From contig CAMCBU010000009.1 in assembly GCA_945873095.1 (NCBI GenBank), positions 1 through 64,000 of the forward strand: a DNA stretch of 64,000 nt, in the 5' to 3' direction. The position numbers and the translations under genes were made by a program. The notes beneath the pieces were generated by a model, which was not told the origin of the DNA, ran no database searches, and saw nothing but the letters and a program-made list of their open reading frames with translations. Positions 1-64,000 of the stretch are shown here, in pieces (position 1 is the first letter of the stretch; the number at the start of each line of letters is the position of its first letter). Source of the stretch: Klebsiella pneumoniae (lineage in GTDB: Bacteria; Pseudomonadota; Gammaproteobacteria; Steroidobacterales; Steroidobacteraceae).

Positions 1-2
1 GC

Positions 3-458
3 CGTCGCCGTGGCCGTCGTGGCCGTCGGGGTGGACGTGATCGCGAGGCGGGTGCCGTCGGCGTGATGAGCGCCGGTGGCGATGCGGCGGACGACACGCG
101 AGACGACGTCACCGATGCCGTGCCAGAACAGGGCGTGCCAGAGAAAGACCTGCCAGAGCGGAACGGGGATAACGGCGCCGATCAGCGGCCCGTCGCGCAG
201 GATCTCGCACCACCGCCGGTTGCGGCAGCGCCGGCTCAGGTGAGCTGGACTGGCTTGGCGCCGCCTGCGGCGATCGAGCCCGAGCCAACGGTGCCGGCGG
301 AATCAACCGCGGTGCCAGCGCCAGCGTCGGAGCCAGCGCCAGCGTCGGAGCCAGCGCCAGCGACGGCGACCGAGAAGAAAGTGGTTTGGTCGTCGAGCCC
401 GTCGAGTTCGACGATCAGCTTCGGCCCGGGATACAGCTCACGCCGCGACGATCTTTGA
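3..458 (+). CDS. rne: Ribonuclease E, C-terminal end (partial, 5' end outside window)
   Basis: The frame starting at base 3 is open from the window edge to a TGA at 456-458. It begins with an arginine/glycine-rich stretch (RRRGRRGRRGGRDRE) and continues into an acidic then proline/alanine-rich tail with PAPASE repeats. That composition matches the disordered C-terminal half of RNase E, which binds RNA and scaffolds the degradosome; the catalytic half would lie upstream. The convergent neighbour kdsB supports the call, because rne lies near the kdsB-lpxK-msbA cluster in Pseudomonas. The in-frame GTG/ATG at 63-68 is internal, not a start. The name is an inference from composition and synteny, since no catalytic motif is in view. 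Confidence 0.6.
   Translation, partial: RRRGRRGRRGGRDREAGAVGVMSAGGDAADDTRDDVTDAVPEQGVPEKDLPERNGDNGADQRPVAQDLAPPPVAAAPAQVSWTGLAPPAAIEPEPTVPAESTAVPAPASEPAPASEPAPATATEKKVVWSSSPSSSTISFGPGYSSRRDDL
315..362 (+). repeat. 18-bp tandem repeat in the rne tail
   Basis: The unit ccagcgccagcgtcggag occurs twice in full (315-332 and 333-350), followed by a partial third copy to 362. It is in frame and encodes PAPASE repeats in the low-complexity tail of the probable RNase E. Such a repeat can change copy number by slippage without breaking the frame. Confidence 0.8.
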
Positions 459-468
459 TCGTCGCGGC
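442..468. terminator. 12-bp perfect hairpin between convergent rne and kdsB
   Basis: Bases 442-453 and 457-468 are exact reverse complements, giving a 12-bp GC-rich stem with a TTT loop. It overlaps the last codons and the TGA of rne and lies 24 bp from the kdsB stop. There is no long U tract on either side, so it is not a textbook intrinsic terminator, but position and symmetry suggest a bidirectional 3'-end structure. A 10-bp palindrome (agcacgtgct) follows at 475-484. Confidence 0.45.
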
Positions 469-491
469 TGGCCTAGCACGTGCTGAGCGCG

Positions 492-1259
492 CTAATCGCA
501 GACGCTCGGCAGATCCTCTTTGAGGGCTGCCTCAGCGCCCGCAAGATCGGTCAGCGTGTTCACATCCGGCCCTGGTCGACGCGCGGCTTCGCCGACCAGG
601 ATCTTCATCCCGTTGAACAGCGCGCGTAACTGCTCGAGTTTTTCCGCTTGTTCCATGGGTGCGGGCGGCAAACTCGACAAGCGGCGCAAGGACGCCACGC
701 GATAGGCATAAAGACCCAGATGCTTGCGTGCCGGGGCCAGATCACAGCCCTCCTCCGCCACTGCGTCCCGAAACCACGGGATCGGCGCACGACTGAAATA
801 CAGCGCGCGGCCTGCTGAGTCCGTGACGACCTTGACCGCGTTCGGATCAAAGTATTCCTCGCGATCACGGATCGGCGTCGCGAGAGTCGCGATGTCGGCC
901 TCTGAATCTGCAAGTAGCAACTGCGCGACCTGCGAGATGAGTTCGGCAGGCATTGAGGGTTCATCGCCTTGTAGATTCACGACGACTTCCTCGGCCGCCC
1001 AGCCGCGCAATTCGGCGACCTCGGCAATCCGATCCGTGCCGCTGACATGATCGACCGAGGTCATCACGACCTCAGCGCCGAACTGACGCGCGACCCGCTC
1101 GATACGCTCGTCATCGGTCGCGATCAACACTTCGCGCGCCTGACAGGCCAACGCTCGGCCATAGACCCACTGCAGCATGGGCTTGCCGGCCATCTCGATG
1201 AGCGGCTTACCCGGCAAGCGGGTCGATGCGTAACGGGCCGGTATGACGATTTTGAACAT
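492..1259 (-). CDS. kdsB: 3-deoxy-manno-octulosonate cytidylyltransferase (CMP-KDO synthetase)
   Basis: KdsB activates KDO with CTP to CMP-KDO in the cytoplasm, the donor for the inner core of LPS. The 255-residue protein has the nucleotide-binding N-terminus PARYASTRLPGKPL (residues 7-20), SGTDR (73-77) and LQGDEP (96-101), all typical of the family, and the normal family length. Its ATG (1257-1259) overlaps the TGA of the upstream Trm112-like gene as ATGA, so the two are translationally coupled. It is the last gene of the lol-comEC-exb-msbA-lpxK run. kdsA (44198-45031) and pyrG in this window supply its substrates. Confidence 0.97.
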   Translation of the reverse strand: MFKIVIPARYASTRLPGKPLIEMAGKPMLQWVYGRALACQAREVLIATDDERIERVARQFGAEVVMTSVDHVSGTDRIAEVAELRGWAAEEVVVNLQGDEPSMPAELISQVAQLLLADSEADIATLATPIRDREEYFDPNAVKVVTDSAGRALYFSRAPIPWFRDAVAEEGCDLAPARKHLGLYAYRVASLRRLSSLPPAPMEQAEKLEQLRALFNGMKILVGEAARRPGPDVNTLTDLAGAEAALKEDLPSVCD

Positions 1260-1447
1260 CAGCGGGCGAGTAAAGGATCATCCGCCGGCAGCGCTCGCGC
1301 CTCTTCCTCTAGCATCACCGGAATCCCGTCTTTGATCGGGAAGGCAAGCCGATCAGCGCGACAGACGAGGACCGCCTCATCGCGCAGATGCACGAGCGGA
1401 CCCTTACACACGGGGCACGCGAGGATGTCGAGCAGTCGTTTGTCCAT
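1259..1447 (-). CDS. Trm112-like/YcaR-family small protein
   Basis: This 62-residue protein starts [18 protein letters not shown] and carries the single CPxCKGPL knuckle and compact beta fold of the Trm112p-like (UPF0434/YcaR) family. These small proteins commonly sit between lpxK and kdsB, and their bacterial role is not settled; some relatives act as activating partners of methyltransferases. The ATG at 1445-1447 was chosen because an upstream extension to 1492 would overlap lpxK and lies outside family length. The gap to the lpxK stop is 5 bp and the stop overlaps kdsB. Confidence 0.9.
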
Positions 1448-1452
1448 GGTGT

Positions 1453-2475
1453 TCACCCGGGTGATTTTTGATGAGATACGAGCAACGCGCAAATCCGATC
1501 GATCAAGCCGCGTCCGTCATCCGGTGAGAGCCGCGCCGTCACGGGCAACTCCCATATGCGCGCTTGCGCGAACGAGCGGCATTTTACGGCATCTTTGCTG
1601 GTCATCAGGATGGCGGCGCCATCCTCGAAGGCGAGATCCGCCGGTGCGAACACATGATGATCTGCAAAGGCGTGCTCCTCGATCTCGAGGCCCGATCGGC
1701 GCAGCAAATCGAAAAACCGTTGCGGGTTGCCAATGCCGGCCACCGCGTGCACCCGTTGGCTGCGAAAACTCTCGAGCGCTCGCCACTGGCGCGGATCATC
1801 GACTCGTCGAGCGGCCGCTGGGAAGAGTCGTAACTCGAGCTGGCCGTGACGACCCACCCAGTCAGCGTGCCCCTGCGACCCCCCGTTCACGATGACGAAG
1901 TCGACACTCGCGAGGCGCGTCGCCGGCTCGCGCAGCGGTCCGGCTGGTAGCAGACGGCCGTTACCAAAACCCCGCGACGCATCGATGACCACGATCTCCA
2001 GATCACGCTCGAGCCCGTAATGCTGCAGACCATCGTCTGCAACGATCACATCCACGCCGAGACTCTCGAGATGGCGTGCCCCTGCGGCCCGATCGGGGCA
2101 CACGACGACCCGCGCCCCGCTCGCGAGCGCGTGCATCAGGGGTTCGTCGCCGACCTCGCTCGCCGCCACGCCGGGCAACACTTCACGCGGCTCGCGCAAA
2201 TCGACGCCATAGCCGCGCGCCAGGATACCGACCCGCAACCCCCGCCGCTGCAAGGCATCGACCACTGCGGCCACGACGGGACTTTTGCCCGTCCCACCGA
2301 CCGACAGATTGCCGACGATCACGACCGGCACCGACGCACGGTAGCGAGGCCGCAGCCCCCATCGATAAGCTACACGCCGCAGGGTGCTGACAAAGCCAAA
2401 CAGCAACGCGAGCGGTGCGAGCAGCGCCGCGCCGCGGCGACCCTCGTACCAAACCCCTTCGAGCCAGCGTCGCAA
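1453..2475 (-). CDS. lpxK: Tetraacyldisaccharide 4'-kinase (lipid A 4'-kinase)
   Basis: LpxK phosphorylates the 4' position of tetraacyldisaccharide-1-P to make lipid IVA at the inner face of the cytoplasmic membrane. The 340-residue protein shows an N-terminal hydrophobic helix (about 17-32), a P-loop [14 protein letters not shown] (55-68) and the DDGLQH motif (147-152) of the family. The start is TTG at 2475, with a GAGG about 9 bases upstream. No ATG is available near the expected N-terminus, whose RRWLE-type opening is typical of LpxK. It sits 11 bp after msbA, as in many gammaproteobacteria, linking the last steps of lipid A synthesis to its flippase. Confidence 0.96.
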
Positions 2476-2486
2476 TCGAGACGACC

Positions 2487-4241
2487 TCAGACCGCGAACT
2501 GCAACTGATGCAACTGGGCGTACATACCACCCTGAGCGATCAGCGCCGCGTGGTTACCCGCCTCGACTAATCGACCTTCGTGCATCACCAAGATGAGATC
2601 GGCACGCTCGATCGTCGAGAGACGATGGGCGATCACCAGAGTCGTGCGCCCCTGCAGCAAGCGACCCAACGCCTCTTGCACCCGACGCTCCGACTCGTTG
2701 TCGAGTGCACTCGTCGCCTCATCGAGCACCAGGATCGGCGCGTTCTTCAGCAGCGCCCGCGCGATTGAAATTCTTTGACGCTGCCCGCCGGAGAGCATCG
2801 CCCCTCGCTCGCCCACCGGGGTGTCGAGTCCCTGTGGCAGATCCGCTGCAAAATCGAGTACGTGCGCGTTACGCGCCGCTGCCTCGACCGCCGGATCATC
2901 GGGTGTCGTGAGATTGAAGGCGATGTTGGCGCGGATGCTGTCGTCAAACAGCACGACCTCTTGACTGACGAAGCCGATCTGGTGGCGCAGATCTGCCAAA
3001 CGATACTCGCGCAGATCATGACCATCGAGCAGCACGGCCCCGGAGGTCGGATCGTAGAAACGCGGCAGAAGACTCGCGAGTGTCGTTTTGCCGCTGCCGG
3101 ATTTACCGACGATGGCGACGGTCTGCCCCGGTTGCACGCGAAAACTGACGCTCGAGAGCACTTCACCCTGCACGCTCGAGTAAGCGAAGGCCACGTCACG
3201 AAACTCGAGCTCACCGCGTGCAGCAGCGAGTGCACACGTACCACCCACATCTTCGATCGGCGTATCGAGCACTTCAAAAACACTCGCGCCTGCGGCGATG
3301 CCTTGCTGCAGCGGGCCAAACACCTGCACGAGGCGACGCAACGGCGCCGTGACGAGCAGCAAGGCCGTCAGGAATGCCATGAACTCATCAACGCGCATCT
3401 CGGCGTCGAACACCTGCCGGATCGAAAAATACAGCACTCCGGCAAGGCCGAGTGCCGCGATCAACTGCACCACTGGATTGGCCATCGCGCGCGCACCGAT
3501 CAGACGCATGTTGCTATGACGGTTGCGCTCGTTGGCGACATCGAACAGTTGCTCCTCGTGACCCTCGGCGTTGAAGATCTTGATGACCTTGTGACCATCG
3601 AGCGCCTCTTTGGCAACTCGAGTCACATCACCCATCGAGGCCTGAATACGCGCGCTGTAGCGCCGGAAGGATCGATTGATGTACTGGATCAGCCAAGAGA
3701 TCGGCGGCGCTAGCACCAGCACGAACGTCGCGAGCTGCCAATTGAGCCACAGCAACATACCGATCAAAGCAATGATCGTGAGCGTGTCGCGGATCAACAC
3801 GGTAACGGCGTTGGTCGTCGCCTCAGCGACGAGCTCGATGTTGTAGGTCAATCGTGACAGCAAGCCGCCCGAAGCGGCCGTGTCGTAGTAACGAGTCGGC
3901 AAGCGCAGATAGTGCGCGAACAACTCTGCGCGCAGTGCTTTGATGATCTGCCGCCCCACCCAGCCCGGGAAATAGTTCGAGACGTAGTCACCGATCCCGC
4001 GCAGCAAGAACAATGCGATCGCACCGAGCGGAATGGCCCACAGGATGCGCGGATCGGGATCGACGAACGCGCCGCCTAGAAACTTTTGAACGAGATAGGC
4101 GATCGCCGCGTCAGTCGATGCGAACAGCAACATGCCCACGACACCGATCGAGAACATCCCCAGATGGGGGCGTGCGTAACCGAGCAAGCGTCGGTAAACC
4201 TGCGGCGCGTCGACCACCTGTACGGGCGCCTGGACGATCAT
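2487..4241 (-). CDS. msbA: Lipid A export ABC transporter MsbA (ATP-binding/permease)
   Basis: MsbA flips core-lipid A across the inner membrane, powered by ATP. The 584-residue half-transporter has an N-terminal membrane domain with about six helices (roughly 25-330) fused to a nucleotide-binding domain: Walker A GKSGSGKTT (379-387), signature LSGGQRQR (483-490), Walker B ILVLDEAT (503-510) and a switch histidine in IAHRLST. Its ATG overlaps the exbD stop as ATGA. Length and domain order are standard for MsbA, and lpxK and kdsB directly downstream support lipid A rather than drug export as the substrate. Confidence 0.95.
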   Translation of the reverse strand: MIVQAPVQVVDAPQVYRRLLGYARPHLGMFSIGVVGMLLFASTDAAIAYLVQKFLGGAFVDPDPRILWAIPLGAIALFLLRGIGDYVSNYFPGWVGRQIIKALRAELFAHYLRLPTRYYDTAASGGLLSRLTYNIELVAEATTNAVTVLIRDTLTIIALIGMLLWLNWQLATFVLVLAPPISWLIQYINRSFRRYSARIQASMGDVTRVAKEALDGHKVIKIFNAEGHEEQLFDVANERNRHSNMRLIGARAMANPVVQLIAALGLAGVLYFSIRQVFDAEMRVDEFMAFLTALLLVTAPLRRLVQVFGPLQQGIAAGASVFEVLDTPIEDVGGTCALAAARGELEFRDVAFAYSSVQGEVLSSVSFRVQPGQTVAIVGKSGSGKTTLASLLPRFYDPTSGAVLLDGHDLREYRLADLRHQIGFVSQEVVLFDDSIRANIAFNLTTPDDPAVEAAARNAHVLDFAADLPQGLDTPVGERGAMLSGGQRQRISIARALLKNAPILVLDEATSALDNESERRVQEALGRLLQGRTTLVIAHRLSTIERADLILVMHEGRLVEAGNHAALIAQGGMYAQLHQLQFAV

Positions 4242-4672
4242 CGCGCGCCCCCCGCGTTGCGAGTTGCCATATCCACACTACCGAAGCCGAGTTGCCGCAG
4301 CACGTCGATGCCGCGGACGACATCTCGATGGCGTGCCTCGCCGTCCGCACGAAACACCACAGGCCGCGTCACATCGCCACCGGAGGCTTGCACGATCGCA
4401 GCGCGCAGCGCATCCACACCGGTATCGGTATCGACACTCACCCTCTGCCCCGCAATCTGATAGCGACCATCGGCCAACACTTCGATCAGCAGCACGCTCT
4501 CGGCCGCGCTCGCGCGATCATCGGTATTCGCAGTCGGCAACGAGATACGCAAGGTACCCTCAGTGACCCAACTCGAGGAGAGCAAAAAAAACACCACGAT
4601 CATCAACACCACATCGATCAGCGAGACCAGATTGATCTCGGGATCCTCGACGCGCCGGGCCCGACAGTTCAT
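4238..4672 (-). CDS. exbD: ExbD/TolR-family biopolymer transport protein
   Basis: This 144-residue protein has one N-terminal transmembrane helix, NLVSLIDVVLMIVVFFLL (about 14-31), with the conserved membrane aspartate, followed by a small periplasmic domain. ExbD works with ExbB as a proton-driven motor that energises TonB- or Tol-type envelope processes. The ATG overlaps the exbB stop by 4 bases. In Pseudomonas the same pair lies between comEC and msbA. No TonB or Tol partner is nearby, so the partner it energises is unknown. Confidence 0.9.
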   Translation of the reverse strand: MNCRARRVEDPEINLVSLIDVVLMIVVFFLLSSSWVTEGTLRISLPTANTDDRASAAESVLLIEVLADGRYQIAGQRVSVDTDTGVDALRAAIVQASGGDVTRPVVFRADGEARHRDVVRGIDVLRQLGFGSVDMATRNAGGAR

Positions 4673-5274
4673 CGACGAGCTCCGCGCACGACGAGTAGCG
4701 CGAGCGCTTGTTTTTCCATTTCGATCACGAGTGCATCGATATGGCCCCGCAGGCTGCGATGCGCAATCAGCGCCGGTATGGCGACGAGCAAACCCGCTGC
4801 GGTGGTCACGAGCGCCTCGCTGATGCCGCCCGAGAGCACATCGGGTTGCGTCACGACACCCGCCTCGAGCACCGAGAACGCTCGAATGATGCCCGTGACG
4901 GTGCCGAGCAAACCGAGCAAGGGTGCGACACTCGCCACGGTTCCCAACGTGTTGAGATAACGCTCGAGCGCATGCGCCTCGTGGCGTCCGACTTCTTGGA
5001 TGCGGGCGATACGCTCATCGCGCGCCAGTTCTCGATCGGTCACCACCGTTGCAAGCACCCGCCCAAGGGGCGACGAAGCGCGTAGCGATTCGAGCGCACG
5101 ATCATCGATGACCTCGGCGGATAACAGTCGTGACGCCTGTGGCAAAGCCTCGGCGGGAGCGACGCGTGACCTTTGCAGACTCCAGACGCGCTCGAAGGTG
5201 ATCGCCAAGGCGATCACCGAGCAGAGGATGATCGGCCACATTAACGGACCGCCGGCCCGCAGCATTTCCCACAT
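4669..5274 (-). CDS. exbB: ExbB/TolQ/MotA-family proton channel protein
   Basis: The 201-residue protein has three hydrophobic segments (about 10-27, 112-132 and 152-172) and the MotA/TolQ/ExbB signature around NTLGTVASVAPLLGLLGTV, the proton-channel core that partners ExbD. The frame is open further upstream inside comEC, but only the ATG at 5274 (or a second ATG at 5265, preceded by a GGAA-like site) gives family length with the first membrane segment intact. The gene starts 26 bp after the comEC stop and overlaps exbD by 4 bases. Confidence 0.9.
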   Translation of the reverse strand: MWEMLRAGGPLMWPIILCSVIALAITFERVWSLQRSRVAPAEALPQASRLLSAEVIDDRALESLRASSPLGRVLATVVTDRELARDERIARIQEVGRHEAHALERYLNTLGTVASVAPLLGLLGTVTGIIRAFSVLEAGVVTQPDVLSGGISEALVTTAAGLLVAIPALIAHRSLRGHIDALVIEMEKQALALLVVRGARR

Positions 5275-5300
5275 CCAAGCATGATAGCCGAGACCATCGT

Positions 5301-7592
5301 TCAAAGCGCTGCGAGCCGGCCCGGCCCCTCGGGTTCGAGCTCGAGTCGCATCGCCCCCTGCACGGCCGTCGCCTGCACGGCGCGTGCGGGAATTTGCCAA
5401 CGTTGCGCGATCGCGGCCCGGCGTTGGGGTGGCAACTCGGCGGAGGCCACGATGACGGTCGTCGCACCGATGGCCGCGACGAACTCCGCCGTGACTGCAG
5501 CGAGTGAGCCACGGCGCGGCGCGATGACGTGCGTGGCCTTCAGCTGCGCCCGAGTAAGCGGGTCGGCAACCAGCACGGCGGCCTCCTTGGCATCGACTCT
5601 CTCGGCGATCAACAGAGCTCCACCCGCTCTCGCGCTCACCCGCAGCAAGCAACTTCCACCGGCTGCAGCGAAGGTTTCGAACTGCACGCCATCGAAGCGC
5701 CAACGCCGCGCTCGATGACATGGCGCGTGACTCGCCGGTGCGCCTCTCCACGAGCCGCCATGGATCACAGTCGGAATTCGCGCGAGATGCGCCAATCGCG
5801 CCGCACCCTCAGCCCGAAACCCGTGGGATGCGCTCAGCACGAGCAAATCGACTGTCGAACGCGACTGCGCCAAGATCGCTGGCCACACCAATCGCTCTGC
5901 GCTACGTCCTGCGCTGAAGTACGACTCGGCGGTGTCGTGGACGACCAAGTGCCGTCGCGTCTCGATCAGCGTGGCGTGTGCATCGCCAGCGTCGAGTATC
6001 GTGATGCGCGCGGCACCTTCTGGGATCTCCGTCGCTGGCCAAAGACCAAAGATGCCGACGATCACGATCGCGGCTCGCCACTGCCACCGCCACACGAGTG
6101 GTGACAACACCACCGCCGCCAACACGAGCAGCATCAAAAATTGGCTGCTCGTGGGTTGCCAATCGAGCGCGGCCCATGGTTGATTGGCGACCCACAGCAT
6201 CGGCGGCCAGATGATCTCGTGGACGGTCTCGACCACACGCCACAGCGGCGCTGCGATCGATGCCGACATCGCCTCCAACCCGAGCCCGAGCAAAACCAAC
6301 GGCACGAGCAGAAAAGAGAAGATCGGGATCGCGGCGAGATTGACCGGCACCGAGGCGAACGAGACGCTCGCGAACCACCAGGCCGTCAGCGGAATCAACG
6401 CAACCGTCACCCGCCATTGCACCTGCCACGCTGTCAGCACCAACGCGCGTAGTCCGCTCCAGCTGAAACCACCCACTGCCGTCGCCTCGTCGACGGCGAG
6501 CAAGATGGCCATCGCGATGAACGATAACCAGAAGCCCGCTGAATAACTCGCGAAAGGGTCGATCAAAAGTACGCACAGCAAGGCGGTGGCGAGAATCTCG
6601 TAGCCGCGTTGCTCGCGCGCCGAGAGGCGCAACATCCACCAGACTGCGAGCATCACGACCGTCCGCTGCGTCGGAACACCAAAACCCGCAAGGACGGCGT
6701 AGCCCAAGGCAGCCGGCACGCCGATCGCCGCGGCGAACAGCTCTCGATCGATTCGCGTTTGCAGCAGCGTGAGGCGTCGCCACAGTGCACGCGCGGCGAA
6801 TGCCGCCAACCACGCGAACAAGGTCACGTGCATCCCGGAAATTGCCACCAGATGCGTGGTTCCCGTGACGCTGAACACGCGCCACTGCTCGCGCGTGATC
6901 TCACCCGTCGCGCCAACTGCCAAGCCTTGAAACAAGGCGGCGGCATCACGATCCTCCACGGCTGCGGCGATGGAGTCCGCCATGGCCTCTCGCCACTCGA
7001 GCAGCCCGGGTGCGCGCGGCGTCTGGCGATGCGTAGCCGACCAAGACACCACACTGCCCGTCGCATCGATACGATCGCGAAGCGCGGCTCGCTGCGCATC
7101 GGCGGCACCGGGGTTGTTACTCGAGACTATCGGATCGAGTCGTAACATCACGCGCCAGCGATCACCCGCGCGTGGCAATGGTCGCGGCGGATCACGCCAG
7201 TTGAGCTTGGCGCGTAGCACGCGCCGATAGGTCGCAGGCGCTTCGATCACGATGTCTGCATCGAAGCGCAGCACACCAGCCTCGCGGGTCGGTAGCGAGT
7301 CGATCGTGATCGCACCGATGACGCGCTCGCGAGCCGCCTCCATCGGCCAGCGTTGTTCTTGTCGGTCGAGTACGCAGAATGCGGTCACGCCAGCCGATGC
7401 GAACACGACGATCGCGAGTATCGCCGGCGAGCGACGCCAGTGGGGTCGCCACCCAAGCATCGCGATCAACAAGGCGAGACTCGCGGTGGCGATCGTTGCC
7501 GCAAGCCACGCCGGTGCGGGGCCGAAGAGAACGACCACGTTGCCCAGCAGTGCGAAAAAGCCGCTCGTGCGCGGCAGGACCCCAACCATCAT
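5301..7592 (-). CDS. comEC: ComEC/Rec2-family DNA uptake channel protein with degenerate MBL domain
   Basis: ComEC proteins form the inner-membrane channel for single-stranded DNA in natural transformation. The 763-residue protein has N-terminal membrane segments, an OB-like DUF4131 region (about 85-195), and a Competence membrane domain opening with TGTTHLVAISGMH (243-255), the strongest family mark. The C-terminal third (about 530-763) lines up with the metallo-beta-lactamase-like domain, but the metal motif normally read as SHxDxDHxGG is SASHGFRAEG here (587-596), and the later HHG-type ligand is also missing. The channel may be intact while the proposed nuclease site is lost. It lies between lolD and exbB as in Pseudomonas. 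Confidence 0.9.
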   Translation of the reverse strand: MMVGVLPRTSGFFALLGNVVVLFGPAPAWLAATIATASLALLIAMLGWRPHWRRSPAILAIVVFASAGVTAFCVLDRQEQRWPMEAARERVIGAITIDSLPTREAGVLRFDADIVIEAPATYRRVLRAKLNWRDPPRPLPRAGDRWRVMLRLDPIVSSNNPGAADAQRAALRDRIDATGSVVSWSATHRQTPRAPGLLEWREAMADSIAAAVEDRDAAALFQGLAVGATGEITREQWRVFSVTGTTHLVAISGMHVTLFAWLAAFAARALWRRLTLLQTRIDRELFAAAIGVPAALGYAVLAGFGVPTQRTVVMLAVWWMLRLSAREQRGYEILATALLCVLLIDPFASYSAGFWLSFIAMAILLAVDEATAVGGFSWSGLRALVLTAWQVQWRVTVALIPLTAWWFASVSFASVPVNLAAIPIFSFLLVPLVLLGLGLEAMSASIAAPLWRVVETVHEIIWPPMLWVANQPWAALDWQPTSSQFLMLLVLAAVVLSPLVWRWQWRAAIVIVGIFGLWPATEIPEGAARITILDAGDAHATLIETRRHLVVHDTAESYFSAGRSAERLVWPAILAQSRSTVDLLVLSASHGFRAEGAARLAHLARIPTVIHGGSWRGAPASHAPCHRARRWRFDGVQFETFAAAGGSCLLRVSARAGGALLIAERVDAKEAAVLVADPLTRAQLKATHVIAPRRGSLAAVTAEFVAAIGATTVIVASAELPPQRRAAIAQRWQIPARAVQATAVQGAMRLELEPEGPGRLAAL

Positions 7593-7634
7593 GGGTCAGG
7601 GATACCGCGTCAGGTGCGGATGACCAAGCGCTGA

Positions 7635-8327
7635 TTAGGGCTGATCGTGCAGTTTCAGGCGACCGTTCTCGAGCAACCAAACCCGATCCATGCGCGCGGC
7701 AAGTCGAAGATCGTGGGTCACGATCACGAGGCTCGTGCCGTGCTCTCGATTGAGCTGCAGCATCAACTCGAACACCTGCTCGGCATTGCGCCCATCGAGA
7801 TTCCCGGTCGGTTCGTCGGCAAAGACCAGCAATGGCAAAGCAACCAAAGCGCGCGCGACCGCGGCCCGCTGCCGTTCGCCTCCCGAGAGTTGATGCGGAC
7901 GATGCTCCAAGCGCGCACCGAGACCGACCTTCTCGAGGATGGCCTCGGCCTGTCGGCGCGCTTCAACGACCGGCACGCGCCGAATCAGCAGGGGCATCGC
8001 CACGTTCTCGAGCGCCGAGAACTCCGGAAGCAGGTGATGGAATTGGTAGATGAACCCCATGGTGCGATTGCGCAGCTCACCGCGCGCCGCCTCATCGAGG
8101 GCGTGGATATCCTTACCGCCGATCGCCACACTCCCTCGCGTCGGGCGATCGAGCCCGCCGAGAATCTGTAGCAGCGTCGTCTTGCCTGAGCCCGAGGCAC
8201 CCACGATCGCGATGCATTCGCCCTTGGCGATCGCGAGATCCAAACCATCGAGCACCGTCAGCGTCGAGCCGCCTTCATTGAAGTCTCGACCCAAGCCGCG
8301 CGCTAGCAATACCGCCTGATCAGTCAT
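7635..8327 (-). CDS. lolD: Lipoprotein-releasing ABC transporter ATP-binding protein
   Basis: LolD is the ATPase that powers release of outer-membrane lipoproteins from the inner membrane to LolA. The 230-residue protein has Walker [11 protein letters not shown]-loop, signature LSGGERQR, Walker [14 protein letters not shown] and the H-loop VTHD. The ATG at 8327 gives MTDQAVLL and family length; it overlaps the stop of the upstream lolC/E gene by 8 bases, whereas the longer frame would intrude far into that gene. Two permease genes directly upstream complete the transporter. Confidence 0.95.
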
Positions 8328-9573
8328 GTCGCAAAGCCTCTGCGGGTTGAGTTCGGGCGGCCTGCCATGCCGGATACAAGGTGGCGAGCGCGCACAACAC
8401 GAAAGCCACACCCGCTACCCGCAGCACATCGAGCCATTCGACGTGAGCCGGCAGATCGCTCATGAAATACACCTTGGCGTCGAGGAACTGGATACCGAAT
8501 AGGGCCTCGAGGCCGTGCACGATCGACTCGACGTTGATGGCGAGCAGGATACCGAGTGCGGAACCCATCACGGTACCCGCCAGACCGATCAAGATGCCCT
8601 GTACAGCAAAAGTCTGCAGGATCCCGCTCGGACTCGCACCGAGCGTCCTGAGCAACGCGATATCCGTCTGCTTTTCTTTGACGATCATCACCAGCGTCGC
8701 CACGATGTTGAAAGCCGCAACGGCAACCACCATCAACAAAATCACGAACATCAAACCTTTGGTGAGCTCGATCGATTGGAAAAAATTGGCGTGTACGCGC
8801 GTCCAGTCACTGACGAAATAGCCGCCACCCAACGCAAGCGCTAGGTCGCGCACGACAACCGGCGCCTGCAAGGGATCCGCAAGGGCAAGGCGCAGACCGC
8901 TCACCCCGTCACCGAGCCGATACAAACGCGCCGCATCGGCGAGGCTCATGAGGATCAAGCCCTGATCGAACTCGTACATGCCCGAGGCAAAAACACCCGC
9001 CACGGTGAGCCGTCGCATGCGCGGCACGACGCCATCGGGTGTCGCCGTTGCCTCCGGTGCGATCAACACCACCTTGTCGCCAACTGCGACACCGAGATCG
9101 CGAGCGAGCGATTCACCGAGAATCACGTTCCAGCTGCCGGGCTGAAGCGCATCGATCGACCCTGTCTGCATACGATCGGCAAGACCCGTGGCCTGCTTCT
9201 CGAGCGGCGGGTCGACACCGCGCACCAAGGTGCCCTGCACGCGCGGTCCTGCGGCAATCATGCCGCGCGCTTCGATGTACGGCACGGCCTGCAACACCCC
9301 CGGCCGCGCGATCGCGACCTTGCGGGCCTGCTGCCAATCGTCGAGCGTGCCTTCGAGCCCCATCAGGGTGGCATGCGACGTCACGGCCAGGATGCGTGCG
9401 CGCAATTCGCGCTCGAAGCCGTTCATGACGGACAACACCACGATCAACACAGCCACACCGAGGGTGAGGCCGATGACGGACATCGCGGCCACAAAACTCA
9501 CGAAGCCGCGCCGATGCGTCGAGCGCAAATAACGCGTACCCACCCACCATTCCCAACGGCCAGGGTTAGTCAT
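8320..9573 (-). CDS. Lipoprotein-releasing ABC transporter permease, LolC/LolE family (second copy)
   Basis: This 417-residue permease has the MacB/FtsX-type layout: one N-terminal membrane helix (about 25-47, ending [11 protein letters not shown]), a large periplasmic domain, then three C-terminal helices from about 270 to the end, finishing in [15 protein letters not shown] and the closing PAEAL motif are characteristic of LolC/LolE. It is a paralogue of the preceding gene, with identical length, and presumably forms the heterodimer that hands lipoproteins to LolA. Assignment as LolC or LolE is not safe from sequence alone; the region around [13 protein letters not shown] resembles LolE. 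It overlaps both flanking genes by 8 bases. Confidence 0.9.
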
Positions 9574-10819
9574 AGCGCAGCGCCTCCGCTGGTGCGATGC
9601 GCGCTGCCCGGCGCGCGGGGTACACCGTCGCGAGCGCCGTGAGCGTCAAGGCACCGATGGCGATCGCGATGACGTTCTGCGCTCGCAGCTCCGAGGGGAT
9701 CCGCGTGACGTAATAGACCTCCGGATCCATGATGTGAAAACCGAACAGCGATTCGAGCACCGGCACCACCACACCGACATTGCCTGCCAACCAGACGCCC
9801 AGAGCTACGCCGAGCAACACCCCGGCCCAGCCGATCACGAGCCCCTGCGTGACGAAGACGCGCTGCACTGCACCCGGCGACATACCAAGCGTGCGAAGGA
9901 TGGCGACATCGGTACGCTTGTCGGTGACGACCATGACGAGCATCGCCACGATGTTGAAGGCCGCGACGGCGACGATCAGCATCAGGATGATCCCCATCAT
10001 CGTTTTCTCGATGCGGATCGCCCGAAAATAATTGGCGTGCTCCTGCGTCCAGTCACGAACGGTGAGCCCCGCGCGCAAGCGGGTCGCGATCTCACGACCG
10101 ACAATCGGGGCGATCATCGGATCGATGAAATGCAAATGCAAACCACGCGCACGCGGGTCACCCGTTGCGAGCGCGGCCACATCGTCGATGTGTGCGAAAG
10201 CCAATGATCCATCGTGATCGTGCAGCCCCGCCTCGAACAGACCCGCCACTCGAAACTCGCGCAAGCGCGGCGTCGGCGTGCCGGCCTCATCCACGCCCGG
10301 CACCAGCAGCGTCACGGAGTCATCGACAGTCACGCCGAGCAGCCGTGCGAGCACGCTACCCAAGATCACCCGATCCGCACCCGCCTCGAGATCGAGAAGC
10401 TTGCCGTCGATGACCGCCGCCGCGGCAGCGGAGACCTCAGGCTCAAAACGCGGGTCGATACCACGCAAACGCAGCGGCAACATCTCCGGCTGTCGAAGTC
10501 CGAGCGCCTGCAATTCGACATAAGGCGCAAGCCCATCGATCTTCGGCTCTTGGCGCAAGGTGTCAGCGAGTCTCTCCCACTCCCGAGGCGCTAGAGGCTG
10601 ATCGCCCGTATTCATGACCCGGGCGTGGCTCGACAAGGACAGCAAGCGATCGCGCAACTCTCCCTCAAATCCGTTCATGACCGAGAGGATGACGATCAGC
10701 GCAGCAACACCCACGCACACCCCGATCAGCGATACCCAGGTGATGAACGAGACGAAGAATTTTCGCGTTCGTGAGCGCACGTATCGCAGACCGACGAACA
10801 ACGACAGAGGCTGGAACAT
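9566..10819 (-). CDS. Lipoprotein-releasing ABC transporter permease, LolC/LolE family (first copy)
   Basis: This is the first gene of the leftward lol-comEC-exb-msbA-lpxK-kdsB run. The 417-residue protein shares topology with its downstream paralogue: helix 1 at about 23-47 ending [11 protein letters not shown], a periplasmic domain of about 220 residues, three C-terminal helices, and the end motif PAEALRYD. The opening MFQPLSLFVGLRYVRSR resembles the LolC N-terminus, so LolC is the more likely role, but this is inference. It works with LolD in the inner membrane to extract lipoproteins. The start lies 67 bp from the divergent mfd start. Confidence 0.9.
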   Translation of the reverse strand: MFQPLSLFVGLRYVRSRTRKFFVSFITWVSLIGVCVGVAALIVILSVMNGFEGELRDRLLSLSSHARVMNTGDQPLAPREWERLADTLRQEPKIDGLAPYVELQALGLRQPEMLPLRLRGIDPRFEPEVSAAAAAVIDGKLLDLEAGADRVILGSVLARLLGVTVDDSVTLLVPGVDEAGTPTPRLREFRVAGLFEAGLHDHDGSLAFAHIDDVAALATGDPRARGLHLHFIDPMIAPIVGREIATRLRAGLTVRDWTQEHANYFRAIRIEKTMMGIILMLIVAVAAFNIVAMLVMVVTDKRTDVAILRTLGMSPGAVQRVFVTQGLVIGWAGVLLGVALGVWLAGNVGVVVPVLESLFGFHIMDPEVYYVTRIPSELRAQNVIAIAIGALTLTALATVYPARRAARIAPAEALRYD

Positions 10820-10886
10820 CAGGGTGGGGATTTAACCACATCACAGGGCTTGCCTCCCCCGGACGGGTCTGTAAGCTTGCGCGCCC
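10820..10886. promoter_or_regulatory. Divergent intergenic region between lolC/E and mfd
   Basis: The 67 bp between the two divergent ATGs must hold the promoters of both units. On the plus strand TTGCCT (10850-10855) and TAAGCT (10872-10877), 16 bp apart, form a weak sigma-70-like pair for mfd. On the minus strand TTAAAT (about 10831-10836) could be a -10 for the lol run, but no good -35 is seen. The assignments are tentative. Confidence 0.3.
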
Positions 10887-13800
10887 ATGCCAATCGGGCT
10901 GCTGAAATCACCGACCCCCGCTGCCAATCGCCCCGAGGTGCATTGGTCCGGCCTGCATGCGAGTGCCACCGCCCTCGCGATCGCCGAGGCCGCCGCGCGC
11001 GAGGATCGCCCGTGGGTCATCATCGAGGCCGACAGCCGCAGCGCCGAGCGACGCCGCGCCGAGCTCGCGTTCTTCGCGCCCGCCGACTTACCGCTGCTGA
11101 GCCTGCCCGACTGGGAAGTGCTGCCCTACGACGTATTCTCACCGCATCCGGATATCACCTCGGAGCGCCTGCTGGCGCTCGCCGAGCTGCCGCACGCGTG
11201 TCGCGGCGTCTTGATCGTGAGCGTCGACACCCTGCTGCAGCGCCTGCCGCCTAAGCCCTATGTGGCCGGTCGCAGCTTCTCGCTCTCGGTCGGTGACACG
11301 CTCGCGCTCGATGCCTTCAAGTTGCGTTTGACCGAAGCGGGCTATTGCAGCGTGAGTCAGGTGACCGACCCCGGTGACTTCGCCCTGCGTGGCTCCCTAC
11401 TCGATGTGTACCCGATGGGCACGACGAGTCCGCTGCGTATCGACCTCTTCGACGACGAGATCGAAGCGATCCGGCGATTCGATCCGCAAACGCAGCGCTC
11501 CGGCGAATCACTGCCCTCGGTGCGTTTGCTGCCCGCTCGCGAGATCCCCCTGGATGGCGATTCGGTACGCGCCTTCCGGCGTCGCTACCGCACTCGCTTC
11601 GAGGGCGATCCGACACGTAGCGCCATCTATCGCGGCATATCCGATGGCATGGCGCCGGCGGGGATCGAGTTTTACTTGCCGCTTTTCTTTGAAGACACGG
11701 CCACCTTGTTTGATTACTTGCCCGGAGGCGCCGTCATCGTCGATGCCACCTTCGGTCTCGAGAGTGTGATCGACCGCAGTTGGGCGGCGCTGCGCGCGCG
11801 CTACGAGGATCGCTGCGGCGATATCGAACGCCCGCTGCTCAAGCCCGACGAGCTCTTCATCGACGAAGCGACCGTCATCGCGGCTTGCCACTCTCACCCG
11901 CGCGTGACCATCGATACGTTCGCGCGCGATGACCAAAGTAGCCTCGGAACCCATGCGCCGCGCGAACTGCGTATCGATGCGCGAGCGGAACGCCCGCTCG
12001 CGCCGCTGAAGACGTTTCTCGACGGCTATCCCGGACGCGTCTTGCTGGCCGCCGACTCACCGGGTCGTCGCGAAGTGCTCGGCGAGCTGCTGCGAGGCGC
12101 GTCACTGCGCGCCAAACTTGTCGATGGTTGGCAGGCGTTTCTCGAGAGTGATGCCCAGCTTGCGATCACGATTGCACCCGAGCTCGCGGGTCTCGCCCTC
12201 GATACACCGCCGCTCACGATTCTCTCCGAGTCGCAGCTCTTTGGTCAGCGCGCTCGACAAGAGCGCCGCCGGCGCAAAGTCACCGCCGATCCGAACGCCA
12301 TTCTGCGTGATCTGCAATCGCTTGCAGCCGGTGCGCCGGTCGTTCACGAGGAATATGGTGTCGGTCGCTACGTCGGACTGCAGATCATGGAGGTCGGCGG
12401 TCAGAGTGGCGAATTTTTGGTACTCGAGTATCACGGCGGTGATCGTCTTTACGTGCCCGTGCATTCGCTGCACTTGGTCAGCCGCTACTCGGGTGCGGCG
12501 CCCGAGAGCGCGCCGCTGCATCGACTCGGCACGGATCAATGGAGTAAAGCTCGCAAACGCGCCGCCGAGAAAGTACGCGATGTCGCTGCCGAATTGCTCG
12601 ATCTTTACGCGCAGCGCAAAGCGCGCCGCGGTATTCGCCTCGCCTCTGGAGATCTCGAGTATCAAGCGTTCGCCAATGCGTTCCCCTTCGAGGAAACTGC
12701 CGATCAGGCCGAGGCCATCGATAAGGTGATCGCCGATCTTGCTGCCGAGCAACCGATGGATCGCATCGTCTGCGGCGATGTGGGCTTTGGCAAAACGGAA
12801 GTGGCGATGCGCGCTGCCTTCGTAGCCGTGCAGGCGGGCAAACAGGTCGCCGTGCTCGTACCGACCACGCTGTTGGCCCAGCAGCATGCCGCCAATTTCG
12901 CCGATCGATTTGCCGACTGGCCCGTGCGCATCGAAGCGTTGTCACGCTTCCGCTCGGCTAAAGAATCGTCGGCGGTACTCGAGGCGGTCGAGAAAGGCAC
13001 CGTCGATATCGTCATCGCCACGCACCGACTGTTACACGCGAACGCCCGCTTCAAGGATTTGGGGCTAATTATCGTTGACGAGGAGCATCGTTTCGGCGTA
13101 CGCGACAAAGAAAGACTCAAGGCCTTGCGGGCGGAGGTGCATGTGCTCACGCTCACGGCGACACCGATCCCCCGCACCTTGAACATGGCGCTCGGCGGTC
13201 TGCGCGAGTTGTCCTTGATCGCAACGCCGCCCGCGGAGCGCCTCGCCATCAAGACCTTCGTCACCGAGTGGAGTGACAGCACGATCCGCGAGGCGATCCT
13301 GCGCGAGATGCGCCGTGGCGGCCAAGCCTACTATGTTCATAACGAGGTCAAAGATATCGAGAAGGTCGCAGCGGATCTGGCCAAGCTCGTCCCGGAAGCC
13401 AACATCCGTGTGGGTCACGGTCAGATGCGCGAGCGGGAGCTCGAGGCGCTGATGGTGGATTTCTACCACCGTCGCTTCGATATCCTCGTCTGTACGACCA
13501 TCATCGAGAGCGGCATCGATGTGCCGAGCGCCAATACGATCATCATCGATCGGGCCGATCGTTTTGGTCTCGCGCAGCTGCATCAGATGCGCGGTCGCGT
13601 CGGTCGCTCTCATCATCGTGCATATGCCTATCTCTTGATCTCCTCGCGCAAGGCGCTCACCGGCGATGCCTTGAAACGCCTCGAGGCGCTCGAGTCGCTG
13701 GAGGATCTCGGCGCCGGTTTCGTGTTGGCAACTCACGACCTCGAGATCCGCGGCGCCGGCGAGTTGTTAGGTGAAGAGCAAAGCGGCGAGATGACCGAGG

Positions 13801-14339
13801 TCGGCTTGACGCTGTACCTCGATATGCTCGATCGCGCCGTCAAGGCCATGAAAAGCGGCAAGACCATCGATCTCGAAGCGCCGCTCGCGAGCGCCTCTGA
13901 GGTCGAACTGCGTGTGCCTGCCTTGCTCCCCGACGATTACGTGGCGGATGTGCACGTACGCCTCGCGCTCTATAAACGCATCGCAGCAGCACCGGATGAA
14001 GCCGCGCTCGAGGAACTCACCGCCGAACTCGTCGATCGCTTCGGACCTCTGCCCGCGCAAACTCAGAACCTGCTACGCACGGCGCGCATCCGCCTGCTGA
14101 CCCGCCAGATGGGTGTCCGTCGGCTCGACTTCGGCGCCCACGGCGGTTATCTGCTGTTCGAGGCGGATAATCGTATCGACCCGGCTGCAGTGATCCGTTT
14201 GATTCAGGATCGCTCGCGCGAGTACAAACTCGAGGGGCCACTCAAGCTGCGGGTGTCGCGCGATCTCGATGACGAGCTGGAACGCTTCGATTTCGTCACG
14301 GCGCTGCTGCAACGACTCATCAACAATCGACTGAGTTAA
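10887..14339 (+). CDS. mfd: Transcription-repair coupling factor Mfd
   Basis: Mfd removes RNA polymerase stalled at DNA lesions and recruits UvrA for repair. The 1150-residue protein has the UvrB-like N-terminal modules, an RNA-polymerase-interacting (CarD-like) domain around 482-560 starting VVHEEYGVGRYVGL, then a RecG-like translocase: Walker A GDVGFGKTE (about 630-638), DEEH box (731-734), the TATPIPRTLNMA motif and the QLHQMRGRVGRS helicase motif, and a C-terminal TRCF domain. Length is normal. It is followed after 10 bp by the csiV-family gene on the same strand. Confidence 0.98.
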   Translation: MPIGLLKSPTPAANRPEVHWSGLHASATALAIAEAAAREDRPWVIIEADSRSAERRRAELAFFAPADLPLLSLPDWEVLPYDVFSPHPDITSERLLALAELPHACRGVLIVSVDTLLQRLPPKPYVAGRSFSLSVGDTLALDAFKLRLTEAGYCSVSQVTDPGDFALRGSLLDVYPMGTTSPLRIDLFDDEIEAIRRFDPQTQRSGESLPSVRLLPAREIPLDGDSVRAFRRRYRTRFEGDPTRSAIYRGISDGMAPAGIEFYLPLFFEDTATLFDYLPGGAVIVDATFGLESVIDRSWAALRARYEDRCGDIERPLLKPDELFIDEATVIAACHSHPRVTIDTFARDDQSSLGTHAPRELRIDARAERPLAPLKTFLDGYPGRVLLAADSPGRREVLGELLRGASLRAKLVDGWQAFLESDAQLAITIAPELAGLALDTPPLTILSESQLFGQRARQERRRRKVTADPNAILRDLQSLAAGAPVVHEEYGVGRYVGLQIMEVGGQSGEFLVLEYHGGDRLYVPVHSLHLVSRYSGAAPESAPLHRLGTDQWSKARKRAAEKVRDVAAELLDLYAQRKARRGIRLASGDLEYQAFANAFPFEETADQAEAIDKVIADLAAEQPMDRIVCGDVGFGKTEVAMRAAFVAVQAGKQVAVLVPTTLLAQQHAANFADRFADWPVRIEALSRFRSAKESSAVLEAVEKGTVDIVIATHRLLHANARFKDLGLIIVDEEHRFGVRDKERLKALRAEVHVLTLTATPIPRTLNMALGGLRELSLIATPPAERLAIKTFVTEWSDSTIREAILREMRRGGQAYYVHNEVKDIEKVAADLAKLVPEANIRVGHGQMRERELEALMVDFYHRRFDILVCTTIIESGIDVPSANTIIIDRADRFGLAQLHQMRGRVGRSHHRAYAYLLISSRKALTGDALKRLEALESLEDLGAGFVLATHDLEIRGAGELLGEEQSGEMTEVGLTLYLDMLDRAVKAMKSGKTIDLEAPLASASEVELRVPALLPDDYVADVHVRLALYKRIAAAPDEAALEELTAELVDRFGPLPAQTQNLLRTARIRLLTRQMGVRRLDFGAHGGYLLFEADNRIDPAAVIRLIQDRSREYKLEGPLKLRVSRDLDDELERFDFVTALLQRLINNRLS

Positions 14340-14349
14340 GATCGCGCCT

Positions 14350-14934
14350 ATGCGTGATTTCATCCGAGGCGGGCTGTGCTGGCTACTGACGAGCGCGAGC
14401 TTGTTCACGCTCACACCGCTCGCGCTGGCCCAAACGACGAGCACGGCGAGTGCCTATACGATCGAAGTGATCGTGTTTCGCAACAACGGTCCGCGCGAAG
14501 CCGGTGTCGGCGGCACCCCACCCCTCCGTGGCGCCGAAGAGTCCGATACGCCCCCAGCAGCCGCGCAGATCGGGCGCTTCATCGCAGCGACGCCAACCGC
14601 ACGGCTGCGACTCACCGGCCTGCGTCAAAGAATGTCCGCCGGTGGCTATCGCATCTTGGCCCACGCCGGTTGGACTCAAACGGCCAGCAGCTGGGGTGGC
14701 CGCACGGGCATCCCTTTGGAAACGCTTGGTGTCGCCGCGCCCGGGCTCTCGGGTAATTTCCTACTCGAGCGCGGCTCGCTGCTGCACTTTGGCATGAACC
14801 TGCGCTACCAACCGGATGAGTCGACGCTCCACGAGCTCAGCGAGCTGCGCCGCGTGCGTTTCGAAGAGCGGCACTATTACGATCACCCGGGCGTCGGTGT
14901 GATCGCCGTGGTCACTTCAGCCGCTCGACCTTAG
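14350..14934 (+). CDS. CsiV-family periplasmic protein
   Basis: The 194-residue protein begins with a signal peptide ending near ALA-Q (about residue 28), followed by YTIEVIVFRNNGP, the characteristic opening of the CsiV peptidoglycan-binding family first studied in Shewanella. The rest is a compact alpha/beta segment with a well-conserved C-terminal stretch (RVRFEERHYYDHPGVGVIA). Its place immediately after mfd matches Pseudomonas. It probably acts in the periplasm near peptidoglycan, but its molecular job is not established. It ends 26 bp from the convergent nagZ stop. Confidence 0.75.
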   Translation: MRDFIRGGLCWLLTSASLFTLTPLALAQTTSTASAYTIEVIVFRNNGPREAGVGGTPPLRGAEESDTPPAAAQIGRFIAATPTARLRLTGLRQRMSAGGYRILAHAGWTQTASSWGGRTGIPLETLGVAAPGLSGNFLLERGSLLHFGMNLRYQPDESTLHELSELRRVRFEERHYYDHPGVGVIAVVTSAARP

Positions 14935-14943
14935 CTCCTGCTC

Positions 14944-14975
14944 TCAGCCGAGCTTGAGTTTCAGCCGAGCTTGAG
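14944..14975. repeat. 17-bp direct repeat spanning the nagZ stop
   Basis: The 15-mer tcagccgagcttgag occurs at 14944-14958 and again at 14961-14975, a period of 17. The right copy holds the last codons and TGA of nagZ, so the left copy is a duplicated gene end lying just past the stop, in the short gap between the convergent csiV-family gene and nagZ. Confidence 0.8.
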
Positions 14976-16001
14976 CTCGGGCGGCTGCAGACAACGCTCG
15001 AGGGTGCGTTGTGCGGCGTGCCACTCCGGCGTGGTGCGCAACGAGGCGCCGGTCGTCGCGCCCTTGCCGTGCAATCGCACGCGGCGCAGCGCCGCGGCGA
15101 CATCGAGCGGTACTTTCAGTCCATCGAGTACGGCCTCGGCACTCGGCTTGTGATTACAGACCGGCAAGACATCGCAACCGGCTGCGAGGGCTTTTTCCGC
15201 TCGCTCGACGATACCCCCCACCGCCGCGGCCCCGGCCATCGACAAGTCATCGGCGAACACAACGCCACCAAAATTCAGATCGCCTCGCAGCACCCCGCGG
15301 ATCCAACGTGCAGACGCACTCGCCGGCACGTCGTCGATCTTGGGATACAACACGTGTGCGACCATCACACCCGCCAGCCCATTGGCGATCAGCACGCGAT
15401 ACGGGGCGATATCCTCATCGAGATCGACGAGTTCGCGGCGATCGATCGGCAACGCATGGTGCGAGTCGGCGACCACCGCGCCATGTCCGGGGAAATGCTT
15501 GGCCGTGGCTACCATGCCGGCATTGCGCATACCGTGCATATAAGCAACCGCAAGTTCGCCGACGACACTCGCCTTGGCGTGGAATGCGCGTTCACCGATG
15601 ACCTCGCTGATGCCGTAATCGAGATCGACACAGGGCGCAAACGACAGATCTACGCCGCAAGCACGCAGTTCCGCCGCCATCAACCAACCGAGTTCGCGCG
15701 CGAGCGCCAAGCCCGCTCGAGGCTCGGCGTCGTACTCCAGTCCGATGCGACGCACTGCGGGTAACCGCGAAAAGCCCTCGCGGAAGCGCTGCACTCGTCC
15801 GCCCTCGTGGTCGACCCCGACGATGAGCGCGGGCGAGCGGATCGCATGGATATCCGCTACCAAGCGCGTCAGTTGCTCAGGCGATTCGTAGTTGCGCGAA
15901 AACAGGATCACGCTGCCGACGAGCGGATGCCGCAACATCTCGCGCTCGGTGGGCTGCAACTGCGTTCCTTCGAGATCGACCATCACGGGACCGAGTGTCA
16001 T
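14961..16001 (-). CDS. nagZ: Beta-N-acetylhexosaminidase NagZ (peptidoglycan recycling)
   Basis: NagZ cleaves GlcNAc from GlcNAc-1,6-anhydroMurNAc peptides in the cytoplasm during muropeptide recycling. The 346-residue GH3 enzyme shows KHFPGHG (168-174) with D-S-H-H at 179-182, the histidine/aspartate loop typical of NagZ, and the nucleophile region VVFADDLSM near 248. The ATG at 16001 was chosen because it overlaps the rlmD TGA as ATGA and yields MTLGPVMVDLEG at the expected N-terminus; the longer frame adds 46 unrelated residues. It is the last gene of the rpoE-to-nagZ run. Confidence 0.95.
   Translation of the reverse strand: MTLGPVMVDLEGTQLQPTEREMLRHPLVGSVILFSRNYESPEQLTRLVADIHAIRSPALIVGVDHEGGRVQRFREGFSRLPAVRRIGLEYDAEPRAGLALARELGWLMAAELRACGVDLSFAPCVDLDYGISEVIGERAFHAKASVVGELAVAYMHGMRNAGMVATAKHFPGHGAVVADSHHALPIDRRELVDLDEDIAPYRVLIANGLAGVMVAHVLYPKIDDVPASASARWIRGVLRGDLNFGGVVFADDLSMAGAAAVGGIVERAEKALAAGCDVLPVCNHKPSAEAVLDGLKVPLDVAAALRRVRLHGKGATTGASLRTTPEWHAAQRTLERCLQPPELKLG
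14965..14980. terminator. Short hairpin at the nagZ 3' end
   Basis: CCGAGC (14965-14970) and GCTCGG (14975-14980) pair across a TTGA loop, inside the last nagZ codons and facing the convergent csiV-family gene. There is no U tract. It could be a weak bidirectional stop signal or chance in GC-rich sequence. Confidence 0.2.
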
Positions 16002-17320
16002 CGTGCACGCTCCAAAACTGCGATCGATTCGACGTGATTGGTATGCGGGAACATGTCGATCACGCCCGCCGAGTGCAAACGGTAACCCAAGTCGTGACAC
16101 AGCACACCGACATCGCGCGCGAGTGTGCCCGGATGACACGCAACGTAGACGATGCGCGGTGCACCCGTCGCCGCGACCCGCGGCAGCACCTCGAGCGCCC
16201 CGGCCCGTGGCGGATCGAGCAGCACGCGCGTGTAACCGCCCTGGAATGCGCTCTGCCCGGCTTCGGCGTCAAACAAATTGGCGACGCAAAAGCTGGCATT
16301 GGCAAGACCGTTCAGTTCGGCATTACGGCGCGCACGCGCAACGAGACCCGCATCGCCCTCGACCCCGAGAACGGAGCCAGCCTTGCGAGCCAGCGCCAAG
16401 CTAAAATTACCTAGTCCGCAGAATAGATCGAGCACCCGATCCTGCGGACCGACCTGCAACAGCTCGACTGCGCGATCGACCAGGGTTTCATTGACCGCTG
16501 CATTGATTTGCACGAAGTCGGTCGGCTCGAACTCGAAAGTCAGCCCCTCGTTCGTCAAAGAATAACGCAGTGGCGCGGCATCTCCGACGAGCGGCACGAT
16601 ACTCTCCACACCACCGGATTGCAGATAGATGCGAACACCGAAAGATTTCTCGAACTCGCGCAAGGCCGCCAGATCCGCTGCACACAAAGCGGCCAGATGA
16701 CGGAACACCAACAGCGTCAGCTCCGGGGTGACAGCCGCCTCGATCTGCGGGATGCTGTCTTTGGCCGCCATACCGGTGAGCAGATCGGATAAAGGTGTGA
16801 TCAAGTCATCCAGTGGCGCCGCCAGAATCTCGCAGCGCTCGAGTGCCGCGATGTAGGGCTTCGCTCGCTCGCGAAATCCAACCAGCACCCGCCCTCGTTT
16901 GATGACGAACTTGGCACCCAGACGCGCCCGCCGCCGATAACGCCACACCGGCCCCTCGATCGGCGGCAGCCAAGCTTGCGGCGTCACTTTGGCAATGCGC
17001 TGCAAGTTATCCGCTAACTCCTGCTGCTTCGCCGCCAACTGCGCAGCCGGCGCAAAGTGTTGCAACGAGCAACCGCCACACACGCCAAAGTGCGCGCACT
17101 TCGGCGCAACTCGATCGGCCGAGGGCGTGACGACTTCGACGAGTACGGCTTCGTCATGCTGACGATGCCGTCGCTGTCGTTGGAAACGAATGGTTTCACC
17201 TGGCAGCACACCGGGTACGAACACGGTCTTGGTACCGCGGACGACGCCTTCGCCATCGTGATTCAAAGCGGCGACCACGCCCTCTTCGATCGGGGCGGCT
17301 TCGATACGCGATCGGCTCAT
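15998..17320 (-). CDS. rlmD: 23S rRNA (uracil-5-)-methyltransferase RlmD
   Basis: RlmD methylates U1939 of 23S rRNA. The 440-residue protein has an N-terminal TRAM domain (about 10-65), an Fe-S cluster motif with C75, C81, C84 and C163, and a SAM-binding fold with LDLFCGLGNFSLA near 292 and the catalytic ACHPGTLARD loop near 395. The longer frame starts at 17350, but the ATG at 17320 overlaps the upstream exonuclease stop as ATGA and matches family length. The Fe-S cysteines separate RlmD from RlmC and TrmA with fair certainty. Confidence 0.93.
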   Translation of the reverse strand: MSRSRIEAAPIEEGVVAALNHDGEGVVRGTKTVFVPGVLPGETIRFQRQRRHRQHDEAVLVEVVTPSADRVAPKCAHFGVCGGCSLQHFAPAAQLAAKQQELADNLQRIAKVTPQAWLPPIEGPVWRYRRRARLGAKFVIKRGRVLVGFRERAKPYIAALERCEILAAPLDDLITPLSDLLTGMAAKDSIPQIEAAVTPELTLLVFRHLAALCAADLAALREFEKSFGVRIYLQSGGVESIVPLVGDAAPLRYSLTNEGLTFEFEPTDFVQINAAVNETLVDRAVELLQVGPQDRVLDLFCGLGNFSLALARKAGSVLGVEGDAGLVARARRNAELNGLANASFCVANLFDAEAGQSAFQGGYTRVLLDPPRAGALEVLPRVAATGAPRIVYVACHPGTLARDVGVLCHDLGYRLHSAGVIDMFPHTNHVESIAVLERAR

Positions 17321-18108
17321 CGCGGCGTCGGCAAGGGCGATGCGGGCCAAGCCGCCAAGAACTCGGCGAAGTGTGGTTCATCGGAATTTGCCAGCAATGC
17401 GCGTACGCGAGCCTCCTCATTCGCACACTCGGTCTCATCGAGATGACCACGCATGCGCTGAAAGCGCAGGTAAACGAGCCAGGTGTTGAGCACATCGGTC
17501 TCGCAGTAGCGACGGATCCCCGCGAGGTCGCCCGCCTCATAGGCACCCCAGACCTGATCGCCCGAAAAGCCGAGTTTGCCCGGAAAGCCGAGCAGATAAG
17601 CCATGTCGGAGAGACTCGCCTTGGCGCGCGGCTGATAGGCCGAGAGCACATCCATCAGGTCGGTGTGACGCTCGTGGAATCGACTGAGATAGTTGTTCCA
17701 CTTGAACGAGCTGTCCTCGGCACCGCTCTCCCAGTAACGCGGTGCAACGACACCATGTTTGAGCGCGCGGTAGTGCAACACCGGCAGATCGAAGCCACCC
17801 CCATTCCACGAGACGAGAGTCGGCGTATAGCGATCGATGCCCTCGAAGAACCGTGCGACGAGCTCACCCTCGTTCGATTCGAGATCGCCCAAACTCCAAA
17901 CCTTCAGCGTGTCACCCCGGCGCAGCACGCAGGAGATCGCCACGATGCGATGCTGCTCATGCGGCAAAAACTCGCTGCCGCGGTGCTGGCGTGCATGCGC
18001 GAACATCGCCTTGGCAACCTGACTATCCGAGAGCCCCTCGAGGTCAAACACACGTCGCCCCAGTTCGAGATCGGGAACCGTTTCAATATCGAAAACCAGT
18101 ATGGTCAT
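17317..18108 (-). CDS. Predicted 3'-5' exonuclease, PolB-like (DNA_pol_B_exo2 family)
   Basis: The 263-residue protein has the DEDD-type exonuclease plan: ExoI FDIETVPD with D7 and E9, ExoII SWNGGGFDLPVL near 100-111, and ExoIII YCETDVLNT near 202-210. This matches the uncharacterised bacterial family related to the proofreading domain of DNA polymerase B. No polymerase domain is attached. It lies between pdxJ (11 bp upstream) and rlmD (4-bp overlap). The cellular substrate is unknown; a DNA or RNA 3'-end trimming role is inferred only from the catalytic residues. Confidence 0.85.
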   Translation of the reverse strand: MTILVFDIETVPDLELGRRVFDLEGLSDSQVAKAMFAHARQHRGSEFLPHEQHRIVAISCVLRRGDTLKVWSLGDLESNEGELVARFFEGIDRYTPTLVSWNGGGFDLPVLHYRALKHGVVAPRYWESGAEDSSFKWNNYLSRFHERHTDLMDVLSAYQPRAKASLSDMAYLLGFPGKLGFSGDQVWGAYEAGDLAGIRRYCETDVLNTWLVYLRFQRMRGHLDETECANEEARVRALLANSDEPHFAEFLAAWPASPLPTPR

Positions 18109-18119
18109 GGGGGTCCTCT

Positions 18120-18848
18120 TCAGGTTCGCGCAGCCGACATCACCGCCTTCATCTCGCGTACCGCGGCTGCAAAGCCGATGAAGATCGCTCGACCGACGAT
18201 GGCGTGACCGATGTTCAGTTCCGTGATTTCCTCAATCGCTGCCACGGCAGCGACGTTGTCGCAGTTGAGTCCGTGACCTGCGTGTACCTCAAGACCAAGC
18301 GATGCCGCAAGTGCCGCACTCTCGCGCAAACGGTCGAGCTCATACGCCTGCGCGGTACCACTCATCTCGCAGTATCGACCCGTGTGCAGCTCGATCACGG
18401 GAATACCGATGCGCGCTGTCGCCTCGATTTGCACCGGGTCAGGATCGATGAAGAGCGCGACCCGAATCCCCGCAGCGGCCAGCAGAGCGCCGCTCTCGCG
18501 CAGGCGCTCCAGCTGACCTCTGACCTCGAGTCCGCCCTCGGTCGTGATTTCGGCACGACGCTCGGGTACGAGACAACAATCCGCCGGCTTGATGCGCTGC
18601 GCGATCGCGAGCATCTCATCGGTCAAGGCCATCTCGAGATTCATGCGCGAGCGCAACAACGGGCGCAAGCGCTCAACGTCGTCGTCCTGAATATGCCGAC
18701 GATCCTCGCGCAGATGCAGCGTGATGTTGTCGGCTCCGGCTTCCTCGGCGATCAGCGCCGCCTGCACAGGATCGGGATAGTGGATGCGACGCGCCTGCCG
18801 CACGGTCGCGACGTGATCGATGTTGACGCCAAGCTCGATGGGCTTCAT
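18120..18848 (-). CDS. pdxJ: Pyridoxine 5'-phosphate synthase
   Basis: PdxJ condenses deoxyxylulose 5-phosphate with 1-amino-acetone-3-phosphate to form pyridoxine 5'-phosphate. The 242-residue TIM barrel begins with [15 protein letters not shown], the family signature, and carries [13 protein letters not shown] (about 45-57), a phosphate-binding region around LFIDPD, and the closing [10 protein letters not shown] segment. It starts one base after the recO stop, as in other gammaproteobacterial recO-pdxJ pairs. Length is normal. Confidence 0.97.
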
Positions 18849-18849
18849 G

Positions 18850-19590
18850 TCAGTCCTCTTTTGATCGACGAGCGACGGCTCGGGCCACCGTTCGCGTTTG
18901 CAATTCGCGACCGTCGAGTGCGTGATCGAGCGCCATTCGCAGGATGCGCTTGGCAGGCTCCAATACGGTCTCGTCGGTGTAGTCGTCGGCAGCGATGGCG
19001 AGCAGAGCGCGCCCTTCGAAGACCTTGCCGCCTGTCTCGCCGGTCACTTGCACGAAACCGAGATCAGGGTGGAAATGATAATACGCACCGGCTTGCAGTG
19101 CGCCGCCCTCACGCGCCACGTGCTCGAACTCGATGCCATACCCGAGCAGTTCGAGCAGCTGCCGCTCAAAGCGACGCAAACTCGCCTCGACGGCAGCCGC
19201 TGTTCGCAGCTGCGCCAACGTGCGATCGTAAAGATCGAAGACGAGTGGCTGCGGATCCAACCGAACCGTGAGCTTCAGCAGCAACTCGTTGAGGTACCAC
19301 GCGGACATCATCGCGGCTGCGGGTAATTCCGGCAGTGTGTCCGCCGGTTCGCGCTCTGCTTGGGTGAGTTGGCCCGCATCCCCGCTGCCGCTCCACGCCA
19401 CCAGCAAGCGGCGAAACGGCTGCAGAGTCGATGCATGACGGCCTTTGCCGCCGCGAACGCCGCGAGCGAACAACGTCAACCGACCTTGCTCGCGACTGAA
19501 TACCTCGAGCATCCGGCTCGTATCGCGCCACGGCTTATGGTGCAGCAGATAGGCCGTGGTGAGATCGACGCGTCGAGTGCCGCGCGCCAT
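18850..19590 (-). CDS. recO: DNA repair protein RecO
   Basis: RecO acts with RecF and RecR to load RecA on SSB-coated gaps. The 246-residue protein has an N-terminal OB fold (about 8-85, with [11 protein letters not shown] and [10 protein letters not shown]) followed by a helical C-terminal domain. The zinc-finger cysteines seen in Gram-positive RecO are absent, as in most gammaproteobacterial versions. It lies 6 bp after era and 1 bp before pdxJ, the usual rnc-era-recO-pdxJ order. Confidence 0.94.
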
Positions 19591-19596
19591 TCGCAG

Positions 19597-20493
19597 TCAC
19601 TCGAGGCCGAGCGAACGCAGCGCCTGTGCGTTGTCGGCCCAGTTCTCGCGCACCTTGACCCAGAGCTCAAGATGGCAACGGCCACCGAGCAAGGCCACGA
19701 TCTCACGGCGCGCCGAGCTGCCGACCCGTTTGAGGCGCGCACCACCGGCGCCGATGACGATCGGCTTTTGTCCCTCGCGATCGACCCAGATCACGGCGTG
19801 GATCACCTGTCGATCTTCCTCTAGCGCCATCTTTTCGATCTCCACCGCGATGCCGTAAGGCACCTCTTGGTTGAGCTCGAGCGTCAGCTTCTCGCGGATG
19901 ATTTCGGTGATCCGAAACTTCAGATCGCGATCGGTGCGATCGTCCTCGTCGAAGAGCTGCGGCGACTCCGGCAAGTGCTTGGCGATCGTCGCGATCAACG
20001 GCTCGAGGTTATCGCCCTGCTTGGACGAAACCGGCACGACATCGAGGAACGCATATTTCGCAGTGAGCTCGGCCATGAAGGGCAGCAGGCGATCGCGCGG
20101 CTTGGCAAGATCGACCTTGCTGATCACTGCAACCGCCGGACGACCGCTGTCGCGGATGCGCTGCATCACGGCCGCATCCTCGTCGGTCCAACGCAAGGCC
20201 TCGACGACGAACACGACGAGGTCCGCATCGGCCAACGCCGAGGCGGCTGTGCGATTCATCGCCTTGTTGAGGGCGCGCTTACCGCCCACGTGCAAACCGG
20301 GTGTGTCGACGAAGGCAATCTGCACATTGGGTCGGTTGACGAGGCCCGTGATGCGATGCCGAGTCGTCTGCGGACGTGGCGTGACGATCGAGAGCTTCTC
20401 ACCGACGAGCGCATTGAGCAAAGTGGACTTGCCGACGTTCGGACGACCGACCAGCGCGGCGAAGCCGGCACGAAACGTCTCGCCCGGCGTCAC
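19597..20493 (-). CDS. era: GTPase Era (16S rRNA/ribosome assembly)
   Basis: Era is an essential GTPase that binds the 3' end of 16S rRNA during 30S assembly. The protein shows G1 GRPNVGKS (16-23), G3 DTPG, a G4 written SKVD rather than the common NKxD, and a C-terminal KH domain with VIGAGGARLKRVG. The longest open frame begins with TTG at 20523, inside rnc. The GTG at 20493 is a better start because it overlaps the rnc TGA as GTGA and has AGGGA about seven bases upstream, giving 298 residues, the usual length. Confidence 0.95.
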   Translation of the reverse strand: MTPGETFRAGFAALVGRPNVGKSTLLNALVGEKLSIVTPRPQTTRHRITGLVNRPNVQIAFVDTPGLHVGGKRALNKAMNRTAASALADADLVVFVVEALRWTDEDAAVMQRIRDSGRPAVAVISKVDLAKPRDRLLPFMAELTAKYAFLDVVPVSSKQGDNLEPLIATIAKHLPESPQLFDEDDRTDRDLKFRITEIIREKLTLELNQEVPYGIAVEIEKMALEEDRQVIHAVIWVDREGQKPIVIGAGGARLKRVGSSARREIVALLGGRCHLELWVKVRENWADNAQALRSLGLE

Positions 20494-21203
20494 GATGCAG
20501 TCCCTTTGCGAGTGCTCGCCCAACGGGTCTCGACTTGCGGCAGCAAACTCTGCGCCGCTTCCTGTTCCGCCCGCCGACGGCTCGAGCCCACGCCAGAGGT
20601 GGTCAGAGAAAGCTCAGCCAGTTCACAACGCACGGTGAACTCTTGCGCGTGCGGCTCACCTACGATGTTTTCGACGGAATAAATCGGCAAAGCGTAACCT
20701 CGGGACTGCAGCAACTCCTGCAGTCGTGTTTTGGGATCTTTGAGACTCGCAGCGTCCGGCAAGCTCTCGAGCTCGGCACCGCACAACTCGACGACGAGGC
20801 GGCGCGCTTCGGCGAGACCTCCATCGAGATAGACCGCGCCCACCAGCGCCTCGAAGGCGTCAGCGAGTATCGACTGTCGACGAAACCCGCCCGTCTTCAA
20901 CTCACCCGACCCTAAGTGAAGCTCATCGCCAAGTGCGAGACGCTGCGCGATCCGAGCGAGCGGCTCCGCACTGACGAGGCTCGCTCGGAAACGACTGAGG
21001 TCACCCTCGGAAGCTTTCGGAAAACGTTGATACAGCAGCTCTGCAATGAGCAAATTGACGACCGAATCGCCTAAGAATTCGAGCCGCTCGTTATTGCAGC
21101 CCGAGGCGCTGCGATGCGTCAGCGCCGCTGTGAACAACTCGAGATTGCGCGGCTCGTAACCGAGCGTCGACTTGAGCCAGTGCAGCGGCCAATCGGGCTT
21201 CAC
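20490..21203 (-). CDS. rnc: Ribonuclease III
   Basis: RNase III cuts double-stranded RNA in rRNA and mRNA maturation. The 237-residue protein has the signature ERLEFLGDSVVN (39-50), the second acidic cluster ADAFEALVGAVYLDGG (about 114-129), and a C-terminal double-stranded RNA-binding domain (about 155-230) ending in an alanine-rich helix. The start is GTG at 21203, 13 bp after the lepB stop, with only a weak purine stretch before it. The end overlaps era by four bases. The lepB-rnc-era order is standard. Confidence 0.96.
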   Translation of the reverse strand: MKPDWPLHWLKSTLGYEPRNLELFTAALTHRSASGCNNERLEFLGDSVVNLLIAELLYQRFPKASEGDLSRFRASLVSAEPLARIAQRLALGDELHLGSGELKTGGFRRQSILADAFEALVGAVYLDGGLAEARRLVVELCGAELESLPDAASLKDPKTRLQELLQSRGYALPIYSVENIVGEPHAQEFTVRCELAELSLTTSGVGSSRRRAEQEAAQSLLPQVETRWASTRKGTAS

Positions 21204-21216
21204 GACCGATCCGATC

Positions 21217-22302
21217 TCATTCGATGCGCGTGCCGATGCGCGACCAATCGGGACCCCCGGAACGCTGCAGATCCCAGTTGAACCAAACCAAACTGGCTCT
21301 CCCGACGAGGAGCGACTCGGCGACGAAACCCCAAACGCGCCCGTCGGAGCTATTGTCGCGATTATCGCCCACCATCAAATAATGACCTTCCGGTACCTGC
21401 ATGATGCGATTACCCGAATCGGGATTGATACCGGCGGTCGACTCGTTGCAGATGTAGCCCTGCGGAATGCTGCGATTGCACGACGGCAACGGCGGCACCG
21501 TGATCAGATCGGAGCTGAGACAATGCAGCACGCGATGGGTGTGCTCGCCGAGCGTCTCTTCGGCAATACGCATGTTGAGATAACAACCATCCTGGTAACG
21601 ACCCTGCTGTACCAACGGCACGGGCTTACCATTGATGATCAGCTGATCCTCGCGAACCTCGACGACATCGCCAGGCAAGCCCACGATGCGCTTGACGTAA
21701 TTCACGGTCGTATCGGTCGGGAAGCGAAACACGGCAACATCGCCGCGCTGCGGCGCGCCCACCTCCAAGACCTTCTCATGGATGACCGGCAATCTGACGC
21801 CATAGGCGTATTTGTTGACCAAGATGAAGTCCCCGTCAAGCAAGGTCGGCATCATCGAATCCGAGGGAATCCGATACGGTTCGTACAGGAACGAGCGCAG
21901 GACGAGTAACACCGCCATGATCGGGAAGAAGCTACGCGCGTAATCGACCGTGCCCGGTAGTTCGATGCTTGCCGGGTCACGTCCGGCCGACTGCGCTGCC
22001 GCGATACGCCGCGGTCGTAGCAAGCAGTGATCGATCGCCCAGACGACGCCCGAGACGATCGTGATGAGGATCAAGACGAGACTGAAATCAGCGCGCTGTG
22101 CGCTCATCAGTTGATAGAAGCTTGCCAGGACCAGTGCGGGTAACACGGCATACAAGATGCGCATCAAAACTGGATCTTTGGCAGGCACACCGGCGGGCGA
22201 TCGCAACTGTCGCCCCGGCCGCAGGAACCAATCGTCGATCACGCAGATGAGCGCCACGGGCAGCGTGAACAGCGACAACAGCGAGGCGATCAGATCCAAC
22301 AT
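21217..22302 (-). CDS. lepB: Signal peptidase I, enlarged form
   Basis: Signal peptidase I removes signal peptides from secreted proteins at the periplasmic face. The catalytic serine (S149, in RIPSDSMMPTLL) and general-base lysine (K204, in VKRIVGLPGD) are present, as is GDNRDNSSDGR near the C-terminus. At 361 residues it is long for the family. It has about four N-terminal membrane segments (about 3-22, 48-66, 73-91 and 124-140) instead of two, and an insertion between about 235 and 290 with four cysteines (240, 261, 275, 285). It starts two bases after the lepA stop. Confidence 0.94.
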   Translation of the reverse strand: MLDLIASLLSLFTLPVALICVIDDWFLRPGRQLRSPAGVPAKDPVLMRILYAVLPALVLASFYQLMSAQRADFSLVLILITIVSGVVWAIDHCLLRPRRIAAAQSAGRDPASIELPGTVDYARSFFPIMAVLLVLRSFLYEPYRIPSDSMMPTLLDGDFILVNKYAYGVRLPVIHEKVLEVGAPQRGDVAVFRFPTDTTVNYVKRIVGLPGDVVEVREDQLIINGKPVPLVQQGRYQDGCYLNMRIAEETLGEHTHRVLHCLSSDLITVPPLPSCNRSIPQGYICNESTAGINPDSGNRIMQVPEGHYLMVGDNRDNSSDGRVWGFVAESLLVGRASLVWFNWDLQRSGGPDWSRIGTRIE

Positions 22303-22304
22303 GA

Positions 22305-24098
22305 TTATTTCCTGCCTACCTTGAGCACAGCGAGGAAGGCTTCCTGCGGAATCTCGACCGAGCCGACTTGCTTCATGCGCTTCTTGCCTTCTTTTTGTTT
22401 CTCGAGCAGCTTGCGCTTGCGACTGATGTCACCACCGTAGCACTTGGCCAAGACGTTCTTGCGCAGCGCCTTGACGGTCGCCCGCGCGATGACATGCGCG
22501 CCGATCGCCGCCTGTACTGCCACTTCGAACATCTGGCGCGGAATCAACTCCTGCATCTTGTCGACGAGCTCGCGACCGCGCTGATAGGCGCTGTCGCGGT
22601 GCACGATGATCGAGAGCGCATCGACCTTGTCACCGTTGATGAGGATATCGAGCTTGACCAGCGGCGCCGCTTGGAAGTGGCTGAACTCGTAATCGAAACT
22701 CGCATAACCGCGACTGACCGACTTCAAGCGGTCGAAGAAATCGAGCACGACCTCCGCGAGCGGCAAGGCGTACTGCAGCGACACCTGGTTGGCCAGATAC
22801 TGCATCTTTTTCTGCATGCCGCGCTTCTCGGTGCACAGCTGCAAAACGGCACCGACGTAGTCGGGCGGCACGAGGATGTTGGCGATGATGATCGGTTCGC
22901 GGATCTCGGCGAGCTTATTCGGCGGCGGCAGCTTGGCCGGGTTGTCGACATATTCGTTCGTGCCATCGACGAGACCCACCTCGTAGATCACCGTTGGCGC
23001 GCTCGTGATGAGATCGAGGTCGTATTCGCGCTCGAGCCGCTCTTGCACGATGTCCATATGCAAAAGCCCCAAGAATCCGACCCGAAAACCGAAGCCCAAT
23101 GCACCGGAGACTTCCGGCTCGTAGTGCAGCGCCGAATCGTTCAGACGCAGTTTGGCGAGCGCGTCGCGGAAGGACTCATAGTCGTCTGCATTGACCGGGA
23201 ACAGCCCCGCGAACACGCGCGGCTGCACTTGTTTGAAACCCGGCAACGGCGCCGAGCACGGCTTGCCGTCGAGGGTGATGGTGTCGCCAACCGGCGCGCC
23301 GTCGATTTCTTTGACACCGGCAATCACGAAACCCACCTCGCCCGCCGACAACTGGGGCGCTGCGAGGGATTTGGGCGTGAAGCGCCCGAGTTTGTCGACC
23401 TGCCAGATGCGGCCGGTCGACATCACGCGGATTTTGTCACCGATTTTGATCGTGCCGTTGACGACGCGCACGAGCGAGACGACCCCCACGTAGTTGTCGA
23501 ACCACGAATCGATGATGAGCGCTTGCAGAGGCGCTGCCGGGTCGCCCTTCGGTGCGGGAATTCGTTCGACGATCGCCTCGAGCAACTCGGGGACGTTCTC
23601 GCCGGTCTTGGCCGAGACGCGTACCGCATCCTGCGCATCGATCCCGATGATTTCTTCGATCTCGCGGATCACCTTCGGCGGATCGGCGGAGGGCAGATCG
23701 ATCTTGTTGATGACAGGTAGCACCTCGAGACCCTGCTCGATGGCCGTGTAGCAGTTGGCCACGCTCTGTGCTTCGACGCCCTGCGAGGCATCCACCACGA
23801 GCAGGGCGCCGTCACAGGCGGCGAGCGAGCGCGACACCTCGTAGGAAAAGTCGACGTGCCCCGGCGTATCGATGATGTTCAGTTGATAGCGCTGGCCGTT
23901 CTTGGCGTTGTAGTAGAGCGTGACGCTTTGCGCCTTGATGGTGATGCCGCGCTCGCGCTCGAGCGCCATGGAATCGAGCACCTGACTTTGCATCTCACGC
24001 GCATCGAGCCCACCACAGAGTTGGATCAATCGATCGGCGAGCGTGGACTTGCCGTGATCGACGTGGGCGATGATCGAAAAGTTGCGAATGTTCTGCAT
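22305..24098 (-). CDS. lepA: Elongation factor 4 (LepA) back-translocating GTPase
   Basis: LepA is a ribosome-binding GTPase related to EF-G. The 597-residue protein has G1 AHVDHGKST (12-20), the switch region [12 protein letters not shown]3 DTPGHVDF and G4 NKIDLP, followed by the beta-barrel, EF-G III/V-like domains and the LepA-specific C-terminal domain ending with lysine-rich [16 protein letters not shown]. Length and order are standard. It leads the lepA-lepB-rnc-era group and has its own candidate promoter upstream. Confidence 0.98.
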
Positions 24099-24155
24099 CG
24101 GTGACCGGCTGAGCCGCAGGAAGCGGCAAAACGCCCAATTATACCGGAGGCACCG
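24099..24155 (-). promoter_or_regulatory. Candidate promoter and leader upstream of lepA
   Basis: The 57-bp gap between the glutaredoxin-like gene and lepA holds a perfect TATAAT on the minus strand (24138-24143). No convincing -35 is seen at 16-18 bp; GGGTTC is the nearest. The leader contains GCCGC-TTCCT-GCGGC, able to form a small hairpin. A start near 24131 would give a leader of about 32 bases. This could give lepA-lepB-rnc-era their own promoter inside the rpoE run. Confidence 0.45.
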
Positions 24156-24404
24156 TCACCGAACCCGGAAAAGGCGGTGCAGCTCAGTGGCATCGAAGAC
24201 GGTGGTCAGCACCGCCTCACCACCCCAGAGCAAAACCGGAATCTTGAGCCCGTAGCGACGCTGCCACTCCGGGTCTGAGTCCACATCCGCGATCTCGAGC
24301 GGCGGCAGGCTGATCTGCGCGGCGAGAGTCGCAAGCTCCGCCGCAAACTCCTCGCAAAGACCACAGCCCTCTCGCGAGAGCAGCGTCAAACGAGCCTCGT
24401 TCAA
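24156..24404 (-). CDS. Glutaredoxin-like (DUF836) small thiol protein
   Basis: The protein of at most 82 residues opens with a thioredoxin-like strand LTLLSREGCGLCEEF, giving a CGLC active-site pair, and has the cis-proline segment IPVLLW of the fold. It matches the glutaredoxin-like DUF836 family, which commonly follows the sigma-E/rseB cluster or precedes lepA. No ATG is available: the frame starts with TTG at 24404, and a second TTG at 24389, with GAGG five bases upstream, may be the true start. The physiological partner is unknown. Confidence 0.8.
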   Translation of the reverse strand: MNEARLTLLSREGCGLCEEFAAELATLAAQISLPPLEIADVDSDPEWQRRYGLKIPVLLWGGEAVLTTVFDATELHRLFRVR

Positions 24405-24411
24405 GCGGCGC

Positions 24412-25482
24412 TCAAGGCGCAGGCGCCGCCGCCGCCGCGGGCGGTGGCGAATTGAGCGGACGACCCGCTCGTCGCGGTTCGTTGGGGACGGCGCTGCGAG
24501 CAGCCTTCAACTGCGAGGCGATCATTCGCGCCGTTCGTAGCGGAACCTCACCGACGACGACCGCCGGCTTGCCATCGATCACCGTCACCAGCGTCGTCGC
24601 GGCGCCCTGTTGCGGGCCGCCCGCCTGCTGCTGCGCCGCTTCGAGCGTGACAGCGGCACCGATGAACACCGAAACCGAGGCGAGCCCATCCGAAAATACC
24701 AGATGTGAAACCGGCCGATCTGTCCCCGGCAGGGTCTGCTCAACCTGCTGCGTCAGACGAAATCCTTGCGGCAACCGCGTCGTCGTCCACACCTGCCGAA
24801 CCCCTGCGCCACTTTCGGCGCGGATGAATCGCGAATGCATCCGACGGAATCGCTCGGATCCCGTAGGCAAGCGGAAAGCCTCATCCGGAATGCTGCTCAT
24901 GAGGGCGAGACTCGCAAACGCAATACGCTCAAGCACCTCACCCTTCGCGTCATGCAGCTCCGTCTTGAGCGGCATGTGCGAGCGAGCATCGATCCAGACG
25001 CGATAACCGTAGCGGAACGGATCGCGCGGCGTCATCGCAATGAAACGCGCGTCGCGGCCCATCAGGCGCACTGTCTTCACAGGACTGAATTCATAGAGTT
25101 CGGCTTGCTGCTGATCGATACGCGGTAACGTCGGCAGCAACCCGCCCGAGTGCGGTCGCTCTTCTGTCAGCACCATTTCCTGATCCGGCAACACGTAGGA
25201 GACCTCGTTGCCCCGACGCACGAACTCGCGCCCCGACCCATCGAGCGACATCAACCGTTCGCACACCTCACCTTCCCGAACGCGATGCACGATCCGCATC
25301 GCCTCGGCGCGCCCGCCGCGAGTGTGGAAAAAAGTGCCGTCATAGCTGCGCTCGGAGAGCGCCTTGTTCATCCGCTCGAGCCAGTCCTGCGCTTCGCTCG
25401 CGACGGCTCCGAGCGGCAGCGTGGCGGCTGTCAGCGTGGCGAGCCACATCGCTGCCGAACGACGCATATCGAGCGCGATCAT
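24412..25482 (-). CDS. rseB: Sigma-E factor regulatory protein RseB/MucB
   Basis: RseB binds the periplasmic part of the anti-sigma factor RseA and shields it from DegS until mislocalised outer-membrane proteins or LPS are sensed. The 356-residue protein has a signal peptide (about 1-28), an N-terminal LolA-like domain with YDGTFFHTRGG and RIVHRV, and a smaller C-terminal domain, ending in a proline/alanine tail. The ATG at 25482 overlaps the rseA TGA by one base (TGATG) and is preferred over the adjacent TTG. The gene order rpoE-rseA-rseB supports the call. Confidence 0.93.
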   Translation of the reverse strand: MIALDMRRSAAMWLATLTAATLPLGAVASEAQDWLERMNKALSERSYDGTFFHTRGGRAEAMRIVHRVREGEVCERLMSLDGSGREFVRRGNEVSYVLPDQEMVLTEERPHSGGLLPTLPRIDQQQAELYEFSPVKTVRLMGRDARFIAMTPRDPFRYGYRVWIDARSHMPLKTELHDAKGEVLERIAFASLALMSSIPDEAFRLPTGSERFRRMHSRFIRAESGAGVRQVWTTTRLPQGFRLTQQVEQTLPGTDRPVSHLVFSDGLASVSVFIGAAVTLEAAQQQAGGPQQGAATTLVTVIDGKPAVVVGEVPLRTARMIASQLKAARSAVPNEPRRAGRPLNSPPPAAAAAPAP

Positions 25483-26213
25483 CAAAGAATCTCGCCCCGC
25501 GCGGGCGCATCCTCGGTCACGACCGCAGGCTCCATCTGCACCTCCTCGGCGATCGGTGCGCTGCTGATCAGCGTCGAGAGCGTCCCGTGTCGCAGCATCG
25601 GTGCCGCCACGGCACTGTGTGCAGCGACGAAATTGGCCAGTTGCACGGGCGCCGTCACGACGGGCGTGGCGCCCTCTCGAATCGGCGGCGTGACATAACT
25701 CACCGGCTCGCTCGGCTTCATCGCCAAGATGATTTCGTCACCCTCGGCAGCGGCCGCAGGGATGACAACTTCTTCAACGACCTCGGCCGGCGGCGCAGCT
25801 GGATCTTTTGCCGCGGTTGTGACGAGTGAGGCACTTTGCGGGTTACCCCCGAAGAAGATGACCACCGCGCCGACTGCCGCTGCCACGCCAAGGCCACCGG
25901 CCCAACGCAGCGCCGGAGCTCGACCCGCGGCCTGCCGGCCGCTTGCGGCAACGGTTGCGGTGACGGTTGCAGCGGCGACGTCGCTGCGATCGGCCTGCAC
26001 GACCGCGGCGATCTGCGGCGCGAGGTGACGCCGCGCGAGCGGTTCACTGCGCATCACCGCACCGATCAAAGAATAGTTGTCCCAACTGCGACGCAGGTTC
26101 TCGTCCTTTGCGAGGCGCCGCGCGACGAGTTCACACTCGCCCTCCGATAGTGCGCCATCGAACATCGCCGATAGTTGGCTCTCGCGTTCGCTATCAGTCT
26201 GATCTGCACTCAT
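25482..26213 (-). CDS. rseA: Anti-sigma-E factor RseA
   Basis: RseA is a single-pass inner-membrane protein that holds RpoE inactive and is degraded stepwise by DegS and RseP during envelope stress. The 243-residue protein has the cytoplasmic anti-sigma domain LSAMFDGALSEGECELVARRL with WDNYSLIGAVMR (about 14-55), one membrane helix (about 103-121), and a low-complexity periplasmic region rich in V, A, P and E. The ATG overlaps the rpoE stop as ATGA. RseP is also encoded in this window (59863-61236). Confidence 0.92.
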   Translation of the reverse strand: MSADQTDSERESQLSAMFDGALSEGECELVARRLAKDENLRRSWDNYSLIGAVMRSEPLARRHLAPQIAAVVQADRSDVAAATVTATVAASGRQAAGRAPALRWAGGLGVAAAVGAVVIFFGGNPQSASLVTTAAKDPAAPPAEVVEEVVIPAAAAEGDEIILAMKPSEPVSYVTPPIREGATPVVTAPVQLANFVAAHSAVAAPMLRHGTLSTLISSAPIAEEVQMEPAVVTEDAPARGEIL

Positions 26214-26818
26214 CCGATCACCTCGCCGCGGCCTAACCCGCCGTCAAAGACTTCACGCAGTCGGTTATCGATCGCCTCGCGCGCGCGAAAAATACGCGAT
26301 CGGACCGTCCCGACCGGGCAGTCCATGGCGGCGGCGATCTCCTCGTAAGACATCCCTTCGAGTTCACGCAAGACGATGGCGTGGCGCAAATCTTCCGGCA
26401 GCGACTCGATGGCGGCATTCACGGTGGAGCGGATCTCCTCGGTGAGCGCCATGGCCTCGGGTGTCGCGGTGTCCTTCATGCGAGCCTGCAGTTCAGCGGA
26501 CTCTTCGCCTTCGGGGCGATCGAGGTCGTACTCGATGGGACTGCGGTTGCGAGCCGCGATGACGTTCTTGGCCGTATTGATGGCGATGCGATAGAGCCAG
26601 GTGTAGAAGGCGCTGTCGCCGCGAAACCGCGGCAATGCTCGATACGCCTTGATAAATGCTTCCTGGGCAACATCCTCTGCCTCGGCCGGGTCACGCACAT
26701 AACGCATGACGAGTTTCACGACCTTGTGCTGGTAGCGGCGCACCAACGCATCGAAAGCCCCCGCATCGCCCCGCTGGGCAAGCTGCACGAGGCTCAAATC
26801 GCTGGCTTCACTGCTCAT
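26210..26818 (-). CDS. rpoE: RNA polymerase sigma factor RpoE (AlgU-type, ECF)
   Basis: This is the envelope-stress sigma factor of the RpoE/AlgU group. The 202-residue protein has region 2 (about 25-90, with DAEDVAQEAF-like sequence EAEDVAQEAFIKAYRALPRF and FYTWLYRIAINTAKN) and region 4 (about 150-190, with MSYEEIAAAMDCPVGTVRSRIFRAREA). The ATG at 26818 was chosen over a longer frame because GGAGAG lies about eight bases upstream and the N-terminus then matches AlgU-type proteins. A sigma-E-like promoter lies upstream, implying autoregulation. Confidence 0.96.
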   Translation of the reverse strand: MSSEASDLSLVQLAQRGDAGAFDALVRRYQHKVVKLVMRYVRDPAEAEDVAQEAFIKAYRALPRFRGDSAFYTWLYRIAINTAKNVIAARNRSPIEYDLDRPEGEESAELQARMKDTATPEAMALTEEIRSTVNAAIESLPEDLRHAIVLRELEGMSYEEIAAAMDCPVGTVRSRIFRAREAIDNRLREVFDGGLGRGEVIG

Positions 26819-26872
26819 GCCGGAGCTCTCCGCCACAAGCGCTGGCACCGGCTGTGCACACATCGCGTGGGA

Positions 26873-26899
26873 GTAGACAGAGAGACTTCACAAAAGTTC
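26873..26899 (-). promoter_or_regulatory. Candidate sigma-E promoter for rpoE-rseA-rseB
   Basis: On the minus strand GAACTT (26899-26894) is followed, 16 bases later, by TCTAC (26877-26873). RpoE/AlgU promoters are typically GAACTT, a 16-17 bp spacer, then TCTGA. The -35 is exact and the -10 matches its first three bases. It lies in the 136-bp gap upstream of rpoE and would give a 5' leader of about 48 bases. Confidence 0.55.
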
Positions 26900-26954
26900 G
26901 CAAGGGACGCCGTTCGGGGGGATATTTTGTCCGCAGTGTACCCATCCGGCGCGC

Positions 26955-27206
26955 TCACACGCCTCGAATGGACTGCAGCAGGGCCGCGAGATCCGCATCC
27001 GCATGCATCTCGCCGGCAATCAGATGACGCACGAGCTCCGGGTCCTGCCATTGCAGCAGCGCCTCGAACCGCGCGAGTTCCTCGGCCGTCGCCCTCGGGC
27101 CGTGCCGCTCGAGCCACCGCTCGAGCAACACATCGAGTTCCCTCATGCCCCGCCGACACATCCACCGCAGGCGGCCTAATCTCGCCTCGGCGGACACGGC
27201 ACTCAT
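26955..27206 (-). CDS. sdhE: FAD assembly factor SdhE (SdhAF2 family)
   Basis: SdhE helps attach FAD covalently to the flavoprotein subunit SdhA. The 83-residue all-helical protein carries the RGMRE form of the RGxxE motif (residues 19-23, after RWMCR) that is essential in the family, and ends in a helical region with LLQWQDPELVRHLIAGE. The ATG at 27206 gives the usual length; the frame stays open upstream inside sdhB, but those residues have no family features. It lies 26 bp after sdhB, at the end of the SDH operon. Confidence 0.93.
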   Translation of the reverse strand: MSAVSAEARLGRLRWMCRRGMRELDVLLERWLERHGPRATAEELARFEALLQWQDPELVRHLIAGEMHADADLAALLQSIRGV

Positions 27207-27232
27207 GGCAGCGGGCGCGGACGATGCGCGGT

Positions 27233-28021
27233 TCAGAGGTGCTCGCGCTCGACCATCATCCGCTTGATCTCGGCGATGGCCTTGGCTGGGTTCAGGTCCT
27301 TCGGGCACGCCTCGGTGCAGTTCATGATGGTGTGACAACGATACAGCTTGAAGGGGTCGTTCAGCGCATCGAGCCGCTCGCCAGTCGCATCGTCGCGGCT
27401 GTCGATGATCCATCGATACGCCGCGAGCAAGGCCGCGGGTCCGAGGTAACGATCGCCGTTCCACCAGTAGCTCGGGCAGGAAGTCGAACAACAGGCGCAC
27501 AAGATGCAGGCAGACGGTCGATCGATCTTCTCCTGCTCGTCGGGCGCTTGCAGGCGCTCACGATCCGGCGGCGCCGGCGTCTTCGACTGCAGCCAAGGCT
27601 TGACCGAGGCGTACTGCGCGTAGAACTGCGTCAGATCCGGCACGAGATCTTTGACCACCGGCATATGCGGCAGCGGATAGATCTTGACCTCGCCCTTCAC
27701 CTCATCGCAGCTCTTGGTGCAGGCGAGCGTGTTGGTGCCGTCGATGTTCATCGCGCAGCTGCCGCAGATGCCCTCGCGGCAGGAGCGACGAAAGGTCAAG
27801 CTCGGATCGAGCTCGTTTTTGATCTTGATGAGCGCATCGAGCACCATCGGACCGCAACTGTCCATATCCACTTCGAAGGTATCGATACGCGGATTCTCAC
27901 CCCCGTCGGGATCGTAGCGATACACCTTGAAAGTGCGCACGTTGCTCGAACCGGCGGGTGCTTTGTGCACCTTGCCGTCTTTGTTGATGCGGGAGTTGGC
28001 GGGAAGTCGAAACTCGGCCAT
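27233..28021 (-). CDS. sdhB: Succinate dehydrogenase iron-sulfur subunit
   Basis: SdhB passes electrons from the flavin in SdhA to quinone through three iron-sulfur clusters. The 262-residue protein has the 2Fe-2S ferredoxin motif [11 protein letters not shown] with a later cysteine in TLACTKSC, and the 4Fe-4S/3Fe-4S motifs [33 protein letters not shown]. It starts 18 bp after sdhA. Length is slightly above the E. coli form because of an N-terminal extension and a PPDRERLQ-type linker, as in many alpha- and gammaproteobacteria. Confidence 0.97.
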
Positions 28022-28039
28022 GGTCGAAGATCCTCGAAC

Positions 28040-29824
28040 TCAGTAGGTGCGCGCCTTGGGGGGGATGGGCTCGACATCGCTCGTGAGCGTGTGCAGGTTC
28101 ACCGGACGATAGTCGATGGTGGCCTTGCCCTGGTCATCCACCCAGCAGAGCGTGTGTTTGAGCCAGTGGGTGTCGTCACGATCCTTGAAGTCTTCGCGCG
28201 CGTGCGCACCGCGACTCTCCTTGCGGTTCTCCGCGGATTGCACCGTCGCCACCGCCTGCCCGAGCAGGTTGTCGAGTTCGAGCGTCTCGATGAGATCGGT
28301 GTTCCAGATGAGACCACGATCGCTGGTCTTGACGTCGGCGAAAGAGGCGACGGTATTGGCGAGCTTCTCGCAGCCTTCCTGCAGCGAGCTGCCGGTGCGA
28401 AACACGGCCGCATCCGACTGCATGACCCTCTGCATCTCGAGGCGAATCTGCGCTGTCGTACGCGCACCGTCGGCATTGCGGAATTTGTCGAGTCGCGCGA
28501 TGGCCAGATCGCCCGCATCCTTCGGCAAAGATCGATGCGAGGTACCCGGTTTGACGATCGAGGCGGCGTGACGACCAGCCTCGCGACCGAACACGACGAG
28601 ATCGAGCAAAGAATTCGAACCCAAGCGATTTGCGCCGTGCACCGAGACGCAAGCCGCCTCGCCCACCGCCATCAAGCCCGGCACGACGGAGTTGGGATCG
28701 CCATTTTTCATGGTGACCACCTCGCCGTGGTAGTTACAGGGAATGCCGCCCATGTTGTAGTGCACGGTCGGCAAAACGGGAATCGGCTGCTTGTTGACGT
28801 CGACGCCCGCAAAAATACGGGCCGTCTCGGCGATGCCGGGCAAGCGTTGCTTGATGACATCGGGCCCCAAATGCTCTAAGTGCAGATGGATGTGATCGGC
28901 ATCTTTACCGACGCCGCGGCCTTCACGGATCTCGATCGTCATTGATCGCGAGACCACATCGCGAGAAGCCAGATCCTTGGCGTTCGGCGCGTAGCGCTCC
29001 ATGAAGCGCTCGCCACGCGAGTTGGTGAGGTAACCGCCCTCGCCGCGCGAGCCTTCGGTAATCAAGCAGCCGGCACCGTAGATGCCGGTGGGGTGGAACT
29101 GCACAAACTCCATGTCCTGCAACGGCAACCCGGCGCGCAGCGCCATGCCGCCACCGTCACCCGTGCAGGTGTGCGCCGAGGTGCAGGAGAAGTACGCGCG
29201 ACCGTAACCGCCTGTGGCGAGGATCACGAGGTGAGCGCGGAAACGATGGATCGTGCCCTCGGCCAGATTCAGCGCGACGACACCGCGGCACTCGCCGTTC
29301 TCCATGATCAGATCGATCGCAAAGTATTCGATGAAGAATTCTGCTTCGTTCTTGATCGACTGCTGGTAGAGCGTGTGCAGCATCGCGTGCCCGGTTCGGT
29401 CGGCGGCGGCACAGGTGCGCTGCGCGATACCCTTGCCATACTGCGTCGTCATCCCGCCGAAGGGACGCTGATAGATCCGGCCATCCGGCGTGCGCGAGAA
29501 CGGCACCCCGTAGTGCTCGAGTTCGATGACCGCCGCCGGAGCCTCTTTGCACATGAACTCGATCGCATCCTGGTCACCGAGCCAGTCGGAGCCCTTGATG
29601 GTGTCGTAGAAATGGTAGCGCCAGTCATCCTCGCCCATGTTGCCGAGCGCTGCGGAGATACCGCCCTGCGCGGCAACCGTGTGACTGCGCGTCGGGAATA
29701 CTTTGGTGATACAGGCAGTCGAGAGACCCGCCTCGGCAAGACCCAGCGTCGATCGCAAACCGGCGCCACCGGCGCCGACGACGACGACGTCGTAGGTGTG
29801 ATCAATGAAAGAGTAAGCAGTCAT
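28040..29824 (-). CDS. sdhA: Succinate dehydrogenase flavoprotein subunit
   Basis: SdhA oxidises succinate to fumarate using covalently bound FAD. The 594-residue protein shows the FAD dinucleotide motif [14 protein letters not shown], the FAD-linked histidine in [18 protein letters not shown], the substrate loop with [15 protein letters not shown]-type residues and R-S-M, and the C-terminal [11 protein letters not shown] motif. It ends 18 bp before sdhB and starts 6 bp after sdhD. Both assembly factors, SdhE and an SdhAF4-like protein, are encoded in the same run. Confidence 0.98.
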
Positions 29825-29830
29825 CGAGTG

Positions 29831-30220
29831 TCATCCCGCAGTGAACGTGAACGCGACTCGCAGCACGGCATAGACGCCAGCTGCGACCGCGAGAACGTGA
29901 AGGAAAGTCGAGGTCACGAGAGCGGCCACCTTGATGCCTTTCTCGTGCACGTAATCTTCGAGCACGACTTGCACGCCTAGTGCCGAGTGCCACGCGAGCG
30001 TACCGATCAAGAGCATCAACCACACCGGGTGCCAACCCGTCGCAATCCAGGCGCGCACGGTGTCGTATTCATAGTCGGGCAAGCCGGCGATGCGCAGCAC
30101 GAACCACAAGGTCAGCGGGATGAGTGCGATCGCTGTCAGACGCTGCACCCACCAATGCCCAACACCCTGATGGGCGGAACCGCGTCCGAGAGCGCGACCG
30201 AGCGGGCTCTGCAAGCTCAT
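29831..30220 (-). CDS. sdhD: Succinate dehydrogenase membrane anchor subunit
   Basis: SdhD is one of the two membrane subunits that bind heme b and ubiquinone. The 129-residue protein has three hydrophobic helices (about 27-45, 63-83 and 99-122) and the heme-ligand region with HSALGVQVVLEDYVHEKG in the family pattern HxxxGxxxxxEDY. The ATG at 30220 overlaps the sdhC stop as ATGA; the longer frame upstream lies inside sdhC and is not used. Confidence 0.93.
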   Translation of the reverse strand: MSLQSPLGRALGRGSAHQGVGHWWVQRLTAIALIPLTLWFVLRIAGLPDYEYDTVRAWIATGWHPVWLMLLIGTLAWHSALGVQVVLEDYVHEKGIKVAALVTSTFLHVLAVAAGVYAVLRVAFTFTAG

Positions 30221-30606
30221 GACAGCACTCCCGAGGCAAAGGCACGCGCGCCGAGGATCAGAAACAACACGACGGTGGCGATGATCACGATGCGCGAGCT
30301 GCGCCGCGCCTCGTGACGTTCGAGGCCACGCACCCGATCCCAGTTCAGATGCCGGATGCCGTTGAGCAAGTGGTAGCAGAAGGCCAGCAGCCAAGCGACC
30401 AGCAACAGTTTGACCGGTCCTGAGCCGACGATCTGTTGCGCCGACGCGTAGGACTCGGCACTGCTGGCAGCAGCCACGAGCCAGTAGATCAACACGGCGA
30501 AGCCCGCCGTCAGGATCAGCCCGGTCGCACGGTGCGCGATCGAGGTCGCCATGGTGTAGGCGAACCGGTAGATGTCGAGATGGGGAGACAGAGGTCGTTG
30601 GCGCAT
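30217..30606 (-). CDS. sdhC: Succinate dehydrogenase cytochrome b556 subunit
   Basis: SdhC is the larger cytochrome b subunit of complex II. The 129-residue protein has the opening motif RPLSPHLDIYRF, the IAHRATG segment (about 23-29), the heme-ligand motif CYHLLNGIRHLNWD (about 77-90), and three membrane helices. The ATG at 30606 gives family length; the longer upstream frame crosses the SdhAF4-like gene in another frame. It lies 19 bp downstream of that gene. Confidence 0.94.
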   Translation of the reverse strand: MRQRPLSPHLDIYRFAYTMATSIAHRATGLILTAGFAVLIYWLVAAASSAESYASAQQIVGSGPVKLLLVAWLLAFCYHLLNGIRHLNWDRVRGLERHEARRSSRIVIIATVVLFLILGARAFASGVLS

Positions 30607-30625
30607 CGTTGAGAATCCCGCGTGA

Positions 30626-30817
30626 TCAGAAATCGATGCAACGCCCGTTCTTTTCCCAGTCGCCGAACCGCGTCGGTTCGGGGCCGCTAGGGCCACCGAT
30701 TTCGGTCGGCGCAGGGCCACGGACGAGCGCATCGTCTGGAGAAGTTTCGGGCTTGGAAACGGGCACAGGAACAGCCGCTGACGCGGGCCGCCCCACCCCC
30801 TGTGGATCGTGCTGCAT
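30626..30817 (-). CDS. SdhAF4-like succinate dehydrogenase assembly factor (DUF1674)
   Basis: The 63-residue protein ends with EIGGPSGPEPTRFGDWEKNG and then RCIDF, the diagnostic C-terminus of the DUF1674/SDHAF4 family. In mitochondria the family binds flavinylated SdhA and helps it join SdhB. The N-terminus is variable and low in complexity. The ATG at 30817 was preferred to one at 30919 because the longer form would overlap the divergent ygfZ. It is directly upstream of sdhC and is probably the first gene of the SDH operon. Confidence 0.85.
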   Translation of the reverse strand: MQHDPQGVGRPASAAVPVPVSKPETSPDDALVRGPAPTEIGGPSGPEPTRFGDWEKNGRCIDF

Positions 30818-30904
30818 CGTAGCCGAATCATGCCAGAAACGTTGCGCCAGGGCCACAGCGAACGGTCGCTGGCCGGTGGGTCGGAATCGGGCAAAATCAG
30901 CGCA
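30818..30904. promoter_or_regulatory. Divergent intergenic region between SDH operon and ygfZ
   Basis: The 87 bp between the divergent starts should hold promoters for both the SDH operon and ygfZ. On the minus strand CATGAT in the context TGGCATGATTCGG is a weak -10 candidate; no clear -35 was found. A TGGCGC...TTTCT stretch superficially recalls a sigma-54 site but lacks the TTGC element. Nothing convincing was seen for ygfZ. Confidence 0.25.
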
Positions 30905-31726
30905 ATGATCCTCACCCAACTTGGCGTCATCGGCGCGCGCGGACCGGATACCCGGCGTTTCCTCAACGGGCAGCTCTCGCAGGACCTGTCAGCCCTCGAC
31001 GAGACCCGCGCCGTTCGCGCTGGTTTACACAACCCGCAGGGCCGTGTGCTCGCGATCGTCTTGATCGTGCCGGACGGCGGCGAGGACGTGCTGCTCGTAT
31101 TGCCGCGCGAGCGCCTCGCGAGCACGCTCGCCCTGCTGCAGCGTTATGTGCTGCGTGCCAAGGTCAAACTGAGCGATGAAACGGCGCTGTTCGCGGTAGA
31201 GGGCGGCTGGTCACCAAGTCCACCTGCAGAAAACGGCCGGGTCTGCTCGTACGCGAGCGATGGTCGCTGGCTGCGCGTCGTGGCGCGAGCGGCCACGGCA
31301 GAGCTCGCGAATTCGGGCCCGGTTGATCCGGACCTCGCTGCGCCCGATCAGGCCGCCTGGTGCCTCGCGGACGTGCGCGCCGGCCTGCCACTGATCACCG
31401 AGCAGACCGCCGGTGAATTCGTCGCGCAGATGCTCAACCTCGATCTACTCGAGGCGATTTCTTTTACCAAGGGCTGCTACACCGGACAGGAAGTGATCGC
31501 GCGTGCGCACTATCGCGGCCGCGTGAAGCGCCGGCTGCAGCGCTTCGATTCGAGCATGGTGGCCTCGGGCGAACTGGCGCCGGCGGCCTCGATCCGCTTG
31601 CAGGACGGTCGCAACGCACAAGTGGTGCAGGTGGCGCACACCGATACGGGCCGCACGGAATTGCTCGCGGTGACGACTTTCGATCTGCCGAGCCTGCCAC
31701 TAGGGTATGTGCTGCCGAGCGAGTGA
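30905..31726 (+). CDS. ygfZ: YgfZ/GcvT-domain folate-binding protein (Fe-S cluster maintenance)
   Basis: YgfZ is a tetrahydrofolate-binding protein needed for full activity of several iron-sulfur enzymes. The 273-residue protein has the GcvT-like fold and the family signature KGCYTGQEVIAR (K-G-C-Y-x-G-Q-E), including the reactive cysteine. The ATG at 30905 was chosen because it gives the usual opening (MILTQLGVIGARGPDTRRFLNGQLSQD); the frame extends to 30809 but would overlap the divergent gene. Its placement next to the Fe-S enzyme complex II is functionally plausible. Confidence 0.93.
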   Translation: MILTQLGVIGARGPDTRRFLNGQLSQDLSALDETRAVRAGLHNPQGRVLAIVLIVPDGGEDVLLVLPRERLASTLALLQRYVLRAKVKLSDETALFAVEGGWSPSPPAENGRVCSYASDGRWLRVVARAATAELANSGPVDPDLAAPDQAAWCLADVRAGLPLITEQTAGEFVAQMLNLDLLEAISFTKGCYTGQEVIARAHYRGRVKRRLQRFDSSMVASGELAPAASIRLQDGRNAQVVQVAHTDTGRTELLAVTTFDLPSLPLGYVLPSE

Positions 31727-31731
31727 CGCTA

Positions 31732-31749
31732 CCGAGTGAGACTACTCGG
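31732..31749. terminator. Hairpin between convergent ygfZ and lysS
   Basis: CCGAGT (31732-31737) and ACTCGG (31744-31749) pair across a six-base loop. The right arm covers the lysS stop codon region and the left arm begins six bases after the ygfZ TGA. There is no U run. It may serve as a compact bidirectional 3' end in the 15-bp gap. Confidence 0.3.
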
Positions 31750-33250
31750 GCCGCATCTGCGGGAATAGCAGCACATCGCGGATCGAAGCAGAGTTGGTGA
31801 GGAACATCACCAGTCGATCGATGCCGATGCCGAGACCCGCCGTCGGCGGCATGCCGTATTCCAGCGCACGGACATAATCGGCATCGTAGAACATCGCCTC
31901 TTCGTCACCGGCATCTTTGCGCTCGACTTGCGCGCGGAAGCGCTCTGCCTGATCTTCCGCATCGTTCAGCTCAGAGAAACCGTTGGCGAGCTCACGGCCA
32001 CCCACGAAGAACTCGAATCGATCGGTCAAAAACGGATCGGCATCATTCGCCCGCGACAGCGGCGACACTTCTGCCGGATAGCCGAACACGAAGGTCGGAT
32101 CGAGCAAGGTGTGCTCACCCGTCTTCTCGAACAATTCGATCTGCAACTTGCCGGCGCCGTCACCGCTCTTCCAAGGAATACCGCGCTCATCGCACGCGCT
32201 GCGCAGATACGTGACGTCGCGCAACTTTGCGCGATCGAGCGCGGGGTTGCACTCCATGATCAGATCTTCGACGCTGACTCGACGGAACGACGCACTCAGA
32301 TCGAACTGCCGCCCCTGCGACTCGAACTGCAACGAACCCACCACCGCCTCGGCGGCGCCGCGCAGCAGTCGCTCGACGAGATCCATCAGGTCGCGATAAT
32401 CGGCGTAAGCCTGATAAAGCTCGAGCATGGTGAATTCCGGGTTGTGCCGCGTCGAGAGACCCTCATTGCGAAAATTACGATTGATCTCGTAGACGCGCTC
32501 GAAGCCGCCCACGACGAGGCGTTTCAAATACAACTCCGGAGCGATGCGCAGATACATATCGATATCGAGCGCATTGTGATGCGTTACGAAGGGGCGCGCC
32601 GCTGCGCCACCTGGAATCGGTTGCATCATCGGCGTCTCGACCTCGAGGAAGCCGAGTGCATCGAGCATGCTGCGCACGAACCGAACGAGCTGGGTGCGCT
32701 GCCGGAAGACCGTGCGACTCGCGTCGTTCATGATCAGATCGACGTAGCGTTGCCGATAGCGCGATTCCGTATCGGCAAGACCGTGCCACTTGTCTGGTAG
32801 CGGTCGCAGCGACTTGACGAGCAGACGGACCGACTCGACCCGCACCGACAACTCACCGGTTTTGGTTTTGAACAGCACGCCCTCGGCTGCGACGATATCG
32901 CCGATATCCCAACTTTTGAAAGAATCGTAAGCCTCGGTGAGCACGTCGCGCTGCAAGAAGAGCTGGATCTGCCCCGACGAATCCTGGATGTGGGCGAAAC
33001 TCGCCTTACCCATGATGCGTCGCAGCATCATGCGCCCGGCGACTTTCACGCGGATCGCCTGCGCCTCGATCGCGGCGCCCTCGCTCTGGTCGTAACCGAG
33101 ATGCAGTTCGGCTGCCTGCGAGTCGGGACGAAAATCGTTCGGGAAGGCCGGCAGCCCGCGCTCACGCAACGCGGCGAGCTTCGCTCGCCGCTCCGCGATC
33201 AGCTTGTTCTCGTCGACCGGGGGTTCGAGTGGCTCGCTCATGATCGGCAT
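31742..33250 (-). CDS. lysS: Lysyl-tRNA synthetase, class II
   Basis: LysS charges tRNA-Lys. The 502-residue protein has an N-terminal OB anticodon-binding domain (about 65-170) and a class II catalytic core: motif 1 around [21 protein letters not shown], motif 2 [15 protein letters not shown], and motif 3 [11 protein letters not shown]. The ATG at 33250 is used; a second ATG three codons on (33241) is possible. It is the last gene of rpfE-recJ-prfB-lysS and starts 9 bp after the prfB stop. Confidence 0.97.
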
Positions 33251-33259
33251 CCTGCCCTG

Positions 33260-34367
33260 TTACAAACCGGCTTTCAGCGACGCTTCGAGGAAGCCGTCGA
33301 TATCGCCATCGAGAACGGCGGTCGTATTGCCCACTTCCACGTCGGTACGCAAATCTTTGATACGCGATTGGTCGAGCACGTAGGAGCGGATCTGGTGACC
33401 CCAGCTCACATCCGACTTGGACTCCTCCAGCACCTTGGCGGCGGCGTTGCGCTTGTTGACCTCGAGCTCGTAGAGCTTGGCCTTCAACATCTTCATGGCC
33501 GTCGCGCGGTTCTTGTGCTGACTGCGCTCGCTTTGGCAAGCCACGACGATCCCCGAGGGCACGTGCTTGATACGCACCGCCGACTCGGTCTTGTTGACGT
33601 GTTGACCACCGGCGCCACTGGAGCGGTAGACATCGGTTTCGAGATCGGCAGGGTTGATATCGACGCTGATGTCGTCGTCGATTTCCGGCGAGACGAACAC
33701 CGAGGCGAAAGAGGTGTGGCGCCGATTACCCGAATCGAACGGCGACTTGCGCACGAGGCGATGCACGCCCGTCTCGGTGCGCAACCAGCCGTAAGCATGG
33801 TTTCCTTTGAACTCGATGGTCGCACTCTTGATGCCGGCGACTTCACCGCCGTTGGAGTCGACCACCTCGGCGGTGAAACCACGGTTGGCAGCCCATTTGA
33901 GATACATGCGCATCAGCATGTGCGCCCAATCCTGTGCCTCGGTACCACCCGCGCCGGCTTGGATGTCGAGATACGCGTTGTGCGAATCCATCTCGCCGCG
34001 GAACATGCGCTTGAGTTCGAGCTGGCGTACCTGCGCCTCGACCGCCGGCAAATCCCGCTCGACTTCGCGTGCGGTCGCCTCGTCATCCTCGGCTTCAGCG
34101 AGTTCGAGCAGTTCGATGGAGTCCGATACCGACCGGGTGGCCGCATCCATGGTGTCGATGTCGCCCGCGAGTCGCGCACGGTCGCGACCGAGCTCTTGGG
34201 CTTTTTCGGGCTTCTGCCAGATGGCAGGATCTTCGAGTTCGCGCGAGACCTCTTCGAGACGTTCCTTCTTCAGGTCGTACTCAAAGAAACCCCCTTAAGG
34301 AACTGACACGTTCCTGAAGGTCGGCGAGGGTGCGCTTGATGATGCCAAGTTCGATCATGCCGCTCAT
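33260..34367 (-). CDS. prfB: Peptide chain release factor 2 (programmed +1 frameshift)
   Basis: RF2 ends translation at UGA and UAA. It is made by a programmed shift. The zero frame starts at the ATG 34367 (overlapping the recJ stop as ATGA), reads 28 codons ending LRGFL, and meets TGA at 34281-34283. Skipping base 34283 continues in the +1 frame with [11 protein letters not shown] down to the stop at 33260, giving a join of 34367-34284 and 34282-33260 and about 368 residues. The body has the GGQ motif ([12 protein letters not shown]) and an SPFD tripeptide, the RF2 form of the anticodon-like SPF motif. Confidence 0.97.
34281..34295 (-). other. RF2 programmed +1 frameshift site
   Basis: The minus strand reads AGG GGG TTT CTT TGA. 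The AGGGGG acts as an internal Shine-Dalgarno sequence just upstream of the slippery CTT, followed by the in-frame UGA that RF2 itself reads. When RF2 is scarce the ribosome slips +1 and makes more RF2. E. coli has the same layout with TAT for TTT. Here the stop is followed by G rather than the more shift-prone C. Confidence 0.95.
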
Positions 34368-36085
34368 TCTAGCAGATGGTCGACCATCAGCTGCAGACGC
34401 CGTTCACCGCCCCACTCGTTGATGTCGAGCCGATAGACGAGGTGAACTTGATCGGGCAGCACCGGCTTGCCGTCCGCATCCAACCGATCCGGTCTGCCCT
34501 GCAGCGCATTGAAAGCGATCGCATCGAAGCGCCGTCCGGTATCGCCAAGCTCCACCCACATTTTGAGATGGTTCTCGCCCACGATCCGCACATTGCGCAA
34601 GCGAAACAACTGATCGAACGACGGCTCAGGGAAGGCCTGACCCCAAGGACCTGCCTCGCGCAACACTTCAGCGGTCTGCAGCGAGATCTCCTCGACCGCG
34701 AGCTCGCCGTCGGAATCGATACGCTCTGCCAGCGAACCACCGGCTTGCCAGCGGGTGACCTCGCCGTCGAACTCGGCTGCAAATCGATCCAGCTTGTCTT
34801 CGTCGAGCGTGAGACCAGCGGCCATCGCATGACCGCCGAAGCGCACGATGAGCCCGGGCGTCCGCGTCGAGATCGCCTCGAGCACATCGCGCACGTGTAC
34901 GCCGGCGACCGATCGGGCCGAGCCGCGCAAGCTGCCATCGCCTGCGCGCGCAAAAGCGATCACCGGGCGGCGCACTCGCTCCTTCACGCGACCGGCAACG
35001 AGACCCACCACGCCCTGATGCCACTCCGGGTCAAAGAGGCAGACACCACGCCGATCATGACCCGGTTCGCCGAGGCGACGCACCGCCGCCATGGCTTGCT
35101 CCTGCATCGCGCCTTCGATGCTGCGACGCTCGCGATTGAGCTCATCGAGTCGCTGTGCGATGAGCATCGCTTCCTCGGCCGAATCGGTGAGTAAACAGCG
35201 AATCCCGATGCTCATGTCATCGAGTCGGCCCGCCGCGTTGATGCGCGGCCCGGCGACGAAACCCAAATCCGTCGCAATGATGTTGCCGAGCAATTTGCCA
35301 CCGCTTTCGAGCAGCGCGCGAACGCCCGGCGTGCAACGCCCCGCGCGGATCCGCTGCAAGCCCTGTGCGACCAACACGCGATTATTTTGATCGAGCGGGA
35401 CGATGTCGGCGACGGTCCCGAGTGCAACTAAATCCAACCAGGTGGCTGGCGATGGCAAGGCGCTCTCGCCCAAGGCGCGATACAGCGCGGCCATGACGTA
35501 GAACGCGACACCGACGCCCGCGAGTGATCGCGAGCCGAAGGTCGCGCCGGTGAGATTCGGATTGACGATGACGTTGGCCATCGGCAGCTCATGACCTGCC
35601 AGATGGTGATCGGTCACGAGCACATCGACACCACGTTCACGCGCCGCCGCCACCCCCGCGATACTCGAGATGCCGTTATCGACGGTGATGATCAACGCCG
35701 GCTCACGCTCCGCTGCGATCGCCACGATTTCGGGTGTCAGCCCGTACCCGAACTCAAATCTATTCGGGACCAGAAAATCGACCTCGGGATAACCCCAGGC
35801 GCGCAAGGCACGCACGATCAGCGCCGAACTCGTCGCGCCATCGGCATCGAAATCACCCACCACGAGAATGCGACTGCGACGCTCGCGGTGCTGCAGCAGC
35901 AAGCGCACGGCGGCCTCGATACCCTCGAGCGTGCCGACCGGCAGCAGGCGATCTAGCCCGGTTGACAACTGCGCGGGATCCTCGATGCCGCGTGCGGCAT
36001 ACGCCCGCGCGAGCACCGGCGGCAGATGCGCAAGTCGCTGCAAGCCTGCGCTCGAAGGCGCGCGACGAACGACGGTGAGTTTCAT
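34364..36085 (-). CDS. recJ: Single-stranded-DNA-specific exonuclease RecJ
   Basis: RecJ is a 5'-3' single-strand DNA exonuclease used in recombination and mismatch repair. The 573-residue protein has the DHH-family metal motifs: VVGDFDADGATSSA, VTVDNGISS, VTDHHLAG and a later GRINAAGRLDDMS region, then DHHA1 and an OB domain. The ATG at 36085 (MKLTVVRR) overlaps the rpfE stop as ATGA; the longer frame would run into rpfE. It in turn overlaps prfB by four bases. Confidence 0.96.
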   Translation of the reverse strand: MKLTVVRRAPSSAGLQRLAHLPPVLARAYAARGIEDPAQLSTGLDRLLPVGTLEGIEAAVRLLLQHRERRSRILVVGDFDADGATSSALIVRALRAWGYPEVDFLVPNRFEFGYGLTPEIVAIAAEREPALIITVDNGISSIAGVAAARERGVDVLVTDHHLAGHELPMANVIVNPNLTGATFGSRSLAGVGVAFYVMAALYRALGESALPSPATWLDLVALGTVADIVPLDQNNRVLVAQGLQRIRAGRCTPGVRALLESGGKLLGNIIATDLGFVAGPRINAAGRLDDMSIGIRCLLTDSAEEAMLIAQRLDELNRERRSIEGAMQEQAMAAVRRLGEPGHDRRGVCLFDPEWHQGVVGLVAGRVKERVRRPVIAFARAGDGSLRGSARSVAGVHVRDVLEAISTRTPGLIVRFGGHAMAAGLTLDEDKLDRFAAEFDGEVTRWQAGGSLAERIDSDGELAVEEISLQTAEVLREAGPWGQAFPEPSFDQLFRLRNVRIVGENHLKMWVELGDTGRRFDAIAFNALQGRPDRLDADGKPVLPDQVHLVYRLDINEWGGERRLQLMVDHLLE

Positions 36086-37011
36086 GCGCCGGCGAGCAAC
36101 GCGGCGAGTGCCGTACGACGCGGCCGCCAAAAGCGCCAACGATCAGCGGGTGACACCGACACGGCTCGATCGGTCGTCACGAGCGTGAGTCTCGACAGCT
36201 CGCCCCGCGCGAGTTTGGCGGCGATGCCAGCAAAGAATTCCGCACTGGGATCCAGTGGCTGGCAATCGATGCCGGCCAAACGACAACAGGCACGTGCCCA
36301 CGGATCTTGGGTGTGGACGCCGAGCGAAGATGCATCGCCGAGGGAGAGCGTCTTGGCCGCGGATTCCCGAACCGAGCGATGATCGCGCATGACGGGCGCC
36401 GCGCTGCCACCGCCGCCCCAGAGCCACAACGATCGGATCGACGGCAGACCCGCCTGTTCGCGCTCACGATTGAGCGGCAGGTCGTGCAACCACATTTCGA
36501 TCTCGGTCATGAGTGCGCGCAAGCTCGCCGCGCCCTCCCCGATCGGCTGTGCGCTCGCCAGCCCCTGTGCAGCCGCCTGTTCTGACAACACCGCCGGATC
36601 GACCGTCTGCGCGGCGCCCACGTTCAAGCCCGACAGCAGCAACGAGCCGTCATCGAACGGATGCAAGATGAGCCCATCGCTGCCGAAGGTGCTCGCAAAT
36701 CGCACCGCCAACTCTCGCGCTTCCTCGGCCGATAAGCGCAAGACGCCCTCAGCCGGCAGATGCAAGGTCGTCAAACCGGCGATCAGATGCAGCGGTGTTG
36801 CAAGCCATGCATCGCTTGGCAGCTCTGCGCTTGCCGCCACCACACTCGCCGGACTCGCATGCGCCAGATCGTCGCGCCCGAGGCTGCGCGCGAAAGCAAA
36901 TCGCCAACCGCCTTCGAGTCGCGGCGACTTTGCAAAACGCCAAGTGCCCAAGGCACTGACGGCCTCGGCGTTTAAAAAAAGTCCGGGGAGTAGGAGCACG
37001 AGTTCACGCAC
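36082..37011 (-). CDS. rpfE: RpfE-like protein (COG4255, phosphoglycerate mutase-like)
   Basis: The 309-residue protein opens RELVLLLPGLFL and has WLATPLHLIAGLTTLHLP, FDDGSLLLSG and SLWLWGGGG, features of the RpfE/COG4255 family, distantly related to the alkaline-phosphatase/phosphoglycerate-mutase superfamily. In Xanthomonas rpfE lies next to recJ, prfB and lysS in the pathogenicity-regulation cluster, exactly the order seen here. Its biochemical role is not known. The start is GTG at 37011; no ATG is available at the expected position. The end overlaps recJ by four bases. Confidence 0.8.
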   Translation of the reverse strand: MRELVLLLPGLFLNAEAVSALGTWRFAKSPRLEGGWRFAFARSLGRDDLAHASPASVVAASAELPSDAWLATPLHLIAGLTTLHLPAEGVLRLSAEEARELAVRFASTFGSDGLILHPFDDGSLLLSGLNVGAAQTVDPAVLSEQAAAQGLASAQPIGEGAASLRALMTEIEMWLHDLPLNREREQAGLPSIRSLWLWGGGGSAAPVMRDHRSVRESAAKTLSLGDASSLGVHTQDPWARACCRLAGIDCQPLDPSAEFFAGIAAKLARGELSRLTLVTTDRAVSVSPADRWRFWRPRRTALAALLAGA

Positions 37012-37031
37012 ATCGCGTATGTTATCGAAGC
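37012..37031. promoter_or_regulatory. Very short divergent spacer, rpfE / Mth938-like gene
   Basis: Only 20 bp separate the rpfE GTG and the Mth938-like ATG. TATGTT on the plus strand (37019-37024) and TAACAT on the minus strand lie in the same few bases and could be -10 elements. Neither has a clear -35. If used, transcripts would start at or next to the initiation codons, which would make them nearly leaderless. Confidence 0.3.
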
Positions 37032-37406
37032 ATGAGACTGACCGTGACTTCGACTGGGGCCGTCCACCTCATCCGCAGTTATGCGAACGGGGCGCTGCGC
37101 ATCGGTGATCAGCAGTTTGATCGAGCGGTGCTAGTGGGCCCCACGCTGCTCGATGGGAGCCTACCGGTCCAAAACCCGCTCGACCTGCGTGAAGAGCACC
37201 TCGGCGCCGTTTTCGCCGCACCACCGGAGCTCGTCGTGATCGGCTGGGTCGGTGGTCAGATCTTCCTGCCGGCGCAGCAACGCAGCTGGTTTCTCGAGCG
37301 ACGGATCGGCCTTGAGGTGATGGAACTCGGTGCGGCCTGTCGCACCTACAACGTGCTGGTGCAGGACGAGCGCCGCGTCATCGCCCTGCTGTTCCCGTCT
37401 CGCTAA
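37032..37406 (+). CDS. Mth938-domain (DUF498) protein
   Basis: The 124-residue protein has the small Mth938 fold with its conserved central segment [16 protein letters not shown] and the following [17 protein letters not shown], as in Xcc981-type proteins. Eukaryotic relatives (NDUFAF3) assemble complex I; the bacterial role is unknown. It is the only plus-strand gene between rpfE and pcm. Its 3' end overlaps the convergent pcm end by 29 bp. I see no Shine-Dalgarno sequence before the ATG. Confidence 0.82.
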
Positions 37407-38064
37407 CGAGTCCGCTCTGCAGCGGCACGAACGAGACCGGCCCCAACATCTCGCGCTCGTAACCACTCTCGCGCCGCGTGACGCGCAGCAATACCTGTTT
37501 GCGATCATCGCCGACCGGCATCACCAGACGACCACCCGGAGTGAGTTGTCGCAACAAGGCCTCGGGCACTTCCGGCGGCGCGGCGGCCACGAGAATGCCA
37601 TCGTAAGGCGCATTCGCCCGCCAACCTTCATAACCATCCCCGTGCCGAAGACGCACATGGTTTGCGCCGAGTTCCTGCAAGCGTTGCTGCGCGCGTAAAT
37701 GCAATGCCTCGATACGCTCGATGCTGTGCAAACGCGGCACCAACGCCGCAAGAATCGCCGTTTGATAGCCGCAGCCGGTGCCGACCTCGAGCACGTTGTG
37801 CAAAGGCCCCACTTCGAGCAAAGCCTCCGTCATCCTCGCCACGATGTAAGGTTGCGAAATCGTCTGCCCAAAACCGATGGGCAAGGCCGTGTCTTCGTAG
37901 GCACGACTCGCGAGTGCTTCGTCAATGAAAAGATGCCGCGGGGTCGAGCGGATGCACTCGAGCACCTGCGCGTGACGAATACCCTGCTCGATGAGGCGCT
38001 GCACGAGTCGCTCGCGGGTGCGCGCCGAGGTCATGCCAATTCCGCTCAGACGTTGTTCGTTCAT
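37378..38064 (-). CDS. pcm: Protein-L-isoaspartate O-methyltransferase
   Basis: Pcm methylates isoaspartyl residues in damaged proteins so they can revert to aspartate. The 228-residue protein has the SAM-binding motif [13 protein letters not shown], the TISQPYIVA segment and the post-I motif ERIEAL; the GTTAPP-like region reads [15 protein letters not shown]. The ATG at 38064 overlaps the surE stop as ATGA. The surE-pcm pair is standard in gammaproteobacteria, but nlpD and rpoS, its usual downstream neighbours, are absent here. Confidence 0.95.
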
Positions 38065-38831
38065 TCGCCGAGGCCGGCCAGCCAACGCTCCACGGTCGCG
38101 ATCTCGCCATGGCGAGTCAGATCCACCTGCAGCGGGGTGATCGACACGTAGCCTTCGGCAACCGCATGAAAATCCGTTCCCGGACCATCATCTTGCCCCT
38201 CGCCCGCTTGACCCACCCAGATCACCTCGCGGCCGCGCGGATCGAGCGCGCGGATGATCTTCTCGGCGCGATGCCGATGCCCCAAGCGAGTGGCCCTAAA
38301 ACCTCGCAACTGCGAGTAAGCCCGATGTGGGACGTTGACATTGAGGATCATGTTGCGATCGAGCGGCTCAGTCAGCAAACGCTCGACGACGAGCCGCGCA
38401 ACGCGCCCGGCGGCGGTGTAATCCATCTCGCCACCAGCGGCCGAATCGGCAGGACGCCGCAGCGAGAACGCCACGGTCGGCAGGCCCAGAAAGCGACCCT
38501 CGATGGCGGCGGCCACCGTACCCGAATACAGCACGTCATCGCCCAAGTTCTCGCCGTTATTGATACCCGAGACGACCATGTCGTGCTCAAAATCGAACAG
38601 CCCGGAAATCGCCAGGTGCACACAGTCGGTCGGGGTGCCGGAGACGAAATAAGCCTGCGGCTCGTAATGCGTCACCCGCAACGGCGATTCGAGCGTCAAG
38701 GCATTACTCGCGCCGCTGTGGTTGCGCTCGGGAGCGACCACCGTGAGCTCGGCGAGACCAGTGAGGGCTTGGCGCAGGGCGAGGATACCCGGCGCCCGGT
38801 ACCCATCGTCGTTACTGACGAGAATCTTCAT
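38061..38831 (-). CDS. surE: 5'/3'-nucleotidase SurE
   Basis: SurE dephosphorylates nucleoside monophosphates and short polyphosphate in stationary phase. The 256-residue protein starts [16 protein letters not shown], with the metal-binding DD pair, then [19 protein letters not shown] and [20 protein letters not shown], all family motifs. The ATG at 38831 is clear; the longer frame to 39017 lies antisense to the smr gene and is unrelated. It is followed by pcm with a 4-base overlap. Confidence 0.96.
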
Positions 38832-38846
38832 CGGGCGAGTTTGTTC

Positions 38847-38876
38847 TTGGAGACCTGTGGAGCTCGCCAATATACT
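38847..38876. promoter_or_regulatory. Overlapping divergent promoters of surE and smr
   Basis: On the plus strand TTGGAG (38847-38852) and TATACT (38871-38876), 18 bp apart, form a good sigma-70 pair placing the smr transcript start near 38883. On the minus strand the same bases read TATATT, a -10 candidate for surE, without a good -35. The two -10 elements share the sequence around 38870-38876, so the two directions may compete. Confidence 0.45.
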
Positions 38877-38905
38877 GAATGCCCACGGTTGGAGGTAGCA
38901 GCAGG

Positions 38906-39439
38906 ATGCGTAAGCCGCCAGAGGAAGACGTTCGCGCCTTTCGTGAGGCGGTTCGCGGCGCCAAACCGCTGCAGCACCAGCCCCGCGTTCGTCAACGCCC
39001 GAAGCCACCACCGCCACGCGCCCGCTTTCGTCGTCTCGGCGAAGCGGAGGTGCTCGAGGACAGCCTCGTCCTCACACCGATCGATCTTGATGTCGAATTT
39101 GGTGACGATCTCTCCTATCGACGTGGCGGTGTGCAAGATGCGGTGATGCGCCGCTTGCGCCGGGGTTATTACCGCGTCGAAGCCGAGCTCGATCTGCATG
39201 GCCTGATCGTCGCGGAAGCCAAACGGGAGTTGCGCGACTTTCTCGCGCGTTGCATCGCGCGCCAACAACGCTGCGTGCGCATCATCCACGGCAAAGGCTT
39301 AGGCTCGGGACCGCGTGGTCCCGTGCTCAAAAAAGCCGTGAATGTGATTCTGCGCCGCACGGAGAATGTCGTCGCCTTTTGTTCCGCCAACCAACGCGAT
39401 GGTGGCACTGGCGCCATTTACGTGTTGCTGCAGGCTTGA
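38906..39439 (+). CDS. Smr-domain protein
   Basis: The 177-residue protein has a basic, proline-rich N-terminal half and a C-terminal Smr domain: ELDLHGLIVAEAKRELRDFL (about 98-117), the RIIHGKGLGS loop and the end motif GGTGAIYVLL. Smr domains are nicking endonuclease or RNA-binding modules, and this stand-alone form resembles SmrA/SmrB. In E. coli SmrB cleaves mRNA at collided ribosomes; which role applies here is unknown. The ATG at 38906, with GGAGG upstream, was preferred over 38879 because the likely transcript start (about 38883) lies after the earlier ATG. Confidence 0.88.
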   Translation: MRKPPEEDVRAFREAVRGAKPLQHQPRVRQRPKPPPPRARFRRLGEAEVLEDSLVLTPIDLDVEFGDDLSYRRGGVQDAVMRRLRRGYYRVEAELDLHGLIVAEAKRELRDFLARCIARQQRCVRIIHGKGLGSGPRGPVLKKAVNVILRRTENVVAFCSANQRDGGTGAIYVLLQA

Positions 39440-39482
39440 TGGCGCTCGCGACGACACGCCGACAAACCCATCCGCTGCGGCG

Positions 39483-39504
39483 GCTGCGCCATCCTCAGCG
39501 CAGC
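39483..39504. terminator. Hairpin between convergent smr and isomerase gene
   Basis: GCTGCGC (39483-39489) and GCGCAGC (39498-39504) form a perfect 7-bp stem with an eight-base loop that contains the stop codon of the minus-strand gene. It lies in the 55-bp gap between convergent genes. There is no U tract. Confidence 0.35.
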
Positions 39505-40244
39505 AGCTTCGCCATCTGCTCGCGAGTCTCCGCCGTGATCCAGCCGTCTTGCATGAGCGACGCCAGACTCTCGTTCGGATGTTCGATGATGCGGGCGAGA
39601 TCCGCGCGCACGAGCGCGCGAGTCTTGGCATAGGTTTCCGCCGGCAGCGTTGCGATCTCCTGGCCGAGCGCGACGGCACGCGCAACGACCTGCTCGGGCT
39701 CGACCAATTCATCGACGAGTCCCGCGGCTAACGCTTCCTCTGCGGTGAGCATCGCGCCGCGAGTCAAAAAATTCGCTGCCTTTGCGGTCCCTAGGATGCG
39801 CTCATAGCAGCGGAAGATCGTCTCACCCGGATACAAACCCACCTGCACTTCGTTCAGACCGATACGCGCGGCACCCCGGGTCATGATGCGATGATCACAA
39901 AGAATGGCGATCACCGCTCCACCCGCCGGGCTGTGACCCGTGATCGCCGCGATCAAAGGCAAAGCGCAGCGCGCGAGTCGCGACTGCAATTGCGCGAACG
40001 CCAGCACCAGCGTGCGAGCCGTTTCGATGGATCCTGTGATCTCTCGCAAATCAAGGCCCGCCGAAAACAACTTGGAGTTACCGGAGATGACGAGCGCGCG
40101 CAACGCGGCGCCGGCTGCGGCCTCGGTTTCGGCGCGCGTGATCGCCGCATCGAGTGTACTGATCAACTCGGCGTTCAATGCATTGACCGGTGCTCTGGCG
40201 AGGCGCAGCTCGCGTACGCTGCCGTGTTGGATAATTTCAAGCAT
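39495..40244 (-). CDS. Enoyl-CoA isomerase-like protein (crotonase family)
   Basis: The 249-residue protein has crotonase-family motifs: SAGLDLREI forming the first oxyanion-hole strand, and GHSPAGGAVIAILCDHRIM. The segment IGLNEVQVGL carries a glutamate where delta3,delta2-enoyl-CoA isomerases (ECI/DCI) have their catalytic base, and only one hydratase-type glutamate seems present. So isomerisation of unsaturated enoyl-CoA in beta-oxidation is more likely than hydration. It overlaps the truD stop by eight bases. This place between truD and surE is unusual; no other fatty-acid oxidation gene is near. Confidence 0.8.
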   Translation of the reverse strand: MLEIIQHGSVRELRLARAPVNALNAELISTLDAAITRAETEAAAGAALRALVISGNSKLFSAGLDLREITGSIETARTLVLAFAQLQSRLARCALPLIAAITGHSPAGGAVIAILCDHRIMTRGAARIGLNEVQVGLYPGETIFRCYERILGTAKAANFLTRGAMLTAEEALAAGLVDELVEPEQVVARAVALGQEIATLPAETYAKTRALVRADLARIIEHPNESLASLMQDGWITAETREQMAKLLR

Positions 40245-41286
40245 CGTCGGACTCCCTAAAACCAGACGAACCGAAACCGGAAGAACCCTCGCCGGGGGCG
40301 ATATCGATGAATTCGCGCAGGACGGTGGTGGCGAAACTGCCCGAGCGTAAGGTGAAATTCAAGATCGGCGCGCCCTCGTCGGTCACATTCACCGACAGTT
40401 CACGCACCGCCACCCGTAGCGGCCGTCGCGCGGCCGCGAGCCGATCCGCTCGCAGCCATTCGAGAAACTCGGGATACCGCGCCGCGATACCCGTCTCGAG
40501 CGCGGCGATCTCCCCCTCGATGCCACAGCCACCCTCACCCCACATCGGACCGGTCGGATGGACATCGAGCGTATCGAGCCGCTCTTGCAAGGCGGCATCG
40601 AGCGTCTCGACGATGAAACTCGAATTACGACCATCGAGATTCGCCCGCTCGCCGAGGTGCAGACGGTTCCAAGTGCCGGCGCTGATTCGCGCCGCGAGCA
40701 CCGCATTGAAAATCAAACTGCGCGCCGCGGACCAGCGAAACATCGCATCGCGGGCATCGCCGGCGCGCAGATTGGCGAGATCTCGCCCAAAACGCTGTGG
40801 GCCAAAATAGTTCGGCACACCGGTGCGCGCAACATCGGCTGCCCGCGCCTGCAACGCCGCAATGTCGCCGTCGTAGCCGCGCAAGGTGATCGCAAATCGG
40901 TTGGCCTCGAGCGCGCCGCGCGGCAATTTGCGCGAGTGCGCATGGGCCTCGATCACCTCGTAACCTTCTCCCTGCACGCCGAGCCAGTCGCTCGCCGGTC
41001 GACGCCGCGTCGGGACGGTGTACCACTGGGTGGTGACGGCATGCCGATCCTTCAAGCCCGCGTAACCGACATCATGCGGACGAACACCGGCGCGAGTCGC
41101 GATTTCTTTGGCCACCCAGCCGGTGTTCGCACCGCGTTTGCGGACCCGTAGCAGAGCGTGCTCACCGTGCCCTGAGGCTGTGAAACCGAGCACTTCATCC
41201 ACGACAAAGTCTTCCGGTACTTCGCGGATGCGCGCACGACTCAAGGGCGCCGCGACCCGCGGCGGATTCAATGCCAATTCTTCCAT
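40237..41286 (-). CDS. truD: tRNA pseudouridine(13) synthase TruD
   Basis: TruD makes pseudouridine 13 in tRNA-Glu. The 349-residue protein has the TruD signatures VPEDFVVDEVLGF, VGYAGLKDRHAVTTQWYTV with the catalytic aspartate, and NYFGPQRFGR, and the inserted domain around GDARDAMFRWSAARS. The ATG at 41286 starts MEELALNPP, two bases after the ispF stop; the long frame upstream is antisense/out-of-frame shadow of ispF and ispD. The order ispD-ispF-truD is conserved in Pseudomonas. Confidence 0.96.
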   Translation of the reverse strand: MEELALNPPRVAAPLSRARIREVPEDFVVDEVLGFTASGHGEHALLRVRKRGANTGWVAKEIATRAGVRPHDVGYAGLKDRHAVTTQWYTVPTRRRPASDWLGVQGEGYEVIEAHAHSRKLPRGALEANRFAITLRGYDGDIAALQARAADVARTGVPNYFGPQRFGRDLANLRAGDARDAMFRWSAARSLIFNAVLAARISAGTWNRLHLGERANLDGRNSSFIVETLDAALQERLDTLDVHPTGPMWGEGGCGIEGEIAALETGIAARYPEFLEWLRADRLAAARRPLRVAVRELSVNVTDEGAPILNFTLRSGSFATTVLREFIDIAPGEGSSGFGSSGFRESDDA

Positions 41287-41288
41287 GT

Positions 41289-41768
41289 TTACTCGCGCTC
41301 GATCAGAACGGTGGCGAGCGCCGCAAGACCCTCGGCGCGACCTAAAAAGCCGAGTTGCTCCGTCGTCGTCGCCTTGAGGTTCACGGCATCGGCGGGCAAT
41401 TGCAGCAGGCGGGCGACGGTTTCGCGGATGGCATCGCGATGGGGCGCAAGCCGCGGCGCCTCGCAGCAGAGCGTGAGATCGACATTGATCACGCGATAAG
41501 CACGTTCTGCAAGCAGGCGCAGCACGTGACGCACGAAGCCCTCGCTCGCCACGCCTCGCCACTGCGGATCGGTGTCGGGAAAATGTTGACCGATATCGCC
41601 AAGGCCCGCCGCACCTAGCAGCGCGTCGCACAGCGCGTGCAAGAGCACATCGCCGTCGGAGTGCGCCTGCACACCCTGCGAGTGCGCGATGCGCACACCG
41701 CCCAACATCACGTGGTCACCGGGCCCGAAGGCATGCACGTCGATGCCCGACCCCACTCGAATACTCAT
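41289..41768 (-). CDS. ispF: 2-C-methyl-D-erythritol 2,4-cyclodiphosphate synthase
   Basis: IspF cyclises CDP-ME 2-phosphate in the MEP isoprenoid pathway. The 159-residue protein has the zinc motif [10 protein letters not shown] (D and H ligands), [18 protein letters not shown] and [10 protein letters not shown], and the closing [18 protein letters not shown] loop. The ATG at 41768 overlaps the ispD stop as ATGA. dxr and uppS in the same window belong to the same route. Confidence 0.97.
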
Positions 41769-42532
41769 GGCGACTCTCCTTGGCTGCGCGCTTGCAAGAT
41801 GCCTTCCACGAGCCGTAAATCGGCGAAGGTCGTTACCTTGATATTGGTCGAGTCGCCGCCGATGAGCAGCGGTTGACTGCCTTGCCACTCCATCGCCTGC
41901 GCTTCGTCGGTCGGTGTGCGCCCTGCGGCAGCAGCCTGTTGCAGGGCCTGCAACAACGCGCCCAAGCGAAACATCTGTGGAGTGAGTGCGCGCCAGAGCC
42001 CCTCACGCGGCACGGTAGCCTCGCTGCGCGAGCGGCCGCGCTTGAGCGTATCGGCCAAGGGCACCGCGAGCAGTCCGCCTGCGCTCACATCACCGGACGG
42101 CACATCACCGGACGGCGAGCGGCCCGCGGCATGCGCCACCACGGCATCGACGAGCGCTTTGATCTCGGCCCTCGACACACAGGGTCGCGCCGCATCGTGC
42201 ACGAGCACCCAATCGGCAACGTGCGCGCCGCGCGCGAGCAACGCCTGCAACGCCGAACGCACGGAATCCGCGCGCTCGGCACCACCTGCGGTTTCGAGCA
42301 CCGGGCGCGGCAGCGCGGAGCGCACGGCGGGCCAGTCGGCGTCATCAGGCGCGATCGCCAGCATGACACCCGCACATCGCGGATCATCAAAGAATGGTTG
42401 CAACGCCCAGGCGAGCAGCGGGCGCCCCGCGACGCTCAAAAATTGTTTGGGAGTCTCGCCACCAAGACGCTTGCCGCGGCCGGCTGCCGGCATCACGAGC
42501 CAGTAGCGCGGCGGCGTCACAGGCGCGGTCAA
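41765..42532 (-). CDS. ispD: 2-C-methyl-D-erythritol 4-phosphate cytidylyltransferase
   Basis: IspD joins CTP to MEP to make CDP-ME. The 255-residue protein has the nucleotide-binding loop [29 protein letters not shown] and the C-terminal [17 protein letters not shown] motif. No ATG precedes the conserved region; the frame begins with TTG at 42532, directly after the ftsB stop, and a GTG four codons later (42520) is also possible. Residues around 135-147 contain a duplicated PSGDV from a 15-bp tandem repeat. It overlaps ispF by four bases. Confidence 0.94.
42086..42115 (-). repeat. 15-bp tandem duplication inside ispD
   Basis: cacatcaccggacgg occurs twice head to tail (42086-42100 and 42101-42115) without a mismatch. 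It is in frame and duplicates the residues PSGDV in a loop region of IspD, so it lengthens a loop without disturbing motifs. Confidence 0.9.
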
Positions 42533-42533
42533 C

Positions 42534-42866
42534 TCAGCGCTGCGCCGTGCGGGTTCTATCGGTCAGTGCATCGGCGGGCGGCGCCGTGATGACCTTGGGC
42601 ACGACTTGATAGAAGGATTCGCTAGGACCAATCATGCCAAGCTCGCTGCGCGCGCGTTCCTCGATGGCCACGAGACCCCCTTTGAGATCGGCGACTTCGG
42701 CGGCGAGTTGGTCGTTGCGGCGCTTCAGCTCGGTGTTGGTGGTGCTCTGCTGAGCCACGGCAAGCTTCAGGCGATGAACCTCACCGACACCATCTGCAGA
42801 TAGCCAGATGCGGTACTGCAATAGTACCGTCAGTGCAACGAGCCCCCCTGCAAACACTCTGATCAT
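42534..42866 (-). CDS. ftsB: Cell division protein FtsB
   Basis: FtsB is a small bitopic divisome protein that works with FtsL and FtsQ. The 110-residue protein has one N-terminal membrane helix (about 3-20, followed by YRIWLSADGVGEVHRL), a coiled coil (about 28-70) and the conserved EERARSELGMIGPSESFYQVV segment. It lies between eno and ispD as in E. coli and Pseudomonas. It starts 51 bp after eno, with no obvious ribosome-binding site. Confidence 0.94.
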   Translation of the reverse strand: MIRVFAGGLVALTVLLQYRIWLSADGVGEVHRLKLAVAQQSTTNTELKRRNDQLAAEVADLKGGLVAIEERARSELGMIGPSESFYQVVPKVITAPPADALTDRTRTAQR

Positions 42867-42903
42867 GATGGCGTTACAGATTAAACCTTGAAACGCGCAA
42901 AGG

Positions 42904-42917
42904 AAAGTGTTTCCACT

Positions 42918-42919
<2 letters not shown>
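42904..42919 (-). terminator. Hairpin with GAAA loop at the eno stop
   Basis: On the minus strand AAAGTG and CACTTT pair across a GAAA tetraloop, overlapping the enolase TAA (42918-42920). A weak T-rich stretch (CCTTTGCGCGTTT) follows. It could weaken transcription into ftsB or protect the eno message 3' end. Confidence 0.3.
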
Positions 42920-46661
<3,742 letters not shown>

Positions 46662-46703
46662 CTAGCTAAACGCCGTCTTCGGAAGCCGGCACGACGGGAA
46701 GTC

Positions 46704-46732
46704 AGACTAGCAAAAAAGGGCTCTTTTCTCAA
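46704..46732 (-). promoter_or_regulatory. Candidate sigma-70 promoter for pyrG-kdsA-eno
   Basis: On the minus strand TTGAGA (46732-46727) and TAGTCT (46709-46704) are separated by 17 bp. The -35 overlaps the tilS stop codon. A start near 46697 gives a leader of about 48 bases that can form a small GCCGGCTTCCGAAGACGGC hairpin. Confidence 0.4.
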
Positions 46733-48171
46733 CGCCTGCCAGCGTCCGTCGCCTGCCCCAGTCCTCTCGAGGCGAGGTCCGCTCGAGGCGAGCCCCGCTC
46801 CCACACGAGGCGCAGTCGCCGCGACGGCGGATCGTCGGCCGGATCTGCACGAAACGCGGCGGCGACAAAAAGATCAGCGACCATCGCGACGGTCTCATCG
46901 ACAAAAACCAGTGGAACCCGCTCGCGCTCCCACGGCACGACGGCTCGCTCCCGAAGTAACTCCTTGACCGCGTGGTTCGGACCCTGCGCACGCAAGCGAA
47001 TGCGCTCGCCGCCGACCCGCGCAGCGACCTGCAACACCGCAGGTAGGCGCGCCGCAGCGATCTCACCATTCGCATCGGGCACCCATCGCAACCGACCGAG
47101 ACCCGCGCCGAGCTCCAGCACCGGCTGCCGACGCCATCGCCAGCGGTGCAGGACGGGCTGCTCTCGCTCTGCCGCCTGCGGCACAAGCGCATGCAGACGC
47201 TGCCGGAAGCGACGAACCTCACCGCCTTCCCAACGCACGATCGGCTGGGCATCAGCGCGAGCGGCGGGCAGTTCCACTCGAACGCGCTCGAGATGCACCG
47301 CATCGGGCATCGTCAAACCTTGCAACGCGATCCAGTGACGCAGCAGATTTCGCTGGCGTGCGTCATCGAGTTGCTGCAAAGCGGCGATCGACACCACGCC
47401 CGCCTCAATCACCGGTGCGGCATCGATCTCGGCCAAGGCTTGTAGCAACTCACGCGCCTCACCGAGATGCGCCGCACTGCGCGCTGCGGTGTTCGATGCG
47501 GCGGGCCAACGCGCCTGCAGCAGCGGGACGACGCGATGCCGCAAGTAATTGCGGTCGAACCGCTCATCGAGATTGCTGTCATCCTCGATCCACCGACCGC
47601 CTCGCACCTGCAACCATCGCGATAATTCCGCGCGCGACACTTCGAGCAAGGGCCGCCATAAACGCAACGGCTCGCGGGCCAGGGCAGCCATGCCCGCCAG
47701 ACCCGCCACGCCGGCGCCGCGCATCAGTTGCAGCAGCAGCGTCTCGAGCTGATCGTCGAGATGGTGCGCCGTGACGAGCCACTCGTTCGGGCGTAAGCGC
47801 GCTGCGAGCGCGGCATATCGAGCATCACGCGCCGCCGCCTCGAGCGACTCGCCCCGTCGCTGCGGCACCGTGACCCTGACGACCGTGCAGGCGATACCCG
47901 CCTCGCGGGCCACCGCTCGGCAGTGCTGGGCCCACATCGTCGAGGCGGGACGTAATTGATGATCGATGTGAATGGCGCGCAGTTCGACGCGACGTGCAGC
48001 GCTTTGGCGTGCGCGCCACTGCACCAGCAGCTGCAGCAAGGCGATCGAGTCGAGACCACCGCTCAACGCCAAACACAGGCGCAAAGGATTTGAGGGTGGT
48101 TTTCGGGCGGGTATCCGCGCGAGTTCGTCAAGTCGCTGCGTGAGTTCGTCGAGTCGCTGCGCGACGCGCAA
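46729..48171 (-). CDS. tilS: tRNA(Ile)-lysidine synthase
   Basis: TilS converts C34 of tRNA-Ile(CAU) to lysidine. The protein has the PP-loop ATP motif ALSGGLDSIALL, HIDHQLRPAS, TAHHLDDQLETLLLQLMRGAG and a C-terminal TilS domain. The frame runs far into accA. The TTG at 48171, with GGATGAG upstream, is the best start after the accA stop and gives 480 residues. This leaves an N-terminal helix with two RLDELTQ/RLDELA heptads before the PP-loop, not typical of the family. The exact start is uncertain. Confidence 0.9.
   Translation of the reverse strand: MRVAQRLDELTQRLDELARIPARKPPSNPLRLCLALSGGLDSIALLQLLVQWRARQSAARRVELRAIHIDHQLRPASTMWAQHCRAVAREAGIACTVVRVTVPQRRGESLEAAARDARYAALAARLRPNEWLVTAHHLDDQLETLLLQLMRGAGVAGLAGMAALAREPLRLWRPLLEVSRAELSRWLQVRGGRWIEDDSNLDERFDRNYLRHRVVPLLQARWPAASNTAARSAAHLGEARELLQALAEIDAAPVIEAGVVSIAALQQLDDARQRNLLRHWIALQGLTMPDAVHLERVRVELPAARADAQPIVRWEGGEVRRFRQRLHALVPQAAEREQPVLHRWRWRRQPVLELGAGLGRLRWVPDANGEIAAARLPAVLQVAARVGGERIRLRAQGPNHAVKELLRERAVVPWERERVPLVFVDETVAMVADLFVAAAFRADPADDPPSRRLRLVWERGSPRADLASRGLGQATDAGRR
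48121..48162 (-). repeat. 21-bp tandem repeat in the tilS N-terminal helix
   Basis: gagttcgtcaagtcgctgcgt and gagttcgtcgagtcgctgcgc (48121-48141, 48142-48162) differ at two positions. They are in frame and encode two seven-residue units with the RLDEL core, i.e. heptads of a predicted amphipathic helix. Further diverged DEL copies continue towards the accA stop. Confidence 0.8.
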
Positions 48172-48230
48172 CGCGAGCTCATCCGCGAACTCGTCTCTGA
48201 GCTCGTCAGCGACCTCACCAGAGACGCGCT

Positions 48231-49193
48231 TCAGCCCGCCTCCGAGTAGACACCGAAGCCTGCGATGCGCGTCGCTCGCTCGGCGAGCAGCGTTTCGAGC
48301 GGCTTCGCGCGCAGCGCGGCCAGATGACGAGCGACCGCATCCTGCAGCGAGCGCGTCATCACGCGCGGGTTGCGATGCGCACCGCCCAACGGCTCGGCGA
48401 TGACCTCGTCGACCAACGCCAAAGATTTCAAGCGATCCGCCGTGAGACCCATCGCATCGGCAGCCATCTCTTTTTTGTCGGCGCTTTTCCAGAGTATCGA
48501 TGCGCAACCCTCGGGCGAAATGACCGAATACGTGCTGTATTGCAACATCAGCAAGCGATCACAGACACCGATGGCGAGCGCACCACCCGAGCCACCCTCA
48601 CCGATGACCACACTCACGATGGGCACGCGCAACTTCGCCATTTCGAAAAGATTGCGCGCGATCGCCTCGCTCTGCCCCCGCTCTTCGGAGTCGAGTCCGG
48701 GGTAGGCGCCCGGGGTGTCGATGAAGGTGATCAGCGGCAGCGAGAACCTTTCGGCAAGGTGCATGAGTCGCAATGCCTTGCGATAACCCTCAGGTCGCGG
48801 CATGCCGTAGTTACGACGCACGCGTTCTTTGGTGTCACGCCCTTTCTGGTGACCGATGACCATCACCGACTCGCCGTTCAAGCGGGCAAGACCACCAATC
48901 AGCGCGCGATCGTCACCGAACATCCGATCGCCATGTAGCTCTTGAAATTCGGTGAAGGCCGCCGCCAGATAATCGAGCGTGTAAGGCCGCTGCGGATGGC
49001 GCGCGAGCTGGGTGATTTGCCAAGGCGAGAGCTTGCCGAAGATGCTCCGGGTCAGTTGCTCGCTTTTGCTCTGCAGACGCGCGATCTCATCCTGCACGTT
49101 CACCGCAGCATCTTTGGTGACGTAACGCAGCTCTTCGATCTTGGCTTCGAGTTCCGCAATCGGCTGCTCGAAATCGAGAAAATTGATGGACAT
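48231..49193 (-). CDS. accA: Acetyl-CoA carboxylase carboxyltransferase subunit alpha
   Basis: AccA forms the alpha half of the carboxyltransferase that makes malonyl-CoA. The 320-residue protein has the usual start [51 protein letters not shown]-type sequence, the [18 protein letters not shown] motif and the [13 protein letters not shown] oxyanion loop. It lies between dnaE (25 bp upstream) and tilS, the common gammaproteobacterial order. Confidence 0.98.
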
Positions 49194-49218
49194 GGCTCGA
49201 TCTTATCAGCGACCGCTA

Positions 49219-52200
49219 TCAGCCGTAAGCGGTGTTGGCCGTGCCGGGCGGCGGGCCGTAGACAACCCGCAAGCCCTCGGCGCCGACCAACTGCTCGAGC
49301 GCCTCGAGCAGTTCCGGACTTGCGCGCACTTTCCATTCCGGACCGAGCTCGAGCGCCGCACTCGCCTGCGCGCCGTGGTAACGCACACCGATCGCACAGA
49401 GACCCGGGCGATGCGGTGCGAGTGTGTCCGCCAAGCGCTGCAGCATCAGGCTCTGATCAGCCCCCTGCGCTCGCGGCCATACCAGCACGATGCGTAGCGC
49501 CTGTTGCTCACGCATGCGATCGAGCTCGCTGATTTTTTTGGCCGACAGGCGCCAAGTATCGCCCTGCTCATCGAAGCGCAGCTGCCCCTCGATCAGCACC
49601 AACGCATCCTTGACGATAAGCTCGCGGTACCGCTGCATCACCTCGTCGAAGAACGTGACTTCCATGCGTCCGGTGCGATCATCGAGCACGATGGAGGTTC
49701 GATTGCCCTTTTTGCGAACCTCGTGGATGTAGCCTGCGATCGTCGCCTGCCTGCCACCGAACCAGCCGCGCTCGGGCGCACCCTGACTCGGCCGATCACT
49801 GATGAGATCAGCGATGCGACCGGTCACAAACCGACCGAGATCCTTCTCGTATCGATTGATCGGATGGCCCGAGAGATACAAGCCCAAGGTCTCACGCTCG
49901 CCAGCAAGACGTACCGTCTCGCTCCACTCCGGCTGCACAGGCGCTAGGTGATCCTCGGAAGAACTCACCGCCGCAGAGGGCGCGCTCAAGCCGAACAGAT
50001 CGACCTGACCTGTGGCCTCGGCGCGGGTCGCTTGCTCGCCAAGCTGCATCGCCGCCGGTAGGCGCGCCATCAAAGTCGCGCGATTCACGCCCATGGCATC
50101 GAAACTGCCTGAGCGAATCAACGCTTCGAGCACGCGGCGATTCACCCGATTGAGATCGAGCCTGCGACAAAAATCTTCGAGCGAGGCGTAAGGACCCTTC
50201 TCGACTCGCTCTGTTGTGATCGCCTCGACGGCAGCTTCACCCACGCCACGAATCGCACCAAGACCGTAGCGAACTTGCCTCTCACCTGCGACTTCAAAAG
50301 CGTAAGCCGACGAGTTCACATCGGGCGGCAAGACACGGATTCCCATCCGATCGCACTCGTCTTTGAGGGTGACGACCTTGTCGGTGTGCGCCATGTCGGC
50401 CGAGAGCACCGCGGCCATGAAGGCCTCGGGGTGATGCGCTTTGAGCCACGCGGTCTGATACGAGAGCAGGGCATAGGCGGCCGAGTGCGATTTATTGAAA
50501 CCGTAGCCGGCGAATTTCTCCATCAAATCGAAGATGTAGGCAGCCTGCGACTCGGGTACGCCGCGCTCGACGGAGCCCTCGACGAACTTGCCGCGTTGCT
50601 TGGCCATCTCCTCGGGCTTCTTTTTGCCCATGGCACGGCGCAGCATGTCTGCGCCGCCTAGCGTGTAACCGGCGAGCACCTGCGCGATCTGCATCACCTG
50701 CTCCTGATACAGGATCACCCCATAGGTCGGGCGCAGCACGGGCTCAAGGCGCGGGTGCAGATAATCGATCGGTCCGTCGATGCGGCCATGCTTACGGGCG
50801 ATGAAATCATCCACCATGCCCGACTGCAGCGGACCCGGGCGGAACAATGCCACCAGCGCCACCACGTCTTCGAAGTGATCCGGTTGCAACCGTCGCACGA
50901 GATCCTTCATGCCGCGCGATTCGAGCTGGAAGACCGCCGTCGTTTCGCAATTTTTGAGCAACTGGAACGTGGCCGCATCGTCCATCGGCAGATCGGCGAT
51001 ATCGAGCAAAGCTTCACCGCGTTGCGTACGAGCAGCATTGATCGTACGCACGGCGTGATGGATCACCGTCAGGGTGCGCAAGCCCAGGAAGTCGAACTTC
51101 ACGAGGCCCGCGGCTTCGACGTCGTCCTTGTCGAATTGAGTGACCACCGATCCGCCGCCGTCTTCGCAGTAGAGCGGGGTGAAGTCCTCGAGCACCGAAG
51201 GTGCGATCACGACGCCACCGGCGTGTTTACCGGCGTTGCGAGTCAAGCCCTCGAGCGACTTGGCGAGATCGATGAGGTTACGAACTTCGTCGTCTTCTTT
51301 GTAAAGACGCTTAAGCTCAGCCTCTTTCTCGAGTGCGGAATCGAGAGTGATGTCGAGCTCGAACGGGATGAGCTTGGCGATCTTGTCGACATAGCCATAG
51401 CCGAGCCCCAGCACGCGCCCCGCATCGCGCACCACCGCCTTCGCTGCCATCGTTCCGTAGGTGATGATCTGCGAGACGCGCGTGCGACCATACTTATCCG
51501 CAACATACTCGATGACGCGATCGCGCCCATCCATGCAAAAGTCGACGTCGAAGTCGGGCATGGAGACGCGTTCGGGATTGAGAAAGCGCTCGAACAGCAA
51601 ATCGTATTGCAGCGGATCGATGTCGGTGATGCCGAGCGAATACGCGACCAAAGAACCGGCGCCCGAGCCACGTCCTGGCCCCACGGGCACGCCATTACCG
51701 CGCGCCCAGCGGATGAAATCCGCCACGATCAGAAAGTAGCCGGCGAAACCCATCGCACAGATGACTTCGAGCTCACTCTGCAAACGCGCGCGATAGGCGT
51801 CCTGATCGACATGGCCGAGGCGCTCGAGGCGCTGCTGCAAACCGCGCGCCGACTCGGCGCGCAAGAACGCTTCGGTCGTTTGGCCTTCGGGCACCGGATA
51901 GATCGGCAGCCGACTCTCGCCGAGTTGCAGCACGAGACTGCAGCGCTTGGCGATTTCAACGGAATTCTCGATCGCTTCGGGCAGATCGGCGAATCGCTCG
52001 ATCATCTCCTCGGACGAGCGCAGATATTGCTCGCGCGTGTAGTGACGCGGTCGCGCGGGATCGGCGAGCAAGGCACCCTCTTGAATGCACACCCTCGCCT
52101 CGTGCGCCTCGAAATCATCGCTCGAGAGAAAACGCACATCGTTGGTCGCGACGAGCGCTAGGCCCAGCTCGATCGCGAGCCTCACCGTCGAGGTGACGAG

Positions 52201-52737
52201 CGGCTCCTCCTCGTCGCGACCCGTGCGCGTCACTTCGAGGTAGTAGCGATCTCGGAACAGCGTCTGCCAGAACTCGGCCAAGGCTTGCGCCTCAGCCGAC
52301 TTGCCCTGCTGTAAGGCTCGCCCGACATCGCCCTCGCGTCCGCCCGACAACGCGATCAATCCGTCGGTCGATTCGGGTGTCAGCCAAGCGCGATCGATAC
52401 GCGGCGCGCCGCGCTGCTGTCCCTCGAGATAAGCGCGCGAGACGATGCGCGTGAGCCTGCGGTAACCCGCATCGTTCATGCACAGCAGCGTGAGCCGACT
52501 CGGCGGTGTTCGCTCGCCGGGCTCGGCGATCTGCAGATCGACACCGATGATCGGCTTGACACCCTTGGCGAGCGCCTCGCGATAGAACTTCACCATCGCA
52601 AAGAGGTTGTGCTCGTCCGTGACCGCGACCGCCGGCATACCGAGCTCGGCGACGCGAGCGACGAGCTCGGGAATGCGCACCACGCTGTCGACCAGCGAGT
52701 ATTCGGTATGCAGACGCAGGTGGACGAAGGCGCTCAT
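49219..52737 (-). CDS. dnaE: DNA polymerase III subunit alpha
   Basis: DnaE is the catalytic subunit of the chromosomal replicase. The 1172-residue protein has the PHP domain at the N-terminus ([15 protein letters not shown]), the palm with the catalytic aspartates in [13 protein letters not shown] and the third in [11 protein letters not shown], the finger/thumb regions, HhH, an OB domain (about 990-1060) and a QVDLFGL beta-clamp-binding motif near 915. The ATG overlaps the rnhB stop as ATGA. Length matches the E. coli type. Confidence 0.98.
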
Positions 52738-53339
52738 CGCGCGGCCGATTTTACCGGTCCGAAACTCCGTCGGTGGACTGAACTCGGCCCATGGGCCTTG
52801 AGGGCCGCAAGGTGGGCCGGTGTCGGATAACCCTTGTGGATCGCGAATCCATATTCAGGATATCGCGTATCCAATTGTTCCATAACGCGATCTCGCGCCG
52901 TCTTGGCGAGAATCGAGGCCGCACTGATCGCCGGCTGCGTCGCATCGCCCTTCACGATGGCGACCGCCTCGGCAATCCCCGCGACCCCGTCGAGGGATGG
53001 CAGCCGATTGCCATCGACCTCGACCCGCACGCCGCCGAATGTGGTAACCCCTGCCGCGGACCCGAGCAACCCGAGCGCGGCGCGCCGCATCGCGAGCATC
53101 GTCGCCTGCAGGATGTTGATCGCATCGATCTCGGCGGGACTCGCGATCGCGACACACCAACCGAGCGCGCGCGCTTGCAGCAACAACGCGAGCCGCTCGC
53201 GCTCGGCGGCATCGAGCGTTTTAGAGTCCGCAAGCCCCGCGACGGGATGCGCAGGATCGAGAATGACGGCCGCGGCAACGACCGGTCCCGCCAGCGGCCC
53301 ACGCCCCGCTTCATCGACACCGACGATCAAACGACGCAT
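52734..53339 (-). CDS. rnhB: Ribonuclease HII
   Basis: RNase HII removes ribonucleotides and RNA from RNA-DNA hybrids. The 201-residue protein has the N-terminal motif [15 protein letters not shown] with two catalytic acids, [11 protein letters not shown], the VEVDGN aspartate, and the [13 protein letters not shown] helix followed by the GYPTPAHL loop. It lies between lpxB (30 bp upstream) and dnaE, the order seen in E. coli. Confidence 0.97.
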
Positions 53340-53369
53340 GAGGACGAGTCAATCACGCGGACCCTGTGC

Positions 53370-54524
53370 TCACGGCAACAACTCGATGACCGCTTGAGCG
53401 GCGAGCGCCGCGCCATCCCGACGGAGCGCCAGATGGACCTCTGCAAACTCCTGCTCGAGGTTGGCCCAACGAGCCGGCTCCACGAGCCATTCGAGCAGGG
53501 CTCGGCCGAGCGTCTCGGGATTCGCGCGTGCTTGGAAAAACTCCGGTACGACTTCGCGACCCACGAGCAAATTCGGCTGTGAGAAAAATCGCACCTTCAC
53601 GAGACCCAAGCTTTGCAGCAGAAACGCGGTGATCGCGCCCAAGCGATACGCCACCACCATCGGCCGTCGTGTCAGCAAGGTTTCGAGCGTTGCCGTTCCC
53701 GAGGCGACGAGAACCACATCGGCTGCGGCGAGCACCTCGCGCGAGCGACCGTCAACGACCGTGACCGGCGTCTGCGACCCGCAGCGCTGCCATTCGGCCT
53801 CGAAGCGCTCGCGCGTGGCGGCGCTCGCCATCGGCGCGACGAAGCGCACCCCCGGTCTGCGCGCAGCGAGCCACGCCGCGGCACCCGCAAAGGGCGACGC
53901 GAGGCGCGTCACTTCACCGACTCGACTACCCGGCAATATCGCCACGATCTCCCCAGACTCGGGCAAGCCGAGTGCCTCTCGCGCAGCAAGACGATCGCTC
54001 TGCAACGGAAACTGATCCGCCAGTGGATGGCCAACGAAGCGCGCAGCGATGCCATGGCGTTCGTAGAACGCAGGCTCGAACGGCAACAAGCACAAGATGC
54101 GATCACAAGCCTCGCCGATCTCGTGCACCCGACCCTGTCGCCACGCCCACACCTGCGGACTGACGTATTGCACGGTGCGTATGCCATGCGCTTTAAGTCG
54201 ACGCGCCATACCCAGATTGAACTCGGGTGCATCGATACCGATGAAAACATCGACGCGACGCGCCCGCAGCTCGCGCAGCAGACGACGTCTCAAAGAAAAC
54301 AGTCTCGGCAGATGACGCAGGATCTCAATCAGCCCCATGACTGCGAGCTCTTCGCTCGAGGCCAGCGCCTCACAGCCGACCTCGCGCATGCGCGGCCCCG
54401 GCACGCCGATGAAGCGCGCGTTCGGCACTCGCTCGCGGATCGCCGCAATCAGCGCTGCTCCGAGGTTATCGCCGGAGGCCTCTCCGGCCACGATCGCAAT
54501 CAGCGGTGCGGCCTGCGAGGTCAT
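53370..54524 (-). CDS. lpxB: Lipid-A-disaccharide synthase
   Basis: LpxB joins UDP-2,3-diacylglucosamine to lipid X to form the lipid A disaccharide. The 384-residue GT-B enzyme has the N-terminal IVAGEASGDNLGA loop, PRLFSLRRRL-type membrane-contact region, YVSPQVWAWRQGRV, ILPGSRVGEV and the LVASGTATLETLL nucleotide-binding motif. It follows lpxA after nine bases, as in the conserved lpxD-fabZ-lpxA-lpxB block. Confidence 0.97.
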   Translation of the reverse strand: MTSQAAPLIAIVAGEASGDNLGAALIAAIRERVPNARFIGVPGPRMREVGCEALASSEELAVMGLIEILRHLPRLFSLRRRLLRELRARRVDVFIGIDAPEFNLGMARRLKAHGIRTVQYVSPQVWAWRQGRVHEIGEACDRILCLLPFEPAFYERHGIAARFVGHPLADQFPLQSDRLAAREALGLPESGEIVAILPGSRVGEVTRLASPFAGAAAWLAARRPGVRFVAPMASAATRERFEAEWQRCGSQTPVTVVDGRSREVLAAADVVLVASGTATLETLLTRRPMVVAYRLGAITAFLLQSLGLVKVRFFSQPNLLVGREVVPEFFQARANPETLGRALLEWLVEPARWANLEQEFAEVHLALRRDGAALAAQAVIELLP

Positions 54525-54533
54525 GGATCAGGA

Positions 54534-55319
54534 TCAGCGAATGAGGCTGCGAGTCGAGCGCGCCACGAACTCGACGAAGGGCACGAGTTCCGCTTGCGTG
54601 CTCGCCGCATCGCGTAATTTTTCCAGCGCCGCCTCGAGCGGGAGATCCATGCGATACAGCGTGCGGTAAGCATGCTTGATGTTGCGTACCTGCTCGGCCG
54701 TGAAACCGCGACGCGACAGCCCCGTGGCGTTGATCGAATGCGGCACGGCCGGATGACCCACTGCCATCACATAGGGCGGCACATCGCGCGTCACGGCGGT
54801 GTTGTTGGCAATGAAGGCGTGCGCGCCGATCTTGCAGAACTGGTGCACCCCCGTGAAGCCTGCGAGGATGACGTGATCATCCACCTCGACATGCCCACCC
54901 AACGTCGCAAGATTCGCAAACACGCAATGACTGCCCACGATGCAATCGTGCGCGACGTGCGACGACGCCATGAAGAGATTGTCGCTCCCGACGCGGGTGA
55001 TAGCTTTGTCGTGCGTCGTGCCGCGATTGACCGTCACGTATTCGCGAAACACATTGCGATCACCGATCTCCACACGCGTGGGTTCACCGGCGTATTTTTT
55101 GTCCTGCGGGGCATCGCCGATCGAGGCGAACTGAAAAATGCGATTGTGACTGCCGAGCTTGGTCCAACCCGTGACGACGGCGTGCGGCCCGACGATCGTA
55201 CCTGCACCGATTTCGACATCGGGGCCGATGATGGCGAAGGGACCCACTTCGACGCCCTCGCCCAGTCGGGCGGTCGGCGCGACAACCGCGCGCGGATCGA
55301 TTCGAATCGACTCGCTCAT
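54534..55319 (-). CDS. lpxA: UDP-N-acetylglucosamine acyltransferase
   Basis: LpxA catalyses the first lipid A step, adding a 3-hydroxyacyl chain from ACP. The 261-residue protein has an N-terminal left-handed beta helix built of hexapeptide repeats, with the catalytic histidine in SSHVAHDCIVGSH and HQFCKIGAHAF, and a C-terminal helical domain. Its ATG shares one base with the fabZ TGA (TGATG). Acyl-chain preference cannot be judged from sequence. Confidence 0.98.
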   Translation of the reverse strand: MSESIRIDPRAVVAPTARLGEGVEVGPFAIIGPDVEIGAGTIVGPHAVVTGWTKLGSHNRIFQFASIGDAPQDKKYAGEPTRVEIGDRNVFREYVTVNRGTTHDKAITRVGSDNLFMASSHVAHDCIVGSHCVFANLATLGGHVEVDDHVILAGFTGVHQFCKIGAHAFIANNTAVTRDVPPYVMAVGHPAVPHSINATGLSRRGFTAEQVRNIKHAYRTLYRMDLPLEAALEKLRDAASTQAELVPFVEFVARSTRSLIR

Positions 55320-55789
55320 CAGCCCTGCCCCTTGCCCGTCTCCGGCGCCACCATCAACTCGGCTGATGCCGCTTCCACCTCGCCGACGTAGGCAGCGGCG
55401 GAGAACTTCCAGATGCCGCGCATCTGACGGGTCAGCTTTGCCGTGAGGATCAATTGATCACCAGGCTCGACCGGACGCCGAAAGCGCGCCTCGTCGATAC
55501 CGACAAAGAAAAAGCGCGTCTGCTCATCCGGTACGACACCGGCGGTCACGAAGGCGAGGATGCCGGCCGTTTGCGCCAGCGCCTCAATGATGATCACGCC
55601 GGGCATGACGGGACGGTACGGAAAATGACCCGGAAAATACGGCTCGTTATAGGTGACATTCTTCAGCGCGCGGATGTGATCACCCTTGTGGCACTCGAGC
55701 ACGCGATCGACCAACAAAAACGGATACCGATGTGGCAACTGTTTGAGGATGGCGTTGATATCCAAACTGATGATGTCCTGCTCGCTCAC
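55319..55789 (-). CDS. fabZ: 3-hydroxyacyl-ACP dehydratase FabZ
   Basis: FabZ dehydrates 3-hydroxyacyl-ACP in fatty-acid synthesis. The 156-residue hot-dog protein has [13 protein letters not shown] with the catalytic histidine, and [26 protein letters not shown] with the catalytic glutamate. The frame is open further upstream inside lpxD; the GTG at 55789, five bases after the lpxD stop, gives family length. It competes with LpxA for 3-hydroxyacyl-ACP, and the two lie next to each other. Confidence 0.95.
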
Positions 55790-55793
55790 GCTG

Positions 55794-56825
55794 TCATGCC
55801 TCACTCTGCGTCGAATCCCAATGTTTCTCGAGTGCACCGACGCGACGCGCGAGACCATCGATGCGTTTCAAGCGTCCGACGATACGCCGCCACTCAGTCG
55901 CACTCTCGGCGGGAATGCCGCCGGAGTAAACCCCGGGCTCTCGGATATCGCCCGTTACGAACGAATAGCCCGTGATGCTCACATCATCGCAAATGCGCAA
56001 ATGACCGGCGATTCCCACGCCGCCACCGATAAGACACCGCGCACCGACATGCGAACTGCCGGCGAGGCCCGCACAACCCGCGAGCGCCGAGTGCGCACCG
56101 ATCGTGCAGTTGTGACCGACCTGGACGAGGTTGTCGATGCGAACGCCATCGCCGATGAGCGTATCGTCAAGCGCGCCGCGATCGATGGTGCTGTTGGCGC
56201 CGATCTCCACATCGGCACCGATACGCACCGTGCCGACTTGCGGCACGTGCACCCAGCGGCCCTCATCGAGCGCGTTGCCGAAACCCTCAGACCCCACGAC
56301 AACACCGGCATCGAGCACCGAGCGCGCGCCAATCGTCACGCGCTCTAGCACCGTCACGCGCGCCACCAGACGCACATCCGCGGCGAGCTCGACATCGTCG
56401 CCGATGACACAGCCTGGGCCAATGTACGCCCGTGCGCCGATCACCGAGCGCGCGCCAACGACGACCAAAGGTCCGATGTGCGCGCTCGGGTCGACGCGCG
56501 CATCCGGATCGACCACCGCCGAGGGGTGCACCCCAGCCGGCGCCATCGCTTTCGGATGCAGCACCGCCGCGATGCGCGCGAAAGCCGCATGTGGATTCTC
56601 GGCAAGCAGACAATCGATCGACGACTCGTCGGCAAGCGTCGTCGGCAAAATGATCGCCGCGGCGTTGGCACCGACCAACTCATCGAGACGCTTGGGGTTG
56701 GCCAGAAACGCGATGCCCCGCGGACCCGCGCCGGCGACGGTGCCGACGTGATCGACGGGGCGATCGGGGTCACCGCGGAGTGCAAGCCCGAAACGGACTG
56801 CCAGATCTCCGAGGGTGACCGTCAT
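55794..56825 (-). CDS. lpxD: UDP-3-O-(3-hydroxyacyl)glucosamine N-acyltransferase
   Basis: LpxD adds the second acyl chain in lipid A synthesis. The 343-residue protein has an N-terminal uridine-binding domain (about 1-95, with [14 protein letters not shown]), a left-handed beta helix of hexapeptide repeats (about 100-290) with the catalytic histidine in VGHNCTIG, and a short C-terminal helix. It lies between skp and fabZ as in the conserved bamA-skp-lpxD-fabZ block. Length is normal. Confidence 0.97.
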
Positions 56826-56845
56826 CGGCTTGCGCCGGTGAAAAA

Positions 56846-57394
56846 TCAGCGAGTCGCGGGTTTCGGAGCAGCCGCCGCACCACTGCGCGACTGCAAGCTC
56901 TGCAGCACGCCCGAGGTGATATCGAGCGCCTGCGTCGCGTAGATCACGCCGTCGGTCACGACGAGATCATAGGCCTGCGCCTTCGCATAATTGCGCGCTT
57001 CTTCGATCAGCGTGCGCTGCAGTTTACCCATTTCTTCGTTACGACGCGCGTTGAAGTCGTCGTTGACCTCGGACTGGCGGCGGGCGAGATCACGCTCGCC
57101 ATCACGCAGTTCTTTCTCGGCGCGCGAAATCTGATCGGCCGTCATCGTTGCGCGATCCTTCACGAGTTTATCGCGCTTGGTCTGCAACGAGGCGGCCTGA
57201 CCCTGGAGCTCGCGCTGCTTGGTCGCCGCTTCCGTGCGCAGCGATTCGATGAGCGACTTGCCTTGCGGGCTCTCGTCCATGAGTCGACCAAAATCGAGCA
57301 CGCCGATCTTCGCCTCGGCCAAGGCCGTCGGCGCCGTGAACAGGGTTGCCATGACCGCAAGGGCCGGTACCATCATCTTCAGATTCACACGCAT
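56846..57394 (-). CDS. skp: Periplasmic chaperone Skp/OmpH
   Basis: Skp holds unfolded outer-membrane proteins in the periplasm on their way to BamA. The 182-residue protein has a signal peptide (about 1-26, ending ALA-E), then KIGVLDFGRLMDESPQGK, long coiled-coil arms rich in E, K, R, Q (about 50-130), and a C-terminal strand with YDLVVTDGVIYATQALDIT. It starts 28 bp after bamA. A sigma-E promoter is known for the E. coli homologue; no clear one is seen in this gap. Confidence 0.94.
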   Translation of the reverse strand: MRVNLKMMVPALAVMATLFTAPTALAEAKIGVLDFGRLMDESPQGKSLIESLRTEAATKQRELQGQAASLQTKRDKLVKDRATMTADQISRAEKELRDGERDLARRQSEVNDDFNARRNEEMGKLQRTLIEEARNYAKAQAYDLVVTDGVIYATQALDITSGVLQSLQSRSGAAAAPKPATR

Positions 57395-57422
57395 CTCGCT
57401 TCGAACCTCTTATCCGAAAAAA

Positions 57423-59849
57423 TTAGAACGCTTGTCCGATCGTGAACTGGAATCGCTCTTCCTCGTCCGCAAACTGCACACCGTCACCTTCGAAGGTGTT
57501 GAGTGGCAGCGCATAACTGAAGCGGAAGACACCGAGCGGCGCCAGCCACTGAACGGCAATGCCGGTCGACTGACGCAACTTATCATAGCCGAACTTGTAC
57601 TCGACCGGCGTGATGCCATCCGCACCCGTGAACTTGTAGAAGTCGGTCGTCGAGAACACGTTGCCGATGTCGAAGAAGATCGACGCACGGGCTGACGCGC
57701 GCCACTTCTCAGGCGTCGGAATCAACAGCTCCGCTCGCGCCGTCACCTTCAGGTTGCCACCGTAAGGATTGCCGAAGCTGTCCTTCGGACCGAGACGGCT
57801 CTCACGGAAGCCGCGCACCGTATCCGGACCGCCAGCAAAGAAGTTGCGATACGGCGGCGGCGCCGTGGTGTCGCCGAGCTCTTGGCTGTAGCCCACCTCG
57901 GCGGCGAACGCCATGGTCCAGCTACCGACGATGGGTACGAACTGCAGGTAGTCGTAGTTGGCCGTCGCATACTGCACGTCGCTGAGCGGCAACGCGTAGC
58001 TCAAAGACAAGGAATGACGCATCCCGCGATCGGCAAACAGCGCGCGGTTACGGCTGTCATAGCTCCAACCGATGACGAGGTCATAGCTGTCGAACTGTGT
58101 GGTGTCGAGCGTCGTGCCCGGGATCACGAAGCCCTCGCCGTAATCCTGCTCGGGGACGATCTGCTGACGGTAGTCACCGTTGGATTGCACCCACTGCCGC
58201 GCCTGCTGCGCACTGCCCTCACCCGTGATCAACGAGGATCTTTGGGCCGACAAGCCGATCCGCAAACCCTGGAACTCCGTGATCGGATAGCCGTAGTCGA
58301 CGCCGATGGAGAGCGACTCAGACGAGAAGTCGGACGAGGCGGACACGAACTGCGTCACGTCGCGATACGTGAAAGACAAGGTGCGCGCGACGCCATCGAT
58401 ATTGGTGTACGGGTCGGTGTGCGAAATGCCGTAGACCTTGGAATATCGACCCGAGTTCAAATCGAGCGAGACGCGCTGACCGGTGCCGAGAAAATTACTG
58501 TCGGCATAGTTACCGTTGAGGATGAAGGACTGCGACTCCGAGTAGCCGATACCGCCGCCCAACTGTGCCGACGGACCTTCCTTGATCTCGAACTCCACAT
58601 CCACGAGATCCGCGGATCCCGGCACGGGCTTCGTCTCGGACTCGACCTTCTCGATATACGGCAGACGCTGTAGACGCTGTTTGGAGCGCTCAACGAGCAT
58701 GTTCGAGAGCCAACCGCCTTCGAGCTGACGCATCTCGCGACGCAGCACTTCGTCGTTGATCTTGGTCACGCCGTTGAAGACGATGTGCCGCACGTAAACA
58801 CGATTGCCCGGTTCGACGAAGAACGTGATACCGACCTCGTTCTTGCCTTCGATCGGTGTGGGCACGGGATCGACTTTCGCGAACGCGTAGCCTTCGAGAC
58901 CGAGTCGGTTCTGCAACAGCTCCTGCGTACTCGTGATGTCTTTCTTGGAATAGGTCTCGCCCGACTTAACGAGCAAATAATTCTTGAGTTCCGACTCGGG
59001 CACGACGAACGTACCCGCAAGCTTGATTTCACCGAGCTTGAAGACCTCACCCTCATTCACGTTCACGGTGATGAAGATGTCGTCCTTCTCGGGCGCGATC
59101 GCAACCTGCGTGGACTCGATATCGAAGTTCGCATAGCCGCGATCCATGTAATAGGAGCGCAGCTTCTCGAGATCACCCTGTAAAGATTCACGCGAGTACC
59201 GATCGTCCTGACGATACCAAGACAACCAGTTCGGCGTCTTGAGCTCGAAATCTTCGAGAACGTCTTCCTCGGTGTACGTTTTGTTGCCAACCAGGTTGAT
59301 CTGGCGGATGCGGGCGCGCTTGCCTTCTTTGATATCGATCTTCACGCGTACACGGTTATCGGCCAACTCCTCGACTTCGGTCGCGATCCGCACCGCGTAT
59401 TTGCCGCGGCTGAAATACTGATCGGTGAGGTATTGCTTGACGTCCTCGAGCACCGAGCGATCGAAGGTCTTGCCGGTGGCCAGACCCACGTTGCGCAGGC
59501 TCTTGGTCAGATCCTCGGTCTTGATGTCCTTGTTGCCCTTGAGCTCGAAGCTCTCGATCGAGGGGCGCTCCAGCACGGCGACGATCAACGTGCCCTCTTC
59601 GAAGCGCAGTTCGACATCACGGAAAAAACCGGTGTCGTAGAGCGCGCGTATCGCCTCGCGCACGCGCTGCTGCGTGATGCGATCACCGATGTTCACGGGC
59701 AGGTAGTTGTAAACCGTACCCTCCGAAACTCGTTGCAGGCCCTCGACGCGGATATTGTCGACCCGCAGTGTGGGCGGGTCTTGAGCCATCGCAGCGGTCG
59801 CTACGATCGAGAAAAGCACACCGACGATCAATCTGGAGAAAAGCGACAA
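57423..59849 (-). CDS. bamA: Outer membrane protein assembly factor BamA
   Basis: BamA is the core of the BAM complex that inserts beta-barrel proteins into the outer membrane. The protein has a signal peptide ending AMA-Q, five POTRA domains (about 20-420) and an Omp85 barrel including VRGFRESRLGP and an FSIGQAF-like end (FQFTIGQAF). The longest frame starts at an ATG (59888) that overlaps rseP by 26 bases. The TTG at 59849 has CAGGGG upstream and gives a cleaner signal peptide (MSLFSRLIVGVLFSIVATA), so it is preferred; length is then 808. Confidence 0.96.
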   Translation of the reverse strand: MSLFSRLIVGVLFSIVATAAMAQDPPTLRVDNIRVEGLQRVSEGTVYNYLPVNIGDRITQQRVREAIRALYDTGFFRDVELRFEEGTLIVAVLERPSIESFELKGNKDIKTEDLTKSLRNVGLATGKTFDRSVLEDVKQYLTDQYFSRGKYAVRIATEVEELADNRVRVKIDIKEGKRARIRQINLVGNKTYTEEDVLEDFELKTPNWLSWYRQDDRYSRESLQGDLEKLRSYYMDRGYANFDIESTQVAIAPEKDDIFITVNVNEGEVFKLGEIKLAGTFVVPESELKNYLLVKSGETYSKKDITSTQELLQNRLGLEGYAFAKVDPVPTPIEGKNEVGITFFVEPGNRVYVRHIVFNGVTKINDEVLRREMRQLEGGWLSNMLVERSKQRLQRLPYIEKVESETKPVPGSADLVDVEFEIKEGPSAQLGGGIGYSESQSFILNGNYADSNFLGTGQRVSLDLNSGRYSKVYGISHTDPYTNIDGVARTLSFTYRDVTQFVSASSDFSSESLSIGVDYGYPITEFQGLRIGLSAQRSSLITGEGSAQQARQWVQSNGDYRQQIVPEQDYGEGFVIPGTTLDTTQFDSYDLVIGWSYDSRNRALFADRGMRHSLSLSYALPLSDVQYATANYDYLQFVPIVGSWTMAFAAEVGYSQELGDTTAPPPYRNFFAGGPDTVRGFRESRLGPKDSFGNPYGGNLKVTARAELLIPTPEKWRASARASIFFDIGNVFSTTDFYKFTGADGITPVEYKFGYDKLRQSTGIAVQWLAPLGVFRFSYALPLNTFEGDGVQFADEEERFQFTIGQAF

Positions 59850-59862
59850 GTGAGACCCCTGG

Positions 59863-61236
59863 TCAGCCGAACTGCCGAGCGAAATCATTGAAGAGCGCGA
59901 TGCCCATGAGCATCACGAGCAAGGCGACACCGACCTGCTGACCGATGGCCTGCAAGCGATCCGACAGTGGCGAGCCGCGTACCCACTCGGCCAACTGATA
60001 GACGATCTGACCGCCATCGAGGATGGGAATCGGCAACAGATTCAGAAAACCGAGGCTGAGCGAAATCACCACCAGAAACCCCAAGAACTCGGCCAGCCCG
60101 CTGCGAGCAGAGTCGCCAGCGTATTCAGCGATCGAGATCGGGCCCGAAAGATTCTTCAAAGAAACCTGACCGAAGATCATGCGCCAGAACATCTTGGCCT
60201 GCAGCACGGTCATATCCCAAGCGCGCACACTCGCCTCAGCCACGGCCTCGAGCGGTCCGAAACGCACGACCTCGATCATCGAGGCGGGCCACGGCGGCGG
60301 TGGCGGGGTCTGGATACGGATACGACCGACTTCGCGTCCCTCGATCAGATCAGCGGTGGTCGTCACCACCGTGCTGCCCTGCACGCCCGCTCGCTCGTAG
60401 ATCACGGAAAAGGCGCGATTGGGGCGTACCGAGATCGCTTCGACGAGCATCGGGAAATCCGTGATCTCGACGCCGTCGACGGCGACGATGCGATCACCCG
60501 AGAGCAAACCCGCCACATCGGCAGGACCACCAGCATCCGCCTTGCCGATCACCGCAGGAATCGGCGGCGACCAGAAACGCATACCGATCCCGGGCAGCAG
60601 CGCCGCGGGCTCCGTCAAGGCGCGGCGTACTTCCGGATCGTCAATCCGCAGTTGCAGATCGCGCAACTCAGCGTCGCCGCGTCGCACCCGCAAGTCGATC
60701 GGCCCACTCTCGCTCATGCCTTCGATCAAACCGAACAGCACGTCCGTCTGGTTGCTCACCGACTTGCCTTCGACGGCGACGATCACATCGTTGCTCTGCA
60801 AACCGGCTTGGGCCGCGACGGAATCTGCCACCACGCGACCGACGACCGGTCGCACTTCGGGCGAACCGGACACCCAGAGCATCGCGGCGAGCACGATGAT
60901 GGCAAAGAAAATATTGAAGGCAGGACCTGCGAGCAGCACGAGGATGCGCTCCCACGGCTTCTTGCGCGTGAACGAGCGTGCGAGATCCTCGGGCGGCACC
61001 GGGCCTTCGCGCTCATCGAGCAGTTTCACGTAGCCGCCCAAAGGCCACATCGCAAAGACGTATTCCGTGCGATCGGCGCCCGCGGTCTTCTTCCAGAGCG
61101 GTGTGCCGAAACCGACCGAGAATCGCAGCACTTTGAAACCGAGCTTGCGGGCGACCCAATAGTGACCAAACTCGTGGATGGTCACGAGCAGGCTGACGGC
61201 TACGATGAAGCCGGCTAAGGTCCAAATGAGATCCAT
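59863..61236 (-). CDS. rseP: Site-2 protease RseP (sigma-E pathway)
   Basis: RseP cuts the transmembrane part of RseA after DegS, releasing RpoE. The 457-residue inner-membrane metalloprotease has the zinc motif HEFGH (residues 21-25) in the first helix, two periplasmic PDZ domains (about 125-215 and 220-310), and the second active-site motif NLLPIPILDGG in a C-terminal helix. It lies between dxr and bamA, the usual order. Its substrate RseA is encoded at 25482-26213. Confidence 0.97.
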   Translation of the reverse strand: MDLIWTLAGFIVAVSLLVTIHEFGHYWVARKLGFKVLRFSVGFGTPLWKKTAGADRTEYVFAMWPLGGYVKLLDEREGPVPPEDLARSFTRKKPWERILVLLAGPAFNIFFAIIVLAAMLWVSGSPEVRPVVGRVVADSVAAQAGLQSNDVIVAVEGKSVSNQTDVLFGLIEGMSESGPIDLRVRRGDAELRDLQLRIDDPEVRRALTEPAALLPGIGMRFWSPPIPAVIGKADAGGPADVAGLLSGDRIVAVDGVEITDFPMLVEAISVRPNRAFSVIYERAGVQGSTVVTTTADLIEGREVGRIRIQTPPPPPWPASMIEVVRFGPLEAVAEASVRAWDMTVLQAKMFWRMIFGQVSLKNLSGPISIAEYAGDSARSGLAEFLGFLVVISLSLGFLNLLPIPILDGGQIVYQLAEWVRGSPLSDRLQAIGQQVGVALLVMLMGIALFNDFARQFG

Positions 61237-61255
61237 CGTTCGCCTCCTCGCGGTG

Positions 61256-62473
61256 TTAGACCGCCACCCCAGCCGTACGACTCAACTGCCGCAAAGCACT
61301 CTCGCGCGCTGTGGCATCCGCCGCCAGCACGACACCGAGGTCGGAGGCCGCACCGGTGGGCGCCGTCGCCAACACCGCCTCAATGACCCGGGCGATCCCC
61401 GCAAAGTTCAACCGGCCTTCGAGGAACGCCGCCACCGCAACCTCATTGGCTGCATTCAACACCGTGGGCGCGAGCCCCCCCGCCACCGCCGCCTCGCGAG
61501 CGAGGCGCAGACAGGGGAAGCGCGCCATATCGGGCGCCTCGAACTGCAGACTCCCGGCCCGCACCAAGTCGAGAAATTGTACACCGGAGTCAAGGCGCTC
61601 CGGCCATCCGAGGGCATAGGCAATCGGGGTGCGCATATCCGGTGAACCCAGTTGCGCGAGCATCGAGCCGTCGATGTATTCGACGATCGAATGCACCAGG
61701 CTCTGACGGTGCACGACCACCTCGACCTGCTCGAGCGACAAGCCGAAGAGGATGCGCGCCTCGATGACCTCGAGGCCCTTGTTCATGAGGGTTGCCGAAT
61801 CGACCGAGATCTTGCGACCCATCACCCATTTCGGGTGCTTGCAGGCCTGCTCGGGCGTCGCCACAGCGATCTGCTCGGCGGACCAATCGACGAACGGCCC
61901 GCCCGATGCCGTAAGCAAAATGCGTCGCACACCCGCGGGTGCCACGCCCGTTCGAGAGCCCACCGGCCAACACTGAAAAATCGCATTGTGCTCGCTGTCG
62001 ATCGGCAACAAGATCGCACCGGAGTGGCTCGCCGCCTCGACGAACAGCGAGCCCGCCATCACCAGCGGCTCCTTGTTGGCGATCATCAGGCGCTTGCCAG
62101 CGCGAGCGGCGGCGAGCGATGAGGCGAGCCCCGCAGCACCCACGATACCCGCCATCACGTAGGGCGCTTCGGGCAGTGTCGCGATCGCATCGAGAGCCGA
62201 CACACCCGCATGCACTTGCGTCGGCAAACCCTCTGCACGGATGGCCGACTGCAACTGACCCGCGGCATCGGCATCGACCAACACCGCGTGCGCAGGCTTG
62301 AACTGGCGGCACTGCGCAAGCAACTTGGTCGCATTGCAATGCGCGCCGAGCGCGACGACGTGGAATCGATCCGGGTGACGCGCGATGACATCGAGCGTGT
62401 TGTCACCGATGGTGCCCGTTGATCCGAGCACCACGACACCGATCGGTGCGCCCATCTCGGGCTGCGAACTCAC
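61256..62473 (-). CDS. dxr: 1-deoxy-D-xylulose 5-phosphate reductoisomerase
   Basis: Dxr makes MEP, the first committed step of the MEP isoprenoid pathway. The 405-residue protein has the NADPH motif [23 protein letters not shown], the metal-binding [30 protein letters not shown] and [13 protein letters not shown]. The GTG at 62473 overlaps the cdsA stop as GTGA. IspD and IspF in this window act later in the same pathway, and UppS uses its product. Confidence 0.97.
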
Positions 62474-63315
62474 TCGCTGAACCCCGGTGCGAGCGCCGCG
62501 CCGATCAAGCCCGCTTTGAGCAAACCCAACACCAGCAGCGGCACACCGGCGGTGAGGCTGTCGAGACGATCGAGCAAGCCACCATGACCGGGGAACAAGC
62601 GGCCACTATCTTTGAGCCCCGAATGACGCTTCATCAAGCTCTCGATCAGATCACCAACCACCGAGAACGCCGCCGCGCCGAGCGCGAGCAACATGATCGA
62701 CAGCACCGGCCACCCGAGCCAGCGTGAACCCATAAAGGCCACGAGCACCGAGACGATGAACCCACCGATGACCCCTTCCCAGGTTTTGCCCGGTGAGACC
62801 TGCGGTGCGAGCTTGGTCTTGCCCCAGGCGTGACCGGCGAAATACGCGCCGACATCGGCGGCCATCACGATGAGCAACACAAACACCAACAAGGCGGCGC
62901 CATTCGGCTCGAGTCGCAATCGAGCCAACGCCACACCCGCCGGCACCAACGCGCACACGCCGGCAACGGCCGCCGAGATCGCACCGCCTCGCTGCGGCGC
63001 GAGCATGATCCAAAGCAAAGCGATCAGCCACCATGCACAAGCGCCGAGCAGCAACAGTGAGAACGACTCGACACTCGCGCTGAGCGACCAAGCCGCGACC
63101 AAACCGAGTGCGATGAGCAACACATAGGCCACTCGGATCGGACGGCGATCCTGATGCAGGAAGGCCGACCATTCCCAAGCTCCACCCAATATCGCCAATG
63201 CGACGATGACGATCGTCGCCCAGGCGGGCGCGAGAAATACCAACGCAACCAACAGCGCGAACAACACGAGTGCCGTGATCAAACGTTGCTGCAGACCGAC
63301 CGGCTTGAGACTCAC
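62470..63315 (-). CDS. cdsA: Phosphatidate cytidylyltransferase (CDP-diglyceride synthase)
   Basis: CdsA makes CDP-diacylglycerol, the precursor of all phospholipids, from phosphatidate and CTP. The 281-residue protein has about eight membrane helices and the C-terminal family signature [20 protein letters not shown] followed by GLLDRLD, which carries the metal-binding aspartates. It overlaps uppS (ATGA) and dxr (GTGA) by four bases each, so the three are tightly coupled. Confidence 0.97.
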
Positions 63316-64000
63316 GGGCGAGGCTCCTCGCGCACTTGCGTACCCGTGAGACCAAAGCGTCGCTCACGACCGCGGAAATCCTCGATGGCCTCGGCCAAGA
63401 TCTCGGCGTTGAAATCGGGCCACAACGCATCAGTGAAAAACAGCTCGGCGTAGGCGATGTTCCAGAGCAAAAAATTGCTGATGCGGTGATCGCCACCGGT
63501 GCGAATGAAAAGATCAGGATCCGGCAGGTCGGCGAGCTGCAGCTCGCGCGCAAACCGCTCTTCGTCGATATCGGCCGCTCTGATCGCACCCCTGGCCGCC
63601 TGCGCGGCCAAGCGCCTGGCCGCTTCGATGACATCCCAACGACCGCCGTAGCTCACCGCCACCTGTAACTGCAGACCGGTGTTGCCCGCGGTCAGTGCTT
63701 CCGCTTCGGCAATACGCTGCTGCAACCCCACCGCGAGACGCTGCCGATTACCGATGATGCGCAAGCGCACGCGGTTCGAGTGCAACTCCTGCACTTCGCG
63801 CTCGAGGGCTTCCATGAAGAGCCCCATCAGCGTCGAGACTTCCGTCTCGGGACGTCGCCAATTCTCGCTCGAGAAAGCAAACAACGTCAGCGCACCCACG
63901 CCCAAGCGCGCGCACTCCCGGATGGTCGCACGCACCGGTTCGATACCGGCGTGATGACCTGCGGTGCGCGGCTCGCCACGGGCTTCGGCCCAACGGCCGT
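63312..64000 (-). CDS. uppS: Undecaprenyl diphosphate synthase (partial, N-terminus outside window)
   Basis: UppS builds the C55 lipid carrier for peptidoglycan and LPS. The frame is open to the window edge and reads GRWAEARGEPRTAGHHAGIE at its visible start, corresponding to the conserved DGNGRWA region, so only about 20-25 residues are missing. FAFSSENWRRPETEV, VSYGGRWDVIEAARR and DPDLFIRTGGDHRISNFLLW are further UppS motifs. A GTG at 63935 is an internal valine codon. It overlaps cdsA by four bases. Confidence 0.96.
   Translation of the reverse strand, partial: GRWAEARGEPRTAGHHAGIEPVRATIRECARLGVGALTLFAFSSENWRRPETEVSTLMGLFMEALEREVQELHSNRVRLRIIGNRQRLAVGLQQRIAEAEALTAGNTGLQLQVAVSYGGRWDVIEAARRLAAQAARGAIRAADIDEERFARELQLADLPDPDLFIRTGGDHRISNFLLWNIAYAELFFTDALWPDFNAEILAEAIEDFRGRERRFGLTGTQVREEPRP

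Follow-up and report, generated by a model that had tools for sequence, protein, structure and literature searches.

Promoters of rpoE from three described systems provide the closest comparison for the locus reported here. First, the rpoE promoter of Shewanella oneidensis MR-1 is GAACTTTTTCAAAGTACGCGAGTCTAC, with the form GAACTT-N15-GTCTAC; a start mapped by primer extension, raised rseA transcription with extra rpoE, and autoregulation are reported for it (PMC4336711). Second, Escherichia coli rpoE has six promoters according to a review in which P6 (formerly P2) is the autoregulated one, with a start at -75, and in which the promoters upstream of P6 are served by other sigma factors (PMC8103513). 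The E. coli K-12 record itself carries GGAACTT-N16-TCTAA at -109 of rpoE. Third, for the rpoE-rseA-mucD promoter of Xanthomonas campestris and Stenotrophomonas maltophilia, a -35 GAACTT and a -10 TCTCA, given as the Xanthomonas consensus, are reported before rpoE in Stenotrophomonas; this promoter, a proposed sigma-E regulon member, was put to a reporter test (PMC4229105).

How does the present locus compare? The window, meaning the whole stretch of 64,000 nucleotides that was analyzed, has the same boxes, spacing and -10 as the Shewanella promoter, again before rpoE-rseA-rseB. The surroundings differ: in Shewanella rseC comes next, whereas in the window a DUF836 gene and lepA lie past rseB and sdh genes lie upstream. 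E. coli and the window are alike in having GAACTT, 16 nt and TCTA before the same three genes, but the last base of the -10 is A in E. coli and C in the window, and E. coli has a divergent nadB and the leader gene rseD upstream of rpoE. In Xanthomonas and Stenotrophomonas mucD is inside the operon, whereas the window's genome has a degP-type lipoprotein gene elsewhere, preceded by a separate copy of the motif. Feedback is the established reading for rpoE, and the promoter described here falls within known sigma-E biology.

A predicted sigma-E promoter before rpoE

The first-pass annotation of this DNA had placed GAACTT, 16 bp and TCTAC, with an exact -35, on the minus strand in the gap before rpoE. 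Both the string and its position are confirmed. On the minus strand, positions 26899-26873 carry GAACTT TTGTGAAGTCTCTCTG TCTAC, with an exact -35 and a 16-nt spacer; the site lies in the 139 nt that separate the stop codon of sdhE (26958) from the rpoE ATG (26818) and ends 54 nt 5′ of that ATG. The -35 element (26894..26899, minus strand) is assigned from its sequence and its conservation before rpoE. The -10 element, GTCTAC (26873..26878, minus strand), is identical in the Shewanella rpoE promoter and is usually GTCTAT or GTCTAC in relatives. The sigma-E transcript would be expected to start at 26865..26870 (minus strand), which is 3–6 nt 3′ of the -10 by the criterion given in PMC10880074, or 8 nt 3′ of it when the start of E. 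coli P6 at -75 is set against the position of the site in K-12.

The gene downstream is a genuine rpoE. It occupies 26210..26818 on the minus strand and matches the RpoE equivalog profile TIGR02939 with 277.2 bits (cut-off 236.15). Its product shares 62% identity with the RpoE of E. coli across 188 positions, and the stretch MDCPVGTVRSRIFRAREAIDN, which we take to be the -35-reading part of the sigma factor, is identical in the two proteins. The closest named relative found, the metagenome-assembled Nevskiaceae bacterium ZLKRG17, has an RpoE that is 86% identical; the RpoE encoded on CAMAQZ010000044.1 is 77% identical to that of the window. The genes rseA (25482..26213, minus strand; PF03872, 41.7 bits, cut-off 24), which overlaps rpoE by 4 nt, and rseB (24412..25485, minus strand; PF03888, 179.8 bits, cut-off 22.3) follow. 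These two match the Pfam models RseA_N and MucB_RseB above cut-off, and the NCBIfam RseA and RseB equivalog profiles below their cut-offs.

The unit probably extends beyond rseB into the DUF836 gene and lepA. The glutaredoxin-like DUF836 gene (24156..24404, minus strand; PF05768, 57.4 bits, cut-off 26) begins 7 nt past rseB and occupies the place of E. coli rseC, where the order is rpoE-rseA-rseB-rseC-lepA-lepB; it is probably co-transcribed with the sigma-E unit. The gene lepA (22305..24098, minus strand; TIGR01393, 976.8 bits) is a possible distal member, and past it, on the same strand, are genes taken by eye for lepB, rnc and era. Upstream, sdhE (26958..27206, minus strand; PF03937, 70.0 bits, cut-off 27) is the last gene of the sdh unit. 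Of three proteins from the sdhE-rpoE gap of relatives, one matched the YgfX model PF07254, with 17.2 bits, below the cut-off of 27.3.

The site is almost certainly an autoregulatory sigma-E promoter (RpoE/AlgU, ECF02-type) of the rpoE-rseA-rseB unit, judging from sequence comparison. We infer the start site, its sigma-E dependence, its induction by stress and the role of a second upstream element, and the events would run as follows. Envelope stress would lead to destruction of RseA and thereby free sigma-E, which would bring RNA polymerase to GAACTT-N16-TCTAC, with a start at about 26865-26870. The transcript would yield more sigma-E together with its inhibitors RseA and RseB, so that the positive loop would carry its own brake. 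Basal transcription would probably come from the second element, at 26935-26943, acting as a housekeeping promoter.

Conservation of the element

The element is conserved before rpoE far beyond the window. The rpoE gene was found in 51 of 60 genomes. The loci of 49 of the 50 relatives were taken, with G042 excluded because its rpoE begins at a contig end; L044 was also excluded, having only 14 nt upstream, which leaves 49 loci (the window and 48 relatives). A plain rule, GAACTT followed after 15–18 nt by TC within 300 nt upstream of rpoE, finds a site in 44 of these 49 and in none when the pattern is reversed. In a separate collection of 80 named loci it finds 45, against one for the reversed control; at least four contigs are common to both sets, and two of the 45 sites lie ~265 nt away. 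The plain form is thus absent from five of the 49 loci and 35 of the 80. The best-scoring sites of the 49 loci fall in one place and have nearly one spacing; the exceptions in place are L017, L022 and L041. The boxes and the length of the spacer are kept among relatives, and the sequence of the spacer diverges. Moreover, in many relatives sdhE ends ~370–700 nt before rpoE, and the sigma-E element still adjoins rpoE.

What is the usual form of the promoter in this order? The search behind an alignment of 79 sites fixed GAACTT and TC and left the other columns free. In this alignment 78 sites have a G immediately ahead of TC. The two positions after TC are T in 60 and A in 63, respectively, and the last position is T in 49, A in 16, C in 12 and G in two. 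The aligned sites point to GAACTT-N15-GTCTAT/C as the usual form of the rpoE promoter for the order. Since GTCTAT/C is the usual form, GTCTAC is, on this comparison, a standard rather than a poor -10 in this lineage.

The annotation had also proposed that the promoter makes the rpoE unit self-activating. This proposal is supported by the comparison, through the 44 of 49 loci, the identity of MDCPVGTVRSRIFRAREAIDN and the described Shewanella promoter. A well-known feedback loop is thereby extended to an uncultured gammaproteobacterial lineage, on evidence from relatives that is far stronger than a single match. The promoter is ordinary in kind, though very well conserved here. The comparison also provides a consensus for rpoE promoters of the order and points to a degP-type lipoprotein gene and to rpoH as likely further targets; side findings, considered below, are possible starts with almost no leader and the overlap with CIRCE at rpoH.

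Alternative readings of the element

Could the promoter be real and self-activation nevertheless be quantitatively minor, with read-through from sdh and an upstream element dominating? This is compatible with an autoregulatory promoter, and we consider it unlikely but worth weighing. The gap between sdhE and rpoE showed no terminator in a simple scan, so sdh read-through into rpoE is possible. There is also a second conserved element, GGGTACACT (26935..26943, minus strand), a probable housekeeping (sigma-70-type) -10 picked out by conservation within the genus. Its window form is TACACT at 26940-26935, and its form in the genus is often GGTTACACTG. Of the 21 genus loci, the window included, 20 have TANACT in the 120 nt that precede the -35, compared with none for the reversed pattern and a mean of 0.74 in shuffled sequence. 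Position 3 of TANACT is variable and the remainder is fixed, as in a housekeeping -10. A consensus scan of 24000-28500 gave no sigma-70-type promoter and no -35 box for this distal promoter; an extended -10 promoter needs no -35 box. The second element is probably a housekeeping promoter for basal rpoE expression, which would resemble E. coli, where further promoters lie upstream of the autoregulated proximal one. The earlier claim that rpoE is transcribed separately from the SDH operon is therefore unproven, given a gap with no terminator found and a second, probably housekeeping element in it. Against a minor role for self-activation, the sigma-E element is more widely conserved than the second one, for which loci outside the genus show no enrichment, and it stays by rpoE in the many relatives whose sdhE is hundreds of nucleotides (~370–700) away. 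About ten other relatives have elements resembling TGnTAGAAT ~46–70 nt upstream of the -35. These are suggestive by eye but were set aside, since TANANT shows no enrichment outside the genus (24 of 63 loci versus 22 of 63 reversed).

The element could also be conserved for binding by another regulator, or be read by an ECF sigma factor other than RpoE. Conservation alone does not name the binding protein. The boxes and spacing, however, match sigma-E promoters of E. coli and Shewanella, the -35 and the TC core match those given for Xanthomonas and Stenotrophomonas, and the recognition stretch is identical to that of E. coli RpoE. A reader other than RpoE is thus very improbable, and an autoregulatory sigma-E promoter is the preferred reading.

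As a string, the motif is unremarkable. GAACTT-N15-18-TCTRM has one match in the 64-kb window, where 0.15 are expected, and 14 of 100 shuffled windows have at least one. A similar pattern has 11 matches genome-wide versus 12 for the reversed control. With one mismatch allowed, the GTCTAY form has 13 matches in the window's genome versus 10 reversed, and of the 13 the window site alone is exact. Across the 60 genomes, the window's included, the strict form GAACTTN15GTCTAY has 48 matches versus 45 reversed, and GGAACTTN15GTC is rarer in most genomes than its reversed control. A reversed string is a rough control with a different dinucleotide make-up. Genome-wide motif counts were rejected as evidence because forward matches are not clearly above these controls. 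The placement of the strict matches is another matter: 31 of the 48 stand immediately before rpoE, as probably does a 32nd, at a contig end in G042. The string by itself is within chance, and its place is beyond chance, since chance predicts ~1.3e-4 matches for a single strand of such a 139-nt gap and the element is conserved there across the order. Thus, although the window shuffles, the genome counts and the lack of a detected terminator would suit a chance string in a GC-rich genome, with rpoE transcribed from elsewhere by sdh read-through or from the upstream element, this is the least probable reading of all, given how few matches such a gap should hold and the conservation of boxes and spacer length across diverged spacers.

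Further candidate targets of sigma-E

A scan of the genome for the motif before other envelope genes had been suggested with the original annotation. The counts gave no clear excess over controls, whereas a degP-type gene and rpoH do carry the motif. The suggested occurrence before bamA did not hold up. In the window bamA lies at 57423-59888, preceded by an M50 protease gene (RseP-like), and no site was found up to 1300 nt upstream of bamA in 26 loci: the best score was 10.5 and that of the window's own locus 3.4, compared with 11.5 for the best reversed score and 24.6 for the rpoE site of the window. The other four of the 30 loci are fragments whose bamA start was judged missing (L254, L255, L256 and L259), and the scan did not include them. 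With no site in the 26 loci, bamA was rejected as a sigma-E regulon member.

The degP-type lipoprotein gene is likely a further sigma-E target, judging from the sequence upstream of it. In the window's genome the gene is at G000:C6:74290-75642 (minus strand; TIGR02037, 470.7 bits), and TGAACTT-N15-GTCTAG stands directly upstream (L062:1501-1527; G000:C6:75858-75884, minus strand), overlapping, by eye, the last codons of the upstream gene. The site is present in 17 of 21 loci examined, from the window's genome and 16 other genus members; by our own reading the remaining four are truncated or are other paralogues, and the G022 locus was found via the motif itself. The -10 is GTCTAG in 15 of the 17, GTCAAG in G002 and GTCTAC in G022. 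GAACTT is retained in the loci with a spacer one base longer (G004, G007 and G014). The -10 GTCTAG apparently overlaps both the upstream stop codon and the start of an AGGGAG that resembles a ribosome-binding site.

Sixteen strict matches in the 60 genomes are not assigned to rpoE. Two of them precede degP-type lipoprotein genes (G022 and G033, by eye). Two others come from members of a single genus (L158 and L159, from G044 and G057) and lie 28 and 17 nt, respectively, ahead of a DUF4124-like gene, a name resting on a Pfam match of 39.9 bits for G044 and assigned by eye for G057. The close relatives G010, G015 and G009 have the motif ~32 nt before a gene (L153, L154 and L155); the G010 protein, the one scanned of the three, has weak TerB and DUF533 matches, both below cut-off. 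A match in G035 is by a gene that resembles an M48 peptidase by eye and yields a 90-residue fragment with no Pfam match, and one in G058 is by a gene resembling a secreted hydrolase, also by eye. Six of the remaining seven appear to be chance matches, as they fall within long open frames on one strand or the other. The last, in G038, is 50 nt before a tolQ-like gene (by eye) and also within an open frame on the other strand.

A likely sigma-E-type promoter overlapping CIRCE at rpoH

A CIRCE operator (TTAGCACTC-N9-GAGTGCTAA) precedes rpoH in all 27 loci that have upstream sequence (L203-L229), when up to two mismatches in 18 are allowed and the search reaches 450 nt from the matched rpoH; the fragment L230 is without the region. 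GAACTT, with up to one mismatch, lies 9–10 nt before CIRCE in 18 of the 27 loci. It is exact in nine, among them the window's own genome, where the region is at L211:673-721 (G000:C2). At 95 other offsets the same test yields 0.17 loci on average and never more than one. CTC closes the first half of CIRCE, and the three bases that follow it, which are free in CIRCE, are NAA in 21 of 27 loci, giving TCNAA inside the operator. The promoter-like sequence is GAACTT-N17-TCGAA in the window's genome, and GAAC(T/C)T keeps a fixed distance to CIRCE among the loci. These sites score lower than those at rpoE (5.7 in the window's genome, 14.0 at best) because the -10 is without the G of the rpoE form.

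From these comparisons, GAACTT-N16/17-TCNAA at rpoH is likely a sigma-E-type promoter with its -10 within the HrcA operator, and the overlap is probably functional, a reading we hold with reasonable though not high confidence. Sigma-E control of rpoH would have precedents: in E. coli it acts through the promoter P3 (PMC8103513), and it has been predicted in Shewanella (PMC4336711). No description of a sigma-E -10 overlapping CIRCE was among the literature matches listed in a limited search. If the overlap is functional, the heat-shock repressor HrcA could gate an envelope-stress promoter at rpoH.

Possible nearly leaderless starts

What would these promoters mean for translation? With a start 3–6 or 8 nt past the -10, the stress mRNAs of rpoE and the degP-type gene would be almost leaderless. 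In the window, an in-frame upstream ATG (26861..26863, minus strand) lies 9 nt past the -10; it is a possible almost leaderless start and would give RpoE a 15-residue N-terminal extension. Among genus loci, an in-frame ATG lies within 20 nt past the -10 of rpoE in 10 of 21, and an out-of-frame one in three. When the loci are grouped by eye into ten clades and a single representative is kept per clade, the number is four, compared with a shuffled mean of 0.49; four was reached in two of 5000 shuffles. In loci from outside the genus, early ATGs at rpoE show no preference for the reading frame (seven in frame versus seven out). At the degP-type gene, an in-frame ATG lies 6–15 nt past the -10 in all 17 loci (11 nt in the window's genome), and in five of the 17 an out-of-frame ATG is present within 25 nt as well.

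We tentatively suggest, with more doubt than confidence, that in this genus the sigma-E promoter abuts the start codon, so that rpoE and degP-type mRNAs made under stress are almost leaderless and the choice of promoter also alters translation. Transcripts begun further upstream would have a full leader and a ribosome-binding site. If so, promoter choice would set how, and from which codon, stress proteins are translated, and some clades would make an N-terminally extended sigma-E. No title on nearly leaderless sigma-E starts was among the literature matches listed.

Conservation of the extension of RpoE as protein was considered and rejected: codon changes among the three closest genomes are mostly non-synonymous (by eye), which gives no hint that its sequence is under selection. 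The leaders are open about equally in the three frames (64, 64 and 62 of 83). In three clades the in-frame ATG is 9 nt past the -10, and the leaders there are 48, 54 and 72 nt long, all multiples of three. In two further clades it is the ATG of rpoE itself that lies 14–15 nt past the -10.
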